NCBI GenBank assembly: GCA_022678445.1
Contig: JALBWU010000002.1
Span: forward strand, 1 to 64,000
DNA from: Candidatus Aramenus sp. CH1
GTDB lineage: Archaea; Thermoproteota; Thermoprotei_A; Sulfolobales; Sulfolobaceae
DNA length: 64,000 bases
Reading direction: 5' to 3'
This document shows, piece by piece, positions 1 through 64,000 of this stretch. Below the pieces are notes generated by a model. It was not told the origin of the DNA. It did not search any database and saw only the letters and a program-made list of their open reading frames with translations. Numbering within the stretch: position 1 is the stretch's first letter; each line of letters opens with the position of its first letter. The position numbers were made by a program, and so were the translations under genes.

Positions 1-132
1 TTTCTTGAGGATTTGCGTAAAAGGTTTAGGGATAGGTTGTATTTGATGCAGTATTCTCGTATTCAGTATTGGATTGGTTGGGAGGCTAGGAAGAGTGGTT
101 TGAGTGTTATTATGGCGGGGAGGAAGTCAGCT
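1..132 (+). pseudogene. 3'-truncated tnpB (IS200/IS605 OrfB) fragment
   Basis: An open frame runs from the window edge to a TGA at 130-132. Its translation contains the segment [20 protein letters not shown], which closely resembles the helix that precedes the V-x-P-x-Y-S-S and zinc-finger region of TnpB proteins of Sulfolobales IS200/IS605-type elements. The frame stops after about 43 residues, before the zinc finger and the last catalytic Asp, so the element is broken here. Codon use (TTG, AGG, GTT, T- and G-rich coding strand) is unlike the neighbouring genes and typical of such insertion sequences. The upstream part lies outside the window. It overlaps the stop codon of the pilus ATPase gene on the other strand. 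Confidence 0.7.
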
Positions 133-1837
133 TGATTGACGACATCCTGTAGGCTTCCTTCAAGGCCTCCTCTGGCCTTAAAGAGTACTTGATAATGTAC
201 TTCTTCACTTCCTTGTAGCTCTCTGGGCTCTGAACTACTTCCTTTGACGTTGAGAGCAACTTCAAGTACGTCGACCTCCTTTCTATCTCATGCTTTACCT
301 CGTCGAGCGACTTTCCCATCTCCTCGATCCTGGTTAACATGACCTTAGCGTTCTCTAGCATAAGGGTATGCGTATCAGACTTGGGCTCCCATGATGACAC
401 TCTCCTGAAGTCGTTGTAGCTTACTATCTCGTCTATAGCTACCGCCCTTCTCCTCAAGACTATCTTCTCCCCTACGTATACTGGCAACCTCCTGACGTTC
501 ACCATTACGTTCATCATGGGTATCCACTCCTTGGGGATGTTCAGAGGTTCGTTCATTAGCCTCTTTATTGCGCTGTCTGTATCGTAGGCGTGGAAAGTAG
601 TAGCTCCTCCGTGACCTGTGGAGAGAGCTTGGAACAGGACGTAAGCTTCCTGCCCCCTTATCTCTCCGACCACGATTATATCTGGCCTATATCTTAGGGA
701 CAACTTCAGTAAGTCCATCAAGCTTATTTCTTTTCCTGCTCCTCCGTATACCTCCCTTGTATGTAGTTGCACCCAGTTATCTTGGGCCAGCTTTATCTCA
801 GGGATATCCTCTATGGACACTATCTTCATTGACTCCTTTGCGAGGTTGAGGATAGCGTTTAACATTGTAGTCTTTCCTGCGCCTGTGACTCCGAGGACCA
901 TAAACGACATCCTTAGGTCTATGGCGTACCACAAGTAGGCGGCAACTTCTGGAGACAAAACTCCAGAGTTGATCAAGTCCAGGATCGTTATGGGCCTATC
1001 GTTAAATCTCCTAATAACGAAGGAGGAACCCCTGGCACTTACTTCCTTCCTGAAGGTCGCTGCTATCCTGTCTCCCTGTGGCAGGATTCCATCGTTTATG
1101 GGAGTGGCTATTGAGATCGTTTTGTTGGCTAGGGTCATGTACCTCATCACTACTTGGTCCAACAGCTCTGCTCCGTCAACTTCGATGTCGAGCACCTTCA
1201 TGTTTTCCTTTATCATAATATTTGTGGGTAGGTACTCGTACTCCCTGTGGTATACGAAAATTGGTGAGCCAAGGCCACTACACGAAATGTCCTCTATCTT
1301 ATAGTCAGCTAAAAGGGGCGTTAGGATGTTGTAGCCAAACATATTTCTCAATAGGTAATAGAGGGCTATCTTACCTCTAGTGCTTAGTACTTGTAGTTCC
1401 CCTTTGCTTCCTTGTATTATTTCTAGGTCTTTTCTTTTCATGGAAGCATCGTAGATTACCTTACCTAGATCCAGCAGGTCTGTCCTGGAGTTGAGAAGTT
1501 CCCTCTCAATTTCGCCTATGAAATATTTGTATATCTCAAATGATTGGTTGTCTATTGGGGGCTCGATTAAGACGTACTTGTATATACCCTTGTTAATATC
1601 GTAGGTAATGAAGACGTGCGGGTTCGCTATACTGAGCTCTATTTTGGCCTTCGCAAAGCTGTCCCTTATCTCAGGTGGAATACTCCCTAAAATATTTATA
1701 TCATAATCAGAAATAATTTCTGTTACCTCTTCCACTGGGGCCGAGAGAGGAAGGAGGTTGACGGGCATTCTAACCTCTGTTGTCCTAGATTTGCCGTTAT
1801 TACCGCTGAACTTTAACTTGGAAAGTATACTAGCCAT
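110..1837 (-). CDS. Type IV pilus / archaellum-type assembly ATPase (GspE/VirB11 family)
   Basis: A 575-residue secretion ATPase that would power assembly of a type IV pilus at the cytoplasmic membrane. Visible motifs are the Walker A GVTGAGKT at residues 316-323, the Asp box SIEDIPEI near 341, the Walker [10 protein letters not shown] near 387-394 and the His box [11 protein letters not shown] near 407. The first 150 residues form a variable N-terminal domain, as in FlaI/UpsE/AapE. The ATG start lies 28 bp downstream of a good TATA box, so the mRNA is probably leaderless. Its membrane partner is encoded divergently. The last few residues (about SSPP) and the stop codon fall inside the adjoining tnpB scrap, so the native C-terminus was probably altered. 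No pilin gene is seen in the window. Which Sulfolobales system (Ups, Aap or other) it belongs to cannot be decided. Confidence 0.88.
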
Positions 1838-1860
1838 TAGTAGTAGTATAAATTTTCTTC

Positions 1861-1870
1861 CTTATAAATC
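1861..1870 (-). promoter_or_regulatory. TATA box of pilus ATPase gene
   Basis: Minus-strand GATTTATAAG, centred about 28 bp before the ATG, which predicts transcription starting within a few bases of the start codon. The rest of the 270-bp divergent spacer holds the TATA box of the platform gene and a repeated GATCCAAG (1955-1962 and 1989-1996). I see no gene in it. Confidence 0.6.
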
Positions 1871-2077
1871 TTGCAAACTCTAATATTATGAATTAAGAAG
1901 AGGTGATGTTATACTATAGGAAATTTTAAGACAGAAGACTAAAACTAATTGTGTGATCCAAGTATTTTGGCTCTCCGATTTTATCTGCGATCCAAGGTCT
2001 CATATAACCGCTCACCCGTCTCTGAAACTGAATTATTTCAATACACGTTTAACAATGGTGTTTTAAGAAAACATATT

Positions 2078-2089
2078 GTTTAAAATACC
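2078..2089 (+). promoter_or_regulatory. TATA box of TadC-like gene
   Basis: GTTTAAAATACC centred 25 bp before the ATG at 2108, the spacing of a leaderless archaeal transcript. There is no Shine-Dalgarno motif before the start. Confidence 0.6.
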
Positions 2090-2107
2090 TTAATACAAAT
2101 AGATATT

Positions 2108-3961
2108 ATGGCATTAAAGTTAAGGAAGACTTCGACCACTGGAACTCCTGTTACTAAAAACGCAAGAAAGGGCCCAAGCTCATTGTACATAGGGTTTTAC
2201 AACTTAGGCCTAGTAAAGAGAATGGCAAAGAGCTACCAAGAGAAGTTAATGTTAGCTGGATCAACTGAGGACCCAGTGCTTTTCGCTGCAAGGACGTTCT
2301 TCTTTACGTTGGTGGGATTAGCGATAGGCCTAGTACTGATGATATTTGGAGGGCTTATCTTGTTTAAGTTCTATCTGCCCTTGAGGGAGCCCAAGTTCTT
2401 GGCAGTGTCCCTCATGATGATAATGTTTGGTGTGGTAATTCCAGTGGTAATGTATTTCATTTCCTATCTAAACGTATCGCAGGCTATTGACAACAGGAAG
2501 AACGGCCTTAACGCAGAGACCTTCGCGTTCTCCGCGGTCTTCATAATATTCCTTAGGTCAGGGCTAAGCCCTAGAGTGCTATTCGAGAGAATTCCTAAGG
2601 CCGGTGCATTCCAGTACGTGACACAGCTCATGCTCTACGGCTACAAGAGGATGAAGTACCTAGGCGAGAGCGTTGAGGACGCTTTCAGAGAGACCACGAA
2701 GGTCTCTCCCTCGAAACTCTTTAATGATTTCATAAGCACCTACATTACCGCGGTTAGAACTGGGGCCCCAGTGATCGAAACGATGGAGGCAAAGGTGAGA
2801 GCCCTGTTAAGAGAGTTCGAACTCCTAGGGGACAAAGCAGCTGAAAACTTATCGGGAGTAGGAGAGGGGTATGTGATATGGTTAGCGTCAGGCTACATAA
2901 TGATATTCTTGGTGTTAATACTTGAGGCAGTGTTCCCCCAACTAGGCGGGGGATTAACGCTAGGGCTCATGGGAGCAGTCGCCGTTGTGCTCATCCCGAT
3001 AGTCAACCTGGTTTTCGTATTTATGGCAGACTCGATCCAGTTAAAGTTCCCTGAGAGGAAGCTGAGTTCATATAAGGTGTTTTACGTGACTTTCCCTATT
3101 GGCATGATAGTGACCTTCGTGATACTGGGGTTGGAACATCAGCTTTTCAACTTGTTTACCTTATCTGGCACAGTCCAAGACATAGTTCCCACTTCAATAG
3201 CGATCTTGATCGGCTTGCTAATAGCGTCTGTCCCTCCTGCAATCGTAACTAGCAAGGAACTGAGGGAGGGGACAGGCTACGATCAGTACGTTGTGAACTT
3301 GCTTAGGGCCATTTCTGAAGGTCTGAGAGCAGGCCTATCCCCTGAGGCAGTTATAAGGAACTTAAAGGACTCCAAGGAAATGGGAAAGTTAAGGGACGTA
3401 CTAAGGGCCATCGTGGCTTACGTTAATCTAGGCTATCCACTAAAGGACGCCATAAGGAAAGGTGCAGACAGGATAAACGACTTCACCTCTAAGATAGCCC
3501 TACTGTCCCTTGCGGACATGTTGGACATAGGTAGCCTAACGCCCGAGACAGTAGAGGTTCTTGCACAGCAAATAGATAGCCAGATCCTTGTGAGAAGTAA
3601 GTACCTAAGTAAGGTAAAGATACTGATGGCGACGCCATATGTCGGCGTTGTCATAGCCCTAATTGCATCAATATTCTTAGGGATTGCGGTGGACAAACTC
3701 ATACTAGTCCAGAGCTTCTCCTACGGTCCGCTAGTTCTAGCGTCGGAGCTCCTGCCAAAGGCAGTGTATATTTCTGCCGTTTCTTCTATCTATAACGCCT
3801 ATTTCGCTGGGTTCTTGGTAGGTAAGCTGGGCTCCGGAAAAATGGCTACGGGCTTCCTCCACAGCGTCATATTGGCTGTAGTTACTGTGGTAATGCTTAT
3901 CGTAATGCTTCACGTTAACATAAACTTCGCTACTCCAAGTAGCTCTTCAGCAGCGCTGTAA
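2108..3961 (+). CDS. TadC/FlaJ-like pilus assembly membrane platform protein
   Basis: A polytopic membrane protein of 617 residues, long for FlaJ-type proteins. It has two GspF/T2SSF-like cytoplasmic domains (about 130-245 and 385-495), each followed by hydrophobic helices. Roughly nine transmembrane segments can be picked out, starting near residues 62-85 and 97-120 and ending with 580-602. It would form the inner-membrane platform driven by the divergently encoded ATPase. The N-terminus is basic and Ser/Thr-rich. Transcription ends in T-runs just after the stop, convergent with the translation-factor operon. The divergent ATPase/platform arrangement without linked pilins suggests either that the pilins lie left of the window or that the locus was rearranged by the insertion sequence. 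Confidence 0.85.
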   Translation: MALKLRKTSTTGTPVTKNARKGPSSLYIGFYNLGLVKRMAKSYQEKLMLAGSTEDPVLFAARTFFFTLVGLAIGLVLMIFGGLILFKFYLPLREPKFLAVSLMMIMFGVVIPVVMYFISYLNVSQAIDNRKNGLNAETFAFSAVFIIFLRSGLSPRVLFERIPKAGAFQYVTQLMLYGYKRMKYLGESVEDAFRETTKVSPSKLFNDFISTYITAVRTGAPVIETMEAKVRALLREFELLGDKAAENLSGVGEGYVIWLASGYIMIFLVLILEAVFPQLGGGLTLGLMGAVAVVLIPIVNLVFVFMADSIQLKFPERKLSSYKVFYVTFPIGMIVTFVILGLEHQLFNLFTLSGTVQDIVPTSIAILIGLLIASVPPAIVTSKELREGTGYDQYVVNLLRAISEGLRAGLSPEAVIRNLKDSKEMGKLRDVLRAIVAYVNLGYPLKDAIRKGADRINDFTSKIALLSLADMLDIGSLTPETVEVLAQQIDSQILVRSKYLSKVKILMATPYVGVVIALIASIFLGIAVDKLILVQSFSYGPLVLASELLPKAVYISAVSSIYNAYFAGFLVGKLGSGKMATGFLHSVILAVVTVVMLIVMLHVNINFATPSSSSAAL

Positions 3962-3968
3962 ACTACGC

Positions 3969-3994
3969 AAGTTTTTTTATTTTTACTTAGTTTT
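3969..3994 (+). terminator. T-rich terminator after pilus platform gene
   Basis: Runs of six, five and five T separated by a few bases directly after the TAA stop. Archaeal RNA polymerase terminates on such tracts. The last run overlaps the stop of the convergent gene. Confidence 0.5.
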
Positions 3995-5050
3995 TATTTC
4001 TACAATATCTTTATCCTCAAGTGGATGATCTCCTCCTACCTTCTGCCCAGGGAACTTTGCTGAGGGACCCCAAACCCTGGCGTACTTAAAGTTCTCTGAC
4101 AGCGCGCTGTGGAGTTTCCTAGCCACGTCGAGTACAGTCGCACCCCTCTTCATTATGAGGGGTTCTTGGGTTGGCTTTTCCCCCGGCTCCTTGGTATACA
4201 CCCTTATTACGTCGAGGCTCTCGAACAAGTACCTCCTCAGCTTGTCCAACTCATCGAAGGTGGCCAGGGGAAAACCAGCGTCAAACTTGGTCTCTGAGAG
4301 TATAACCATTGGCTTGTAAGTGGTCGCCTCAAATATAGCCTTCTCCACGTCGTCTAGAGTGACCTCTCCGATCACCTTGACGATTGCCGACCTTATGCCA
4401 AAGCCCTCTAGGTAGCTCCTCACCTCGTTCTCGTCTGTGTTAACCAGCTTACCCATGTTTATAATCCTAATCCCATCCTTGTGGCTCCTCGACTTCTCTA
4501 TGACCACTCTACCTTTGGGCTTGCCTAGCAGGATGTTGTTAGACTCCAGGAACTCCCTAATCCTAGTGAACTCCGCCTCGTTGGATACAACTGCCAAGAT
4601 GGCGTCCGCGTTCCTAGCTAGGCCTATTATCTTTCCAGCGATGAGCTTGGAGTCGAGGATCAGGGGAGGCGGGTTTACAAGCTGTATGGCAACGTCCTCG
4701 TAGTACGTCATAGCAGGGACAGGGAGATCTTTGGGATCCTGTTTGACGTTAGTCAGCATCCTTACTGCCCTATTTTTCAGCTCCTGCCTGCCCAAGACTA
4801 GAACTTGTCCTGCACCCTCCTTCTCCACGAAAAAGGAAAGCGAGGAGGACTTTTTGTGCCTCTGCTTCTCGCTCTCTTCTCTGAGTTCCGCTAGACGCCT
4901 TTTTGCCCAGTAGACAAGGTTTTCCGTCCCCTTGTGTTTTGGGACATAGCTTAGGAAGTCCTGGATCGCCTTTATCTTCTCCTCAGGGGTCTTCGCCTCC
5001 ATTACCCTTATCCACTTGGCTTTGGCCTCTGCAGGTAGGTTAGTTACCAT
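3983..5050 (-). CDS. DRG/OBG-like protein with TGS domain and degenerate G motifs
   Basis: 355 residues laid out like a DRG-family GTPase. An N-terminal helical segment contains KHKGTENLVYWAKRRLAELR, resembling the DRG helix K-N-K-A-T-E...L+AKLA+LR. A G-domain-sized middle follows, then a C-terminal TGS domain (about 285-355) ending GGDHPLEDKDIVEI. The P-loop GxxxxGKS is absent: the equivalent strand reads VLVLGRQELKNRAV. The G3 DxxG and the G4 NKxD (here SETKFD) are also gone, so GTP binding is unlikely. The TGS domain suggests RNA or ribosome contact. It is the last gene of a translation and ribosome-maturation operon and overlaps rnhB by 11 nt. Function is unknown; a pseudo-GTPase ribosome factor is my inference. 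Confidence 0.75.
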   Translation of the reverse strand: MVTNLPAEAKAKWIRVMEAKTPEEKIKAIQDFLSYVPKHKGTENLVYWAKRRLAELREESEKQRHKKSSSLSFFVEKEGAGQVLVLGRQELKNRAVRMLTNVKQDPKDLPVPAMTYYEDVAIQLVNPPPLILDSKLIAGKIIGLARNADAILAVVSNEAEFTRIREFLESNNILLGKPKGRVVIEKSRSHKDGIRIINMGKLVNTDENEVRSYLEGFGIRSAIVKVIGEVTLDDVEKAIFEATTYKPMVILSETKFDAGFPLATFDELDKLRRYLFESLDVIRVYTKEPGEKPTQEPLIMKRGATVLDVARKLHSALSENFKYARVWGPSAKFPGQKVGGDHPLEDKDIVEIKTK

Positions 5051-5684
5051 CTACATCCGACCTCTCCTTTTCGAGGTAGAAATTGGGGGCAATCCTGTGA
5101 AGGATTTTCCACGAACGCCTTAATATCGGTGGAGGCGGTTCGCCCCTTTCGTGGACTTCCATTACCCACTTTATGGTCTTAGGGTCAGAGGGGTAACCAC
5201 TTCCGAAGTCCCCGAACCTCTCCTTCAAAGACTCTACTATTCGGTCCCTGATCACTTTAGCTATTATACTAGCTGAGCTACATTCAATAAAGTTTTCGTC
5301 GGCCTTGTGGACTACGTTAGGACTAAACCCCAGCTCAAGGATCCTCTTTATGACTTTTTCCTCGTTGCCAACCTTGTCTACAGTCACCACAGAGGGGGAG
5401 AACGTAGACATGGCCTCTATTATTTGGATGACCTTCTCGTAGGTGACGTCGTTCAAGTTGGCGCTGTCTATTTCCTCGGGAAAGGCCTTGGCTATAGCTA
5501 TTGCCTCAGCGTTGTCGAGTATAACGTTAAAGAGCCTTTCTCTAGCATCTCTGCTCAGCTTTTTGCTGTCCCTAACTCCGTAGTCCTTCAGCAACTTCTC
5601 CCTCTTTTCGTCCAAAAGCACCCCAGCTACGACCATCGGGCCTATTAAGGGACCTCTGCCCGCCTCATCTATTCCGAGCTTCAT
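5040..5684 (-). CDS. rnhB: Ribonuclease HII
   Basis: 214 residues, normal for archaeal RNase HII. It cleaves the RNA strand of RNA-DNA hybrids and removes misincorporated ribonucleotides. The start MKLGIDEAGRGPLIGPMVVA carries the catalytic Asp-Glu pair (residues 5-6). A further Asp sits in VVTVDKVGNEE near residue 100, and the segment ASIIAKVIRD is typical of the family. Its ATG overlaps the TGA of the NMD3 gene (ATGA), so it is translationally coupled within the operon. Confidence 0.95.
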   Translation of the reverse strand: MKLGIDEAGRGPLIGPMVVAGVLLDEKREKLLKDYGVRDSKKLSRDARERLFNVILDNAEAIAIAKAFPEEIDSANLNDVTYEKVIQIIEAMSTFSPSVVTVDKVGNEEKVIKRILELGFSPNVVHKADENFIECSSASIIAKVIRDRIVESLKERFGDFGSGYPSDPKTIKWVMEVHERGEPPPPILRRSWKILHRIAPNFYLEKERSDVDGN

Positions 5685-6388
5685 ACTCTAAGCGAAATAA
5701 CTAGTTTAGCAGTCCTTTTACCTTTTTTAGTGCTCTCGTCCTGGAAGCTCTCGTTAACGGTCACGTCAACAAAGGAGGCCACATAGGAGGCCAGCTTCCT
5801 CGCAACCGACTTCTTTATGAAGTAGTAGTCTATCCCTTCCTTTCCCTCAACCACGTCCGCCAGGTTAGCTATAACCTCCTCAGTGAAGAACGACTCAAAC
5901 AACTTCCTCTTTTCCCTCTCAAGGCCTGCCTTTTTCCCTCTCAACTGTATTATTGCCTCGTAGTACTTCGCTTTCCTCTTTTTGCAAGTGTCGCACAGAA
6001 CGTACTCTATGCCCATGAAGGAGTCTCCCTTGACCTCGACCCTCCTCCCACTCAGCGAGCCCGTGGCTACTATTTCCACGTGTTCCCTGCCGTTGCTGTC
6101 CCTCCACACTTCTCCGACGTCTATGGAGTAGTTACTCACGTTCTTGTCTACTTCCACCCTTTTGGAGAGCTCCCTAAGGGTTAGATCCTTCACGGCGTCT
6201 TCCACGTCCTCATGGATCCTCTCCCACTTCCCCTCGATAAACTCAGCCCCGCATACCCTGCAAACCTTTCCCTTGAGCTCCTTGGGGAAAGAGAAGAGGC
6301 TCTTCGTCTCCAAGTAACAGTCTATGCACAGCCTGTCAATTAGCTCCACGTTTTCCTTTCCGCACCTTACGCAGAACTTTCCCGGCAT
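5681..6388 (-). CDS. NMD3 family zinc protein (large ribosomal subunit factor)
   Basis: 235 residues with the NMD3 zinc layout. There are two N-terminal CxxC pairs (CVRC at 6-9 and CIDC near 21), then CRVC near 43 and CDTC near 134. Eukaryotic NMD3 is the nuclear export adaptor of the 60S subunit. Archaea have only the N-terminal zinc and core part, presumed to act in late 50S maturation or anti-association. The adjacent aIF2-beta and RNase HII genes fit that role. It sits 6 nt after DUF424 and overlaps rnhB by 4 nt. Confidence 0.88.
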   Translation of the reverse strand: MPGKFCVRCGKENVELIDRLCIDCYLETKSLFSFPKELKGKVCRVCGAEFIEGKWERIHEDVEDAVKDLTLRELSKRVEVDKNVSNYSIDVGEVWRDSNGREHVEIVATGSLSGRRVEVKGDSFMGIEYVLCDTCKKRKAKYYEAIIQLRGKKAGLEREKRKLFESFFTEEVIANLADVVEGKEGIDYYFIKKSVARKLASYVASFVDVTVNESFQDESTKKGKRTAKLVISLRV

Positions 6389-6394
6389 AAGGTA

Positions 6395-6691
6395 TCACAA
6401 GTTGTAGACTTGTGCGAACTTAACCCCCGATACCTCTAGGATGCCCTCCTTGTGGACGTACCCCCTCCTTACAGCTTCGTCCACCACCTTATTCCCGACT
6501 AGGCTGACGACGGTGGCTTCCTCAAAAAGGGAAAACGCGTACTCCATGTCCACCTCGTCCCCACCGTAAAATTCCTCGTTTATGTAGAGGATTACCTCGT
6601 TTTCCCTAAACTCCCTTCCTAGTAGCTCCTTCTCGCACACGTTTACAAATACGTTCCCTTGCTCTCTTATGACGTTCAAGATAACCTTCAT
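6395..6691 (-). CDS. DUF424 family protein
   Basis: A 98-residue archaeal protein of the DUF424 family. It is recognised from the V-CEKELLGREFRE motif, the FYGG motif in the middle, the A-x-x-V-S-L-V-G-x-x-V segment and the C-terminal SGVKFAQVYNL. The family is conserved in archaea next to translation genes; its biochemical role is not known to me. Here it sits between aIF2-beta and NMD3 with 6-nt gaps on both sides, which supports a function in translation or ribosome assembly. Confidence 0.85.
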   Translation of the reverse strand: MKVILNVIREQGNVFVNVCEKELLGREFRENEVILYINEEFYGGDEVDMEYAFSLFEEATVVSLVGNKVVDEAVRRGYVHKEGILEVSGVKFAQVYNL

Positions 6692-6697
6692 GTCCTC

Positions 6698-7111
6698 TCA
6701 CAGCGGTTTAACCGACGTTTTGGCTCCACAGGCTAGGCACTGGATGTGCCAGACCTTCTTTTCCTTAACTAGTACAGTGTCTAGGCTCTTGCACGTACTG
6801 CACTGGACGTAGGTCTTTATAAATCTCTCCATCAAGGTCTCTATTACGGTCGAAGAGAATTTACCTTGGATCACCAGCTGACCGTTCTCTGTTACAGATC
6901 CTGCGGCTGCCAATTCCTTTAGTAAGTACCTCATGCATATCTTGTCTTCCCTTCTTAGCCTGTCGCAGTACTCTGCGAAGTTCCTTATTATTGTAGTGTT
7001 GCCTATGTTCAGTATCTGCAAAGAGGGCAAATTCTGAGTTCCCTCGCTGGCCTTCTTGGGCAGTTTTGCGTAGACTCTATCGAGCAAGTACATGTAGTCC
7101 TTATCTGACAT
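6698..7111 (-). CDS. Translation initiation factor aIF2 subunit beta
   Basis: 137 residues, full length for aIF2-beta. It is a subunit of the trimeric factor that carries Met-tRNAi to the small ribosomal subunit. The core IRNFAEYCDRLRREDKICMRYLLKELA and the C-terminal zinc ribbon (CSTC near 103 and CLAC near 126) are clear. First gene of a five-gene minus-strand operon. Its start lies only 47 bp from the start of the divergent tRNA methylthiotransferase gene, so both promoters are packed into one short spacer. Confidence 0.95.
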   Translation of the reverse strand: MSDKDYMYLLDRVYAKLPKKASEGTQNLPSLQILNIGNTTIIRNFAEYCDRLRREDKICMRYLLKELAAAGSVTENGQLVIQGKFSSTVIETLMERFIKTYVQCSTCKSLDTVLVKEKKVWHIQCLACGAKTSVKPL

Positions 7112-7126
7112 GTTCCTACATTAAAT

Positions 7127-7148
7127 CTATAAACGCAGGGGTTTAAAT
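7127..7148. promoter_or_regulatory. Interlocked divergent promoters (aIF2-beta / eMtaB)
   Basis: In a 47-bp spacer the plus strand carries CTATAAACG (7128-7136), about 27 bp before the ATG at 7159. The minus strand reads CATATTTAAACCC over 7138-7150, about 32 bp before the ATG ending at 7111. Each TATA box therefore lies on the far side of the spacer from its gene, and the two pre-initiation complexes would overlap. Confidence 0.5.
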
Positions 7149-7158
7149 ATGTGGTGAA

Positions 7159-8415
7159 ATGAAGATATACTTTGAGACTTACGGATGTGCTCTGAACAAA
7201 GGAGACACCTACATCATGATGACCCTACTTAAGGACAGGGCCCACGAGGTTACTGGGTCACTGGAAGACGCCGACGTGATAGTCATCAATACGTGTGATG
7301 TTAGGCTTGAAACCGGAGAGAGGATGAAAAGGAGAATACGCCAGTTGAGCAACACTGGTAAGAAGCTAGTGGTTGCGGGATGCTTTTCTGGGGCTGAGCC
7401 CGCTGTGGTCAGAAGTATAGCCCCCAACGCCTCCATTCTTGGCCCCCAAGCTATCAGCAAGATCGTCGAGGTAGTTGAGTCGCAAGAGAGGAAGGTCTAC
7501 TTGTTGTCAGACCAACCCATCTACACGCCGAGGATTGCGGAGGGCAAGATAGGCGTCATCCCAGTGGCTGACGGTTGTGCGGGAGACTGTAACTTTTGCA
7601 TAACAAAGCTGGCCAGGAGCAAGCTTAGGAGCTATCCCCTTAGAAAGATAGTAGAAAGCGTGAAGGCATTAGTAAGTCAAGGCGTAGTGGAGATAGAGCT
7701 CACTGGCCAAGACGCGGCAGCTTACGGTCTTGACTACGGTGGGAAGATCACCTTAGCTGACGTGGTCAAGGAGGTGAGCGAGGTAAAGGGGGAGTTCATG
7801 ATCAGAGTAGGCATGATGACGCCAGAGCAAGCACTCAGGATCTTGGACGACCTCTTGGAGGCGTACAAGAGCCCCAAGGTATATAAGTTCTTCCATCTGC
7901 CAGTACAGAGCGGAGACGACGGAGTCCTAAAGGTCATGAACAGGAAGTACACCGTCGACGAGTACAAGGAGCTCGTAAAGGAGATAAGGAGAAAGATACC
8001 GCTGGCTAACATAACTACTGACATAATAGTAGGCCATCCAGGGGAAGACGAGGAGGCTTTTCAGAACACCTTGGATCTAGTCAAGGAGATCAGATTCGAA
8101 AAGATGCACATAGCCATTTACTCGCTAAGGCCCAACACAAAGAGCTCCTCTATGCCCCAGATACCGGACAAGGTTAAGACTGAGAGGCTAAAGAGAATAA
8201 ACTCACTCTACGAGGAAATAGCTAGGCAGAATCACTCGGAGTATCTGGGGAAAGTTTCAAAAGTTGTCGTTACAGAAGAAGGAAAAGGAAACACAAAGAT
8301 AGGTAGGACTGCAAACTACATCCCAGTGATCCTTGAAGACGTCGAGCTGGGGAAGTGGTATAACGTGAAAATTACGGACTTCTCGTTCTACGATGTGAGG
8401 GGGATTGTTATTTAA
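7159..8415 (+). CDS. tRNA t6A37 methylthiotransferase (MtaB/CDKAL1 type)
   Basis: 418 residues. A radical-SAM enzyme that adds a methylthio group to N6-threonylcarbamoyladenosine 37 of ANN-decoding tRNAs. The UPF0004 domain at the N-terminus carries three cluster cysteines (YGCALN, NTCDVR, AGCFSG). The radical SAM motif CAGDCNFC is near residue 140, and a TRAM domain occupies the last 60 residues. A GGTGA sits just before the ATG, although the promoter spacing suggests little or no leader. Followed by the leaderless thiolase gene. Confidence 0.92.
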   Translation: MKIYFETYGCALNKGDTYIMMTLLKDRAHEVTGSLEDADVIVINTCDVRLETGERMKRRIRQLSNTGKKLVVAGCFSGAEPAVVRSIAPNASILGPQAISKIVEVVESQERKVYLLSDQPIYTPRIAEGKIGVIPVADGCAGDCNFCITKLARSKLRSYPLRKIVESVKALVSQGVVEIELTGQDAAAYGLDYGGKITLADVVKEVSEVKGEFMIRVGMMTPEQALRILDDLLEAYKSPKVYKFFHLPVQSGDDGVLKVMNRKYTVDEYKELVKEIRRKIPLANITTDIIVGHPGEDEEAFQNTLDLVKEIRFEKMHIAIYSLRPNTKSSSMPQIPDKVKTERLKRINSLYEEIARQNHSEYLGKVSKVVVTEEGKGNTKIGRTANYIPVILEDVELGKWYNVKITDFSFYDVRGIVI

Positions 8416-8418
8416 AAA

Positions 8419-8428
8419 GTTTAAAAAG
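8419..8428 (+). promoter_or_regulatory. TATA box of thiolase gene
   Basis: GTTTAAAAAG centred 25 bp before the ATG at 8449, with no Shine-Dalgarno motif: a leaderless transcript despite the 33-nt gap to the upstream gene. Confidence 0.55.
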
Positions 8429-8448
8429 TATGAAATCCACCTTAACAT

Positions 8449-9639
8449 ATGGCAGAAGTTTACATAGTATCAGCCGTTAGGACGCCCATAGGAAAGTTAG
8501 GCGGCGTATTTAAAGACGTACCGCCTGTGGATCTAGGATCAGCTGCCATAAAGGTTGCTATGCAAAAGGTAAACTTAGACCCAAAGGTAGTCGACATAGT
8601 GATCATGGGAAACATTTTAAGGGCTGGACATGGTCAGGACTTAGCTAGGCAGGCGGCTTGCAAAGCAGGTATACCATACGAAATAGATGGGTACTCGGTC
8701 GACATGGTATGCTCATCTGGAATGATGAGCGTAGTAAACGCCTCACAGATGATAAAGAGCAATGATGCAGACGTGGTAGTCGCTGGAGGTATGGAAAGCA
8801 TGAGCCAGGCTGCCCTGGCCCTACCATCGAACGTTAGGTGGGGAGTAAAGTTCCTTATGGACAAAAAACTGGAGTTTATAGATACAATGCTCATTGACGG
8901 GTTGACCGATCCCTTTAACATGTTTGCCATGGGGAGGGAAGCTGACATGGTTGCTAAAGAGCATGACATCAGCAGAAAGGAGTTAGACGAGGTAGCCTTC
9001 GAGAGTCACAGAAGGGCCACTGAAGCGACTAACAAGGGATACTTCTTAAGCGAGATTACCCCAGTTGAGGTTAACGGTAGTCTAGTTACAAAGGACGAGG
9101 GAATTAGGGCTGACACCTCCATTGAGAAGCTGTCTAAGCTGAAGCCTGCGTTCTCGGAGGGAGGTTTCCACACCGCGGGTAATTCCTCCCAGATATCGGA
9201 CGGCGCTTCTGCCCTTATTTTGATGAGCGAAAAGGCGGTAAAGGAGTACGGCGTGGAGCCCATAGCGAAGGTAATTGGTTACTCTTGGGTAGGGATAGAG
9301 AGCTGGCGCTTTACTGAGGCTCCAATCTTTGCAGTGAGGAAGCTCCTGAAGAAGCTCGACATGGAGATCTCAGACTTTGACTACTTCGAAAACAACGAGG
9401 CCTTTGCGGTGAATAATGTCCTAGCACATAGGTATCTGGGCATACCCTATGACAAGCTGAACGTGTTTGGAGGGGCAATTGCTTTAGGCCATCCAATAGG
9501 CGCCAGCGGTGCCAGAATTATAACTACCTTGATAAACGTGCTGTCCAAGATGGGCGGAAGGAGGGGTATAGCCAGCATTTGTCACGGCACTGGAGGCTCT
9601 ACAGCCATTGCCATAGAGCTACTCAAGCCCCTAAAGTAG
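8449..9639 (+). CDS. Acetyl-CoA C-acetyltransferase (thiolase)
   Basis: 396 residues, full-length thiolase that condenses or cleaves acetyl-CoA / acetoacetyl-CoA. The nucleophilic Cys is in DMVCSSGM (residue 88), the NEAF motif is near 316, the GHPIGASG motif near 348 and the second catalytic Cys in CHGTGG near the C-terminus. In Sulfolobales this activity ends the 3-hydroxypropionate/4-hydroxybutyrate carbon-fixation cycle, but paralogues exist and the one here cannot be assigned to that cycle from sequence alone. Confidence 0.95.
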   Translation: MAEVYIVSAVRTPIGKLGGVFKDVPPVDLGSAAIKVAMQKVNLDPKVVDIVIMGNILRAGHGQDLARQAACKAGIPYEIDGYSVDMVCSSGMMSVVNASQMIKSNDADVVVAGGMESMSQAALALPSNVRWGVKFLMDKKLEFIDTMLIDGLTDPFNMFAMGREADMVAKEHDISRKELDEVAFESHRRATEATNKGYFLSEITPVEVNGSLVTKDEGIRADTSIEKLSKLKPAFSEGGFHTAGNSSQISDGASALILMSEKAVKEYGVEPIAKVIGYSWVGIESWRFTEAPIFAVRKLLKKLDMEISDFDYFENNEAFAVNNVLAHRYLGIPYDKLNVFGGAIALGHPIGASGARIITTLINVLSKMGGRRGIASICHGTGGSTAIAIELLKPLK

Positions 9640-9688
9640 CCTTAAGTTTTTATTCGGAGAGATAAGTTATCAAGTGGTGGTCAATTAG

Positions 9689-10012
9689 TTGCCTAAAAAG
9701 GATAGGGGAGAGGCTCCCACTAAGGAAGTTATGAAACCAGAGGAAGGGGAAGTAATATGCGTAGTTAAGAAAATGCTAGGAGCGGAGCACATAGTGGTCC
9801 TCTGTGTGGACGGGAAGCAGAGGATAGCGAGGATACCCGGTAGGATGAGGAAAAAGGTCTGGATAAAGGAAGGGGACGTAGTCCTGGCAGCTCCCTGGGA
9901 CTTTCAGTCTGAAAAGTGCGACATTATTCACAAGTACGGTAATGACGAGATAAAGAAGCTAGTGGAAGAGAAGGTAATCTCCAGGGAAGTGATAGATCAG
10001 CTAAGAGGTTGA
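9689..10012 (+). CDS. Translation initiation factor aIF1A
   Basis: 107 residues. An OB-fold factor of the S1/IF1 class that binds the ribosomal A site during initiation. The core [20 protein letters not shown], followed by the basic [19 protein letters not shown], identifies it. The start codon is TTG; a GGTGGT at 9675-9680 lies 8 nt before it and supports that choice. First of three closely spaced genes (aIF1A, RIO1, KH protein), a conserved archaeal ribosome-biogenesis set. Confidence 0.94.
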
Positions 10013-10016
10013 AGTT

Positions 10017-10763
10017 TTGGAAAAAAAGAGGAAGGAGGAGAAGAGGAGGAAAGACGAAGACCTATTTAAAGTAGTAGACTCCACGATTGACCCAAGGACC
10101 TACTTAGTCCTGGAGAAAATAGCGTCTAAGCTCAAGATAGACACTTATTTAGGGGCTATTTCTTCGGGCAAGGAGGCGAAGATCTATCCAGCTAAGACTA
10201 TTGACGGCAAGTTCTACGCTGTAAAGATTTACTACGTCAGTACGGCTTCCAACAAAAGGGCGGTGGAAAAGTACACTCTAGGCGACAAGAGGTTTGAGAA
10301 AATAAAGGTCTCCAACACTAGGCAACTAATTTTTACTTGGGCAAAGAAGGAGTTCAAGAACTTAAAGAGGATGTACGAGGCTGGCGTCTGGGTTCCCGAA
10401 CCGATCCTGGTAATGGAGAACGTTCTCGTTATGCAGTTCATAGGGGACGACGGAGTGAGGGCACCCCTGCTCAAGGAGCTTCTAGACGATGAGATCGACC
10501 AGGATCTCTACGATCAAGTGGTAAGCCAAATACAGCTAATGGTGAACAAGGCTAAGCTGGTTCATGGAGACTTGAGTGAGTACAACGTGATGGTGTACGA
10601 CCACGTCTACATCATAGACGTGAGCCAGTCCTTGCCGGTAGACCACGAGAACGCCAGGGAACTCCTCTTTAGGGACATAACTAGGGTAAACGAGTTCTTC
10701 TCCTCCAAGGGCGTAAAGGTTCTAGACGTAGAAGAAATTTTAAAGACGCTGGAAATACCTTAA
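10017..10763 (+). CDS. RIO1-type serine/threonine protein kinase
   Basis: 248 residues. RIO1 ATPase/kinase needed for maturation of the small ribosomal subunit. The flexible nucleotide loop reads SSGKEAKIYPA (about residue 45), the catalytic loop HGDLSEYN is near 183 and the metal-binding IIDVSQS near 199. Its TTG start lies 4 nt after the aIF1A stop, preceded by AGAGG (10004-10008). The first 15 residues are almost all Lys, Arg and Glu. It precedes the Dim2-like KH gene. Confidence 0.94.
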   Translation: MEKKRKEEKRRKDEDLFKVVDSTIDPRTYLVLEKIASKLKIDTYLGAISSGKEAKIYPAKTIDGKFYAVKIYYVSTASNKRAVEKYTLGDKRFEKIKVSNTRQLIFTWAKKEFKNLKRMYEAGVWVPEPILVMENVLVMQFIGDDGVRAPLLKELLDDEIDQDLYDQVVSQIQLMVNKAKLVHGDLSEYNVMVYDHVYIIDVSQSLPVDHENARELLFRDITRVNEFFSSKGVKVLDVEEILKTLEIP

Positions 10764-10772
10764 TTAGGGACA

Positions 10773-11312
10773 ATGTTCATCAGCGTACCGGACGAGAAAA
10801 TAGAGCTGGTCAAGTCTCTTTTGCCCAAGCTACAGGAGATCTCTGGGGTAAAGATAAGTTACGACGAAAGGAGGAAGATTTTCGAGATTGACCCTACAAA
10901 CGAAAATCCGTACAGTGCCTTCAAAGCAGCCTCAGTCATAAGGGCACTCGGTCTCGGGTTTTCCGTAAACGATGCCCTGAAATTGATGAGCGACGAGTAC
11001 CAGCTAGAGGTGATTGACTTAAAGGCTACACTAGGAGGCAATCCAGACACAGTTAGGAGGATAAAGGGGAGGATAATAGGAGAGGGAGGTAAGGCGAAAA
11101 AGATCCTCCAGGAGTACACCTCTGCTGTAATCTCCATCTACGAGCACTACGTAGGCATAATCTCTACAAACGAGCAAATGCCAATAGTCAGGAAGGCCAT
11201 CGATATGCTCATCGAGGGGAGGGAGCACTCTACCGTTTACAAGTTCCTAGACAAGGCAGAAGCTGACTTGGTGAGGCAGTTCTCAAAGAACAGACCTAAC
11301 TATTTGAAGTAG
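10773..11312 (+). CDS. Dim2/Pno1-like KH-domain RNA-binding protein
   Basis: 179 residues. Archaeal homologue of Pno1/Dim2, which binds the 3' end of small-subunit rRNA. The C-terminal KH domain has the GxxG loop as GEGG within RIKGRIIGEGGKAKKI (about 91-106). The N-terminal KH-like half (1-80) is degenerate. It starts 9 nt after RIO1. Its 3' end overlaps the next, convergent gene by 30 nt. Confidence 0.9.
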   Translation: MFISVPDEKIELVKSLLPKLQEISGVKISYDERRKIFEIDPTNENPYSAFKAASVIRALGLGFSVNDALKLMSDEYQLEVIDLKATLGGNPDTVRRIKGRIIGEGGKAKKILQEYTSAVISIYEHYVGIISTNEQMPIVRKAIDMLIEGREHSTVYKFLDKAEADLVRQFSKNRPNYLK

Positions 11313-11822
11313 GCTCTCGTTAGGTATCTTGTTGGCGTACTCGGAGACTACCCTTCCGTAGTTTGCCACTACTTTTCTGTTCCTGTCATCGTCCAAGAAA
11401 GTTTTTACCTCAGATAGGTCTCCCCAAAATAGGAGCCTAAAGAACTTCAAGAGTATTCTCTTTGGCTCGCTGAGCACGTCCTCAGTCAGGAAGATCGTCG
11501 GCTTAGGCGTCATAAGTAGGGTCAAGTGAGTTCCGTCAAGCCTAGCAATCATGGCTATCTTGTAAGCTGAGTACTCTTTTGTGGGTGGCCTCTTGCTGGC
11601 CTTTACTTCAATAAAGTACTTGTGGCCGTCCTTTTCAGCCTCAATGTCGTGGGTAGGTAGATCTACCGACCTAATGTTAGTAAAGCTGAGGTCTTCTAGT
11701 ACCTTTCTGGCCCTGTATTCCATTGCATATCCCAGAATTATGCCCTTTGCTTTGTCCAGGGCGTATGAAATCTCGTCATCCGTCAATCCAAATTCTTGCA
11801 TCAGTTCGCCTAGCGTATTCAC
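11283..11822 (-). CDS. Predicted PD-(D/E)XK nuclease-like protein
   Basis: 179 residues, no family name that I can assign. The motif DIEAEKDGHKYFIEVKAS (about residues 59-76) has the D...ExK arrangement of the restriction-endonuclease fold, preceded by a conserved-looking helix GYAMEYRARKVLEDLSF. This is the order seen in Mrr/HJC-like and recombinase-associated nucleases. Start is GTG with no strong alternative. It overlaps the KH gene tail-to-tail by 30 nt. A DNA repair or foreign-DNA role is possible; this is inferred from the motif only. Confidence 0.65.
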   Translation of the reverse strand: MNTLGELMQEFGLTDDEISYALDKAKGIILGYAMEYRARKVLEDLSFTNIRSVDLPTHDIEAEKDGHKYFIEVKASKRPPTKEYSAYKIAMIARLDGTHLTLLMTPKPTIFLTEDVLSEPKRILLKFFRLLFWGDLSEVKTFLDDDRNRKVVANYGRVVSEYANKIPNESLLQIVRSVL

Positions 11823-11990
11823 ATACTATCATCCAACTGCGTTAGATAAAAGCGTTTCCCAAATTTTAATAACTTAAAATGGATAAATCTGAATAGGTGT
11901 GCGCATACCTTTGAAGTGATCTAGGCCGGATGTTTAACGTTGTGACTAAAACCTAATGCTCTCCTGTGTAATTTCCTCGATACTGTTCAG

Positions 11991-12043
11991 AAAACCCTAA
12001 GAAGGTTTTAGCTAAGTTGAAGCTGCCCTCAGCGCAGTGCGCT
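11991..12043. promoter_or_regulatory. Inverted repeats in divergent spacer
   Basis: A 265-bp spacer separates the nuclease-like gene from the membrane-protein gene. It contains AAAACC...GGTTTT arms (11994-11999 and 12005-12010) and a perfect 13-bp palindrome AGCGCAGTGCGCT at 12031-12043. The palindrome ends 15 bp before the TATA box of the rightward gene, a position suited to a regulator. No gene is seen in the spacer. Confidence 0.35.
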
Positions 12044-12057
12044 AGTTTCCGAAACCC

Positions 12058-12065
12058 TTTTTAAA
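12058..12065 (+). promoter_or_regulatory. TATA box of membrane-protein gene
   Basis: TTTTTAAA centred 26 bp before the ATG at 12088, giving a predicted leaderless mRNA. Confidence 0.5.
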
Positions 12066-12087
12066 TTTCATGATTTAAGTAGAGTAA

Positions 12088-12609
12088 ATGAAAGCTCTAA
12101 AGATAACTATACCCCTCTCTCTCGCGACGTGGTGGATCCCTATACTTGGCCCCATTATAAACGGCATAGCTAACGCGTTTCTTGAGAGGAGGATTCGTCC
12201 ATCGATGTTATCTGCAGTGGTTTCTTCCTCCATAGCGTCTGCCCTCTACATTTTTCTAGCCTTAAAGTTCCTCTTTGTTCCCTTGTTTGGGAACCTGTTT
12301 CAGTTTCTCGCCGTATTGCTTTCGGTTATAGGCATTGGTATAAGTACGTCCGTGGCCTACGTAGTCTCTCGGCACATGACTTATTCGTACTACTCCAGTG
12401 ATTCACTTAACATGGAGTTCTACGCTAAGAGCCAAGAGGAGATAGAGCGGAGGCTAGGTCCCTTCTTAGAAGGATGTGGAGAACCCACCTATTCCTTCTC
12501 AGAGAAGAAGATCATAGTGAAGAGGAATTGTAGCCAATACGCTATGGAATACGAAATAACTCAAGAAGGAAGGGAATACAGGGTTAGCGTGCATATAAGG
12601 CGCATATAA
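12088..12609 (+). CDS. Membrane protein of unknown function
   Basis: 173 residues. The first 105 residues are strongly hydrophobic and suggest three to four membrane segments (about 8-27, 43-60 and 64-103). A soluble tail of about 65 residues with a Cys pair (CGE and NCSQ) follows. I do not recognise the family. It is followed 41 nt later by the racemase-like gene. The leaderless promoter and the palindrome upstream suggest its own regulation. Confidence 0.7.
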   Translation: MKALKITIPLSLATWWIPILGPIINGIANAFLERRIRPSMLSAVVSSSIASALYIFLALKFLFVPLFGNLFQFLAVLLSVIGIGISTSVAYVVSRHMTYSYYSSDSLNMEFYAKSQEEIERRLGPFLEGCGEPTYSFSEKKIIVKRNCSQYAMEYEITQEGREYRVSVHIRRI

Positions 12610-12650
12610 GAGCGTAGTAAGTTTTAACCCATCTGGCTCATTATAAGGCT

Positions 12651-13286
12651 ATGCTATCCTTAATAGTATCTGAAGAGAACACCGTCTTACCGAGGGACAT
12701 TGAGACTGCATTCAAAGACGTCCAGACCATTTATATGAAGTACTACCCCGGGCACGGGAACACTAGAGCAGAGAAAATTAGAATGTTGGCTGAACTGCTC
12801 AGCGTAAAAGAGCAGGCGGAAAAGGGAGACGTAATAGTCTACGCGAGATCGTATGGAGTCTTCTACGAGGAAGACATGAGAGAAATAAGGAGGATTTTCT
12901 CAAAGCCAGTGGTAATTTCCACGGAGGCAATAATCAAAAGGCTAAGGGCACTAGGGGCCAAAGACCTCTTCCTAGTGACGCCATACAATCAGAAGAGGCA
13001 CGAGTACGAGGTTAAATGGTTACGGGACTTCGGGTTCAACATTATAGGTTCCATAGCTTTGGGGAGAACAGGAGGAAAGGCCATCGCGTCTACGCCCCAC
13101 GAGCTGGTAGTGGAAGCGGTTAGGATAGCTCAAATGTCTTCTGCAGACGCCATCTACGTGGCGTGTACAATCCTTTCTACTTTACCGATCCTTGAAGAGC
13201 TCAAGGGCAGAATCAGCGTCGTTACGGCAGCCTCAGCTATAGTGGACGAGGTCAAGGAGCTCGTTGATCTCGGAAACCACAGTTAA
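12651..13286 (+). CDS. Asp/Glu racemase / maleate isomerase superfamily protein
   Basis: 211 residues of the superfamily that includes Asp/Glu racemase, maleate cis-trans isomerase and arylmalonate decarboxylase. The second catalytic Cys is present in [11 protein letters not shown] (about residue 170). At the first site, where two-Cys members have C-T-S, this protein reads YARSYGVF, so the first Cys is missing. The segments [20 protein letters not shown] and [10 protein letters not shown] are typical. With one Cys a racemase is less likely and a decarboxylase- or isomerase-like reaction is possible. Its 3' end overlaps the convergent gene by 54 nt. Confidence 0.7.
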
Positions 13287-14042
13287 GAAGTCCCTGGCCC
13301 ATATGGTGAAAACTTTGTCCTTCTCGAGCTCGTTAAATCCATAGGGGTGAAGTATTCTAGATAGGTTAGAGTACGTTCTCCTCAAGGTGGAAACATCCTT
13401 TCCTTTAATGTGACCTGCAAGGCCAATTAAAGCGCTAGCCTTTGGCATAGAAAGGGTGAAGTACCTCGCCTTTCTACCACATAGGTAACACTTAGCGTCT
13501 ATTTTCAAGCCTAGAGCTCTCTCTATTTCCTTTATTTCCATTGAGAACTCAGGGAACTTCAAGTGTTTTTCACAAAGAGGTCTACCCATTAAGTAGACTG
13601 ATACGCCGTCTAGCTTTACCTTGCGCCTTACAAACTTCTTGATCCTTCCTAGACCCTCTCCTTCGTTCCTTATGGTCAGTCCTTCATCTACGAGGATGTG
13701 CCATTTCCTTGACTTCAATAAATACAGGTACTTTTCTGTGGTTGAGGTAACGAAAACGGAAAGACACGCCCTTTCGATCATGAACCTGTTGCTCTCCTCT
13801 GCCGACCTCAGGAACCCCATTAGGGCGTTCTTGTATCCGCTGTACATGGCCGAGATGATGTCCTCCCCTAAAAGCACGCTGTGTAATGACTTTTCCTCTT
13901 CCTTGATGACCCTCTTAATCATCTTCTTTAGACCGGGGTAAGCTCCGGGAGCCTTGTCGATTACCTCCAGTGTTCCGTCTTTAGTGCGGAGAAAGTTTTG
14001 GACTTTCTTGCAGGCCTCTGTTTTGCACTTTGTAAACCTCAT
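13233..14042 (-). CDS. Conserved hypothetical protein with CxxH/CxxC motif
   Basis: 269 residues, not recognised. Notable features are an N-terminal CKTEACKK motif and a probable zinc site made of CEKH (about 166-169) and CYLC (about 195-198). The rest is largely helical and basic, without transmembrane segments. It overlaps the racemase-like gene by 54 nt at the 3' end. The upstream 218-bp spacer to the divergent glycosyltransferase gene holds promoters only. Confidence 0.65.
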
Positions 14043-14229
14043 TACGCTTATTATTTACGCAAAGCCCTTATCTTTTTCCTGGAACTAACCCAACGCGTAA
14101 CGCTTCACGCCTTGAAAGTGTTGTTCCGGATTCTACGCCGCATTAAACTATATCTGCTAATATAATTAAAATATATTCTGTATTTATCGCTTTCATAGTT
14201 AATAGACTATAAATATAATCTCGAAAAGA

Positions 14230-14237
14230 TTTTTAAG
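14230..14237 (+). promoter_or_regulatory. TATA box of GT87-like gene
   Basis: TTTTTAAG centred 27 bp before the GTG at 14261. It supports the GTG as start because leaderless initiation would begin at that codon. Confidence 0.5.
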
Positions 14238-14260
14238 GTAGGCTTGAATTCGGTAACTAC

Positions 14261-15982
14261 GTGAACAAATCAAGCTTGCTTTTATTTAACTTGTCGATTC
14301 TCGTATTGGGGCTGGACATGCTGATTTACGTCCAGCCCGATTACCTTAACCTCGGGTTGATAGTCCTAAACCTTGCGTTGCTTACGATAAGCGGAATTCT
14401 GCCATTTATACGCTTAGAAAGGATTTCGAGGTACTACTATCTTGTCATTTTCGTCGAGTACGTAGTCCTTTTGCCTGTTCTCTTTGACCTCTACCTCGCT
14501 CCAAGAGGTGCTTTAGTGGACTATGCCTTTCTTCTTTTTTACTACTCAGTACTCCTTGTAGGCTACTTGATAAAAAGGGAGGCAGAGAGCGTTCTCCTAG
14601 CGTTCCTTGCGTTCACGTTTCTGGTAGTTCACTTCGCGTTCTTTGGAACCGACGAGATCGCCATTGACTTCTACTCCGCTTACAACTTTATCCACGGGAT
14701 CGACCCATACATCCCCTCCTCAACTGCCTGCCTATATACGTGGACAAGGAACTACGACCCGTCCTTCAACGAGTACTACTTTGGGACTCCCCTAACGACG
14801 GGTGGAATGGTGACAAACTTAGGTTACCCGGCGTTGTCCTTCATCCTGGAAGTACCTTCCGTTCTCCTCCGTTTCCCCCCAACTTACACGCTCTTTGCCT
14901 TTTACTTGCTAACAGTTTTCGCTATATACGCCAAGTTCCGGAGAACAGGGGTCTTCACGGCAATGATGCCAGGTATCCTCGCTAACCCCAATTTCGCCTA
15001 TTATCCTGCAGGTGGAGTAACGGATATAGTATGGGTATTCTTTGTCGTCCTCTCTTTAATTGTCTCGGACGCTAAGTTAAAGGGAGTGCTCTACGGGCTT
15101 GCCGTGTCGTTTAAGCAAACCCCTTGGATACTCCTCCCCTTTTTCCTACTCCACTTGAAAAGGGAAGGAAAAAGCGTCGTCGACTTTTTCCTTTACTCGT
15201 TACTTGTGTTTCTAATTAGCAACGGATATTTCATAGCGGTATCGCCGGTTCTCTACTTCAAGGACGTTCTATCTCCAGTTACTTCACCTATCTTGGGGAT
15301 AGGGTTTGGGCCATCGATTTTGGCTTTCAACGGTTTCTTTTACGTTTCCAGGAACTTTTTTACGCTCGCAGTCTTGGTAGTCATGATAACAGAAATCTAT
15401 CTCTTCATTAAGAATTACAAGTACTTCAGGGATAAGTGGATCCTTTTCCCCTACTTCGCGTTTTTCCTCATGTACAGAGTCCTGTGGAATTACTTGATGT
15501 ACTGGCCTTGGCTGGGTTTTGTGCAACAGGGCGAATTGGGTGAATCTAAGGCAAGAGAAAGGGCAACGGCAAAGGAGGTACTCTTGCCAGTAGCCCTAAG
15601 CGTGATGATACTGGCAGGAGCTTTTGTCTACATTCACTACAGCAGTTCCAACTACTTCGACTCGATAAAGGTCGACGTTTTAAAGGTAGTGTACCAAGGG
15701 GACTATGTATCGTGTATCGTGGTAAACGTTAGTTATAACCCAGGCAACGGGATGCCAGATCCAATATACCCCCAATTTAGGGCTTTGACGTTCTCCCCTA
15801 TGCCATCAGCAAACGGCTACCTCTTTATGTATAACGACTCGCCAATCTATGACGGGTGGAAGTTAATGGTACTACGCTCGCCTCCAGGCTACAGTATCCC
15901 TAAGGGAGTGGGGTTCCAGCTCCAGGTTTATTACGGGAACTTGCTGAGCGTTGCGTACTTTACCCCATCTCAAGTCTCTTAA
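14261..15982 (+). CDS. Polytopic membrane protein, GT87/DUF2029-like glycosyltransferase
   Basis: 573 residues with about 11-12 hydrophobic segments in the first 460 residues and a soluble extracytoplasmic C-terminal domain of about 110 residues. A loop near residue 145 reads [14 protein letters not shown], matching the G-x-D-P-Y motif of polyprenol-phosphate-dependent GT-C mannosyltransferases (GT87). It would transfer a sugar from a lipid carrier on the outer face of the membrane. The start is GTG, fixed by promoter spacing. Its end overlaps the convergent PFL gene by 23 nt. The assignment to GT87 is by motif only. Confidence 0.6.
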
Positions 15983-17300
15983 TACCGTTTGGCATGTGAC
16001 CGGCCAGACTGATGAACTTGGATACGTCAATGTCCTTTAGCTTCATCACCACTACCCTTCCTAGTAGACCTCCTAAGTCAACGTACTCTCCTGGGTTGGC
16101 GTCAAGGGGTATAACTCTCACCCCTAGTATCTTGTTCAGCATTGTTCCCATGGCGAGCACGTCTAAAATGAGGCCTATTACTTTGTCCTTTCCTTGCCTC
16201 TTGCTCACCCCTACCATGTCTATCCCCGAATTGCACACCGAGGACAACGCGAGTAAGGTAAAGAAGTCTATAGACCCTTCTATAGCCCTCTCTGCCATCA
16301 CCGAGTCCTCGCTCACTGGTATAAACGCGCTACTTAGCCCTCCAACGGAGGAGGTAGCCATCGAGCCTCCCTTCTTAACAGCGTCCATCATAAGGGCGAG
16401 GGCAGCCACAGACCCGTGGCCACCCACCCTTTCGATCCCCATTGCCTCTATTATGGAGGCAACGCTGTCCCCTACCTTAGGCGACGGTGCAACTGAAAGG
16501 TCAACTGCCCCGAAGCTGACTCCCATCTCCTTTGCAACGCTCCTACCTATGAGCTCCCCAAGTCTAGTTATTTTGAACGACGCCTTCTTGATGACTTCGT
16601 AAAGCTCCACGAAGCTCTTAGGCGACGTTGCCCTTATTGCGCTCTCTATAACTCCTGGTCCGCTTATTGCCACGTTAACTAGGGCGTCCGGTAGCCCTTC
16701 CCCGTGGTGCGCTGAGGGCACGAAGGGAGAGTCCTTTGGGGAGTTAGCTAGGATGGAGGTCCTAGCTGAGGCGTCAGCCTTCATGGCGAAAATCTGATCC
16801 ACGAACAGCTTTACCGCCTCCACGTTCACGCCGTCCATGGTCGAAGCAGCGTTTATCGCTCCCGTGAGCCTCTTGGTGGAGTTTAGGGCAGAGGACATGG
16901 AGTCCAAGAGAACCTTTGCACCCCTACTAAGCCCCCTTTCTGCGTGTGCAGAGTATCCGCTAATGTAGTCTATCAAGTTCCTCTCAGCTATCTCGTCAAG
17001 CTTCTTTGCCAACTCTACCCCGAAGTCCTCCTTACTTATCGCTTCCAGAAAGTACTGAGCAGGGGACACCGAGACCCTCCTCGTCACTACCCTTATACCG
17101 TATTTTTCCTCTACCTTGTATACTGCGTCCACAAACCTAGAGGCGATCTCGTTCACTTTCTCCAGTTTCCTCAGTACCTTCTCCTTCTCATCGGAGACCG
17201 CAAACAAGGTGTTTACGCTTAGCGTCACAGACCTTATGTCTAAGTCTTGCTCGTTTAGCATTTTCACTACTTCCACGATTTCCTCGGCGTCGTACTTCAT
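15960..17300 (-). CDS. PFL family protein (DUF711/UPF0210)
   Basis: 446 residues, the usual length for the DUF711/UPF0210 family, whose structure resembles pyruvate formate-lyase but lacks a proven activity. Characteristic stretches are RSVTLSVN at the N-terminus, [32 protein letters not shown] and the Pro-, Asp- and Gly-rich end [20 protein letters not shown]. The ACT-domain gene lies just upstream on the same strand (32-nt gap), the same pairing seen in many bacteria and archaea, so they probably work together. Confidence 0.9.
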
Positions 17301-17332
17301 GAGGTCTTTCTAAGGTTGTGAAAGTAAAAAAC

Positions 17333-17605
17333 TTAAATCCTTTCCATGAACTGGAAGACCTCCCCGTGGTACACTAGGACTTCGACCCCCAGCTCCTTTC
17401 CCCTCTGCTGTAACTCCTCCCTCAGCTTCCCTAGGCTCACAGTGCTCTTAGACATGTCAACTATCATGATCATAGAGAAGAGGCCTCTCAACACTGTCTG
17501 TGAAATGTCAACTATGTTGACGTTTCTCTCAGCCAGTTTGCTGGAGATCCCTGCTACTATTCCTGGCCGGTCAGTTCCTATTACAACCACTACAGCAGGC
17601 TCCAC
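17333..17605 (-). CDS. ACT domain protein (UPF0237)
   Basis: 90 residues: a single ACT domain beginning VVVVIGTDRPGIVAGISSKLAERNVNIVD, the small-molecule-binding fold found in amino-acid-sensing regulators. Start is GTG. It is co-oriented with, and 32 nt upstream of, the PFL/DUF711 gene, suggesting it acts as the ligand-sensing partner. The UPF0237-UPF0210 pairing is established by gene context; the ligand is unknown. Confidence 0.9.
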   Translation of the reverse strand: MEPAVVVVIGTDRPGIVAGISSKLAERNVNIVDISQTVLRGLFSMIMIVDMSKSTVSLGKLREELQQRGKELGVEVLVYHGEVFQFMERI

Positions 17606-17667
17606 AGGAGATAGACGTGAAAGGAGTAAAAAAACTCGCTTAAATCCTTGAAGTTAAAGTTAAGTTT

Positions 17668-19131
17668 ATGGACGCGAAAGAAGTGTTGGAAAAGATTTTA
17701 AGGGAGTACAGAAGAGCGTGGAGCATAGCGTACGCTAGATCCCTACTTGCGTGGGACCTAGAGACTTACATGCCTCAGGAAGGGGTGAGGGCCAGGGGCG
17801 AGGCGTTGGCCAACCTCTCTACCTTGTATAGGGAGAAGGTTATGGCCATCGAGAGGGACGTTGAGGGACTGAAGGACGAGGACCTTGACGATTTTGGGCG
17901 GGGAGTTAAGAGAGTTCTAGGCAGGGAAATTAAGTACTTTAGGGCCGTGCCTCCAGAAATAGACGAGGAACTGAACAGGACGACGAGCGAAGCTGAAGTG
18001 GCGTGGAGGAAGGCTAAAAAGGAGGGTAAATTCTCAGAGTTTAGGCCTTATCTCGAGAAGATCGTGGATTTAGAGAGAAAGGTTGCAGAGAGTCTTGGAT
18101 ATGAGGGCCACCCTTACAACGCGTTGCTCGACCTCTACGAGGAGGGCCTAACGGTAAACGACGTCGACAGCGTTTTTTCTTATCTTCTGCCTGAGTTAAA
18201 ACACGTCTTAGAGAAGGTCAGATCTGAGGGCAGGTTCCCAAGTAAGCACGAACTCGAGGACGTGGAGTACAAGGTAGAGGACATGGAGAAGGTAAACCGC
18301 GAGGTTATAGGAATGTTGGAAATGCCAATGACCAAGTTCAGGCTTGACGTGTCGCCACATCCTTTCACAATAAGGATCTCGGCAGACGACGTTAGGATAA
18401 CAACAAGGTACGAGGGCAAGGACTTTAGGTCCACTATGTTTTCCGTTATCCATGAGAGCGGACACGCCATGTACGAACTCATGATCGACAAGTCCCTGGA
18501 CGTTACGCCTTTAGGCCAGGGCGTCTCCTCTGGTATCCACGAGTCCCAGTCAAGGTTTTGGGAGAACATAATAGGAAGGAGTAGGGAGTTCGTCCACCTC
18601 GTTTACCCAATACTGAAGAGGCACCTAAAGTTCTTAACGCAGGACGAGGAGGAGCTCTACAAGTACTTCAACGTGGTGAGGCCCAGCCTGATAAGGGTGG
18701 ATGCAGACGAGCTCACGTACAACTTCCACATAGCGGTAAGGTATGAGGTAGAGAAGAAGCTCATTGCGGGGGAAATGTCAACCTCAGACGTCCCGTCAAT
18801 GTGGGACGACTTCATGGACAAGTACCTGGGCGTAAGGCCTAACAACGACTCTGAGGGAGCCCTGCAGGACATTCACTGGTCTCAGGGATCGTTTGGTTAC
18901 TTCCCCACCTACACCATCGGAAACGTGGTAGCCGGCATCTTGTACCACCACTTTCCAGTAAAGGAAAAGGTGAGAGATGGGAAGCTCAACGAGGTCAAAG
19001 AGTACTTAAGGGAAAAGGTGTGCAAGTACGGGGCCACCTATCCTCCCAAGGAGCTTCTGAGGAAGTCGTTCAGAGAAGGGTATAACCCAAAGTACCTAGT
19101 GGACCACTTAAGGGAGAAATACCTAGCGTGA
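17668..19131 (+). CDS. Thermostable carboxypeptidase Taq (M32 metallocarboxypeptidase)
   Basis: 487 residues, close to the M32 norm of about 500. A cytoplasmic zinc carboxypeptidase that removes C-terminal residues from peptides. The metal motif HESGH lies in SVIHESGHAMYE (about residue 262-273), and the third ligand Glu is in GIHESQSRFWEN about 25 residues later. The start ATG is preceded by an A/T-rich stretch with AAGTTAAGTTTA. Its stop overlaps a small minus-strand gene by 9 nt. Confidence 0.95.
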   Translation: MDAKEVLEKILREYRRAWSIAYARSLLAWDLETYMPQEGVRARGEALANLSTLYREKVMAIERDVEGLKDEDLDDFGRGVKRVLGREIKYFRAVPPEIDEELNRTTSEAEVAWRKAKKEGKFSEFRPYLEKIVDLERKVAESLGYEGHPYNALLDLYEEGLTVNDVDSVFSYLLPELKHVLEKVRSEGRFPSKHELEDVEYKVEDMEKVNREVIGMLEMPMTKFRLDVSPHPFTIRISADDVRITTRYEGKDFRSTMFSVIHESGHAMYELMIDKSLDVTPLGQGVSSGIHESQSRFWENIIGRSREFVHLVYPILKRHLKFLTQDEEELYKYFNVVRPSLIRVDADELTYNFHIAVRYEVEKKLIAGEMSTSDVPSMWDDFMDKYLGVRPNNDSEGALQDIHWSQGSFGYFPTYTIGNVVAGILYHHFPVKEKVRDGKLNEVKEYLREKVCKYGATYPPKELLRKSFREGYNPKYLVDHLREKYLA

Positions 19132-19230
19132 CCATTTTTCCCTTCTGTCCTCATCAACGATTGCATAGCTTTTACATATCTCGAATCCTTGGACTTTTTC
19201 GCACTCTTCAAAAGCCCCGTCTATGTACAT
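19123..19230 (-). CDS. Small Cys-containing protein A (35 aa)
   Basis: 35 residues starting MYIDGAFEECEKVQGFE and ending ...EKWSR. It shares the pattern G-[AL]-F-E-x-C-(4)-G-x-E-x-C-(3)-A-x-V-x-[DE]-x-R with the small protein encoded 111 nt upstream on the same strand, with one extra residue in this copy. A TATA-like TTTTAAACCT (minus strand, 19251-19260) is centred 25 bp before the ATG, as expected for a leaderless gene. No known family. It overlaps the carboxypeptidase stop by 9 nt. The two cysteines, 9 residues apart, could bind a metal or be redox active; that is inference. Confidence 0.5.
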   Translation of the reverse strand: MYIDGAFEECEKVQGFEICKSYAIVDEDRREKWSR

Positions 19231-19250
19231 GGTAATATTTTTGTTCAGTA

Positions 19251-19260
19251 AGGTTTAAAA
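19251..19260 (-). promoter_or_regulatory. TATA box of small gene A
   Basis: Minus strand TTTTAAACCT, 25 bp before the ATG that ends at 19230. Confidence 0.4.
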
Positions 19261-19341
19261 GAGTTATTACACATTAAATTGTTTAAACCTATAAAAACTT
19301 TGACCTGAAGAATAAACTAAAAATAAAAGATATAAAAGTTT

Positions 19342-19503
19342 CTAAAAAGGTTTAAACTCCAGTGGGCTAGATAGGGGGCTCTCTCTGTCTAGTACGCACG
19401 CTATTAGGCTACACTTCTCTTTGCCATCCTCTATACTACACTCGAATAGGCCGTAGTTGGTGTGGCATTTGTCAGTTCTCATCACAGTGTAGAATTTGTT
19501 CAT
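19342..19503 (-). CDS. Small Cys-containing protein B (53 aa)
   Basis: 53 residues starting MNKFYTVMRTDKCHTNYGLF. Four cysteines: C13, C22, C31 and C36. The middle (GLFECSIEDGKEKCSLIACV) aligns with small protein A, so the two are paralogues. A strong TATA element (minus strand TTTATATATTA) is centred 26 bp before the ATG, so the mRNA should be leaderless. Codon use resembles the neighbouring genes. No family recognised. The Cys pattern is compatible with a small zinc or redox protein. Confidence 0.6.
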   Translation of the reverse strand: MNKFYTVMRTDKCHTNYGLFECSIEDGKEKCSLIACVLDRESPLSSPLEFKPF

Positions 19504-19522
19504 AGGTCTACAATTATGTAGA

Positions 19523-19534
19523 CTAATATATAAA
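19523..19534 (-). promoter_or_regulatory. TATA box of small gene B
   Basis: Minus strand AGTTTATATATT. It is about 26 bp upstream of the ATG at 19503-19501 and one of the best TATA matches in the window. Confidence 0.6.
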
Positions 19535-19631
19535 CTTTTTTATTGAACAAGTTTTAGTGAAAACTAAATAATATAAAACTATTCAAAAGACAATTATCCA
19601 TTGACGACAAAAAAGGAATTAAACGTAGATA

Positions 19632-19640
19632 AGTATAAAG
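19632..19640 (+). promoter_or_regulatory. TATA box deciding start of 19663 gene
   Basis: AGTATAAAG centred 27 bp before the ATG at 19663. An in-frame ATG at 19645 would lie upstream of the predicted transcription start. Confidence 0.5.
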
Positions 19641-19662
19641 CAAAGTGTTTCTCATATATAGT

Positions 19663-20058
19663 ATGGGCATCTTTAAGAAAGAGAGAACTTACTCACCAGT
19701 AAAAGACCTAAACGCAGTCGTGAGTCAGTTCGTGCAATACCTACAGAGCCAAGGCTTTAAAGTGCAACAGAAGATTGAGGGCGACAAGGCAGTGATACAG
19801 GCACAGAAGGGAGGCATATTGAGGGACTTAATAGCCGCAGACAGGGCGTTGACGTTCACTTTCGAGAACAACCCAGATGGACTAAAAATCACAACCGGTG
19901 TAGGCAAGTGGATTCAGAACATAGCCGTTACCGCGATTGAGGTGTTGTTAATAAGCGAGCTGTTTCTAGCAGTAGACGTACCGGAAATGCTTTGGACTTC
20001 TCACGTCGAGTCTAACATTCTAAAAGAGCTAGACAAGATCGTAAGTTCTACATCATGA
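19663..20058 (+). CDS. Hypothetical protein upstream of ParA-like ATPase
   Basis: 131 residues from the start MGIFKKERTYSPV, chosen because the TATA box is 27 bp upstream. A longer reading from 19645 is possible. The first 70 residues look like a small alpha/beta domain, with basic residues in QSQGFKVQQKIEGDKAVIQAQKGG. A hydrophobic stretch IAVTAIEVLLISELFLAVDV (about 89-108) could insert in or touch the membrane. Function unknown. The next gene, a MinD/ParA ATPase, begins 39 nt later and may be co-transcribed. Confidence 0.65.
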   Translation: MGIFKKERTYSPVKDLNAVVSQFVQYLQSQGFKVQQKIEGDKAVIQAQKGGILRDLIAADRALTFTFENNPDGLKITTGVGKWIQNIAVTAIEVLLISELFLAVDVPEMLWTSHVESNILKELDKIVSSTS

Positions 20059-20097
20059 TTTTATTTTAATTTTTGTGTCATTTTTAAGCTAGAGAAC

Positions 20098-20862
20098 ATG
20101 AGGATATCCATAGTGAGCGCAAAGGGCGGAGTAGGTAAGTCAACTATATCTTTACTTCTGGGGAAGGCGCTAGCAGAGCTAGGGGATGACGTCTTAATCA
20201 TTGACAGGGATCCACTTGCTTACGTTTCTAACGTTTTCGGGGTAAGAGGTCAAGGAATAATTCAAAGCGTGATGGAAGGCAAACCCCCCAGAGATTACGT
20301 TAAGATTGTGGGGAATTTGACCATCTTAAAGTGTTTTGGCCAGGGGCCTAGATACGTAGTTGACTTAGAAAAGCTATCTAAATCGCGAGAGCTGCTAGAT
20401 AGGGCGTGTAATACTTACTTGGACGCAGTGCTTCAAAAGGACTATAAGTTCTACATCGTAGATAATCCTTCTTTGGTGCTCGTTGAAGACCCGATAGTGG
20501 AAATGGAGTTAAACACCTTCTTAAAGGCAAAGCCGAAAGAGAGCGTTGTAAGGATTTACGTTACTGACCCAATAGATTACACTATAAAGCTGACGCTAGA
20601 ATACCTTGATAAAGTGGAGGAAAGCAAGCCAATAGGTAAGCCTTACGCACTTATAATTAACCTCGTTCCTCCGTTTAAAGACGTTCTAGAAAGCACGGAG
20701 TTAAAGTTGAAGGGTATAATTTCTGAAAAGGGCTTTGAGGAAGGGGCCGTCATACCGTTTAGCGAAGAATTATTTAATTTGTCATCCGCAGACGTGGAGG
20801 TTCCAAATGAAGTAAAAAGACTTGCCTTAAAAATAAGGGAAAAGGCTAGACGATCATCTTAG
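20098..20862 (+). CDS. MinD/ParA-family ATPase
   Basis: 254 residues of the deviant Walker A ATPase class. KGGVGKST lies at residues 10-17 and the Walker A' segment DVLIIDRDP near 33-41. Such ATPases position or partition cargo on membranes or nucleoids as ATP-dependent dimers. The region after residue 150 ([18 protein letters not shown]) follows the family fold. No ParB-like partner is adjacent. The upstream gene with its hydrophobic stretch is the best candidate partner. Its 3' end overlaps the convergent MMPL transporter gene by 17 nt. Confidence 0.85.
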
Positions 20863-23800
20863 GCCTTATCTTGAACGCCTTGTAGAGTATTATAAGCAAA
20901 GACGGTGCCAGGAAGTACCACAACACCGAGGTCTCCAGGATGGCAGCCACTGCCAGAGCGAACCCTATCTCTTGGAGGATAGCAGCGTTGACGAGCATTA
21001 GGGACCCCATTGTCCCTGCGAATATTAGTCCCAGGAAGAGAATTGTCCTACCTATCGACTTCCTCGTTATTTCAACGGCCTCTTCCATGCCCTTTCCCTT
21101 GTCCAGTTCCTCGTGAACTCTAGCCACCAAGAAGATGTTGTAGTCCATACCAATTCCTATTATTATTGCCACCAAGAACAGCGGGACTATGGCGAATATT
21201 GAGTAGCCTAGCTCGGTAAATATAAGCCTCTCAAGCCCTAAGGTTATTGCGACAGCTGACATTATGGTAAAGATAATTACTCCAGATACCGAGAACGACC
21301 TAGTCATGACCACAAGGATTACGTACATTGTGATTGTGAGGAGCAGGAAGATCTCCGCGAAGTCCATGTTTACAAAGTTCAGTATGTCGTAGGCGTCTAC
21401 TGGTCCGCCTCCCACGTAACCTCCCTTGCCCACAGCTGAGAGCACTTGTTTTACTACGCTGAACGCGTTGTTGGAGAAGGGCGGATATTTCTGATTTACC
21501 ACAAACAGCATGTACCCATCCGCCAAGTAATTGGTGTAGTTATACCCTGTTAAGTTTTGGTAAGGCACTAGTGAGCCCAAGGGGGACACTGGAGAGTTTA
21601 CAGCTGTTACCCCCTGTATTGAGGAGAGCTTCTCGTAAAGCGAGACGGCGTAGTTGTAGGTACTTAAGTTAAACGTTCCGTTTATCGGTACTACTACGTA
21701 TATCGGGAACACGTTATCTGTTGTGAACTGTTGGCTCAGTATGTTAACCCCTTGCGTTGTCTGGTTTGGAGGGAGGAGGTCTAGTACGTTGAAGGTAAGT
21801 GGCGTGCTCACGGCGTATATCGCTAAGACCACTACTACAGCTGCTACTATCCCTACGGTAAGCCCCGGTCTAGATACCTTTGACTCTCCCCTATTGTTCT
21901 TCTTTGTGAACTTCCTGGGGAAGAACAGTTTGTCCCCAAGGGCTGAGAGCACTGACGTGTAAAGGGTTATCGACGCTACCCACACCACGAGGACTGCCAG
22001 CATCTCGGCTAAGGCTGTGTCGGAGAAGAACGGGACGTTATAAACGTAGAGGAACAGGAAGGAGAGCATGACGACTAGGGCAGTGATAGTGACAGCCCTA
22101 CCGCCCCACTTCACCGCCTCCTCCACTGCCTCTTCCTTGCTCAGTCCTTTCTCCCTCTCTTCTATGTACCTGCCAGAGATGAAGACCACGTAGTCTGTAC
22201 CCAACCCCAACGCGAGGAGTAGCACTTGGCTTGGCGTTAAGAAGTCCACCGTTATGTGGAGTAGCTTGATGACCACAGCGTAAATTACCACGGACGAGGC
22301 GAGGTAGGCTGCCAAGTAAGTCCCCAATGGGGCAAACGCCGCGGTTATGGATCTAAAGTAAATCCCCGCTAGGATTATGGCCAAGGCTATACCAACGGGA
22401 ATTGCGATGGAGAAGGCAGAGTTGGCAAGGTTCTTAAGTGAGTGGGATATTGGTTCTGACCCGGTAAGGTAGGTGCTCAAGTGGGTTACGTTCTTGACGT
22501 AACTTTCGAGGTTCTCCGCCTCCTTGTACGTGAAGTTGCCCTTCAGCACTAGGATGTAAAAGCTAGAGGAATAGAGGTCCTTGGTGACGTTCAAGTTCGG
22601 CTGTATTGGGAAGAGGTTTTCAGCTATGAGCTCGTTAACCACTTTCTGGACGCTCGAGTTGGTGGTGAGCATTGAGTAGAGTACTTGTTTTAACTCTACC
22701 TTGTCCACAGTTATTAGGGGGGTAGAGTTTACAACGTTAGAGATTAGGGTTGAAGACATGTTTGAAGCCCTGTCCCAAGTGGCGTTTATGAGGTAAACGG
22801 AGAGCTCCTTGGGCGTTATGTTGGACCTATTGAGCAGGAAACCGAGCTTTCCAAGCTTAGAGGAAACTAGGTACGCAGTTAAGTTGCCGTAGTCGTGGGA
22901 CGTGGCCATGCTGACCAGGAACCACGCAGGTATAGTTGAGTTTGCCTCCTTTGACGCTACGTAGTTCAAGAACTGCGTGTAAGAGGTGAAGTTCGCTATC
23001 TCGGCTACCACTTCAGGGGATACGTTGGACGTATTGCTAACGTATTTCACGGCGAAGCAGAATGGAGTGATGTTCATGTTGTAGTAGACGTCCTCTAGGA
23101 ACTCTCTTTCCGGCGTGGAGCTAACCTTGCTCTGGAGGATCTGGAGAGAGACGTTAAGGTAATCCGTACTGGAGAAGACCTCGAGGAGCAATGGTATAGA
23201 AATCCCGGTCTTCTCGTGGTAGACGCTGAGGACTAAGGACAGCGGGACTGAGCCATTGGTCGTGTAAAGCTCCTCGGCTATGCCCAAGGGTATGTGGTAG
23301 GTCTGGTTGAAGTAGGTCGTGACGAACTTCTCGTAAGGGACAGAGGACATGAAGTCGGTCACGTTGAAGAACTTGAACATGGCGTCAACCAGCGCGAGTT
23401 CGGTCTCGTTGTCGTAGAAAAACGCGTCGCTTGCCTCGTGCACGCTTTCGTCCGCAACTCCAAACGGGGCAGACTGGTTCTCAGGGAAGGAACTGAGCGT
23501 TGCGTAGTTCGTAGTAGAGTTCCAGAAGTGGAAGAACTCTTGGAAGAATTCCCTGGCAATTGGGTTGCTGATGCTCTTGTTAACGTAAGTAAAGGCGTAC
23601 TCGTTGGATAGAAAGACGTTGTGATAGGTTGGGAGGGTGGAGTTATCGTAAAGCGAGATCCACACCTCAACGAAGTAGTACTGTGCTTGGAACAATAAGG
23701 CTGAAAGGTTGCGAACCGAGGAGTTCAGCTCAAGTTCGCCTTCCATTACTTTGGTGAAGGTAGTGACGTTCTCCACCATGCCCTTGTGGAGTTCCGCGAC

Positions 23801-24343
23801 AAGCGTAGAGGTGTTTAGCAGTTCTTGCTTAGCCTCGTAGAAATCCCTCTCAATGGCCCTAGTGGAGTTGCTCAGTTTCTCCAACCCTTGGATACTTGAG
23901 TTAAGCTTGATGGACTCGTTCTGGAGCTTTCCTATAACTTCAGTCTCGTTTTGGCCCAGGGCGTAGAGCTGATGACTCAAGTTTAGCGCTGCTGGGTAAA
24001 CCTTGCTTAGGGAGGAGTTGAGGAGGGCCTTCTCGATTGTGTAGAAGCTCGTCACAGAGATGTTGCCGTAGGAGGTGAGGTTCGAGAGGAAGGAGGAATA
24101 CCTCGAGGCATTTCCCTCTATAAGGATTATTCCGTTTGCCGCCGAAGCGCCGGATAGCTTGAAGTGAGAGACAAGTTCTTCTGCCTTGTGTGACGTACTC
24201 CCGGGTATAGATATAGCCACTTGGTAGCTTACTGATTTAAAAAACAGGGAAGAAAGGGGAGCAGAAAAGACCAGGACTATAACCCAAGCCACGAGAAATA
24301 CGTACCACTTTCTCGAGACCGCTTTCGCAAGACCGTTAAACAC
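20846..24343 (-). CDS. Giant MMPL/RND-family transporter
   Basis: 1165 residues. An RND-type exporter with two repeats of one transmembrane helix, a large extracytoplasmic domain and five or six more helices. The first TM is near residue 13-35, the second bundle spans about 655-830, the single TM of repeat two is near 845-865, and the last bundle about 1020-1150. The first external domain is about 600 residues, far larger than usual, and holds about 37 N-x-S/T sequons. GTDYVVF and GMDYNIF are the conserved GxDY motifs of the proton relay. Start is GTG. Substrate unknown; lipid or hydrophobic cargo is typical for the family. It overlaps the ParA gene tail by 17 nt. Confidence 0.9.
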
Positions 24344-24422
24344 TAGTGGTCAACAGAGTTTTTAAGATATATCTAAATAAGCCTTTCCAAAAGACTTAAA
24401 GTCGTAAACACGAGGAGGGTTT

Positions 24423-26060
24423 ATGGACTATAACGACCTCTTTAAGGTAAAGCCTGTATCAAACTACGACGTAAAGGAGGGGAAGGTAGCGCTAGTCGTG
24501 GAGGAAAAGAAGCCGGTAGCCTACGTGATGGGAGAGGGAAGGGTCGAGGGAGACTTTTACGTAGACGAGGTTAGTTGGATAGATGCCAAGAGGCTCGCAA
24601 TAGTGGGAGACCCCAATGGAGGGGAAAAGAGGGAGATATACTTATTTGATGGTGCCTTGGCTCCCATTTTGAAGGACAATTACGACAACTTTTCTCCTTT
24701 GTTTCTAGGACAGGATAAGTTCTACTTCCTCTCAAACAGGGAGGGGGAGACGATTCACCTCTACTTATACGAAGGGGGCGAGATAACGAGGATAAGCAAG
24801 GGGAAGGAGCCTGTAAGCAACCTTTGCGTCTCAAGTGACGGGAGGAAGGTGGCGTACTCTCAGGGGATTTACGACGACGACGTGCATTTGGTAGACGTTG
24901 AAACTTGGGATGAGGAAGTAATAGGGTTCAAGGGGTCAGAGGAAGTGCCAGCCTCTTCCGAGTGTTTTACCTCTGGAGGCGTAATCTTCCTAAGCAACAG
25001 GGACAACTTCTTCGACGTGGGAGAGTACAGGGGAGGGAGGATAAGCTGGCTGAGGAAGTCCAGTTGGGACAAGCTAGAGGCCCTCCTCTTTAACGGAGAG
25101 CTAGCGTACGTGGAGGACGTAGTAGGAGACTTTAAGCTCATCTTGGGGGAAAGGGAGGTAGTGGGCAAGGGTTACAACAGGGAGCTTAAAGTGGACCAGG
25201 GGTACTTGTACTTCCTCGGCTCCTATCACCATCGTTTTACCGACTTGTACAGAGTTGGGAGAGATGGGGTAGTCGAGAGGCTCACCGACTCCATGCAGGG
25301 AGTCTCAGGGGACTTCGTGGAACCCCAGAAGGTAAGCTATGAGTCGTTTGACGGGACTACAATACACGCCCTCCTTTACGCTAGGGGCAACGAGGATCGC
25401 GGGGTAGTGTACATCCACGGAGGGCCTGACTGGGAGTGCGTCAACTCCTTCTTGCCTACCATACAGTTTTTAGTAAGCAAGGGCTTCAAGGTCATCTGCC
25501 CAAACTACAGGGGCTCAACGGGATTTGGGAGGAAGTTTAACCACATGAACGACGGCGACTTGGGAGGAGGAGACCTAAAGGACGTAGTCTTCTCGACGAA
25601 AATTCTCGGCGTCAGAAAGGTAGCAATCACCGGTGCCAGCTACGGGGGGTACTTGACCATGATGGCGGTCACAAAGTACCCCGACATCTGGTGTAGGGCC
25701 GTGGCTGTGGTGCCTTTCGTTAACTGGTTCACAGAAAAGCAGTTAGAAAGGGAGGTCTTAAAGCAGTACGACGAAGTGAAGATGGGCAACGACCCCGACC
25801 TCCTGAGGGATAGGTCGCCTATATTTTTCGTGGACAGGATAAAGACCCCTCTATTGCTCTTAGCTGGGGAAAACGACCCGAGGTGTCCCGCAGAAGAGAC
25901 GCTTCAAGTGGTGAAGAAGCTAAAGGAGAGAGGGGTGGAGGTGGAGTACACAATATATAAGGACGAGGGACATGGTTTCTCGAAGATTGAGAACTACGTT
26001 GAGTCGATAAGGAAAACTGTGGAGTTTATAAGTAAATGCGAGGAGGAAAATACTAGATGA
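24423..26060 (+). CDS. S9 family peptidase (acylaminoacyl-peptidase type)
   Basis: 545 residues. Beta-propeller plus alpha/beta-hydrolase serine peptidase of the prolyl oligopeptidase family, cytosolic, cleaving short or N-acylated peptides. The propeller covers roughly residues 1-300. In the hydrolase domain the oxyanion motif is VVYIHGGPDW (about 332), the nucleophile GASYGGY (Ser about 407), the Asp in GENDPRC and the His in DEGHGF. The stop codon lies inside box C of the sRNA gene that follows. Confidence 0.93.
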   Translation: MDYNDLFKVKPVSNYDVKEGKVALVVEEKKPVAYVMGEGRVEGDFYVDEVSWIDAKRLAIVGDPNGGEKREIYLFDGALAPILKDNYDNFSPLFLGQDKFYFLSNREGETIHLYLYEGGEITRISKGKEPVSNLCVSSDGRKVAYSQGIYDDDVHLVDVETWDEEVIGFKGSEEVPASSECFTSGGVIFLSNRDNFFDVGEYRGGRISWLRKSSWDKLEALLFNGELAYVEDVVGDFKLILGEREVVGKGYNRELKVDQGYLYFLGSYHHRFTDLYRVGRDGVVERLTDSMQGVSGDFVEPQKVSYESFDGTTIHALLYARGNEDRGVVYIHGGPDWECVNSFLPTIQFLVSKGFKVICPNYRGSTGFGRKFNHMNDGDLGGGDLKDVVFSTKILGVRKVAITGASYGGYLTMMAVTKYPDIWCRAVAVVPFVNWFTEKQLEREVLKQYDEVKMGNDPDLLRDRSPIFFVDRIKTPLLLLAGENDPRCPAEETLQVVKKLKERGVEVEYTIYKDEGHGFSKIENYVESIRKTVEFISKCEEENTR

Positions 26061-26106
26061 GGAGATGAAAGAACTGAACGGTGAGGAACCGTGTTTCAGC
26101 TGATTT
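26053..26106 (+). ncRNA. Box C/D guide sRNA
   Basis: All four boxes occur in order with archaeal spacing. Box C-like AGATGA is at 26055-26060, overlapping the peptidase stop. A 13-nt guide follows, then D' CTGA at 26074-26077 and a 3-nt linker. C' GTGAGGA is at 26081-26087, then a 12-nt guide and box D CTGA at 26100-26103. The D guide ACCGUGUUUCAG is complementary over 10 contiguous bases plus one G-U pair to UUGAAACACGG. I recall this sequence as part of the highly conserved archaeal/eukaryal large-subunit rRNA stretch CCGUCUUGAAACACGGACC. By the N+5 rule the middle A of GAAAC would be 2'-O-methylated. Box C is one base off consensus. The D' guide has no target I can name. Exact ends are uncertain; a T-rich stretch follows. 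Confidence 0.75.
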
Positions 26107-26122
26107 TTGAAAAAGTTTTTAA
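26104..26122 (+). terminator. T-rich terminator after sRNA
   Basis: Two T5 runs separated by GAAAAAG directly after box D, suited to ending both the sRNA and the peptidase transcript. Confidence 0.4.
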
Positions 26123-26177
26123 CGCGTGATTCCCATCTCACTTTATACGCGTTGTCCGTTCTGTGAGAGGAGAAGAA

Positions 26178-27101
26178 ATGACGATCTCAGTAAAGGGGCT
26201 AGTTAAGTACTTCGGAAATAAGGAGGTGTTAAACGGTGTTTCGTTGACGGCGAAAAGGGGAGCAGTAACGGTTGTCTTGGGACCTAACGGTGCAGGTAAG
26301 ACCACAACCATTAGGATAATAATGACCCTCATCTTCCCTACGAAGGGCGAGGTCTCAATCCTTGATCAAGACCCCTTCAAGGACAAAAAGGTCTTCAAGG
26401 AGGTCGGATACGTTCAGGAGTTGCCCAACCTACCGCCTTTCCTTAGCGGTAGGGAACTACTGAGGATGAGCAGTAAAATAAAGGGCGCCAGCAAGGAGGA
26501 CGTGGACAGGGTACTTAAAATAGTAGGGATGGAGGAGAACGCCGACAAGAAGATAGCCAAGTATAGCAAGGGCATGACTCAGAGGATAGCTATAGCCGAG
26601 GCCCTCCTTGGGGACCCAGAAGTGCTGGTAATGGACGAGCCAAACATAGGCACAGACCCGGTGCTCAACTACAACATGAGGGAGACCTTGAAGGAGATGA
26701 AGAAAGAGGGAAAGACCATCTTAATGACGACACACGTCTTGGACGACGTGAAGAAGGTGGCTGACAAGGTCTACCTGCTCTACCAAGGTAAGGTGTTCTT
26801 CGAGGGCACTCCAGAAGACCTCGTGAAGAAGTTCCTCGGGGTAGTGGTGATAATGGAAACGTCAAACGTAGAAGTGGCGGAAAGATTGCTTAAGGAGTTG
26901 GACTACGTCAGGGGCTTTAAGGTCGAAGGGAACAAGCTAGTGATCAGGCTTAGCGAGGATAGGAGGGAGGAGCTAGTACATTACTTGGTGACTTCGGGCG
27001 TAAGGATTAGGTCGTTTTACCTCGACCAAGAGCTAGAGGAGGCCTACATATCGGCCCTAAAGGAGGCTGAGAAGGTTGATAGAAAAAATAGTAACATATG
27101 A
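26178..27101 (+). CDS. ABC transporter ATP-binding protein
   Basis: 307 residues from the ATG preceded by GAGGAGA (26166-26172). A GTG five codons earlier is possible. The domain has Walker [11 protein letters not shown], signature [14 protein letters not shown] and Walker [14 protein letters not shown]; the last is unusual because most ABC-2 type ATPases have DEPTxGLDP. A C-terminal regulatory segment of about 85 residues follows. It energises the membrane protein whose TTG start lies inside its last codons. Substrate unknown; the architecture resembles CcmA/NatA-type ABC-2 exporters. Confidence 0.9.
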
Positions 27102-27915
27102 ACTAAAGAGGGCAGTGGCGAGGAAGAAGGTCATCACCATAATAGGGATAACGTTACTCTTTGAAGTAGGGGTTTACGTTGCCCTCTCACAAGTGAAGAC
27201 TCCCAGAATAGAGGCGATCCTGGAGCCCATATCCTCGCTGTTGTGGCTAGTTGGAGTCCTTTTGCCTCAGAGTCTGTTACTGCACTTCATCACAATCTCA
27301 ATCTCCTCCGGTGCTCTCTCCGAGGAGTACGAACAGGGTACTGTGGACTTCTTCCTCACTAAGCCGATAACGAGGTTGCAGTTCCTCATGGGAAAGTACT
27401 TGGGAGGTTTCCTTCTAGTCACGTCAGTGTACGCCTTTATGGTCTTCCTCTCCCTGGTGCTCTCCGAGTCGCTGTTCGGAGCCCAGACAGACCTAGGATA
27501 CTTGCCAGTAATCTTCCTGACGGTAGAGTTCTCCTCCCTTACGTTCTTCTCCATAGCATTCATGATAGGCGAGGTCTTAAGGAGGAGCAGTCTGGCCTTT
27601 CTAATATCGAGCACCGTCCTAATAGGCTCAATACTCATAGGGACGGTCCTCGAGTTCGTGAGCAGGCTGACTGGGTCTTCCCTTTTCACGTCTATAGCGA
27701 TAGCCCTCCCTGCCTGGGGGGCAGTAGAGCTCCCCTACTTGTACGCCCAAGGTATACCTAACGCCTCACTTATAGTTCAGGCTTTGGAGATCTTTCCTGC
27801 GATCTCTGGCACGGAGATAGAGGCTATAGCCTATGTTATACTCTACTCGGGGGTGTCGACAGTGTTGGCCTTCATGAGCTTCCTAAATAGGGACATTCCT
27901 AAGAGGGTGAGCTAA
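27076..27915 (+). CDS. ABC-2 type transporter permease
   Basis: 279 residues with about six hydrophobic helices (near 20-35, 50-75, 108-130, 140-165, 173-195 and 245-265). The segment [33 protein letters not shown] is typical of ABC-2 permeases, where it lies in the first cytoplasmic loop. The TTG start overlaps the ATPase gene by 26 nt, so translation is coupled. Partner of the preceding ATPase. Confidence 0.85.
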
Positions 27916-27960
27916 AGCTTTTAAACGCTTGTTTTTTAATTTCCCCGTTAAATACTGTTT

Positions 27961-28557
27961 ATGGAGACTCAAATACCTAAGGGACAGAAGTACATAAAGA
28001 AGTTCATATATTACGCTGCCCTTGGAGTGCCGGAAGTAGACGTAACCAAGTACAAGCTTACTGTCGCGGGATTGGTGGAAAATAGGCTGGAGTTCAGCTA
28101 CGAGGAGCTACTCAAGATGATAGACGTTGACTACGTTAGGGACTTTCACTGCGTGACTGGCTGGAGCGTAAAGGACGTGAGGTGGGAAGGGATTAGAATA
28201 AGGAGACTGGCAGAGATGGCAAAGGTCAAGGAAAACGCAAAATGGACAGTCTTTTACAGCTTAGATGGTTATACCTCGGTAGTTACGGTGGAGGACGCGT
28301 TACACGAGGACGCCATTATCGTCTTGAGGATGAACGGGAAACCCCTAACACTGGAGTCAGGGTTCCCCTCCAGGCCTTTTATACCCCACTTGTACGGGTG
28401 GAAGAGCGCTAAGTGGCTAACGGAGATAGAGTTCGTGGAGAAGTACGTGGACGGCTTTTGGGAAGAGAGGGGTTATCACGAGAGAGGTAACGTCTGGGAA
28501 GAGGAGAGATTTAAGGGACATAGCGGGAGGCACACTCCCAAGAGGCCCTTACTTTAA
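27961..28557 (+). CDS. Sulfite oxidase-family molybdopterin protein
   Basis: 198 residues with the SUOX/YedY molybdopterin fold and no signal peptide, so probably cytoplasmic. The molybdenum-ligand Cys is in [18 protein letters not shown] (C64). The family segments [33 protein letters not shown] and [10 protein letters not shown] are present. The N-terminal Tat signal and the heme and dimerisation domains of larger members are missing. The physiological substrate cannot be told. It overlaps the next minus-strand gene by 4 nt at the 3' ends. Confidence 0.9.
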
Positions 28558-28820
28558 ATGGAACAGACGCATTCGCTAACCTTTATCGCTATGCTTCTTA
28601 TCTCTTCAAGCGAGAGGGCTGGGACGAAAACCCGCCAGCTCTCGTCATTAAGGGACGGAGAGGACAAGATAGCTTGCAGTAGATCTTTACACTCCTTTGA
28701 AATTTCCTTGGTCTTTAGGTCGTCCACTTTATCGGACACGTATTCCTTTATGACCAGCATTGCCATCAGCGGTTTTCCAATCTCGGCTAGCCTTATTGCG
28801 TACCAGAGGGAATCGTCCAT
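28554..28820 (-). CDS. Small helical hypothetical protein
   Basis: 88 residues starting [20 protein letters not shown], predicted all-helical, with a CVCSI end. The minus-strand reading is preferred over the plus-strand one because a TATA-like GATTTAATC lies 26 bp before this ATG. Family not recognised. Confidence 0.55.
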
Positions 28821-28861
28821 GCTATCTAATATCTAGTCATGCGATTAAATCTTTTGATGGG

Positions 28862-28930
28862 GCTCCTCCTGTCTCGGATCTGCGAGGCGCTAGAGCAAGA
28901 CCGCGTCATAATGGATGACAGGAGGACATG
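28862..28930 (+). ncRNA. Candidate structured RNA: 10-bp hairpin followed by ACA
   Basis: TCCTCCTGTC (28864-28873) pairs perfectly with GACAGGAGGA (28917-28926) around a 43-nt GC-rich interior that can fold further (GCG/CGC). The stem is followed at once by the bases ACA (28926-28928) on the plus strand. A 9-bp lower stem, an internal pocket and a 3' ACA resemble archaeal H/ACA pseudouridine guide RNAs, but I cannot identify a convincing kink-turn or target. It lies in a GC-rich patch of an otherwise AT-rich 208-bp spacer with no ORF. Confidence 0.3.
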
Positions 28931-28997
28931 TCGAGGTTGACGCGAAGGCAGTCTTAAACTCAATGAAACATCTGTACATATTTTATGCGGATGTAAT

Positions 28998-29009
28998 CTT
29001 TATAAAAAC
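28998..29009 (+). promoter_or_regulatory. TATA box of 29029 gene
   Basis: CTTTATAAAAAC centred 25 bp before the ATG: a strong leaderless promoter. Confidence 0.6.
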
Positions 29010-29028
29010 AAAATAACAAGTTATTAAT

Positions 29029-29352
29029 ATGAGAATTAGATCTATAACAGCCGAAAAGGACACGGTAGAGTTCTGTTACGAGGGTTCGTCAGTTAAGATT
29101 TTAGTCATGGAGAAAGAGTTAAGGATATTTGAGGAAATAGGTTACGAGGTAGCTACAGGGCCAATCTACTCCAAGATTCAGCTTGCAGTTAGAGGGGACA
29201 ATGTATACGTGATAAGTCCATTTGGAGAGAACGAGGTAAAGGATCCCAGCAACATCCTAAAGGGCATAATGCAGCTCGCTGAGCTAGTGAAGGAAAAGCA
29301 CAAGGGGCTTTACGAAAAAATACAACGCGTCATCGGCACCATCCCTACTTAA
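29029..29352 (+). CDS. Hypothetical protein (107 aa)
   Basis: 107 residues, a mixed beta/alpha protein starting MRIRSITAEKDTVEFCYEGS with no membrane segments. Family not recognised. A strong TATA box 25 bp upstream supports expression and the start. The 3' end overlaps the convergent 93-residue gene by 8 nt. Confidence 0.65.
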   Translation: MRIRSITAEKDTVEFCYEGSSVKILVMEKELRIFEEIGYEVATGPIYSKIQLAVRGDNVYVISPFGENEVKDPSNILKGIMQLAELVKEKHKGLYEKIQRVIGTIPT

Positions 29353-29626
29353 TCTCTCCCATTTTCTTTACGTTTCCTTCGTAATCTTCGAAAATCACTT
29401 CACCGTCTTCCTTGAGTATTATGTACCCGGTCTTTCCTTCGCATTTATAGGGAAAAGCCAATAGCCCAGAGGTTCTCGTTGACGTAACTGCGTAAATGGG
29501 GTAAAGACTGTCGTCCATGTTTAGTGCAACGCAGTTAGGTACTACCTTGAATAAGAGGTTGAGAACGTCGTTCAAAAGGCTCTCGTACTCCTCGCCTACC
29601 TCCTTCAGCCTCCTTACTCTCTCCAC
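29345..29626 (-). CDS. Hypothetical protein (93 aa)
   Basis: 93 residues read from a GTG. The N-terminal half is helical (EEYESLLNDVLNLLFKVVP) and the C-terminal half is beta-rich (KTGYIILKEDGEVIFEDYEGNVKKMG). The order resembles small roadblock/profilin-like or sensor domains, but no family is recognised. It lies 23 nt after the stop of the upstream MFS gene, so the two may be co-transcribed. Confidence 0.55.
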   Translation of the reverse strand: MERVRRLKEVGEEYESLLNDVLNLLFKVVPNCVALNMDDSLYPIYAVTSTRTSGLLAFPYKCEGKTGYIILKEDGEVIFEDYEGNVKKMGEIK

Positions 29627-29649
29627 AACCCAAGATAGCCTAGCAGGCT

Positions 29650-30723
29650 TTAATATGTTATCGTAACCGTCCCTCTCCTCTTTACCCCAAGTAGCAGAAG
29701 CAAGAGCATAGAGGCTAACGTAACGGTTGAAGCTAATACTTTTACGTCCATAGAGCTGACCACTGGCACGAAAACACCTCCAACAGCAGCTGCGTTCAGT
29801 GCTATCCCCATATTCCTGGCGTTGGCTCCGTAAAGTTCAGCCACCCTAGGAGCCATGGAGTTTATCCCTAGGCCGAAAGCGTTGAAGGGCACCAACGCCA
29901 GTGAATTGTCAGTAAGGAAAAAGGTCGCTCCAGCTACTGCAGTGATGACCGTAGAAGTGGCTAATGCCCTAGTCTCCCCAAAGACCCTCGACAGTGCGGG
30001 AATCACGAAGTACATGGGTATTGACGCTACATAACCTACTACTAGCCAGACTATTCCACCTTCACTCTCGAGCAACGAGGGCGCCAGCTGTAGCACGAAA
30101 GCAGGCTCAAATGAGAGAAAGAATACAAGGACTGCGACAAATGGCGGCATTTCCAACTTGAACGCAGGACTTGTCCCCTCAAAAGCCTCTACCTTCCTAT
30201 AGAGCAACGAAAGCGGAAAACTGAGCGCTCCAGACACCGTTACAAGGTAAAAGTTGACCATAGAGATATACGCTAGAGCTCCCATGATCCAACCTACTGC
30301 CCATCCGCTAAGGGTTAACGCCTGGATCAGCCTATTTTCCGATCTCACTGCCTGCTCCATAGCGAGAGACGTTGCTAGCCCGAACGAGACACCAACTAGA
30401 AACCTGACGAGTACAAGCGAGAAAACGTTGTAGGTCAGCGCACTTGACAACGCTAGAAAACCAAGGGAAATAAACGACGCTAAGTACGTCAGCCTGGAGC
30501 CCAGGAGCGCTATAACCCTTTGGTACGCTATCGCTCCTACGATCCTACCGCCAAAGGGTATTGACACAACGAGGAAGGAAAGCCACGTGGGCAGGGGTAA
30601 GGAGGAAACGAAAAACGCGGGGGTTACCAGCACGTAAGTTGGAACGGTGTAAGCTAGGAAGGAAGTGATGTAGTCTCCCCTGAAAGCCCTCGTAGCAGTT
30701 TCACCGTTTATCAAATTCTTCAA
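29650..30723 (-). CDS. MFS transporter
   Basis: 357 residues with about 11 hydrophobic helices, short for the family (400 or more). The loop between TM2 and TM3 reads GGRIVGAIAYQRVIALLGSRL, matching the MFS motif A region. The best start is TTG; no ATG or GTG lies early in the frame, so the N-terminus is uncertain. Substrate unknown. It is divergent from another MFS gene, separated by an AT-rich 137-bp spacer. Confidence 0.8.
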   Translation of the reverse strand: MKNLINGETATRAFRGDYITSFLAYTVPTYVLVTPAFFVSSLPLPTWLSFLVVSIPFGGRIVGAIAYQRVIALLGSRLTYLASFISLGFLALSSALTYNVFSLVLVRFLVGVSFGLATSLAMEQAVRSENRLIQALTLSGWAVGWIMGALAYISMVNFYLVTVSGALSFPLSLLYRKVEAFEGTSPAFKLEMPPFVAVLVFFLSFEPAFVLQLAPSLLESEGGIVWLVVGYVASIPMYFVIPALSRVFGETRALATSTVITAVAGATFFLTDNSLALVPFNAFGLGINSMAPRVAELYGANARNMGIALNAAAVGGVFVPVVSSMDVKVLASTVTLASMLLLLLLGVKRRGTVTITY

Positions 30724-30860
30724 TATATTTTTAAATCTTAGGTCTGTAGCATATAAGTATACTTAGAAAAGTATAAATTTACCATTAATGATATTTGCCC
30801 TCACTTTAGTTAAGTTCAATTTTAAGTAAGGTTTAATAAATAGTCCTATAACTGTCTCCT

Positions 30861-32060
30861 ATGAGCAATAGGGCAAACTACCTAGGCTCTTACGTCTCTT
30901 GGGTCATGGACTCGTACGATCTCGGCGCAGTAGTGATAACTGCAACGGTCTTGGAAAGGCTATTCTACCCCACCTTAGGTCTCATAGGTTCTGTATTACC
31001 TATAGTCTTTACCGTAGTCACTAGACCTCTAGGAGGCTTTTTATTGGGATACTGGTCTGATCTCTACGGCAGAAAGAGGACTCTGGTCTTTACGGTCTTG
31101 GGCTACTCCTTGGCAATTGGGCTAACTGGCTTGCTTCCCACATACTATCAAATAGGGCTACTAGCCCCGGTTCTGCTTTCTATACTAAGGATGGTACAAG
31201 GGATCTTCATAGGTGGAGACGTTTCGTCGAGCTTTACCCTAGCAATGGAAAGTGTGAGGAAGTGGAGGGGCTTAGCGTCTGGGGTCATGCAGTCTGGGAC
31301 GCTAGTGGGTTTCGTCATAGTTGACCTGCTGTTTAGCTACCTTTCTCTCCAATCTGGTTTCATCGAAGTGGGATGGAGGATCATTTTCCTACTTGGCACA
31401 ATCCCCGCCGTTCTAGCGTTAATAATAAGGTATAAGGTGACGGAGTCCAAGGTCTACTTGGAGTCCGAGAAACTACCCCCGCTTAAGGGGCTAAAGCCCG
31501 TTTTGCAAACCATAGTGGTAATGATAGGCTTTTGGGTAATGATATACGCGGGCCCCCAGTTCGTCCCAGTCTTCCTAGGCTCAGTGTTGAAGCTAAAGCC
31601 CTCGGTATACGGCGAGTTAGCTCTCTTCATGAACTTGATAGGCATTCCAGCAATGACGATCTCTGGGGTTATTTCAGACTTCATAGGCAGGAGAACTATG
31701 GCATTAATAAGCATAGGAGTAGCGTTGGCAACCGCGTGGAGCTTCTACTTCTTTGTGATCCACGATCTCTTGTTGTCGATTCTCGTCTTTGGCTTTGGAA
31801 TGAACCTCCCCTCAGCTATAACGCCGGCGTATCTCGCTGAAAGGTTCAAGACGTTTAGTAGGGCAACTGGCGTTGGGTTCTCTTACAATGGCGCGTTCAT
31901 AGTTGCCGGTTTTACTTCTCTCGTAATCTCGCTATTCTCCAGATACGCGCCAACAAACGCAGTGGCGTTCTCAGTCCTAGCTTTTGGTTCAGTACTGTCA
32001 GTTATAGGTCTCCTAGCAGGCCCAGAGACAACAAAGCAGAGCGAGCTAGTAGTCAGTTAG
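30861..32060 (+). CDS. MFS transporter, metabolite:H+ symporter type
   Basis: 399 residues and about 12 transmembrane helices. Motif A is seen as [21 protein letters not shown] (about 54-74) and is repeated in the second half as [14 protein letters not shown]. The N-terminus [15 protein letters not shown], with acidic residues in TM1, is typical of the sialate/aromatic acid/metabolite:H+ symporter group. The substrate is likely an organic acid or sugar, by family analogy only. Confidence 0.85.
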
Positions 32061-32099
32061 TTTTTACAAAATTTAGTAGAATTAAAAAAACTTAGAAAA

Positions 32100-32110
32100 G
32101 TTTTTAACTT
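32100..32110 (+). promoter_or_regulatory. TATA box of doxDA operon
   Basis: GTTTTTAACTT about 38 bp before the doxD ATG, predicting a 10-15 nt leader that contains TGAGGA (32133-32138) as ribosome binding site. This is one of few leadered promoters here. Confidence 0.5.
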
Positions 32111-32141
32111 CTAATTAACTTCTAAACAACATTGAGGACAA

Positions 32142-32690
32142 ATGTCCGGAAAAGAGTTACTTAATCCAGGCAATAGCACTAGGCTAGAGTACTTGTGGCC
32201 AGTCAGGTTTGCAGTAGGCTGGATGTATTTGGACGGAGGACTAAGGAAGGCTGTCTTGAAGCCAGCAAAGCTTGATCCCAATTCGTCCTCTTTCGTTGGA
32301 GGGAAACTGGTCAACTTCCTGCCACATGCAGGCCCATTTAAGTCCTTCCTGCTGATGACCTTAGAAAACAGATCCCTAGACGTCACGTTCTTAACGGTCT
32401 TTAGCTATATAGAGATACTAGTAGGTCTATTCCTCGTGATAGGCCTATTGAGCAGGTTAGCGTCACTCGGAGCTCTAGCTATGGCAGTCGGTTTTGCACC
32501 AGCCTACTGGCTTGGCTCCACTTGTGAAGACGAATGGCAAATAGGTGCTCTACTCACTGCGGGCTCAATAACCCTAATGCTGACCGCACCAGGAAGGGTA
32601 TTAGGCCTCGATTACTTCCTTTACAAGAAGTTCGGAGACAGGCCCTTAGCTAAGAACGTGCCAATACTGAAGTGGATAAAGCTGTGGTGA
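32142..32690 (+). CDS. doxD: Thiosulfate:quinone oxidoreductase, DoxD subunit
   Basis: 182 residues with about four membrane helices (near 20-35, 85-105, 108-125 and 130-150). Homologue of the DoxD subunit of the Acidianus ambivalens enzyme, which oxidises thiosulfate to tetrathionate outside the cell and reduces caldariellaquinone. Recognised from [22 protein letters not shown] at the N-terminus and the downstream DoxA. First gene of the doxD-doxA-DUF929 operon. Confidence 0.92.
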
Positions 32691-32695
32691 CCTTA

Positions 32696-33196
32696 ATGGA
32701 CAGAGTGACTATCGTTGCAATAGTGTTTTCAATCCTTGTAGCAGGGTGGATTCTGGGAACTGGTCAGTGGGCTTACGGGAACGTTGTAGGTCCCCTGGTG
32801 AATAACTCAAAGCTACCAAAACTTCAGATCACGTATGCCGAGATGACCCCAGTCAGCAATGGCACTGAGCTAATACTGAACATAACTGACGTAGATGGTC
32901 CAGACGCGTATCCTGCCTCCGGCACAATGCTGATAATAAGCAACTCCACGTATACGTTGGTCTTGAACTCCAGCCAAATAGCTCACGATATTGTCAAGAT
33001 CATACAAGCCCCGTGGAACGAGAACAAGAAGGACTCCGTGAACTGGTACTCCGGTTTCGTGATAGTGTTAGGTAGTGAGGCCCAGTTTAACCTAGTAATC
33101 CCAGTGCACCTCAGTCCGGGTACGTATAAATTAACGATAGTGACACCTGCAGTTTCCCAGTCTAGGTGGGCCACTGCAACCGTGACTTTAAGCTAA
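32696..33196 (+). CDS. doxA: Thiosulfate:quinone oxidoreductase, DoxA subunit
   Basis: 166 residues from the ATG at [10 protein letters not shown]. This start is preferred over a GTG eight codons earlier because GGTGA (32686-32690, overlapping the doxD stop) lies 5 nt before it. One N-terminal membrane anchor (about 5-24) is followed by an extracytoplasmic beta-rich domain with several N-x-S/T sequons. Small subunit of the thiosulfate-oxidising complex with DoxD. Confidence 0.9.
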
Positions 33197-33222
33197 GGGA
33201 TAAAACCTTTTTTGTGATTAAA

Positions 33223-33951
33223 ATGAGGAGACACGTTCTAAGTCTCGTCGTTTTGATCTTAGTTGTTTTCTTCATGATTTCCTTCTCGCTCTGGAGCTCC
33301 ATCGTTTCCATCTTTTACCCAGACCCGCTGAACCACTTGGTGAGGGTCTCTGGAAGGGACTTCGACAATAGCTCAGTTGCCGTCTATTTTATAACGTGGT
33401 ACGGATGTCCCTACGGCGCAACAGTTTCTTGGTCCCTCTACGTGTTCCTGAAGAAGTTCGGAAACGTCACTGTAGAGCCCCACTACAGCATAGTCGAGGG
33501 GGATATAGGCTCCCCAGTCCCTGGTCTGCTGTTCTTAAATTACTCGTCAAAGCGAATCTCCTTCCACGTCCTTTACCTTTACAACCAGTACCTTAACGCC
33601 ACTCCTAATGGGACGAGTATAGATAACTTGGTAACGTATGGTCTTGCTATAATAAAACAGGAGGAATCACCTTGGGTATACTCGCTAATCAAGGAATACG
33701 AAGTAGACGTTCCCCTTGTATCGCCCTTCAGTGACGTCGTTAACTCCGGTAACCCTCCACATGTAGCTACTACCTTGATTATAACCTCACCAAAAGGTAC
33801 CTTCATGCTCATAGGCTACCCCTCAACGCTTTCCCCTCAGGACGTCCTTAGCATATCCTCCAACGTGACTTACTTGCTTGCGCTCGTGAACTCGAGTAAG
33901 GTCCCCCCTCAGATACTCTCCTTCTCTGAACAGCTTGTCCAAGACGTTTAG
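33223..33951 (+). CDS. DUF929-family membrane-anchored thioredoxin-like protein
   Basis: 242 residues from the ATG at MRRHVLSLVV (a GTG three codons earlier is also possible). A single signal-anchor helix (about 4-27) is followed by an extracytoplasmic thioredoxin-like domain. FITWYGCPYGATVSW near residue 60 places a lone Cys at a CxxC-like position. N-x-S/T sequons fit an external location. DUF929 proteins are found mainly in Sulfolobales. Its place 26 nt after doxA suggests a role in assembly or thiol/sulfur handling for thiosulfate oxidation; that is inference. Confidence 0.8.
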   Translation: MRRHVLSLVVLILVVFFMISFSLWSSIVSIFYPDPLNHLVRVSGRDFDNSSVAVYFITWYGCPYGATVSWSLYVFLKKFGNVTVEPHYSIVEGDIGSPVPGLLFLNYSSKRISFHVLYLYNQYLNATPNGTSIDNLVTYGLAIIKQEESPWVYSLIKEYEVDVPLVSPFSDVVNSGNPPHVATTLIITSPKGTFMLIGYPSTLSPQDVLSISSNVTYLLALVNSSKVPPQILSFSEQLVQDV

Positions 33952-33994
33952 GTTTTCCTCAAAAAACAGAAAAGGGGCCGAACGGAATACTCTT

Positions 33995-35449
33995 ATGCTC
34001 AAGAGAACTCTTGAGGTCTCCTTTAAGCTTCTTCCGAGGATCCTCATGATAAGGCATTACAGGGATCTTTACCTTAAAGGCAAGGAGATCGACGAGAAAG
34101 AGGTGGAAAGAGAGGCAGAAAAACTGCTTAACGTGCTGATTTCCCTCGGTCCCACTTTTATTAAGATAGGCCAAATGCTCTCAGTGCACTCAGACGTGTT
34201 GCCGGAGGGATACCTTAAGGTCCTCTCGAGGCTCCAAGACCAGGTTCCGCCTTCCCCTTGGGAGAGCGTAAAGCAAATTATTGACGAGGATTTAGGGGAG
34301 AGGGCAAAGGAGCTGGAGATAAACCCTGTGCCCATTTCCTCTGCGAGCATAGGGCAGGTCTACTTAGCCAAATACAAGGGAAAGGAAGTAGTTGTGAAGG
34401 TGAACAGACCAAGGATTAGGGAGACAGTAAAGGAGGATATCCAAGTTATAAGGAGACTGATGCCTTTTCTTAAGTTCATATTTGACGAGTCCTTTTACGA
34501 GAGCTTCAAGGCAATAGTCAACGACTTTTCCTCGAGGATATTCGAGGAGATGGACTTCACAAAGGAGGAGTTTTACATGAGGAAGATAGCCGAGGAGCTC
34601 AGCGCGTTCCCTGACGTCATAGTGCCAAAGCCCTACTTCTCTACCAAGAGGGTGCTGGTCATGGAGTACGTCAAGGGATATAAGGTCACAAGCGAGGAGG
34701 CAAAGAAAATCGTGGAGCCGAGCTACCTTGCGTACAAGGTGTTCAAGGTGTTCATGGTCATGTTGTTGGAGAAGGAGTACTTCCACGCAGACCCCCATCC
34801 AGGGAACATAGCAGTGGACGAAAAGGGAAACTTAATCATTTACGACTTCGGCATGGTCGGGAGGATGGACAAGGACACTAGGAACAAGCTAATTAGGGCG
34901 TACGCTTCCCTAGTTAGGCTGGACGGCATAGGGCTAGTTAGAGTCTTGGAGGAGTTGGGCGCAGTTCAGCCAGAAGCAGATAGAGAGCTGTTGGCAAAGG
35001 GTATAGAGATCTTCTTGAGCGCCTTTCGCGACGTGACGCCGGAGACGTTAGAAGTCGAGCAGTTCTTGAACGCGGCTAACGAGGTATTTTACAGGTTCCC
35101 TTTGAGGTTGCCCCAGAAGTTGGTGCTATACATAAGGATGACGTCTACGTTGGGAGGGACTTGCCTGCAGATAGATCCCGAGTTTAAGTTCTTCGAAAAA
35201 CTAGTGGAGCTCATAGAAGAAGAAGGGCTCGAGCTCTCTGCCATGGTGGACGAGATCAGGGACACCTTTTCCTCAGCGCTGAGGAAGTTTAGGATGTCTC
35301 TGCTGGAGAAACCCATACTCACTAAGAAGGAGAAGGTAGACAAAATACCCATTGTCTTCATTGTCGTAGCTTTGATTATATACTTGATACTTAAACAGCC
35401 AGTTCCTTCGATACTAGTTGCGTTACTGGGGTTGGCATTAAAAAGGTAA
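33995..35449 (+). CDS. UbiB/ABC1 (AarF) family atypical kinase
   Basis: 484 residues from the ATG at MLKRTLEV (an upstream in-frame TTG overlaps the preceding gene). Family hallmarks are KIGQ in FIKIGQMLSVHSDVLP, the Ala-rich loop ASIGQVYLAKYKGKEVVVKV, the catalytic HADPHPGNI and the DFG-like YDFGMVG. The C-terminus has one or two membrane helices (VFIVVALIIYLIL onwards). UbiB proteins are ATPases required for quinone biosynthesis or handling. Placement 43 nt after the dox genes points to caldariellaquinone, as inference. Confidence 0.9.
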   Translation: MLKRTLEVSFKLLPRILMIRHYRDLYLKGKEIDEKEVEREAEKLLNVLISLGPTFIKIGQMLSVHSDVLPEGYLKVLSRLQDQVPPSPWESVKQIIDEDLGERAKELEINPVPISSASIGQVYLAKYKGKEVVVKVNRPRIRETVKEDIQVIRRLMPFLKFIFDESFYESFKAIVNDFSSRIFEEMDFTKEEFYMRKIAEELSAFPDVIVPKPYFSTKRVLVMEYVKGYKVTSEEAKKIVEPSYLAYKVFKVFMVMLLEKEYFHADPHPGNIAVDEKGNLIIYDFGMVGRMDKDTRNKLIRAYASLVRLDGIGLVRVLEELGAVQPEADRELLAKGIEIFLSAFRDVTPETLEVEQFLNAANEVFYRFPLRLPQKLVLYIRMTSTLGGTCLQIDPEFKFFEKLVELIEEEGLELSAMVDEIRDTFSSALRKFRMSLLEKPILTKKEKVDKIPIVFIVVALIIYLILKQPVPSILVALLGLALKR

Positions 35450-35454
35450 GAATT

Positions 35455-35835
35455 TCACTCGATCTTAATGGTTGCAGTCCCCTCTATTGGTAACCTAAGC
35501 GTTAGAACGCCGTTCTCGTACTTGCCGGCTATCTCTCCGTCTTTCTTGACGGTTACTGGGAGCCTTATTACCTTGTACACTTTCTTCGGACGCTGGCTTA
35601 CGTACCTCTTTCCAGCCTCGCTTATTTCCCTCTCCGCCTCTATGACTAGCTCGTTCTGTGGCGTGATCCTCGCCTTAATGTTGGCCTTATTGAAACCAGG
35701 CATGTCCGCTACGATTACGAGGTACCCTCCTTCCTCGTAGACGTCAACAGGGGGATAAGTGACCTCGTAAAACCCCCTGCTCAGCTCCTCTGCCCTCTTT
35801 ATCAGCTCGTTTTTAATGGCCGAGGTTATGCTCAC
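35455..35835 (-). CDS. Small heat shock protein (Hsp20/alpha-crystallin)
   Basis: 126 residues. An ATP-independent holdase chaperone. The alpha-crystallin domain spans about 27-120: PPVDVYEEGGYLVIVADMPG at its start, then the GKYENGVLTLRLP signature (G-x-L) and the C-terminal ATIKIE with an I-x-I-like tail. Start is GTG with an upstream GAGGTGAG (35843-35850). It ends 6 nt from the convergent UbiB gene. Confidence 0.93.
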   Translation of the reverse strand: MSITSAIKNELIKRAEELSRGFYEVTYPPVDVYEEGGYLVIVADMPGFNKANIKARITPQNELVIEAEREISEAGKRYVSQRPKKVYKVIRLPVTVKKDGEIAGKYENGVLTLRLPIEGTATIKIE

Positions 35836-35966
35836 CTCTGGCTCACCTCCTCCTTAAAAGGAACTTGAAAAGTCTATATAACAAATACCATCTAAGTAGT
35901 CTCATAAAGATAAAGTGTCATCCTTCGTTAATATACTTTTTTATCGATAGGGTCTTTTCCTCACCT

Positions 35967-36944
35967 ATGAGAGCGTTGTTTTTCAACGAGAACGGCATAG
36001 ATAACCTAAAGTACGGAGAACTCCCGGAGCCCTCCTTAACCGAGGGCGAGATCCTAATTAGAGTCGTAAAGGCGGGGGTTACCCAGTTGGACTACATGAC
36101 AGTAAACTCAATGAAGGTCAGCCCTCTACCCCACGTCCCGGGCTCAGAGTTTGCCGGAATAGTGGAGGAAGTGAAAGGAGAAGCTAGCGTAGACCCAGGC
36201 GATAAGGTGGCGGTGTACACTAGGACTTTCGACGGGACTTGTAGCTTCTGCAGGGAGGGAAAGGAGATGCTATGTACCTCGGGGAAGAGGATAGGGATTG
36301 ATGAGAACGGCGGTTACGCAGAGTACGTAAAGGTACCGTCAAACTTGGTGGTAAAAGCTGACCTCCACTGGGACTTGATGGCGTCCTTGTCCGTTTCCGC
36401 CCTGGCCCCTTACCACGCGCTCAAAGAGGCCAGGGTTGGAATAGGAGCGACAGTAGTAGTTTTTGGAGCGTCGGGGAGCGCGGGGATTTTTGCCACTCAG
36501 TTAGCAGAGATCATGGGAGCCACGGTAGTGGCAGTAACAGACCACGATCTTAAGATCTCAAGACACACAGTTCCCTATTCGCAAGCTGAGGACTACGTGA
36601 GGGCTCTCACGGACGGGGAAATGGCAGACGTCGTCGTGAACCCCCTTGGTGCAAAGTACTGGGATCTCGGTGTGAGGCTGTTAAGGAAGTCTGGAAGGAT
36701 GGTGTTTTTCGGCACTCTTACCGGGAGTAAGGTCACCTTAGATCTAAGCTCTGCTTACTTGTCCCACGTAAGCTTCATAGGTACATTTAGGGGCTCTTTC
36801 CAAGAGTTTAAGGAACTGGCAGAGCTTTGTTGGAAATGCAAGCCGTACACGTGGAGGGAGTTCTCGCTGGAAGAGGGGAAGGATGCTCTCCTCGCGTTAA
36901 AGTCGCCAGAGAGAAAAGGAAGGATTATGCTTAAGGTTACTTAG
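35967..36944 (+). CDS. MDR-family alcohol dehydrogenase / quinone oxidoreductase-like
   Basis: 325 residues from the ATG at MRALFFNENG. Longer readings to 35865 lack support and contain promoter-like sequence. GroES-like domain plus Rossmann domain with GASGSAG (about 170). Three of the four structural-zinc cysteines remain in GTCSFCREGKEMLC, the first being Asp or Gly here. The catalytic-zinc Cys (GVTQLDYM in place of G-x-C-x-[HT]-D) is missing, so it may act like a zinc-independent quinone or enoyl reductase. Its stop overlaps the convergent MarR gene by 8 nt. Confidence 0.85.
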   Translation: MRALFFNENGIDNLKYGELPEPSLTEGEILIRVVKAGVTQLDYMTVNSMKVSPLPHVPGSEFAGIVEEVKGEASVDPGDKVAVYTRTFDGTCSFCREGKEMLCTSGKRIGIDENGGYAEYVKVPSNLVVKADLHWDLMASLSVSALAPYHALKEARVGIGATVVVFGASGSAGIFATQLAEIMGATVVAVTDHDLKISRHTVPYSQAEDYVRALTDGEMADVVVNPLGAKYWDLGVRLLRKSGRMVFFGTLTGSKVTLDLSSAYLSHVSFIGTFRGSFQEFKELAELCWKCKPYTWREFSLEEGKDALLALKSPERKGRIMLKVT

Positions 36945-37344
36945 GCTCCTTTTCCAGCTCCTTTTCCACTTCTTCAAAGAACTTGATGACCTCTTCCTCG
37001 TTCACCCTCGTCAGGATCGATGTGAGGATCTTCTTGTACTCTTCCCTAGTGCTGTCCAACACTTTTTTCCCTTCTTCAGTTATCGATATCCTAACGTACC
37101 TTTTGTCCTCCTCCTGCTTTTCCTTACTCACCAGCCCTTTCTTTTCAAGCTTTTCCACAAGCTCAGTTACTGTGGACTTCCCTATTCCTATCTGCTCCGC
37201 TATTTCCGTTATGTTCCTGGGGCCAATGGAAACTTGGAACAAAACTTGGATTTCGGTGTAGCTATAACCGTGCTTTTCAGACTCTCTTTGGAGTAACCTC
37301 TTCAGGTTTCTGAACCCTCTCAGTATTTTTTCCCAGTTCTCCAA
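36937..37344 (-). CDS. MarR-family transcriptional regulator
   Basis: 135 residues. Winged helix-turn-helix regulator with the helix NITEIAEQIGIGKSTVTELVEKLEKKGLV and the wing KEKQEEDKRYVRISITEEGKKVL. The TTG start is needed to include the first dimerisation helix. It lies inside the upstream MFS gene (68-nt overlap), so translation is coupled to the exporter. Likely an autoregulator of that drug-exporter operon. Confidence 0.88.
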   Translation of the reverse strand: MENWEKILRGFRNLKRLLQRESEKHGYSYTEIQVLFQVSIGPRNITEIAEQIGIGKSTVTELVEKLEKKGLVSKEKQEEDKRYVRISITEEGKKVLDSTREEYKKILTSILTRVNEEEVIKFFEEVEKELEKEPK

Positions 37345-38959
37345 GATTTTCAGCCCTTCTCCCTGATCTTACTAAAGAGAGGATACCAGAGATAATAAGT
37401 ATGACTATGGAGATGAGGACGATCTCCTTAAAGGACGAGGCAAAAGCTGGAGCAATGGCGAGGGAGAAGAACTGTGGACTAGATATCTCTTGGGCAAGGG
37501 AAGGTGGTAGGTGGGAGGCTAAGGGGGACAAGGGGTCGTAGCCTAAGAGAGCTGAGAAGAGGGCAACGCTAGCGGGTATACTTGGCACAGCAGTTATGCC
37601 TGCTGAGCTTAGGGCAGAGGACAGGGCAGAAGGCAAAGCAGACGCCATCCCAGAGATTACTATCACGAAGTAGAGGGCAACGCTTGCAGTGGAAGCAGTG
37701 TTGCCCAGTGCTGCCCTCATCCCAGATGCGGCTCCCCTAAAGCTAGGAGGAACGGAGCTCATTATGTCTGCTAGGTTTGGCGAGTTAAAGAGCCCTAGAC
37801 CGGCGCCTATGACAAAGATGCTAACCGCGAAGTCGAAGTAGTTGAAGTCGTACGAAAGGAAGTAAAGGAATACGAAGCCAATGGCTGAAAGGAAAAGACC
37901 CCCAGAGGTAAAGTACTTAGAGCCGTACCTGTCCGCTAAGTATCCACCCAGCGTGCCGAATATAGCAAAGCCCACTAGGTTTGGTATCAAGTAGATTCCC
38001 GCCCAGAAGGGCACAGAAGAAAAGGAGTAGCCATGTAGCGGTAGCCATATCGCCTCCAACAGTAGGATAAACATTATCGTAATCCCCTGTCTCACCAGCG
38101 ACGATGTTATGTTAGTTAAGTTGGCTATGGAGAAGTCCCTTATTCTGAAAAGAGAAAGGTTGAACATAGGGTCTTTGACCCTTCTCTCGACGAACACAAA
38201 GGCTATTAGCATTATTAAGGAAGTAGGAAGACCTATCCAGAATATTGGGTTTTCAAAGCCTAGCTGGGAATTACCATAAGGTATGAGGGCATAAGAGACG
38301 GCTATCAAGAGCAGGGTTATGAAACCAGTGAAGAGCAAGTTGCCTGCCAGATCTATCTTTCCCTTTCTCTTCTCCCCTATATCCTTTAAGGTCTTGTATG
38401 CCCAAACTGCAGCGAAAGCGCCTATAGGTACGTTCACAAGGAAGATAAGCCTCCAGTTTATGGCGGAGAGCACTCCTCCCAGTATGAGCCCAGCTATTCC
38501 TCCCACTAGTCCTGCAACTTGGTTTAGCCCTAGGGCCCTACCCAGTTCTTGTCTAGGGAAGTAGTCTGCAAGTATAGCAGCACTGTTGACCATGAGGAAC
38601 CCACCACCGACGCCCTGTAGGATTCTGAACACGATTAGCTGGAGCACGCCTGCTGTCCCCGTGGCCGAGACTGAGGAAAGAAGCAAGGAAGCCACTGTGA
38701 AGATCACTAGACCAATGACGTAAAGCCTTGCCCTTCCATACGCGTCCGAGATCCTCCCTATTGTGACGGTGAACGAGGAGGTTATTACCATGTAACCTAG
38801 TATTAGCCACAGCAAGTAAGCCACTGCGCCAGCGTTAGTGGGGTTAAAGTCCAGCCCCTGAAATATAGCTGGCAACGAGATGATTATCATATTGTAGTTG
38901 GCGAAAGCGATGAAAATTGCTATGGTAGTATTAGTAAGGGCTATCCACTTTCTGTTCAT
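37277..38959 (-). CDS. MFS drug exporter (DHA2, 14-TM type)
   Basis: 560 residues with about 14 helices. The N-terminal half carries motif A as IGRISDAYGRARLYVIG and motif C-like GLVGGIAGLILGGVLS. EmrB/QacA-type proton antiporters expel hydrophobic or cationic compounds. A long Ala/Ser/Pro-rich external loop lies between about residues 430 and 510. The soluble tail of about 25 residues is encoded in the 68 nt shared with the MarR gene. Leaderless promoter 27 bp upstream. Confidence 0.9.
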   Translation of the reverse strand: MNRKWIALTNTTIAIFIAFANYNMIIISLPAIFQGLDFNPTNAGAVAYLLWLILGYMVITSSFTVTIGRISDAYGRARLYVIGLVIFTVASLLLSSVSATGTAGVLQLIVFRILQGVGGGFLMVNSAAILADYFPRQELGRALGLNQVAGLVGGIAGLILGGVLSAINWRLIFLVNVPIGAFAAVWAYKTLKDIGEKRKGKIDLAGNLLFTGFITLLLIAVSYALIPYGNSQLGFENPIFWIGLPTSLIMLIAFVFVERRVKDPMFNLSLFRIRDFSIANLTNITSSLVRQGITIMFILLLEAIWLPLHGYSFSSVPFWAGIYLIPNLVGFAIFGTLGGYLADRYGSKYFTSGGLFLSAIGFVFLYFLSYDFNYFDFAVSIFVIGAGLGLFNSPNLADIMSSVPPSFRGAASGMRAALGNTASTASVALYFVIVISGMASALPSALSSALSSAGITAVPSIPASVALFSALLGYDPLSPLASHLPPSLAQEISSPQFFSLAIAPAFASSFKEIVLISIVILIISGILSLVRSGRRAENLGELGKNTERVQKPEEVTPKRV

Positions 38960-38980
38960 GGAATATTTCGTAACAGAACG

Positions 38981-38992
38981 TGTTTATAAACT
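38981..38992 (-). promoter_or_regulatory. TATA box of drug exporter-marR operon
   Basis: Minus strand AGTTTATAAACA, palindromic in its core, 27 bp before the ATG. Confidence 0.6.
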
Positions 38993-39056
38993 TTCTTTAC
39001 TATCTTACATTATAAATAATGACATTAAGCAAAAAATTTGAATTAATCTAGAAATC

Positions 39057-39106
39057 AAGGCCAAAGGAGTTTTTCAATGATAGAAAGGCAGAAGAGTGGC
39101 CTTTGG
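39057..39106. repeat. Inverted repeat in divergent spacer
   Basis: CCAAAGG (39061-39067) and CCTTTGG (39100-39106), with AAGGCC/GGCCTT overlapping them, form a 7-bp stem. It lies upstream of both promoters of the drug-exporter and ABC operons, so it is more likely a protein-binding or structural DNA element than an RNA hairpin. Confidence 0.3.
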
Positions 39107-39128
39107 GTTAAAGAGCACAGAATACAAA

Positions 39129-39137
39129 GTTTAAATG
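39129..39137 (+). promoter_or_regulatory. TATA box of ABC exporter operon
   Basis: AGTTTAAAT centred about 31 bp before the ATG at 39164, predicting a leader of a few bases. Confidence 0.4.
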
Positions 39138-39163
39138 TTCAGTATCGAAATTTTTAAATAAAT

Positions 39164-40081
39164 ATGATAGAGACGCTAGACTTAACCAAAGTGTACTCAT
39201 TAAAGGGCAAGGAAGTAGTAGCCTTGTCCTCCGTCACCTTCTCTACTAAGGGAGGTATAACTGCCATTGTAGGGCATAACGGTGCAGGTAAGACAACGCT
39301 GATCAAGGTGCTCTCCACGTTGGTTATTCCCACCTCTGGTGACGCTTTCGTTGAGGGCTACAGCGTTACCAGGGACGAAAAGAAGGTGAGGAAGTTGATA
39401 GGCCTAGTTAGCGTGAGCGAGAGGCAGTTCTACTATAGGCTGTCCGCCATGGACAACTTGCTCTTCTTCTCCTCTCTTCAGGGGCTCTCCTTGGGGGAAG
39501 CGAGGTCGAGGGCAAGGGAACTCCTGGAAATGCTGGGCCTTAGGGAGTGGGAAAACGTGCCTTACATGAAGTTCAGCACTGGAATGCAGAGGAAACTTGC
39601 CATGGCGAGGGCCCTAATAACCGACCCTCCTGTGCTACTCTTAGACGAGCCTACCCTTGGCCTAGACCCCATGTCTGCCAGGGAGTTCAGGAACTTGCTA
39701 AAGGGACTAAGGGGGAAAACCGTGCTCTTCTCCTCCCACTACTTAAAGGAGGTAGAGGAGCTAGCAGATAAGGTAGTATTACTGAAGAGGGGGAGGAAAG
39801 TCGGCGAAGGAACGCCAGAGGAACTCAAAGCCAAGCTAGGCAGGATGGTGGAGGTAAAGGTAAAGAGTGTGCCTAGGGGAATGGAAAGGTTTGTGGTGGT
39901 AGCTTACGGAGGCGTATCTGTCCTTAGGCTACCAGAAAAGGAAGTGGACAAGGTAGAGGGCTTCGGGGAGCTAAGGGTAGTGGAGCCTACTCTAGAGGAC
40001 GTTTACGCCTACTTCGTGGGAGAGGAACAGGACTCCGCAAGGATGGAGCGGGTGAGGAGAAGGTGGATGCCAAGGGACTAA
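39164..40081 (+). CDS. ABC transporter ATP-binding protein (drug-exporter type)
   Basis: 305 residues. Walker [11 protein letters not shown] (about 39), signature [14 protein letters not shown] and Walker [14 protein letters not shown], in the DrrA/CcmA style of ABC-2 exporters. The C-terminal 80 residues form the usual regulatory domain, ending in a basic tail ([13 protein letters not shown]). The TAA stop overlaps the ATG of the permease. Probably an efflux system, given the adjacent MarR-regulated drug exporter; the substrate is unknown. Confidence 0.9.
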
Positions 40082-40884
40082 TGAGGGTGTTGTCCAAGCT
40101 TCACGCTTTCCTCTACTTGAGGGGATTTAAAGTATGGCTCTCCTATAGGACTCAAGTATTCCTTACCGTGCTTTCGTGGACCCTCCCAGTGTTTACCTAT
40201 TACTTTGTGGGAACTTCCCTTGGGGACAGCTTCGTGAAAGATATAGGCGTCAAGGACTACACCAGCTTTTTCGTTATAGGTCTCGCCTTCCAGGGCTACG
40301 TGTCGTCTGTGATAACCACTGTAAGCCAGAGGATCAGGAACGAGCAACTGTACGGTACTATAGAGTATTACGTCCTGTCGAGGTCAGGGGTAACCTCATT
40401 CCTCTTCTACTCTTCGCTTTGGGGGTTTACGGTGAACACGGTAAACGCAGTAATAATACTCCTTGTGGGCTTGGGCTTGGGGGTTAGGTACAACGTTAAC
40501 GTTCTCTCCTCGTTAGCAATAGTAGCGATGCTACTGCTCTCAACGCTAGGCCTCGCGTTTTTGTCAGGGGCCTTTACGATGGTAATAAAACAGGGCAACC
40601 CGATATCTTTGTTTTTCTCTACGTTTACTACGTTGACTACTGGAGTTGTGTTCCCGGTCACTGACCTTCCCCCATTGGTTAGGGACGTGAGTTTTGCTCT
40701 ACCCCTTACGTGGGCCCTCGATGGCCTTAGGCTCACGATGTTAAATGGCTATTCCTTGACGCAAGTTGCCCCCATACTAGAGGTTTTAGCGCTATTCGAT
40801 ATGGTGTTAGTTACCCTAGGGATATGGGCCTTTAAATACGCGTTCAACATAGCTAGAGTTAAGGGCACCCTAGGTGAGTATTAA
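40081..40884 (+). CDS. ABC-2 type permease
   Basis: 267 residues from the ATG in the TAATG overlap with the ATPase gene (a GTG six codons earlier is possible). About six helices. The segment [24 protein letters not shown] matches the cytoplasmic coupling loop of DrrB-like permeases, and [27 protein letters not shown] matches the ABC-2 signature near the last helix pair. Forms an exporter with the preceding ATPase. Confidence 0.88.
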
Positions 40885-40890
40885 TGGTAT

Positions 40891-40954
40891 TAGCCCTTTT
40901 TGGACTTGTCGCAGTATGCCCTCAAAAAGGGACTGGGCTATCGAGACTTGTCGC
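40891..40954. terminator. Bidirectional terminator with inverted and direct repeats
   Basis: Between convergent genes, CCCTTTTTG (40894-40902) pairs with CAAAAAGGG (40923-40931), and TAGCCC (40891-40896) can pair with GGGCTA (40935-40940). The 10-mer GACTTGTCGC occurs twice (40903-40912 and 40945-40954). The T5 and A5 tracts would act as terminators on the two strands. The direct repeat is unexplained. Confidence 0.4.
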
Positions 40955-40971
40955 TAGGCTTCCTTAAAGTT

Positions 40972-41754
40972 TTAGCCTCTCTCAAACTCTTTGTTGAGGA
41001 ACTCTTCCACTGGTATTTCGTATATCACCATTTCGCCCTTTCCACCTAACGTAAGCATTCTAGACAGGGCCTCCTCTCCATAATACTTATGCCCTTCTAG
41101 TTCAAGTCTAGCGTTTCCTATCGCCTTATCACTAATAATGGCCTTGAATTTAAAGTTATCACCCTTTATTATCATTAATCCAAATTTAATATCTGGGATT
41201 GATTTCATGTTCTCTATTATCTCCATCGTGGAACCGATTACCCTTTTCACTTGATTAAGCGTAAGGTCCGCTTCTGGGCTAATGGACTTTAGGTGGGGAA
41301 CGACGTGTTTATCTACTACGTGTTCTGAGACATTCCCTAAGGAGCTTCCAAAGAGCTTTTGCAGGATGCTGTGCTTGAACTCGGTTACTGCCAACACCCT
41401 TACCTTTGTCACCTCGTCCTTCTGCGTCAAGTAGAAGGACACCTCAAGACTCATCTTGCCGTCGTCGCTTTCTCCCTTGTATGAGATGGAGTTTGGGGAG
41501 ATCTCTGGACCTATCACGATCCCTGTAATGCTGTTTAGTTTACCCTTGTTGTCTTCAAAAACGAATACCGCCCTGAACTTGTTAATTGGGGCGATTGCGT
41601 CCCCTTCTGAGACGAAGTTTCCCTTTTCCTTGTCAAATACCTTGTAAAACACCAAATGCCCCGTAATTCCCGCGAACCTATATGGGTCGGCAAGTATAGA
41701 GACTAAGGAGGACTTGCTTCTCTTTATAGAAATTTCCTGAGAGAACTTTTCCAT
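40972..41754 (-). CDS. Hypothetical protein, possible SRPBCC/START-like fold
   Basis: 260 residues. The N-terminal 150 residues (SQEISIKRSKSSLVSILADPYRFAGITGH, then alternating strands such as KFRAVFVFEDNKGKLNSITG) have the order of helix-grip (SRPBCC) proteins, which bind hydrophobic ligands. The C-terminal part ends in a beta-rich repeat. No membrane segments. The family is not recognised with certainty and function is unknown. Transcribed away from an MFS gene across a 207-bp AT-rich spacer that holds only promoter-like sequence. Confidence 0.55.
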   Translation of the reverse strand: MEKFSQEISIKRSKSSLVSILADPYRFAGITGHLVFYKVFDKEKGNFVSEGDAIAPINKFRAVFVFEDNKGKLNSITGIVIGPEISPNSISYKGESDDGKMSLEVSFYLTQKDEVTKVRVLAVTEFKHSILQKLFGSSLGNVSEHVVDKHVVPHLKSISPEADLTLNQVKRVIGSTMEIIENMKSIPDIKFGLMIIKGDNFKFKAIISDKAIGNARLELEGHKYYGEEALSRMLTLGGKGEMVIYEIPVEEFLNKEFERG

Positions 41755-41961
41755 GGTTTGTTTAAATTGTCTGATATATATTAACTTTTCTATAAAAACC
41801 CTGTGAGAGACTTTAATACTCTAATAATAGAGTTGTCTATATTAAACAACAATTAGATACTGTAGCCTCCTTTGCTTTCCTTCCCTACAACTTCTCACTG
41901 ACCGCTTGCACGTAAACTTCTGTAAAGAGTTTTATACTAAATGTGGTAACTGCTCACTACA

Positions 41962-43089
41962 GTGTCAAGAGACAAGTACATTGCTATCGGTCTTATCGTC
42001 ATGTTATTTAACTCCCTGTACCAGTACTCGTGGAACGCCCTAGAACCTCTAATCCAGGAAGATCTTAAGAGCGGAATAGTCCACGTTGAGGTGGCCTTCT
42101 CCATGTTTACCTTGTTCTCAACGACCTTCCAGATAGTTGGAGGCCACATGGCCGACTCAAGGGGACCGAAGAAAATCGGCTTAGTATCTTCCATTTTATC
42201 GTCATTGGGATTTCTAGGTTCATCTTATTCTACTTCAGTACTTTGGTTCTATTTCTTTTGGTCTATTGGGAGTATAGGAGAAGGAATTCTGTATGGTATT
42301 GCTTCTAATTTAGCTATAAAATGGTATAAAGAGAGGAGAGGATTAGCAACAGGTATAGTATCACTAGGTTTTGGTTTAGGTGCAACTATTGCGAATCCCT
42401 TGATATTAAAGGCGAATAGCTTTAGGGAGGTGGGGCTAGCCATAGGGCTAGTGGAGTTGGCGATCCTGCCTGTTCTCCTTTACCTATCTGACTACCCATC
42501 AAGGGACGTCTACGGGATGAGAGTTAGGGAGGTGCTGTCGAGAAAGGACTGGTGGCTTATCTACTTTTCCTTCGTGCTGTCCTCTGTTCCCCTACTCGTA
42601 GTCTCCTCTTCCCTAACTGCAATAGGGGAGGGCCTGCCATTCAACGATCTAGCCCTTCTGATCACCCTATTCCCGCTGTTGAGCGGGGCGAGCAGACCTA
42701 TCTTGGGGCTAGTCTCGGACAAGATAGGGAGGGCTAAGGCGTCCTTGCTCACCAACACAGCAATCCTCCTTGGATCGTCGTTACTCTTCGTCGGCGCTAC
42801 GCCAGTAGCAGTGGTGCTAATAGGATTCTTCGGAGGTAGTCTGATTACTCTGTACTTTTCCTTAATAGGCGACTTTTTTGGCACTAGGTTCTCTACGTCT
42901 AACAATGCAGTCCTCTACACGGGAAAGGCCATCTCCGGTGTCCTAGGTAGCGTATTCTTCAGTTATCTCTTAACCGTCTCGATCGGAGTCGCAGGCTTGT
43001 ACGTAACAGTCTCCTCGTTGCTAGGTATGATGTTCTTAGTACTTTTCACATTAAGGAGGACGGGAAGCGGTATGTCCAAGGGGCATTGA
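41962..43089 (+). CDS. MFS transporter (OFA-like) with internal AT-rich patch
   Basis: 375 residues and about 11-12 helices, with GGHMADSRGPKKIGLVSSI as motif A (about 53-71). The segment NLAIKWYKERRGLATGIVSLGFGLGA matches the oxalate/formate antiporter-like subgroup. The start is GTG. Bases 42181 to about 42420 have a clearly lower GC and AT-ending codons (21 of 60 G+C at 42241-42300, against 34 of 60 at 42421-42480), as if this part were exchanged with a more AT-rich relative. The frame stays open through the patch. Confidence 0.85.
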   Translation: MSRDKYIAIGLIVMLFNSLYQYSWNALEPLIQEDLKSGIVHVEVAFSMFTLFSTTFQIVGGHMADSRGPKKIGLVSSILSSLGFLGSSYSTSVLWFYFFWSIGSIGEGILYGIASNLAIKWYKERRGLATGIVSLGFGLGATIANPLILKANSFREVGLAIGLVELAILPVLLYLSDYPSRDVYGMRVREVLSRKDWWLIYFSFVLSSVPLLVVSSSLTAIGEGLPFNDLALLITLFPLLSGASRPILGLVSDKIGRAKASLLTNTAILLGSSLLFVGATPVAVVLIGFFGGSLITLYFSLIGDFFGTRFSTSNNAVLYTGKAISGVLGSVFFSYLLTVSIGVAGLYVTVSSLLGMMFLVLFTLRRTGSGMSKGH

Positions 43090-43103
43090 GAGAAATATGA
43101 AAA

Positions 43104-43115
43104 CATTTAAATATT
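43104..43115 (+). promoter_or_regulatory. TATA box deciding start of 43136 gene
   Basis: CATTTAAATATT centred 26 bp before the ATG at 43136. An ATG at 43097 in the same frame lies upstream of the TATA box and cannot be used by this promoter. Confidence 0.5.
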
Positions 43116-43135
43116 TCTGGTTATACATTTATCTG

Positions 43136-43525
43136 ATGTTTGAGCCGTTATTGAAGTCAGACACAACGCCGTGGGAGATAGTTATTGCGTATTTTGTAAT
43201 TGCTACCGCAGTAGCGGGGCTCATCCTCTGGAAGGCTAGGCCTAAGTTCACCACGCTAGACCTGGTTTACGTGGCCATAGGAGGGGCCATGACGGCAGTT
43301 GCAGATCACGTTGTGGGGGACGCGATATTTCTTCCTTCACCAATATATCCCTTAGTCAACCCGCCAGTATGGTTTAGGATCATCGTCTTCTTTGTTACAG
43401 TGGGTCTAGTGAGGAAAGTTGGGGCAGGGATGTTTGGAATGGCGTTATTTGACCTTGTTGGAGACCTACTTCATTTCGGCTTTAGAGGAGAGCCCTTCCT
43501 ACTATGCCACAACTGCAAATCCTAA
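43136..43525 (+). CDS. Truncated YkoE-like membrane protein (ECF S component type)
   Basis: 129 residues from the ATG at MFEPLLKSD, chosen by promoter spacing. Three to four helices. FTTLDLVYVAIGGAMTAVAD and VGLVRKVGAGMFGMALFDLVGDLL resemble the two conserved parts of YkoE-type thiamine-precursor S components (I-R-K-P-G-A). Family members are about 190 residues; here the frame ends soon after, with an odd tail FLLCHNCKS. It may be a shortened or decayed gene, or a different family. No ECF ATPase genes are nearby. Confidence 0.5.
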   Translation: MFEPLLKSDTTPWEIVIAYFVIATAVAGLILWKARPKFTTLDLVYVAIGGAMTAVADHVVGDAIFLPSPIYPLVNPPVWFRIIVFFVTVGLVRKVGAGMFGMALFDLVGDLLHFGFRGEPFLLCHNCKS

Positions 43526-43705
43526 GTATTCTCATTTTTCCCACAAGATAATAATGGAGCGAAAATTTAAAAATTTAACTATTTTTCGAAAATAACGTTT
43601 CTAGATAAACGTTAATCTTATCTCCTGAAGGTAATGATAGAAGTGCATTCCACGGCTAAGAGTACGTAAAAAATTTTAACAACGAACATCACAGTTCTAA
43701 GGGTC

Positions 43706-44731
43706 ATGCTCTTGGACATGCTTATAGTCCTCCCAGTTCTATTGGACCTAGGCCTGCTGTACCAGATTTGGAAGGAGAGGGGCTTCTTCAAGAACTTTGG
43801 TTCCTTTCACGCTTTTGCGTCGGTGATTGTTCCAGTAAAAGGAATAGATGACGGTTTAGAGGATAACGTGAAGTCCTTGCTCTCGCAGGAATACCCAGAT
43901 TCCTATGAAGTCATATACGTGGTAGAAGAAGGTGATCCTGTTGAGGAAGTCCTAAAGAAGTTCAACGTCAAGGTTGCGAAGGCGGAGGACTCATGTGACA
44001 AGTGCAGCGGAAAGGTAAGGGCCCAGATCACGGGGTTGAAGTACGCCAAAGGAGACGTTATTGTATTTGCTGACTCAGACACGCGATTCCACAGGAATTG
44101 GCTAAGGGAACTAGTAGCGCCCCTTGGAGCTTACATGGCTTCAACTACCTTTTCCATAGCGAAGCCCGCTGGGCTAACCCTAAGTAACGTGTTGAGGGCG
44201 GGGTTCTGGACGTTAGGCTTTGAGTCGCAAGCGTTAGGGGGCACGTTCCTGTGGGGAGGGTCAATGGCGTTCAAGAGGGAGTTCTTCGACGAAGAGGTCA
44301 TAAAGGAGCTCTCGAGAGAGTGGTGCGACGATTGTACCCTTACTAGGATAGTGAAGAGAAGAGGAGGGAAGATAGCTTTCGTAGGGAGGGCAGAGCCGTT
44401 GAACTTTTACGACGAGAAGGGCTTGTGGAAGTGGGCAGAGAGACAGGTAATTACTGTGAGGGTTTACTCTAGGAGAGGGGCAAACGCCTTCCTGCTGATA
44501 GGGACATACTTCGTTCTCCTTCTGGCTCTGCTTTCCGTCACGTTGAGTCCAGTTTACGTCTCCCCCTACTTTCTTTGGATAGTAAAGAACTTGCTCAGGA
44601 TGAGGAGGAGGGAAGCTGTACTTCCCTCAATTGCCTCAGTCCCCGGGGTCGTATTTGCGTGGTTAGTACTAATAGTCAGCTGGAGGAAGAGGGAAATAGT
44701 CTGGAGGGGAAGGGTCTACCAGATTAACTAG
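43706..44731 (+). CDS. Family 2 glycosyltransferase, membrane-bound
   Basis: 341 residues. An N-terminal anchor helix (about 2-18) is followed by a GT-A domain with ASVIVPVKGIDDGLEDNVKSLL and the metal-binding DSDT in VIVFADSDTRFHR (about 123). Two C-terminal helices follow (about 255-280 and 305-330). This layout is like HpnI/ceramide-glucosyltransferase-type enzymes that glycosylate lipids on the cytoplasmic face. Archaeal glycolipid or glycan precursor synthesis is likely. A TATA-like AAATTTTAAC lies 29 bp upstream. The stop overlaps that of the convergent ferredoxin gene by 4 nt. Confidence 0.87.
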   Translation: MLLDMLIVLPVLLDLGLLYQIWKERGFFKNFGSFHAFASVIVPVKGIDDGLEDNVKSLLSQEYPDSYEVIYVVEEGDPVEEVLKKFNVKVAKAEDSCDKCSGKVRAQITGLKYAKGDVIVFADSDTRFHRNWLRELVAPLGAYMASTTFSIAKPAGLTLSNVLRAGFWTLGFESQALGGTFLWGGSMAFKREFFDEEVIKELSREWCDDCTLTRIVKRRGGKIAFVGRAEPLNFYDEKGLWKWAERQVITVRVYSRRGANAFLLIGTYFVLLLALLSVTLSPVYVSPYFLWIVKNLLRMRRREAVLPSIASVPGVVFAWLVLIVSWRKREIVWRGRVYQIN

Positions 44732-45012
44732 CCGTACTTGTACTTTACCCCTCCCTTTGGGAACTTGAACCTTATGGCGTTAAAAGGGCAGATTACCAGT
44801 GCTCCCCCGCACTCCAAGCATCTCTCGTAGTGTACCACTATTCCTCCATTGGGGGACCTCTCGTAAGTCCCAGCTGGACATGACGCTATGCAGGGCTTCT
44901 CTTGACACTTAACACACTTCTCTGTGTCCGCCTCTATGTGAGGGCTCTTGTCCACGTCATATGAGTTTAATCCCAATCTCTTGAGGAGGGGTATCATCTC
45001 ACGAACCCCCAC
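44728..45012 (-). CDS. fixX: FixX-like ferredoxin
   Basis: 94 residues. A ferredoxin-like protein with C-x2-C-x4-C-x3-CP (KCVKCQEKPCIASCPAGTYE) and a second motif C-x2-C-G-x5-CP (RCLECGGALVICP) that lacks one Cys, as in FixX proteins that carry one [4Fe-4S] cluster. Start overlaps the fixC stop by 19 nt. With FixC it forms the part of the ETF:quinone oxidoreductase that passes electrons on to quinone. Confidence 0.92.
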   Translation of the reverse strand: MGVREMIPLLKRLGLNSYDVDKSPHIEADTEKCVKCQEKPCIASCPAGTYERSPNGGIVVHYERCLECGGALVICPFNAIRFKFPKGGVKYKYG

Positions 45013-46202
45013 ACGTCCTCTATTGCCCTGCCAATGGTTATCCCCCTTTCCTTAAGTCTTAGTATGGTGTCCTCCAGTAGGCTCCTCCTCTCCTCCCCTA
45101 CACTGAACATGTCGGAAAGCAACTGGCAAAGGATCTCTGGGTAGGAGGAGAGGAAGTGTGGAGAGTTGATCAACTTGAACCGGTTGTAGGCCAATTCCAA
45201 GTGCCTCAAGATAAAGCTCTCTCTCAGGAGAGCCTCGTAGATGGAGGTGTCATTGAAGTTACCGCTGTCTATTACCTTCTTGGAGGCTATCCCAGCCATC
45301 ATTCCTGAGGCGATTGCCAAGTCCATCCCCCTGATGGTGAAGCCGTCGTTTATTAGGAAGCCAGCCGAGTCTCCCACTGCCATCAAATTCCTTCCGGTGA
45401 GGCTAGGAAGGTTCCCGTAACCATAGTAGGGTATAGCGTGGGCGGAGTACTCCAGGACTTCCCCTTCAACGCCTACCCTTTCCCTGAATTTCTCTACCAG
45501 GTCGTATGCTGGGACTTCAGCTCTCGGTAGGGAATCGTATGTAGCTGTGACGCCCACCGAAAACGTGTCCCTGTTGGCGTAAACGAAGCCTCCTCCTTTA
45601 ATGCCCTTCACTGCCCCGACTATTACCCTTGCCTCACCTTGAGTGGGTTGCCCCTTAACGACCTCCTTAACTCCGAGCATCCACTTCTCTGGAGAGAACT
45701 TCCTCAGCCCCAGCGACCTAAATACCACTGACGTGACCCCGGAGGCGTCTATAACTAGGGGTGCCGTGAGTTGCCCCCTGTTGGTCTTGAGTGTTATGCC
45801 TTCGCTCTCTCTCTCCGCCCCTAGTACCAAGGTGGAGTATGAAATGAGGAGGCCTGCCTCCTCCGCCCTTTTAGCTAACCAACTGTCCAACTTTGCCCTT
45901 AGGACAGAGAAGCTGTTCCTCTTACCCTTCTCTTCAAAGGAAAAAGTAACCTTTTTCTCTCCGCAGTAAAACTCGAAGGTCTCCTTCTCTATTTCCCTCT
46001 CAAGGGGGGCCTCTTCTAGTGCCTCCGGTATGAGCTTTACCAAGGAGTGAACGTAAATTCTCCCTCCTGAGACGTTCTTTGAACCGCTGTACTCCCCTCT
46101 CTCTAGTAGGATCGCATTTATCCCTAGTCTCGTGGCTGTTATCCCGGCTGAGAGGCCTGCGAGACCGCCTCCCACTATTATTAGCTCCGCGTCGAAACTC
46201 AT
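44994..46202 (-). CDS. fixC: FixC-like ETF:quinone oxidoreductase flavoprotein
   Basis: 402 residues. FAD-binding GGGLAGLSAGITATRLG at the N-terminus, with the acidic end of strand two in LLERGE. GDSAGFLINDGFTIRGMDLAIASGMMAG is the second FAD motif of the FixC / geranylgeranyl-reductase family. It receives electrons from an electron transfer flavoprotein and, with FixX, reduces quinone. The ETF genes fixA/fixB are not in the window; an acyl-CoA dehydrogenase that could feed ETF is encoded at 62744-63901. Confidence 0.92.
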   Translation of the reverse strand: MSFDAELIIVGGGLAGLSAGITATRLGINAILLERGEYSGSKNVSGGRIYVHSLVKLIPEALEEAPLEREIEKETFEFYCGEKKVTFSFEEKGKRNSFSVLRAKLDSWLAKRAEEAGLLISYSTLVLGAERESEGITLKTNRGQLTAPLVIDASGVTSVVFRSLGLRKFSPEKWMLGVKEVVKGQPTQGEARVIVGAVKGIKGGGFVYANRDTFSVGVTATYDSLPRAEVPAYDLVEKFRERVGVEGEVLEYSAHAIPYYGYGNLPSLTGRNLMAVGDSAGFLINDGFTIRGMDLAIASGMMAGIASKKVIDSGNFNDTSIYEALLRESFILRHLELAYNRFKLINSPHFLSSYPEILCQLLSDMFSVGEERRSLLEDTILRLKERGITIGRAIEDVWGFVR

Positions 46203-46261
46203 TATATTTATTTAGGATATTTAAGTTAAAAACTTAAATTCAATGTCGTGCACTTACAATC

Positions 46262-46654
46262 ATGATAAATCTGATAAAAAAGATAATTTCGGGGGTATTT
46301 GCGGGCGCCCTAGAAGTGGCGTTCTACTCGAATGACCTCGGGGTCTTTGCCTATCTCTCCCTTAAGGTCCTTAAGCTTGACTCGATGCCGCTTGGAATTT
46401 TACTGCACTTGTTTGCGTCCGCGGTAGTGTTCGTTGTAGCCGTAACCCTGTTGGAGGCGGTCAACATACGCGTGCAGAGTCTTGCTGGAGCCGTAGTTTT
46501 AGGGATAATGCTAGGCTCTTCAGTCCTCTCCCTGTTCAGCCTTCCTGTCCACCTTTTACTCATCCCCTTAGCCTTTAACTTAACATACGTGGCCTCCCAC
46601 GTGTTTTATGGGCTAATAGCTTACTTGACGTATTACATTACCACAAGGGGTTGA
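46262..46654 (+). CDS. Small membrane protein of unknown function
   Basis: 130 residues with about four helices (8-25, 46-66, 72-95 and 100-125), starting MINLIKKIISGVFAGALEVA. No family recognised. It has its own AT-rich upstream region, shared with the divergent fixC gene. Sulerythrin follows 102 nt later under its own promoter. Confidence 0.6.
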   Translation: MINLIKKIISGVFAGALEVAFYSNDLGVFAYLSLKVLKLDSMPLGILLHLFASAVVFVVAVTLLEAVNIRVQSLAGAVVLGIMLGSSVLSLFSLPVHLLLIPLAFNLTYVASHVFYGLIAYLTYYITTRG

Positions 46655-46756
46655 ACATGTATTGTAATGACTCTTATCTAGAACTAGATCCTAAATAGTA
46701 GGTAAACAAAGTTAGAAACTTTTATATATTAATTTGATAATAAGATTTTAGAGAAC

Positions 46757-47191
46757 ATGAAGAGCTTGAAGGGAACAAAAACAGAGAGTAACTTCATGGA
46801 GGGATTTAAGGGAGAGTCAATGGCTAATAGGAGATATCTCTACTTCGCAAAGAGGGCCGACGAAGAGGGGTACCCCGAGATAGCTGCACTCCTAAGGAGC
46901 ATCGCCGAGGGAGAGACCGCCCACGCCTTTGGACACTTGGACTTCATAAGGCAAGGGGGCTCTGTGGACCCCGCTACAGGGAAGCCCATAGGCTCCATTA
47001 AGGAGATGCTGGAGAGCGCCATTGCCGGAGAGACCTACGAGTTCACGCAGATGTACCCGGGCTTCGCCAAGGTCGCGAGAGAGGAGGGCTTTGACGAGGC
47101 TGCAGAGTGGTTTGAGACCCTAGCTAGGGCAGAGAAGAGCCACGCCGAAAAGTTCACAAATGCGCTGAAGATGCTCCAAGGGGAACAGTGA
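46757..47191 (+). CDS. Sulerythrin (rubrerythrin lacking rubredoxin domain)
   Basis: 144 residues, the same size as sulerythrin of Sulfolobus tokodaii. A four-helix diiron protein. The metal ligands are in [20 protein letters not shown] and [10 protein letters not shown] in the first half, and [13 protein letters not shown] and [10 protein letters not shown] in the second. The C-terminal rubredoxin domain of bacterial rubrerythrin is absent. Probable peroxide or oxygen scavenging. Its TGA is followed directly by the ATG of an Fe-S oxidoreductase, which may supply electrons. Confidence 0.95.
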
Positions 47192-48376
47192 ATGTATACG
47201 TTAAATAAAGACAACCCTACTTTTTTTGACGAATCCAAGCTCCTCTCCGAGTTCGTTAGGCAATCAACTGTTTGTCACGGTTGTAGGAGGTGCTTTAATT
47301 ATTGCCCAGCCTTCCCTAAGCTTTTCAAGTTCACGGACGAGAAGGGCCCAAAGGCCCTAACCCTGAACGACCTCTTTTCCGTCGCTTCGGATTGCTTCCA
47401 CTGTAACCTTTGTTACGTTAACTGTCCTTACACTCCCCCGCACGAGTTCAACATGGATTTCCCCCATCTGATGAGCTGGGCGTGGCTCTACTACAGGACG
47501 AAGTCCGGCATCCCCCTCAAGGATAGGTTGTACGAGATGTTGGACATGGTGAAATTCGCAAGGCCAATAGCAAAGAAGTTCGTGAGGACACTGGAGAGCG
47601 AGGAGGCGCCTTTGCTGGAGGTGGCGGAGAAGGGATTCAGGGAGAGCGTTAAGGTCGAGAAGGTGGAGAACCCGAAAGCAAAGGTAGTGCTTTTTCCAAC
47701 GTGCTTGGTGGATAACTTTTACCCCGGTATTGGACAAGACCTAGTTTATGTTTACAACAGACTGGGGATCGAAGTAGAGATAGGTGACTTTGTCTGCTGT
47801 GGCGCCCCAATGCTGGACGTAGGGGACGCTGTGGCCTTAAAGAAGAACGCGGAGCATAACTACAAGAAGCTAAAGGAGTACGTGGAGAAAGGGTACGACG
47901 TAGTCTCCCCAATACCGACGTGTACGCTGATGCTCACAAAGGAGTACCAATACATCTTGGACAAGGACCCAATAAAGGTCTACGATGCTATGGAGTACTT
48001 GCTCAAGTTAAAGAGGGAGAAGAAGATAGATTTCAAGGGAGAGTTCCCAAAGGAGGTCTATTACCACGCACCGTGCCACTTGCGTTACCTTGGCGTTGGC
48101 CTTCCTGGAGTCCAAATCATGAGGTCTTTGAAGGCGAAGGTTGAGATAGCCGATAAGGGGTGTTCCGGAATAGATGGAGGGTGGGGTCTGAGGAACTACT
48201 CAAAGGCTAAGGTGGTTGGCGCAAAGATGATGGACGCCTTCGCCCAGAGCAAGGCTGAGGTGTTCTCCACGGAGTGCCCCCTGGCGGGGCTCCAGATAAC
48301 TAAGGCTTCTGGTAAGAGGCCCCTTCACCCTATTCAAGTTCTCAAGGAGGTGTTGTCAAATGAGAATAAAGGTTGA
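47192..48376 (+). CDS. GlpC/HdrD-like Fe-S oxidoreductase
   Basis: 394 residues. Two [4Fe-4S] motifs occur at the N-terminus ([12 protein letters not shown] near 29 and [12 protein letters not shown] near 68). They are followed by two CCG-type cysteine-rich domains: VCCGAPML near 205, [11 protein letters not shown] near 290 and [12 protein letters not shown] near 325. It carries electrons through its clusters, presumably to sulerythrin. The start immediately abuts the sulerythrin stop and the end overlaps the DUF3501 gene by 17 nt, so the three are co-translated. Confidence 0.92.
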
Positions 48377-48920
48377 GGAAGTGCTCCCCTGGAAGGAGTA
48401 CGAGAAAGTCAGGAAGGAGAGAATTAAGAAGATAGTGGAGGTAAAGAGGGAGAGGAGGATAGAACTGGGGGAGAGGCTAGGACTCCTCTTCGAGAGTAAG
48501 GACACTGTACTTCACCAGGTCCAGGAGATGGTATACCTAGATAGGCTCTACTCTCCCGAGGACCTCAAGAAAGAAATAGAGATCTACTCTAGTTGGTTGC
48601 CCTGCAACGGGAAGGTTAAGGCGATGCTCTACATCTACGCGGAGAACCAGGACGAGTTGAGCAAGGTGTTCAAGGAACTAAAGGGCATCTACAATTCCGT
48701 ATTCCTAAAGGTAGGGAATAAGCTAATCCAAGGAGAGCCTGAGAACGGAAGTTATCAGGGAGAGGCGTTCAGTACGGTACAGCCCCTAACCTTCGACCTA
48801 GAGGGGGAAAGGTCGACTGACGTCGAGGTTCACGTCATCCACGAGAACTATAGGGTAAAAGTGAAGGTGCCAGAACAACTTGCTAAAAAAGTTATTGAGG
48901 AAGCGTATGAGGAGTGCTAG
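48360..48920 (+). CDS. DUF3501 family protein
   Basis: 186 residues of the DUF3501 family, seen from RKERIKKIVEVKRERRIELGERLGLLFE and the segment VLHQVQEMVYLDR. It is usually found with rubrerythrin and the GlpC-like Fe-S protein, as here. No enzyme activity is known. Last gene of the trio; overlaps the convergent HPP gene by 4 nt. Confidence 0.9.
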   Translation: MRIKVEEVLPWKEYEKVRKERIKKIVEVKRERRIELGERLGLLFESKDTVLHQVQEMVYLDRLYSPEDLKKEIEIYSSWLPCNGKVKAMLYIYAENQDELSKVFKELKGIYNSVFLKVGNKLIQGEPENGSYQGEAFSTVQPLTFDLEGERSTDVEVHVIHENYRVKVKVPEQLAKKVIEEAYEEC

Positions 48921-49366
48921 AGCTTAGGCTCCAGGTACTTAGAGAGCAAGTAGTTAACGCCTTCTACTACGATTACCCCTGAGAGGACCGGGTGCAGCAA
49001 GTAAAACGCTTTTTGCCTCTCCAGCACTCCAATGAAAGTTGCGAGTATTGCTGGAGGATGCTCAACGTTTATGATGACGCATAGGGCAAAGGCAAGTGAG
49101 GACGCCAAGGACGCCATGACCACGCTGTATAGACCAAGGTAAGAGAACGCCACTCCTATAGCCCCACACAGCAAATACGAGGCGAAAATTATTCGAGTCC
49201 TACAGGACCTCCAGTCCGGGTCCGGGTACTTAGTAGCTGCAGTCGCCAGGAAAGGCGGCAGTATGAAACTGGTTCTCGTCTCAACGGTAATGGCGACGAG
49301 AATTGAAATGGAGATCATCAAGTTGAGCACAGCAAGGAGCTTCTTTTTCTTCGAGGGCAAGAACAT
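48917..49366 (-). CDS. HPP family integral membrane protein
   Basis: 149 residues with four helices and the eponymous motif in VEHPPAILATFIG (about 100-112). PPFLATAATKYPDPDW near the N-terminus is also typical. HPP proteins are four-helix membrane proteins, some implicated in nitrite transport. The 140-bp region upstream carries a TATA-like GCTATATAAAAC (minus strand, about 49430-49441) that predicts a leader of about 40 nt. Confidence 0.85.
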   Translation of the reverse strand: MFLPSKKKKLLAVLNLMISISILVAITVETRTSFILPPFLATAATKYPDPDWRSCRTRIIFASYLLCGAIGVAFSYLGLYSVVMASLASSLAFALCVIINVEHPPAILATFIGVLERQKAFYLLHPVLSGVIVVEGVNYLLSKYLEPKL

Positions 49367-49506
49367 GGACTCTAATGCGAAAACGTGGCTTATCTTTTTT
49401 GCGGCTTCAACCCTCTATACGCAAAAGTTTTATATAGCCACGCGGGATAAAGTTATTCAAGTTCTTTTCTGGCGGTTTAAACCATTATTATTTCCCATTG
49501 ATATAA

Positions 49507-50064
49507 TTAGAGAAGTAATTCTTTTAAAAATCCTCCTAAAACGTATACTATTACCCCGGACATTACAACCCACATCGCAATTGCAGTGTTCACTTCCTGG
49601 GATATAGGGAAGGGAGAGAACGGGTACGCAGAGTTGGAGTACTGCGGGAACTGGAGGAGGAATACAATGGAGTAAACAGTGTCAGCCGTCATCCAGACTA
49701 TCAAGAGCCCTAGTTTCTTCATCACTGAAAGGCTACCTGCACCTATCCCTGCCAGTACCCCTGAGGCTATCATAGAGGCGTCGTTCATAGCCCTGAAAGT
49801 CAGGAAAGCCCCTGCAAGCGCAAAGAAGTAGGGGAGGTGCCAGAGCACTGCGAGGAAAGCTGAGGGCACTATCCACACTGAAGGGCCCCTTACGACCTTG
49901 TAAGAAAGGAGGAACCCTCCCACGAAAAGGAAATAGTGGCTTAGCATGAACAGCCACTGGTTTACTGTCTCAAGGGACTCAGTTACGGGGTTTAAAAACG
50001 CCAACAGCAGAGCTAAGGAGGTGACGTACCAAGATGTCTTGACGTGAGTTTTTTCTATTTTCAT
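49507..50064 (-). CDS. DUF1404 membrane protein in the soxD position
   Basis: 185 residues with about five to six helices (for example LLAFLNPVTESLETVNQWLFMLSHYFLFVGGFL). It matches the Sulfolobales-specific DUF1404 family by the paired helices and the H-Y-F-L motif. It follows soxC by 44 nt in the same direction, the place where soxD is found in other soxABCD operons. Whether it is SoxD itself or an accessory subunit cannot be settled here. Confidence 0.7.
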   Translation of the reverse strand: MKIEKTHVKTSWYVTSLALLLAFLNPVTESLETVNQWLFMLSHYFLFVGGFLLSYKVVRGPSVWIVPSAFLAVLWHLPYFFALAGAFLTFRAMNDASMIASGVLAGIGAGSLSVMKKLGLLIVWMTADTVYSIVFLLQFPQYSNSAYPFSPFPISQEVNTAIAMWVVMSGVIVYVLGGFLKELLL

Positions 50065-50108
50065 ATGTAAAATTAAGAAGTAGAGATTAAAAAAGCTTTA
50101 CCTTAAAT

Positions 50109-51812
50109 TCACTTTACATAGTATATGTAGTGATATAGATTAATTGCGTACCCCCAGAGGAACAGTATCACGCCCAAGTCTATACCAGCGTACGTGCTCT
50201 GTACCCCCACACTTGGCATCTGGAGGAATAAGGCGAAGAGCACTATGGACAGCACGAAGATCACTGGAATGGCGTAAAAAGCTACTTTCTTTGTCACTGG
50301 GAAGCCGTACCCTGGGGCAGTGGAGGAGAACTTAAACACCTTGATCAACTTCATTGTGTAGTGGTAGATTAGCACAGCGAACGGGAACAGCAAGAGGAGC
50401 CCCAGTAGAGACGGTCTCATTAGGAAGTCCCCAAAGGTGCCCGCAAACATTAGCACAGAGACCGAAGCCCCCAGTACCGTAGTAGGGCCTGAGGTCTGTA
50501 ACTTAGGTAAGCTAGTTGAGGGCGTTGCCTTACCCTTACCAGGGGAGGGCCACAGGGCGATCACTATGGCCATTATCAGCGCAGGTATTCCCAAAACCTC
50601 GACCTGCTGGGTGAAAGGCACTGGTACGCCAGGGTAGAGGTATCCCCATATTGACAGAGCCACAAGAGCGTATATAAAGACGCACATCACCCACGTCCAG
50701 AACTTCCTGCTGCTCAGGAACAGAAGTTTACTGTTGTCGAAGAATGGCAATAGCATCAGTGCTACTAGCCCTATCACCATTACCGATATTACCATGGAGG
50801 GAAGTATTGGAACGCCGTTGGGCAACAGGAAGTCCACGAACTTGTACAGGAACAGGAAGAACCAAGGCGGGTAGGGCTGAGTGTTTATAGCGGCAGCGCT
50901 AAAGGCTTGGGGCGCAGGGAACGGGTTTATCACGAGAGGTAGCTGTATTGTTGTTCCGCCCACTGTAGCGCCGTTTAAGTTGGCGAGGACGTCAGGGACT
51001 ATGAGGATTACTCCCCACGTCATTAACACTATGGACAACATGTACACGAAGTTCCTGGGCCACCACGCGTTAAACCTCTGCTGTTCCTCCTTAGTGTAGT
51101 ATGCAGGTACTGCTGGCTTCTCCTTCTTAGAGGGAGTCATGCCGTACCTCTCCGCCAACATCAAGTGGAACATGAAGAGCGCCCCTATTAAGGCCACTAG
51201 TATTATGTGCCAACCGAGTATCCTGTCGAAGAACTCGCTCCTGACTATTGGGTTGCTCGACTGTACAGCGTCAGTCCCTGGCCCGAAGAGCCAGCCCACA
51301 ATAGTGGTAGCCCCTGGGAAGCCCGTACCTATAAGGAGGGACGAGCCTATATCTACAGCGTCAATGCCAAGCACGTCCCCTATTAGGCTATATCCAAAGA
51401 AGGACGCGCCAAGAGTTAGCGCGAGGAGGAGCACTCCCGTTACCCACTGCAGTTCTCTTGGTTTCTTGTATGCCCCAGCGAAGAAGTTCCTGAACATGTG
51501 TATGTACACGAGGATGATCATAATGTACGCGCCGTAGAGATGGGTGAAGAGGATGACGGCACCGTAGGGCACAGAGTTTATTATTGCCAGTGTTTGAGGA
51601 TAAGCGTTTGCTGGTTCGTACAACAACAGCAGGATAAGGCCAGTAATTACCGTGTAGAAGAAGCTTGCAGCCACCATTCCGCCGAGCCAGTAAGACGCCT
51701 TATACATGTAGTCTGGCGTCCTAAATAGCGGCGCCTCGTCAATTCCTACCCTGTCCAAGATTTGGTCGAAGAAACCCTTCTTTTTCTCCTCTTTTTTCTT
51801 CACTTCTTCCAT
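50109..51812 (-). CDS. soxC: SoxC cytochrome b subunit of quinol oxidase complex
   Basis: 567 residues. A cytochrome b with the paired heme-ligand histidines on two helices: THLYGAYIMIILVYIHMFRNF (about 92-112) and GWHIILVALIGALFMFHLML. It has an extended C-terminal membrane part (about 12 helices in all). In the Sulfolobus SoxABCD complex this subunit takes part in quinol oxidation with the Rieske protein. Its ATG overlaps the soxB stop by 13 nt. Confidence 0.92.
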   Translation of the reverse strand: MEEVKKKEEKKKGFFDQILDRVGIDEAPLFRTPDYMYKASYWLGGMVAASFFYTVITGLILLLLYEPANAYPQTLAIINSVPYGAVILFTHLYGAYIMIILVYIHMFRNFFAGAYKKPRELQWVTGVLLLALTLGASFFGYSLIGDVLGIDAVDIGSSLLIGTGFPGATTIVGWLFGPGTDAVQSSNPIVRSEFFDRILGWHIILVALIGALFMFHLMLAERYGMTPSKKEKPAVPAYYTKEEQQRFNAWWPRNFVYMLSIVLMTWGVILIVPDVLANLNGATVGGTTIQLPLVINPFPAPQAFSAAAINTQPYPPWFFLFLYKFVDFLLPNGVPILPSMVISVMVIGLVALMLLPFFDNSKLLFLSSRKFWTWVMCVFIYALVALSIWGYLYPGVPVPFTQQVEVLGIPALIMAIVIALWPSPGKGKATPSTSLPKLQTSGPTTVLGASVSVLMFAGTFGDFLMRPSLLGLLLLFPFAVLIYHYTMKLIKVFKFSSTAPGYGFPVTKKVAFYAIPVIFVLSIVLFALFLQMPSVGVQSTYAGIDLGVILFLWGYAINLYHYIYYVK

Positions 51813-53485
51813 GGTCTCACCTCTCCGTTTTGGATATTGTTTGTCGAGTTAGTCGCATTCTTATATTTTTGTACAAATGCTTTGTTATTAAGGCCATTTC
51901 TGAAACTTACGTCATCCGCCTTTGACATGACTAGCCCTCCCGCGCTAGGCGTGCTAAAGCTCGCCGAGGACATGACTGGGGTTGGGAGCGAAGTCCTCAC
52001 GTACTCTGCAATGGCAGTAGATATTGTCAGCACCAACCCCGGTATTCCCACCTCCGCCAAGAAAGACATCGCGACCATGTAAGGTTCGAACATTGGGGGA
52101 TAGGCTATCACCCTCCTAAGCAGTCCCAAGTACCCAGCAACGCTCATCAAGTAGCCTATTGTGACGAAGGGGATAGTCCACCACAGTATTCCGGCTAGCA
52201 TGAGGTTCTTTGCCTTGGGGCTGAAGCTCAAGTTCGGGTTCGTGGCCTTAAGTAGGTCTACGAAGACTCCAGTAAACCCTACCAAGATTAAAGTCCATAT
52301 GACCAAGTGGAAGTGTCCAACCACGAAGTAGGTGTTGTGGACGACCCCGTTGACGATGTTTATGGGCAGTGGTAACGCTTGAACTCCGCCTATTATGAAC
52401 CCGATTAAGGCCACCATGAACGTCATGCCTAGGGGGTCTTTGTAGTTGTATTCCTTAGAAGTGAGGATTGTCAGCCCAAGGTTTAGGACGGTCAGACCAG
52501 AGCCAGACGCCAAGACGAGAGTAGAGAGAGTTATCCACGCCCTTAAGTCCACCGGTAATGGGAAGGTCTGGAGGTGGTGGACCCAGATGAGCATGGAGCC
52601 TATTGCCAAGAGGAATATGTTCCACCTCGCCCACTTCTCGCTGTATAGGGGCCTCTTCGCGTAGATGGGTATGTAGTAGTACAGTGCCCCGAACAGCGGG
52701 AACGGGACGTAGTACACCACTGGGTGCCCGTAAAACCAGAAGAGTATTACCCAGAGCAGCGGGTCGACCTTGACTAGGGACGGGAACCAGTTGGCAAGGG
52801 TGTACCAGAGCTCCGAGGCAGTTAGGGCAGGTAGCGTTACAGCTATTACCAGGGAGAACGCAACTCCGTAGGCGGCGAATATGTTTATCTTCCTGTCCTT
52901 GGGCTTGGTCAAGTAGGCGTCTATGACTAGGGCTAAAGCGGTAATTGAGGCGCAAGCGCTATTTATGGCAAGGGCGAGGTATCCAGCACCTATTAAGTCT
53001 CCATGGAAGATCCTGAAAGCTTGAAACGCCGAGTTGTCAGTTATTGCCAAAGGAGGGTACATGTACCATGCGGCGTCTGGTCCCCCAATTAGCGCAAACG
53101 CTAACCCCAAGTTGGACAGCCAGAACATCCACGTAACTAGCCTAGTGTGTACTACGGAGAGGTTTGACTTGTACATGGAAAAGGCTATTATCCCAAGCGC
53201 AGCGTCTGGTACTAGTCCCAACATGGCCCCCCATCCGTGTACCGTCAGCAACGTGTAGTATATTACCCCCACTTGAGGCGAGTTTTGGTCGAACTCTAGG
53301 TAGGTCCTAAGGTTCATGGCAGCGGTGCCGAGCACTATTAGCCACGCTACCGCCCCCAGCATGTAAAGCCATACTACTCCTAGCGTGTCCTTGGGATTTG
53401 CTACCTTTGAGGCTTTGGCAAAAAACTGGCTTAACGTTATCTTGACGTACCTTAAGACGTATTTAACAAGGGACTTGACACCCAT
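51800..53485 (-). CDS. soxB: SoxB heme-copper quinol oxidase subunit I
   Basis: 561 residues. Terminal oxidase subunit I with 12-14 helices. Low-spin heme and CuB/heme a3 ligands are visible: TVHGWGAM (helix II His), FWFYGHPVVYYV (CuB His with Tyr four residues on), WVHHLQTFP (two CuB His) and VVGHFHLVIW (heme His pair). It reduces O2 to water at the membrane with quinol as donor. A Ser/Asn-rich tail of about 50 residues follows the last helix. The ATG directly follows the soxA TGA. Confidence 0.95.
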   Translation of the reverse strand: MGVKSLVKYVLRYVKITLSQFFAKASKVANPKDTLGVVWLYMLGAVAWLIVLGTAAMNLRTYLEFDQNSPQVGVIYYTLLTVHGWGAMLGLVPDAALGIIAFSMYKSNLSVVHTRLVTWMFWLSNLGLAFALIGGPDAAWYMYPPLAITDNSAFQAFRIFHGDLIGAGYLALAINSACASITALALVIDAYLTKPKDRKINIFAAYGVAFSLVIAVTLPALTASELWYTLANWFPSLVKVDPLLWVILFWFYGHPVVYYVPFPLFGALYYYIPIYAKRPLYSEKWARWNIFLLAIGSMLIWVHHLQTFPLPVDLRAWITLSTLVLASGSGLTVLNLGLTILTSKEYNYKDPLGMTFMVALIGFIIGGVQALPLPINIVNGVVHNTYFVVGHFHLVIWTLILVGFTGVFVDLLKATNPNLSFSPKAKNLMLAGILWWTIPFVTIGYLMSVAGYLGLLRRVIAYPPMFEPYMVAMSFLAEVGIPGLVLTISTAIAEYVRTSLPTPVMSSASFSTPSAGGLVMSKADDVSFRNGLNNKAFVQKYKNATNSTNNIQNGEVRPWKK

Positions 53486-54001
53486 TCACACTACCTCCAA
53501 TGTACCTACCCAATACGAGAAATTGTACCCGGCGTACTCGGGTTCCCTCCACGTGTAGTTCCCGGGGGTGTTGGGGGTTACAAAATAGACGTAGCTAGTC
53601 GTGTTAGGCACTGCATTTACGTTGACCACTCCGTCGGGCAGTCTCATGAAGAAACCGGTGATCACTTGGGGAGAGTTGAGTATGATGACAACGGGCTGGC
53701 TTTCGTTGGCGACTATCAAGCTAGGCGTATAGCCCTTAAACGTGACAGTCATGTTGACTACTAGTATCCCGTTCACTACCTCAGAGTACCCCTTTTCAGG
53801 GGGATGTGAGTAGAAGTAGCTAACTGCTGCTTGCGCGTCCTTGGGTAACCCGGAATATAGGGGAAGGCCGTACCTATAGCTGGTGCTACTGCCATGAGCA
53901 ACTCCTTCTATGTTCCACGCTACGAAAACAGCAACGAGAATTAGCATCACGACAAACCAGGCTAGTTCTGCATGTTCCTTAAGCTTTTCCGTAAACGACA
54001 T
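53486..54001 (-). CDS. soxA: SoxA quinol oxidase subunit II
   Basis: 171 residues. One N-terminal helix (about 12-30) and an extracytoplasmic cupredoxin-fold domain. The CuA ligands of cytochrome c oxidases (two Cys, His and Met) are missing; no Cys is present. It is therefore a quinol-oxidase-type subunit II, as in Sulfolobus SoxA. First gene of the operon soxA-soxB-soxC-DUF1404. Minus-strand TATA box ATTTATAAGC at 54031-54040. Confidence 0.93.
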   Translation of the reverse strand: MSFTEKLKEHAELAWFVVMLILVAVFVAWNIEGVAHGSSTSYRYGLPLYSGLPKDAQAAVSYFYSHPPEKGYSEVVNGILVVNMTVTFKGYTPSLIVANESQPVVIILNSPQVITGFFMRLPDGVVNVNAVPNTTSYVYFVTPNTPGNYTWREPEYAGYNFSYWVGTLEVV

Positions 54002-54030
54002 ATTTTGTCGTGTTAGACTTTACCAAATAA

Positions 54031-54040
54031 GCTTATAAAT
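54031..54040 (-). promoter_or_regulatory. TATA box of soxABC operon
   Basis: Minus strand ATTTATAAGC, about 35 bp before the soxA ATG, predicting a leader of about 9 nt. The 290-bp divergent soxA-soxL spacer is very AT-rich with no gene. Confidence 0.5.
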
Positions 54041-54251
54041 GTTATTTTTAATAACTATAAATGTTTCGTTAATATCAAAGGTATCTAAACTATATTACGT
54101 TCTCGGGCTTATTAAGTTTAAATAAAAAATTATGACAAATCGCAAAGTATTTAACCAAAGTTTAGAAAATAAAAATATATATTTCTATTTTATAAAAGAT
54201 ACTAAATTTACTAAAAGCTTGTTATATTAAATAATTTCTATATAAGAAAAG

Positions 54252-54262
54252 TTTTTATAAAC
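54252..54262 (+). promoter_or_regulatory. TATA box of soxL
   Basis: TTTTTATAAAC, about 35 bp before the ATG at 54292. Transcription would start near 54283, just upstream of the codon. Confidence 0.5.
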
Positions 54263-54291
54263 TCTGTTAATATAAAGTTCATGATGGAAGT

Positions 54292-55263
54292 ATGGATTGT
54301 GGTAAGGTAATCATAAAAAGGAGCGACTTCGTATTCGCCAAGAGGCTACTGTGGAAGATGAGGAATAAGAACAGCGAATTTGACGTCAAGGAGTTTATGG
54401 CAAAAGGAAGGGACTACTTGTACAACTACGCTGAGAAGAACGTTGGTCCCTTGGACCCAAGTAGGAGGGCCTTCCTTAAGGGATTGTTAATAGGCATTGG
54501 TGTAGTCGCAGTAGCTACCGCTGTACCTATGATAAACTCCTTGAACCCGACCCCAGTCTACTTGAAGAAGTTTCCCTGGATGGTGATCGTGGACTCAAAC
54601 GGTCAGCCTATTCAAGCTTCAAATATCCCAGTCAACGACCCTGAGATCCTGTTGTTCCAGTATCCAATGTTGGGAGACATCACCTTTTTGATAAACATGG
54701 GTGACGAGAACAATAACCCTGTGACCATTCCTCCGGTTACCGTGACTATTCCCGAGACGGGCAAGACGTACACTTTCCCTGGAGGCGTGGGTCCAAATAA
54801 GTCCATCGTAGCGTACAGCGCAATATGTCAGCACTTGGGTTGCGTGCCACCGGAGATACACTTCTTCCCTCCGAAGTACTTCGCCCCTGGAGGCACTCCT
54901 CCAAGCTACCTTCCACCAGACGCCTACAGCGCAGCGGTGAGCGCTGGGGCTAAGAGCGTCATACACTGCGACTGTCACGGCTCGACTTACGACCCATGGC
55001 ACGGGGCCGCAGTACTGACAGGCCCTACGGTGAGGCCCCTACCTTACGTTCAGTTGTATTGGGACCCCGACACTGACTACCTTTACGCAGTTGGGATGAA
55101 CATTAACGCTCCCCCAATAATGGATCACACGTCAGACCTAGAGGGCGCCGCTTACTTGGACTCTTACGATGAGACAACTGGGTGCCCCAAGGTACTCCTA
55201 CAGAAGGGACAAACGCCAAGTAACTGCTACACGCAAGTAGAAAACGACGGGAACCCGTTCTAA
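54292..55263 (+). CDS. soxL: SoxL Rieske iron-sulfur protein
   Basis: 323 residues. The Rieske [2Fe-2S] motifs CQHLGC and CDCHGSTYD are separated by about 45 residues rich in Pro and aromatics, a long insert typical of SoxL. A twin-arginine-like signal anchor SRRAFLKGLLIGIGVVAV lies near residue 56, so the domain is exported folded by Tat. It passes electrons from quinol within the SoxABCD complex. Divergent from soxA. A small membrane-protein gene follows 4-10 nt later. Confidence 0.95.
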   Translation: MDCGKVIIKRSDFVFAKRLLWKMRNKNSEFDVKEFMAKGRDYLYNYAEKNVGPLDPSRRAFLKGLLIGIGVVAVATAVPMINSLNPTPVYLKKFPWMVIVDSNGQPIQASNIPVNDPEILLFQYPMLGDITFLINMGDENNNPVTIPPVTVTIPETGKTYTFPGGVGPNKSIVAYSAICQHLGCVPPEIHFFPPKYFAPGGTPPSYLPPDAYSAAVSAGAKSVIHCDCHGSTYDPWHGAAVLTGPTVRPLPYVQLYWDPDTDYLYAVGMNINAPPIMDHTSDLEGAAYLDSYDETTGCPKVLLQKGQTPSNCYTQVENDGNPF

Positions 55264-55273
55264 GGTGATGCGC

Positions 55274-55414
55274 GTGACAAGGTTAGGGGTAGCTATAGTT
55301 GCGTTAATATTCGCCGCAACTGCAGCCTTAGCTTCTTTCATTATATACACTATCCTGTGGGATTCGTCTCCACCAGACCTAGTCCTTCCTTTACTTCATT
55401 TACTTAGTTTATGA
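55274..55414 (+). CDS. Small single-TM protein downstream of soxL (46-48 aa)
   Basis: A short reading frame opens right after the soxL stop. GGTGA (55264-55268) lies 5 nt before a GTG (55274), the same spacing as at doxA; an ATG two codons earlier is the alternative. The product VTRLGVAIVALIFAATAALA... has one transmembrane helix and a short Pro/Asp/Leu-rich tail. The coupled position makes it a candidate small subunit of the Sox complex. Confidence 0.65.
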   Translation: MTRLGVAIVALIFAATAALASFIIYTILWDSSPPDLVLPLLHLLSL

Positions 55415-55462
55415 GGTAAAATTTATAAGATACCACTTTTTGTTTTAATTTGTGATAATAGA

Positions 55463-55651
55463 ATGAAACTACCTTCAAGGATAGTGTTTGCTGCAATAGT
55501 ACTAGCGTTTTTCATTGTTGTTTCCTTACCCTTAAACTACGCCCTCAGCTTTGCGCTAGGCGTAGAGAACGCAACGATACTGGTAACGGCAATTTATATA
55601 ATATTAGCATCCATAGCCTTTGGCTGGGTGTTTTACAAGGATTTCTATTAA
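55463..55651 (+). CDS. Two-TM small membrane protein (62 aa)
   Basis: 62 residues: MKLPSRIVFAAIVLAFFIVV and a second helix ILVTAIYIILASIAFGWVFYKDFY. TATA-like AATTTATAAG at about 55420-55429 suggests separate transcription with a leader. Family not recognised. It lies between soxL and a set of four-helix proteins, so a role linked to the respiratory complex is possible. Confidence 0.6.
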   Translation: MKLPSRIVFAAIVLAFFIVVSLPLNYALSFALGVENATILVTAIYIILASIAFGWVFYKDFY

Positions 55652-55705
55652 CTTGTACTTTTCAAAACTAAACTTTTTATATTTCCTAATTTTTATCTAA
55701 TATCG

Positions 55706-56128
55706 ATGAGCTCTAGGTCTTTCCTAGACGTGTACAACAGCATAGCCTCTAAGTTCTCCAGGAACCAGTACACTCCAGCGTTGGCTGGGGCGGAACTGGC
55801 AAGCTTAATAGTAACTTACGTGGCGGGGATGGCAATGGCGGTGTACAAGCTTCCCTACTCTGGTGCCCCCATCACGGCACACATATACGCGGCGGCCTTC
55901 GACGTCATATTCGCCATAGCACTTTACGGCTCAGCGACTAGGGCAGAGAACACCGTTCTGAGGGTGTTAGCTGTCCTTGACATCTTCTCTGTGTTAGCTG
56001 CGGCGTTTGAGGGGCTCTTCTTCTTCGGAGGCTTTTCCACCCCCGACTACGCGTTGGCTATGGGCACAGGCTTCGTTTTCACGATAGCCTTTACTTCAGC
56101 CATCCTGTTCTACTCCTTGAGAAGGTAA
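55706..56128 (+). CDS. Four-TM membrane protein, paralogue A
   Basis: 140 residues with four helices and a short basic N-terminus. It aligns with the next gene product along its whole length: a His near the start of helix 2 (ITAHIYAAAF against LSSHLSLALL) and a C-terminal helix pair (GLFFFGGFSTPDYALAMGTG against GLAFYATFNYDFSYLMAVSF). The single conserved intramembrane His could be a heme or quinone ligand. Function unknown. Confidence 0.65.
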   Translation: MSSRSFLDVYNSIASKFSRNQYTPALAGAELASLIVTYVAGMAMAVYKLPYSGAPITAHIYAAAFDVIFAIALYGSATRAENTVLRVLAVLDIFSVLAAAFEGLFFFGGFSTPDYALAMGTGFVFTIAFTSAILFYSLRR

Positions 56129-56159
56129 GTCACAAAATTTTTTAAAATAGCAAAGTATT

Positions 56160-56173
56160 AAAGAAATATTTAT
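56160..56173 (+). promoter_or_regulatory. TATA region before paralogue B
   Basis: AAAGAAATATTTAT, centred about 26 bp before the ATG at 56194. Confidence 0.35.
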
Positions 56174-56193
56174 TTATCCCTCTTATTCAGATT

Positions 56194-56598
56194 ATGTTGA
56201 TAAATATGACAGAGAGAGTGAGCAGGAACACGCCAGTCCTAATTGCCTCAGCAGTGGAGTCAATCCTACTCATGGGGGCATTTATTGCGGGCACCGCGAC
56301 CACTCTAAACGACCAGTTTCCCATCCAGGCGTCCTGGATGGCCGCAATACTCTCCTCTCATCTAAGCTTGGCCTTATTGAGCGGGCTAGGGGCTGTACTC
56401 CTTTTCGCGCTCACTTATTTGAGCAACAGAAAGGACCTATTTTACCTAGGCCTACTTACCGCGGTGTTCGTGGCATTAGCTGCTGCAGGTGGGCTGGCGT
56501 TTTACGCCACGTTTAACTACGACTTCTCCTACCTAATGGCAGTGTCATTCTTGATAGCCATAATAACGTCTATTGGTTCCCTGGTGTACTCTCTATAG
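56194..56598 (+). CDS. Four-TM membrane protein, paralogue B
   Basis: 134 residues, same four-helix plan as the preceding gene, so probably a tandem duplication followed by divergence. Start is the ATG at 56194, or one four codons later. The next gene begins 10 nt downstream and is likely co-transcribed. Function unknown. Confidence 0.65.
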   Translation: MLINMTERVSRNTPVLIASAVESILLMGAFIAGTATTLNDQFPIQASWMAAILSSHLSLALLSGLGAVLLFALTYLSNRKDLFYLGLLTAVFVALAAAGGLAFYATFNYDFSYLMAVSFLIAIITSIGSLVYSL

Positions 56599-56608
56599 GT
56601 GCGAGTAA

Positions 56609-57136
56609 TTGGTGCCCATATCCCTCGTGCTAAACGTAATACACGGTTTTTTCTCATTAATTTATTACGGTGCGGTAATAATTTTTGGAGCGGTAGTGGC
56701 TCCAAGAATTTCTAAACTTTCAAGCGAGGCAGTTTTCGAGCTCATGACCAGGCTGTTCCCTACTATCCTAAGCTTCATCGAGGTTTCTGGGATGATAACA
56801 GTGGTCTTCGGCGCCGGAGAGTTCCTGCACTATATGATAGGCTACTACAAGGACGGGGGAATACAGGAGGTCACGTACGTACTTTTCTCAACGGGTTGGG
56901 GGGTCTGCGTGTTTGTTGGGGCGTTGTTTGGCATAGTAGGGTTCACAGTGGGTCTGCTTATAGGCCGCTACTTTGAGACTCTCTTTAAGTTGTACAGGTC
57001 CGTAGATCCCGCAACTGTGGATCAGATACACCTAGTAGAAAACAAGTTAAGGTTTTATTCCCTCCTAGGGACTGCCTTGCTCACGATAACGGTGATATTT
57101 ATGATCCTTGCGGTGTCTTTCCTACCTTTACCTTAG
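56609..57136 (+). CDS. Membrane protein, CopD/DUF-like (175 aa)
   Basis: 175 residues with four helices (about 8-30, 55-75, 90-120 and 148-172) and a cytoplasmic loop FETLFKLYRSVDPATVDQIHLVENKLRFYSLLG. TTG start with GGTG 6 nt upstream (a GTG one codon later is possible). A His in NVIHGFF (helix 1) and one in EFLHYMIGYY could bind heme, as in small cytochrome-b-like proteins; this is inference. Last gene of the set downstream of soxL. Confidence 0.6.
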   Translation: MVPISLVLNVIHGFFSLIYYGAVIIFGAVVAPRISKLSSEAVFELMTRLFPTILSFIEVSGMITVVFGAGEFLHYMIGYYKDGGIQEVTYVLFSTGWGVCVFVGALFGIVGFTVGLLIGRYFETLFKLYRSVDPATVDQIHLVENKLRFYSLLGTALLTITVIFMILAVSFLPLP

Positions 57137-57152
57137 TAAAAAAGGTGGTGGG

Positions 57153-58070
57153 TTAGGATAAGACTTCCTCTATTGAGCTCAACATTTCCTTGTAAGCGTT
57201 GTAGAAGTCGAGTATAGCGTTTTCCAGATGCCACTTGTCCTTCTCGTCCAAAAGGCTCTCGAGCGAGGGCCCTATGTTCCTCCCTACCACTACTGGTACG
57301 CTCACGTGGATGACCTCGTCCTTAAATACCCTGGGCGTCGCTACGCTCATGACCTTGTTCTCGTTGAGAGCTATTGCCTTGATTATATCTGCAATGATGG
57401 TGCCTGGTCCCCAAGTGGTTCCTCCCATCACCCTGATTATCTCCCCCGGTATCGTCTTTACGTACCTTGAGACCTCCTCCTTGTCGATGTTGAACTGATC
57501 AATAGGCTTCCCCTTCACGGTGACGGTACTCCAGAGCACAACGGCGTCCTCGCCGTGCTCCCCTCCTACGAAGCCGTTTACCTCGTAGACTGGGACGCGG
57601 AGCTTCTTGGCTATGTACGCCCTCATTCTCATGGTCTCCACTTGGTCCCCGGTGCTTATTACCATTTCCTTAGAGAACTTGGCAAAGACCGACGCCATCA
57701 TGTCCACTGGGTTGGTGACCATTACGTATATTGCCCCTGGGTTAGCCTTGGGCAACTTCCTGGTTAGGTCGATCATGATCTTGGCATTATCCTTGAACAG
57801 ATCTCTCCTGCTCATCCCAACTTTCCTCGGCTTCCCCGCTGAGATAACAACTATGTCGTTCCCTGACACGTCGTCGAGGTTGTTGGTCGAGAGTACCTCG
57901 GTTCTAATTCCCTTGGTGGCCATGGCATGCCGGAGCTCGTGTTCAAACTTCTCCGGCAACTCGGGTATTATGTCATATACAGTGACTTCGTCGAACACCC
58001 CGTTCATTACCGCGGAGTAAGCGATCGTCTGACCTATCTTACCTATTCCTATGAAGGCAATTTTAGTCAT
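57153..58070 (-). CDS. mdh: Malate dehydrogenase (LDH/MDH superfamily)
   Basis: 305 residues. NAD(P)-binding [10 protein letters not shown] at the N-terminus, substrate-binding Arg in [11 protein letters not shown], catalytic Asp near VTNPVDMM and catalytic His in GGEHGEDAV (about 170). It oxidises malate to oxaloacetate for the citrate and methylcitrate cycles. It is divergent from the prp-type operon, whose citrate synthase would use its product. Confidence 0.92.
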
Positions 58071-58154
58071 GATTCATCATGATTAAATATTGTCAGCTAT
58101 TTATTTAAATTTTTCTTATAAAGTTTATATTGGATTCTTACACAAATAGATCTT

Positions 58155-59429
58155 ATGGAGCTGGCGGAAATACTCTCAAGCTACTCGGTTTCAATTTCAT
58201 ATGAAGACTTAGACGAGAAGGTGGTGAGGGAGGCGAAAAGGAGGTTGATAGACTCGCTGGCGGTGGCAAAGGCAGCAGTGGACTCAGAGCCGGCTAAAAT
58301 AGTAGAAGGGCTATTCCCCTCCTTCCAAGGGCAGTACCTAACTCTCTTGGGGAAAGGGAAGGTGACCCCAGACCTTTCCGCTTTTTACAACACCCTGTTA
58401 ATCAGGTTCTGGGACTTCAATGATACCTACTTGTCGCTGGAGCCCCTCCACCCAAGCGACATGATAGGCGGACTCCTTTCTCTAGGGATAGAGAAAACCG
58501 GTAAGGAGTTGATCACCGCGATAGCTGTGGGGTACGAGGTAGGGACTAGGTTGTGCGACTCCGCCTCCCTAAGGAAGAGGGGCTTCGACCACGTTAATTA
58601 CCTCCAAGTAGCCGCAGCTACGGCTCTGTCAAACCTGCTTGGGTTAAGCGAGGAGGAGACCTACAACGCCATCTCAATCTCGTTAATACCTCACGTAGCC
58701 TTGAGACAGACGAGGAGGGGGAAACTGTCAATGTGGAAGGCTGGGGCAGCAGCCGAGGCAGTGAGGAACGCGGTATTCGCGACCCTGTTGGCAAAGCAAG
58801 GTTTCACTGGGCCTTCGGACCCGTTCTCTGGAGACATGGGGTTCAAGCTAATAGTTGATCTTGATGTTAAGAACTTCGAGAGGATGGGGGCAAGCAAGAT
58901 ATTGGAGACGTCAATAAAGAAGTACCCAGTAGAGTACCACGCCCAAGCCCTCGTGGAGGCATTGCTCAGCCTTGAGGTGGAGGGAGAGGTAAGGAGAGTG
59001 GTTGTGGAGACCTATGAGGCTGGGAAGTCCATCTTGGCGGACCCAGAGAAGTGGAACCCGGACACAAAGGAGACTGCAGACCACAGTATCCCGTTTATTG
59101 TGGCCTCAACCTTATTAAGGGGCGACATGTGGCTGGAGAACTACTCAATGCAGACCAACGAGAAAGTGAGGGAACTCATGAAAAAGGTAGAAGTTATCGA
59201 GAACGAAGAGTACACAAAGGTATACCCCAGGGAGTTGCCTACTAGGGTAACGGTCTACACAGATAAGGGGACATATTCCAGCGAGGTGAGGTCCCCTAAA
59301 GGTTACCTCAACAATCCGATGAGCGACGAAGAAGTGGAAAAGAAGGCGAGGAGGCTGGGGTTAAGCGAAGAGATAATTTCAAAGGTATGGGAAATAGAAG
59401 GACACAAGGTGAAGGAAATTGTTGCCTAA
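58155..59429 (+). CDS. prpD: MmgE/PrpD family dehydratase (2-methylcitrate dehydratase)
   Basis: 424 residues. MmgE/PrpD fold with the signature DFNDTYLSLEPLHPSDMIGGLLSLG (about 93-117) and the RRGKLSMWKAGAAAEAVRNAVF helix. With prpB and citrate synthase downstream, the likely reaction is dehydration of 2-methylcitrate. The gene's last bases overlap the TTG start of prpB. The TATA-like AAAGTTTATATT lies about 35 bp upstream. Confidence 0.88.
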   Translation: MELAEILSSYSVSISYEDLDEKVVREAKRRLIDSLAVAKAAVDSEPAKIVEGLFPSFQGQYLTLLGKGKVTPDLSAFYNTLLIRFWDFNDTYLSLEPLHPSDMIGGLLSLGIEKTGKELITAIAVGYEVGTRLCDSASLRKRGFDHVNYLQVAAATALSNLLGLSEEETYNAISISLIPHVALRQTRRGKLSMWKAGAAAEAVRNAVFATLLAKQGFTGPSDPFSGDMGFKLIVDLDVKNFERMGASKILETSIKKYPVEYHAQALVEALLSLEVEGEVRRVVVETYEAGKSILADPEKWNPDTKETADHSIPFIVASTLLRGDMWLENYSMQTNEKVRELMKKVEVIENEEYTKVYPRELPTRVTVYTDKGTYSSEVRSPKGYLNNPMSDEEVEKKARRLGLSEEIISKVWEIEGHKVKEIVA

Positions 59430-60249
59430 GGAGTTCACAGTAGTGCCAGGAGTGTTTAACCCCTTTACAGCATTGTTGGCAGAAAAGGTAGGCTTCAAGG
59501 TAGTCTACCTGTCAGGCGGTGCCCTCACTTCCTCCTTTGGCCTCCCAGACATTGGGCTCATTAGCCTCGAGGAGCTGGTGTACATGGTCAAAAAGATAAG
59601 GGAGGTGACGAGTATACCTATGATAGTAGACGCGGACACGGGGTTCGGTGAGGCAATCAATGTCTATAGGACCGTCAAGTTGTTGGAGGGGGCGGGAGCG
59701 GACGCTATACAAATAGAGGACCAGCAGATGCCGAAGAAGTGTGGACACTTGGACGGGAAGGAAGTGGTGGACAGGAGGACCATGATATCCAAGATAAAAG
59801 CTGCGGTGAGGGCTAGGAAGGAAGCGTTAATCATAGCCAGGGTAGACTCAAGGGATGTAATAGGCATAGACGACGCCATTGAGAGGGCGAAGGCGTACCT
59901 CGAAGCTGGGGCAGACGTGATCTTCCCTGAAGCGCTGCACTCAAAGGAGGAGTTCGAGAGGTTTGCCAGGGAGGTAAAGGCCCCGCTCTTGGCAAACATG
60001 ACGGAGTTCGGCAAGACCCCCTTCATAACCGCAGAGGAGTTCAAGGCTATGGGCTACACCTACGTCATCTTTCCCGTGACAATATTTAGGGTAGCGGCCA
60101 AAGCCATGAAGGAGGCGCTGGAAGTTTTAATGATGGAAGGGACCCAGAAACCTCTCCTAGAAAAGATGATGACTAGGAAGGAACAGTACGAAATAATTAA
60201 TTATAACTTCTATGAAAAGTTAGATAAGGAACTTGAGAAACTTTTATAA
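59419..60249 (+). CDS. prpB: Methylisocitrate lyase (isocitrate lyase/PEP mutase family)
   Basis: 276 residues. Metal site VDADTGFGEA (about 73-82) and catalytic loop with KKCGHLDGKEVV (Cys about 112), both characteristic of PrpB. It cleaves 2-methylisocitrate into pyruvate and succinate. The TTG start overlaps prpD by 11 nt, giving coupled translation. Completes propionyl-CoA disposal with the neighbouring genes. Confidence 0.92.
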   Translation: MLPKEFTVVPGVFNPFTALLAEKVGFKVVYLSGGALTSSFGLPDIGLISLEELVYMVKKIREVTSIPMIVDADTGFGEAINVYRTVKLLEGAGADAIQIEDQQMPKKCGHLDGKEVVDRRTMISKIKAAVRARKEALIIARVDSRDVIGIDDAIERAKAYLEAGADVIFPEALHSKEEFERFAREVKAPLLANMTEFGKTPFITAEEFKAMGYTYVIFPVTIFRVAAKAMKEALEVLMMEGTQKPLLEKMMTRKEQYEIINYNFYEKLDKELEKLL

Positions 60250-60274
60250 TTTTCGAAATGTATAATATTACATT

Positions 60275-60700
60275 ATGACAAGTAAAGTTAAGTACTTGAT
60301 AACTAAGCCCCCTGTCACAGTTCAGAAGGGCACTCCTATTAGGGAGGCAGTAAGGTTAATGGCGTCCATAAATATAGGCTCAGTGGTCGTACTCGACGGA
60401 GAGAAGTTAATGGGGATAGTCACGGAGAGGGACGTGATAAGGGCTTTGGCCAAAGGTATCTCGTTGGACGAGCCAGTGGAGAAAATAGGGACGACAGGTC
60501 GCCTAGTCACGGTCTCTGAGGATGACAGCGTATACCTTGCAGCAGAGAAGTTTTCCGCGTACGGTATAAGGCATCTCATTGTCACGGACTCTGACGGCAA
60601 GTTCGTAGGGGTGATCTCGATCAGGGATTTGATCAGAGAGTCCCACGTTCTTAAGGCCCTCTCTACAATCTCAGAGGAGGAGTTTACGGGGAGTGATTGA
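60275..60700 (+). CDS. Two-CBS-domain protein in methylcitrate operon
   Basis: 141 residues: a tandem CBS pair. PPVTVQKGTPIREAVRLMASINIGSVVVLDGEKLMGIVTERDVIRAL is the first domain and GRLVTVSEDDSVYLAAEKFSAYGIRHLIVTDSDGKFVGVISIRDLI the second. Such pairs bind AMP, ATP or other adenosyl ligands and regulate enzymes or DNA-binding proteins. Its position between prpB and citrate synthase, with the stop overlapping the next gene, suggests regulation of that pathway; the ligand is not known. Confidence 0.9.
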   Translation: MTSKVKYLITKPPVTVQKGTPIREAVRLMASINIGSVVVLDGEKLMGIVTERDVIRALAKGISLDEPVEKIGTTGRLVTVSEDDSVYLAAEKFSAYGIRHLIVTDSDGKFVGVISIRDLIRESHVLKALSTISEEEFTGSD

Positions 60701-60702
60701 AG

Positions 60703-61833
60703 ATGAGCGTTGTGAGTAAAGGGCTAGAGAACGTGTTCATAAAGGCTACCTCCCTGACCTACATAGACGGAGAAAGGGGCATCCTGAGGTACAGGGGGTA
60801 CGACATAGATGACTTAGTGAAGAACTGCAGTTACGAGGAAGTGGTTTACCTAATGCTTTACGGAGACCTCCCAAACGAATCCCAGCTTAAGAGGGTTAGG
60901 GAAAAGATCAACAGGAGCTACGACGTACCTCCGCCGGTGATAAGGATCTTGGAGGAGCTACCACAAGACGCTGACGCAATAGGCATGATGGAGACTGCTT
61001 TTAGCGCTCTTGCATCCTACTACAACTATGGTTGGAAGAAGGGAGAAAACACTGAGAGGGCCCTTGAGATAATAGCGAAGACTGCGACAGTAGTGGCAAA
61101 CGTGTACAGACTGAAGGAGGGACTTCCCTCCACGTTGTTGGAACCGTCGGAGAGCTACGCCAAGAGCTTCTTGAGAGCTACATTCTCTAGGGAACCCAGT
61201 AAGAAGGAGGTTGAAGCCATGAACGCGGCCTTAATACTGTACACAGACCACGAAGTTCCGGCTTCAACGACTGCGGCCCTAGTTACCTCTTCCACACTAT
61301 CTGATCTATACTCTTGTATAGTCTCAGCCCTTGCTGCGTTGAAGGGGCCACTTCACGGCGGTGCAGCTGAGGCCGCCTTCCAGCAGTTCCTGGAGATAAA
61401 GGAACCGGAAAAGGTAGAGGAGTGGTTCGAAAATAATGTGATCAAGGAGAAGAAGAGGTTGATGGGATTTGGCCACAGGGTTTACAAGACATACGACCCT
61501 AGGTGCAGGATATTTAAGGAGTACGCAAGGGAGTTAGCTAAGACCCCTGAGGCGAGAAAGCTATACGAGGTGGCTGAGAAGTTAGAGAAGCTGGGGATAA
61601 GGCACTTCTCCGAGAAGAAGATATACCCTAACACGGACTTCTACTCCGGGCTAGTGTTCTACTGCATGGGCTTTCCTGTTTACATGTTCACTTCGCTTTT
61701 CGCCTTGTCCAGGGTCCTCGGCTGGTTGGCACACTTGATAGAGTACGTGGAAGAACAGCACAGGCTCATTAGGCCTAGAGCCCTTTACGTGGGGCCAGAA
61801 AAGAGAGACTTCGTTCCGATCTATTCAAGGTAA
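60703..61833 (+). CDS. Citrate synthase / 2-methylcitrate synthase
   Basis: 376 residues from the ATG at MSVVSKGLENVF. This start matches the Saccharolobus enzyme as I recall it and is preceded by GGGGAG (60688-60693). Active-site residues are the His in GPLHGGAAEAAFQQF, the His in GFGHRVYKTYDPR and the Asp near its C-terminal part. It condenses oxaloacetate with acetyl-CoA or propionyl-CoA; archaeal enzymes often accept both, and the prpBD context favours a methylcitrate role here. Confidence 0.93.
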   Translation: MSVVSKGLENVFIKATSLTYIDGERGILRYRGYDIDDLVKNCSYEEVVYLMLYGDLPNESQLKRVREKINRSYDVPPPVIRILEELPQDADAIGMMETAFSALASYYNYGWKKGENTERALEIIAKTATVVANVYRLKEGLPSTLLEPSESYAKSFLRATFSREPSKKEVEAMNAALILYTDHEVPASTTAALVTSSTLSDLYSCIVSALAALKGPLHGGAAEAAFQQFLEIKEPEKVEEWFENNVIKEKKRLMGFGHRVYKTYDPRCRIFKEYARELAKTPEARKLYEVAEKLEKLGIRHFSEKKIYPNTDFYSGLVFYCMGFPVYMFTSLFALSRVLGWLAHLIEYVEEQHRLIRPRALYVGPEKRDFVPIYSR

Positions 61834-61870
61834 TTTTTATTTACTTCTTCTTATACTATTTATTAAAAAT
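61834..61870 (+). terminator. T-rich terminator after citrate synthase operon
   Basis: TTTTTATTTACTTCTTC directly after the stop, followed by AT-rich sequence with the promoter of the next gene. Confidence 0.4.
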
Positions 61871-61950
61871 AAATAAATTTTTAATTTACTTGATACTTTC
61901 AAAGAAAACATTTATAAATAAGAATGTATAAACATGTATATTGATGAGTA

Positions 61951-62256
61951 ATGGGATACGAGAATATACCAGGACTCATAGGTGTGTATAAAATTGTGGG
62001 TAGCGGTCTAGAAAAGGTGTACGGGCAAGACCTGAAGGTAGACAAGGACAAGCTAATACAAATCTTGATGGAGAACATGAGGATTGGAGAGGAGGAGGCT
62101 AGGAAAATAGGTCTCGGCTCGCTGATGGGGTTTGCGATGATACTGGACGACTTGGGCATTACTTACCTTAACGGGGCCCTAGTTGTGGTGGACGCCGTAA
62201 AGACCAACTGGGAGATAGTGGTTAGGGAGCTACAGTCTGGGGTGGTAAGGGTATGA
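61951..62256 (+). CDS. DUF2173/roadblock-like protein A
   Basis: 101 residues, soluble. The pattern GLIGVYKIVGSGLEKVYGQDL, helix NMRIGEEEARKIGLGSLMGFAM, then two strands and WEIVVREL matches DUF2173, a roadblock/LC7-like fold. The following gene product has the same domain. The stop overlaps the next start by 4 nt (ATGA), so both are made together. Role unknown. A TATA-like ACATTTATAAAT lies about 36 bp upstream. Confidence 0.65.
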   Translation: MGYENIPGLIGVYKIVGSGLEKVYGQDLKVDKDKLIQILMENMRIGEEEARKIGLGSLMGFAMILDDLGITYLNGALVVVDAVKTNWEIVVRELQSGVVRV

Positions 62257-62723
62257 GCAAGGTAAAGGGTTACGTGGGAAGCGTGAAGATAGACGACTCG
62301 GGCAACGTAGTTAGGACTGACCTAGACAAGGAAGAGGCGGAGGAAATAGCGAATGCCTTGAAGTTTAACGTGCAGAAGGGAAACGAGGAAGCGAGGGAAC
62401 TGGGCTTTAGCAAGATGCACGGCTTTGCCATGTTTGGGTCTGAGAAGAGCCTCGCTTTTATGAAGAACAAGGCCCTACTCGTCAGGACCAAGGAGGCGGA
62501 TTGGCAGGAACTCTTCGTCATGTACACTTACATAAAGAGCTGGCTAGCTGGAGGAATAGCGCTTATAGCGATTTCCATCGTTATGTTCATCTTGGCCATA
62601 TTTACCTCTGCTCTGGACTACTTCGCGCCGGAACCGAGGTTGTATCTACCGTCTATCCTACTCTTAATAGGGGTATTCATGGTAGGGCTATCCAAAACTA
62701 GGTTCAGCTATAGGCTAGAGTAA
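62253..62723 (+). CDS. DUF2173/roadblock-like protein B with two TM helices
   Basis: 156 residues. The first 90 residues align with protein A (GYVGSVKIDDSGNVVRTDL, NEEARELGFSKMHGFAMFG, ADWQELFVMY). They are followed by two transmembrane helices (about 95-120 and 128-148). A soluble and a membrane-anchored paralogue made from overlapping genes suggests a heteromeric sensor or scaffold at the membrane. Function unknown. Confidence 0.65.
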   Translation: MSKVKGYVGSVKIDDSGNVVRTDLDKEEAEEIANALKFNVQKGNEEARELGFSKMHGFAMFGSEKSLAFMKNKALLVRTKEADWQELFVMYTYIKSWLAGGIALIAISIVMFILAIFTSALDYFAPEPRLYLPSILLLIGVFMVGLSKTRFSYRLE

Positions 62724-62743
62724 TTTCGTATTTTTGCTCTTCA

Positions 62744-63901
62744 TCAAGTAAATATCTTTTTTGATATTATCATTTTCATAACGTTCATAGCTCCCTCAGC
62801 TCCAACTAGGTAGGACGCTATTCCCCTGTAGGCGATCTCGACTAGGGCGTCCTTTGTGTAGCTGTAAGCTCCCATCCACATCATGACAGACTTTATCACG
62901 TCAAACGCCGTCTGTGGACCAACCAGCTTGGCCATTGCGGAGTAGGCCGGTATCTGATCTCGGAACTTTTCCTCGTTATCCAACATCCACGCTGCCTTGT
63001 AGGTCAATAGCTTCGCCATCTCTAGCCTTGTGTAAAGCTCTGATGCCTCGAAGGCTATCGCCTGGTGGTCCTTCAGCTTCTTCCCAAAGGCTTCCCTCTC
63101 TTTCGCGTAATTTAGTCCCATTTCGAGTATTACTTCAGCACTACCTATACAAGCTGCTGAAACCAAAACTCTAGCGTGGTTAAAACCATCCATAGCGTAA
63201 TAGAATCCCTTGTTTTCCTCTCCCACTAAGTTCTTAACTGGGACTTTGATACCATGATATCTCATGATACCCGTTGAGATCCCCATCCTGCCCGAGTTGG
63301 ATATTAGGGACGTTTCAACTCCCTCTTGGTCTGTTGGCACGTATATCATTGAGATCCCTCTATGCCCTTCCGGCGAAGTCCTAACTAGCGTTAGGTGGCC
63401 TCCTCCCCACTTCTTTGCCTCGCCCACCCCACTAATGTAAGACTTCTCCCCTTCGATTACGTAGTGCTTGCCCTCTTTCCTTGCTGACGTCTTGAGGTTG
63501 GCCACGTCGCTCCCGCCCGAAGGCTCAGTAGAGGCTATCCCCAGGAACCAGTCGCCGGAGACCACCTTTGGCAAGACCTCTTCCCTTACCCCCTTTCCGT
63601 ATTTGTCCAAGACGTAACCCCAGGAGGCCTCCAAAAGGAACATCACCGCCGTGGCCATGCTGAAGTCTGCCCTCGCTATTTCCTCCGCTGCTATCGCAGT
63701 TAACGTGAAAGAGGCCTTTTGCCCACCTACGTCCTCTGAGACGGGCATAGCCCACAGTCCAAGTTTGGCCATATCCTTTACTAGATCCCTTGGTATCCCT
63801 TCCTCGTCTATCTTCCTGACAATTGGTCTAACCCTCTTAGAGAGGAAATCCCTTAGCTCCTCCCTGAAGAGGGCCTCTTCCTCCGAGAAGGAAAAGTCCA
63901 T
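62744..63901 (-). CDS. Acyl-CoA dehydrogenase
   Basis: 385 residues, full length. FAD-dependent alpha,beta-dehydrogenation of acyl-CoA with electrons going to ETF. Typical segments are TEPSGGSDVANLKTSA, EKSYISGVG, the helix INYAKEREAFGKKLKDHQAIAFEASELYTRLEMA (read MGLNYAKEREAFGK...), and the C-terminal AYRGIASYLVGAEGAM where the catalytic Glu usually sits (EGA here instead of EGT). A further gene ends 22 nt upstream on the same strand. Confidence 0.92.
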   Translation of the reverse strand: MDFSFSEEEALFREELRDFLSKRVRPIVRKIDEEGIPRDLVKDMAKLGLWAMPVSEDVGGQKASFTLTAIAAEEIARADFSMATAVMFLLEASWGYVLDKYGKGVREEVLPKVVSGDWFLGIASTEPSGGSDVANLKTSARKEGKHYVIEGEKSYISGVGEAKKWGGGHLTLVRTSPEGHRGISMIYVPTDQEGVETSLISNSGRMGISTGIMRYHGIKVPVKNLVGEENKGFYYAMDGFNHARVLVSAACIGSAEVILEMGLNYAKEREAFGKKLKDHQAIAFEASELYTRLEMAKLLTYKAAWMLDNEEKFRDQIPAYSAMAKLVGPQTAFDVIKSVMMWMGAYSYTKDALVEIAYRGIASYLVGAEGAMNVMKMIISKKIFT

Positions 63902-63922
63902 AAAGAGTATTGCATTTTGAGG

Positions 63923-64000
63923 TTAAATTTCCGGGTTTCTTAAGCTCACGCACTCCGAGATCGTGTATACCTTCGACCTAGTGTCTTGAAGGCAGATCCT
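63923..64000 (-). CDS. C-terminal end of an unidentified gene
   Basis: The minus strand is open from the window edge to a TAA, giving 25 residues (RICLQDTRSKVYTISECVSL...). It ends 22 nt before the acyl-CoA dehydrogenase start, as expected for an operon neighbour. Too short to assign. Confidence 0.35.
   Translation of the reverse strand, partial: RICLQDTRSKVYTISECVSLRNPEI

Follow-up and report, generated by a model that had tools for sequence, protein, structure and literature searches.

A leaderless gene for a four-cysteine mini-protein family of the Sulfolobaceae, with an extra copy between merA and a merB-like gene

Introduction

Proteins of less than about 60 residues are easily overlooked in annotation, and the locus described here raises the question of whether two very short frames on the minus strand of an archaeal contig are genes, whether they are related to each other, and what their products may do. 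The locus lies within a stretch of 64,000 nt (the window) on contig C2 of the Candidatus Aramenus sp. CH1 assembly (1,930,407 bases in 24 contigs), a metagenome-assembled genome whose source is reported to be the Chichon volcano (PMC11320969). An initial annotation of the window had proposed two tandem leaderless genes for paralogous, cysteine-containing proteins of an undescribed family, with a possible role in metal or thiol binding.

Two minus-strand frames preceded by TATA-like boxes

Both frames are present as claimed, a 53-aa frame (ORF53) at positions 19342-19503, stop codon included, and a 35-aa frame (ORF35) at positions 19123-19230, and in each case a TATA-like box is located at leaderless distance before the ATG. 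For ORF53 this box is TTTATATA (19527-19534, minus strand, -31 to -24 from the ATG), which has the same position in the sister species, and for ORF35 it is TTTTAAA (19254-19260, minus strand, -30 to -24 from the ATG), which is identical in the sister species. Immediately 3′ of the ORF53 stop codon is a T-rich stretch (19311-19341, minus strand) which, judging from its sequence, may function as a transcription terminator. A search of the region 19000-19700 for RNA elements gave no Rfam match at E up to 0.1.

ORF53 belongs to a conserved family of the Sulfolobaceae

With ORF53 as a single query protein against 60 related genomes, relatives were found in most of the Sulfolobaceae, with weak or partial matches excluded (that of G052, the second matches of G007 and G015, and the weak ones of G014 and G019). 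A profile of 27 rows (A1), which excludes L008 and L009 as their protein is identical to that of L007, was used to search 197 genomes of the order and detected the family in 26 of the 31 Sulfolobaceae genomes at E < 1e-18, the exceptions being G006, G008, G011, G016 and G026. Matches scoring less than the 71-bit group do not enter these counts, among them a partial match of 28 bits with a stop in G010, and neither does a second match in G021, located towards the opposite end of its contig. The best E value among the non-Sulfolobaceae genomes of the order was 0.011, and outside the Sulfolobaceae in a phylum-wide draw of 398 genomes it was 0.008, both of which were regarded as noise. A weak match to the family profile at 63840-63977 of the window overlaps a long ORF reading like an acyl-CoA dehydrogenase, and was taken as chance given this overlap.

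A pattern scan of 84,980 species (genome_contigs collection), which is non-exhaustive and missed many carriers known from the protein search, returned Sulfolobaceae records, one Bacteroidetes record that looks like a chance match, and one short contig binned as Candidatus Rehaiarchaeum. This 3.2-kb contig has a Sulfolobaceae-like copy (L043:661-804) near a DoxD-like ORF (read by eye), and mis-binning is more likely here than transfer. Viral contigs gave four pattern matches, none of which was confirmed as an ORF53 relative, and no relative was found in plasmids or phages, and hence a viral or plasmid origin of ORF53 was rejected.

Searches with the family in Pfam, NCBIfam, PHROGs, PADLOC and PDB sequences gave chance-level matches or none, in agreement with the proposal of an undescribed family as far as ORF53 is concerned. 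We recognised no paper on the family in a literature search that covered part of the Sulfolobus mer literature, so that absence from print is not established.

The ORF53 family evolves under purifying selection, i.e. it is coding. Within genera, dN/dS was 0-0.08 in several pairs, with 6 to 11 synonymous and 0 nonsynonymous changes separating L007, L008 and L009 from each other, and values of 0.02-0.08 in several further pairs. Between the two Aramenus species dN/dS of ORF53 was 0.15, and the full set of 36 usable pairs, which includes many distant ones, had a median of 0.32. ORF53 is thus a genuine gene, leaderless and belonging to a family of small proteins, and the argument that such a frame is unlikely to arise by chance is upheld for ORF53 by its homologs, the low dN/dS and the conserved TATA position.

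The latter was assessed with a script requiring a six-base match at -29 to -31 from the ATG, which covered 26 of the 29 family loci (L008, L030 and L031 excluded) and detected a TATA box at 18 of these 26. Four more loci (L021, L023, L025 and L026) display TATATA near -30 when inspected by eye, and no clear TATA box was found, by script or by eye, at three loci of genus g3 and for the copy in a mercury cassette described below. Because of this conserved position before the ATG, the native gene looks like a leaderless and mostly stand-alone transcription unit.

Paralogy of ORF35 and ORF53 is not supported

A motif shared by ORF35 and ORF53 had been read in the initial annotation as a sign of paralogy. 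The shared motif requires a one-residue gap, and pairwise shuffles gave P values of 0.04-0.08 for a motif that was chosen after the fact. ORF35 scores 0.7 bits on the ORF53-family profile, a score equalled or exceeded by 740 of the 4700 scored shuffles (5000 made), and a local alignment of the DNA of both gene regions was matched in quality by 66/500 shuffles. ORF35 also has only two Cys residues, versus four in the ORF53 family. As the profile, the protein shuffles and the DNA alignment were all unsupportive, ORF35 was rejected as a tandem paralog of ORF53, and with a profile score this low its assignment to the same undescribed family is not supported either.

As a gene in its own right ORF35 is unproven. 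In the sister species the frame is uninterrupted and free of indels (with the ATG changed to GTG), and its dN/dS between the two Aramenus species is 0.26, calculated from 14 substitutions, which is in line with conservation, whereas nothing significant was found outside the genus Aramenus in the related genomes searched, so that the frame is represented by two Aramenus genomes. Simulation of substitutions with the region's own spectrum gave P values of 0.03-0.05, with about half of the simulated sequences free of stops, and with coding evidence this weak the argument against chance does not extend to ORF35. The 3′ end of the frame overlaps a convergent 487-aa ORF by 9 bases. At best, ORF35 is a candidate gene of its own that is restricted to the genus, and it is no part of the explanation proposed below for ORF53.

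Four cysteines in a predicted three-stranded sheet

The family proteins are 38-58 aa in length, and at 28 of the 29 loci they contain exactly four Cys residues and no extra ones, in the spacing C-x8-C-x(4,5,8)-C-x4-C, within a rough consensus of K-Y-[YF]-T-[IV]-[RK]-x-T-x2-C-x-[TS]-x-Y-G-[LI]-[YF]-E-C-x(4,5,8)-C-x-L-[IVL]-A-C. The family is defined by this four-Cys spacing together with YG[LI][YF]EC and C-x-L-x-A-C, all of which are present in ORF53 itself. The tail beyond the fourth Cys is variable in length and sequence, and CxxC is absent from all 29 sequences. The member from G021 (L027, G021:C1, match 9318-9419) has both Cys 3 and Cys 4 replaced by Tyr, with the frame still open; its dN/dS is above that of its relatives, and the loss may represent either natural decay or a functional change.

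AlphaFold2, run with an eight-row alignment, predicted beta strands at residues 3-9, 17-25 and 28-36 of ORF53, with block pLDDT values of 92, 96, 93 and 91 over residues 1-40 and 52-53 for the tail, and the shorter copy from the mercury cassette was modelled with three strands as in ORF53. The predicted strand register would place Cys 22 and Cys 31 opposite each other at the neck of the β2-β3 hairpin, and Cys 13 (β1-β2 loop) and Cys 36 (end of β3) at the other end and on the opposite face. According to the model, the cysteines should form two separate dithiol or disulfide pairs rather than one four-Cys site. Foldseek gave no match at E < 1 (best E 1.1), and fold comparison with VIA was uninformative (best Z 3.5, rmsd 6.1 over 47 residues).

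Native neighbourhoods differ between genera

The neighbours of the native genes vary by genus, and there is no constant partner, which counts against the carrier function considered below; in Aramenus, none of the genes closest to ORF53 was recognised as a metal or sulfur gene. In genus g5, the gene is located 26-75 bases upstream of a gene for a protein of 976-979 aa in 5 of the 6 genomes with a native copy, with one of these large proteins passing the Fdh-alpha model TIGR01591 and an FdhD gene present further down. Another genus (G015 and G007) has the gene between molybdenum hydroxylase-like and XdhC-like genes (G015 proteins scanned), and the neighbours in g10 include DUF1641, DsrE, type III SQR-like and TusA genes (G025 proteins scanned). 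These formate dehydrogenase, molybdenum and sulfur contexts were selected post hoc. A general role with formate dehydrogenase or molybdenum enzymes was rejected, since an Fdh-like protein is present in 27/31 Sulfolobaceae genomes, mostly distant from the ORF53-family gene, and is kept in G026, from which the ORF53 family is absent.

An extra copy between merA and a merB-like gene

Three genomes, G018 (Metallosphaera yellowstonensis) and G028 and G030 (both of g5), contain an extra copy of the ORF53 family in a mercury cassette. The gene order is merA, tiny gene, merB-like gene in all three islands, with 5 bases between the merA stop codon and the ATG of the copy and a 4-base overlap of the copy with the start of the merB-like gene, and such spacing is consistent with an operon. 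The copy lacks a TATA box of its own, and its open frame and all four Cys residues are retained in each of the three islands. For ORF53, this location provides outside support for the earlier guess of a metal- or thiol-binding protein.

The upstream gene in G018 passes the NCBIfam MerA model TIGR02053 (539.7 bits, cutoff 454.45). Pfam did not detect an N-terminal metal-binding domain on the cassette MerA, and no TRASH-type MerH was seen on reading through the listed neighbours of the cassette merA. The downstream gene (Metallosphaera yellowstonensis L104:10109-10534 and L045:6120-6542, also in G030 and G028) encodes a 141-aa MerB-like protein that passes Pfam PF03243 (42.1 bits, gathering cutoff 27), falls far under the NCBIfam MerB cutoffs (33.5 versus 193), and gave nothing against PDB sequences at E up to 0.01. 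Six plasmid-record matches were obtained with this protein, five of them annotated as merB, and its residues Cys31, Asp34 and Cys91, which we take to be the MerB catalytic residues, align with two annotated plasmid MerB proteins. Relatives of the MerB-like protein are present in 3 of the 31 Sulfolobaceae genomes, which are exactly those with the extra copy. A 2021 survey states that no MerB homolog was identified in genomes of Crenarchaeota (PMC8261052), and the presence of a MerB-like gene in Sulfolobaceae bears on this published absence.

The main blocks of the island share 95-99.8% DNA identity from one genus to another, and the island is rearranged. The mer copies are placed in one clade with g5 and g9 despite one host being Metallosphaera, in a tree with mostly weak inner branches. 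Since the island is this similar across genera and the copy groups with another genus, the cassette appears to have moved horizontally; the copy was probably derived from a g5-like chromosomal gene, with subsequent transfer of the cassette between genera. The three mer islands are one event.

In the G028 island (L103, G028:C1 96300-116200), a transposase-like ORF separates the two halves of a split merA, behind which both the gene for the tiny Cys protein and the merB-like gene are intact. A frame of 42 aa with a C2H2-like motif and a His/Cys-rich tail (L109) is located on the opposite strand, 105 bases upstream of the island merA, and its sequence makes a metal sensor or chaperone possible. 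In Aramenus itself, ordinary-looking ArsR-like, MerH-like and MerA-like genes were read just beyond the window (L133, C2, about 65121-66437), with a peroxiredoxin-like ORF, also by reading, convergent at the end of the locus.

Relation to known mercury-trafficking proteins

One close parallel is MerH, a TRASH-domain protein of about 50-70 aa from the merHA operon of Sulfolobales, for which a metal-trafficking or chaperone role has been described (PMC4500099, PMC4187130). Both are tiny Cys-bearing proteins encoded next to merA, by genes that overlap or touch, but MerH-like frames are located upstream of merA and contain CxxC and CCxxC, whereas the mer copy of the ORF53 family is downstream and lacks CxxC. 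No sequence similarity between MerH and ORF53 was noticed on inspection. Membership of the MerH/TRASH group was rejected on the absence of CxxC from 29 sequences, the location of the copy downstream of merA and the lack of a Pfam TRASH match.

Schelert reportedly described in 2006 that MerI of Sulfolobus solfataricus is encoded downstream of merA, and the mer copy likewise follows merA immediately, within a mer operon of Sulfolobales. In several g5 genomes the gene after the chromosomal merA specifies a 122-aa product, presumably MerI, which has a C-terminal CP[VI]C...CGCG and is unlike ORF53 by eye, and the equation of the ORF53 family with MerI was tentatively set aside because of this dissimilar product in that position.

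HMA domains have a beta-alpha-beta ferredoxin-like fold with GMTCxxC. Those of the NmerA/MerP type would share with the mer copy the proposed task of passing Hg(II) to MerA by a Cys pair, but the ORF53 model is an all-beta mini-sheet without CxxC, and membership was rejected as none of 27 family members had a Pfam HMA match at E up to 1. Likewise, a zinc ribbon or rubredoxin-like protein with two CxxC knuckles was rejected, given the spacing C-x8-C-x(4,5,8)-C-x4-C in 28/28 four-Cys sequences. ORF53 resembles other small disulfide-bonded or zinc proteins of Sulfolobales in its very small size, basic N-terminus and even number of Cys residues, but differs in that no convincing profile match (four libraries) or fold match connects it to them.

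A tentative function and its rivals

Because the predicted geometry of the Cys pairs and the location in the mer cassette fit such a role, we tentatively propose that ORF53 may be a small dithiol protein of the cytosol, which transports or buffers sulfur or soft metals and was drawn into mercury detoxification. The analysis shows the gene, its family, the selection on it, the promoter position, the predicted strands and the place in the operon; the Cys pairing and its redox state, the cargo and the partners are inferred. With its three-stranded beta-sheet, its variable tail and its four Cys residues, the mini-protein would use two separate dithiol/disulfide sites to bind thiol-seeking cargo, namely Hg(II) and possibly also other soft metals or the sulfur of persulfides, and would hand this cargo on to enzymes. 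The stand-alone leaderless gene may thus serve the general thiol and metal traffic of the cell, while the mer copy would take Hg(II) freed by the MerB-like lyase and deliver it to MerA, filling the slot that a MerH-like gene has beside merA in chromosomal operons. The Cys spacing without CxxC, unlike that of typical metallochaperones, the open frame of the G021 member despite its lost Cys 3 and Cys 4, the single event behind all three mer islands and the low NCBIfam score of the MerB-like protein all count against this proposal.

Two rivals, a structural disulfide protein and a passenger copy, come close to the carrier in likelihood. Proteins with disulfides are reported to be widespread among thermophilic archaea, Sulfolobus species being no exception (PMC3177088), and ORF53 could be a mini-protein stabilised by two permanent structural disulfides, which binds protein or nucleic acid as an adaptor or small regulator and is unrelated to metals. 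The even number of Cys residues with none free (28/29 loci), the two cross-linked pairs predicted by the model and the abundance of basic and aromatic side chains in the first strand of ORF53 would all suit such a protein, yet it leaves the extra copy between merA and merB unexplained, and by the inferred pairing the loss of Cys 3 and Cys 4 in G021 would result in two unpaired cysteines in a frame that was nevertheless kept; on balance we consider it somewhat unlikely. The mer copy may also be a passenger, captured by chance in an island rich in insertion sequences and with a native function unrelated to mercury or thiols, a reading favoured by the rearranged island with one broken merA, and by the absence of native copies near mer genes. 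The perfect operon spacing on both sides (5 bases and a 4-base overlap), the loss of the TATA box, and the preservation of the frame and four cysteines in all three islands count against chance capture, which we regard as rather unlikely.

We are most doubtful about a small zinc- or iron-binding regulator, in which all four cysteines would coordinate one metal and which would act on transcription or translation of stress genes, including mer. Four invariant cysteines, a leaderless stand-alone gene and a place inside mer that could be regulatory are compatible with this, but Cys 31 and Cys 36 are five residues apart on one strand and hence predicted to face opposite sides, which makes a single site in a monomer unlikely, and there is neither a CxxC in the family nor a zinc-ribbon match in Pfam or by fold comparison.

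Starting from the tentatively favoured dithiol carrier, a wider scheme can be drawn, which we regard as rather unlikely in its entirety: dithiol mini-proteins would act throughout the Sulfolobaceae as a general shuttle for soft metals or sulfur, and one copy, captured between merA and the gene for a MerB-like lyase, would take the part of MerH or an NmerA domain in passing on to MerA the Hg(II) received from MerB, thus forming a compact archaeal cassette for mercury and organomercury. The capture by mer offers a concrete handle on the function of the ORF53 family, and bears on how Hg(II) is delivered to archaeal MerA enzymes without a metal-binding domain. With ORF53 being kept in most genera of a model archaeal family, its product probably does something basic.
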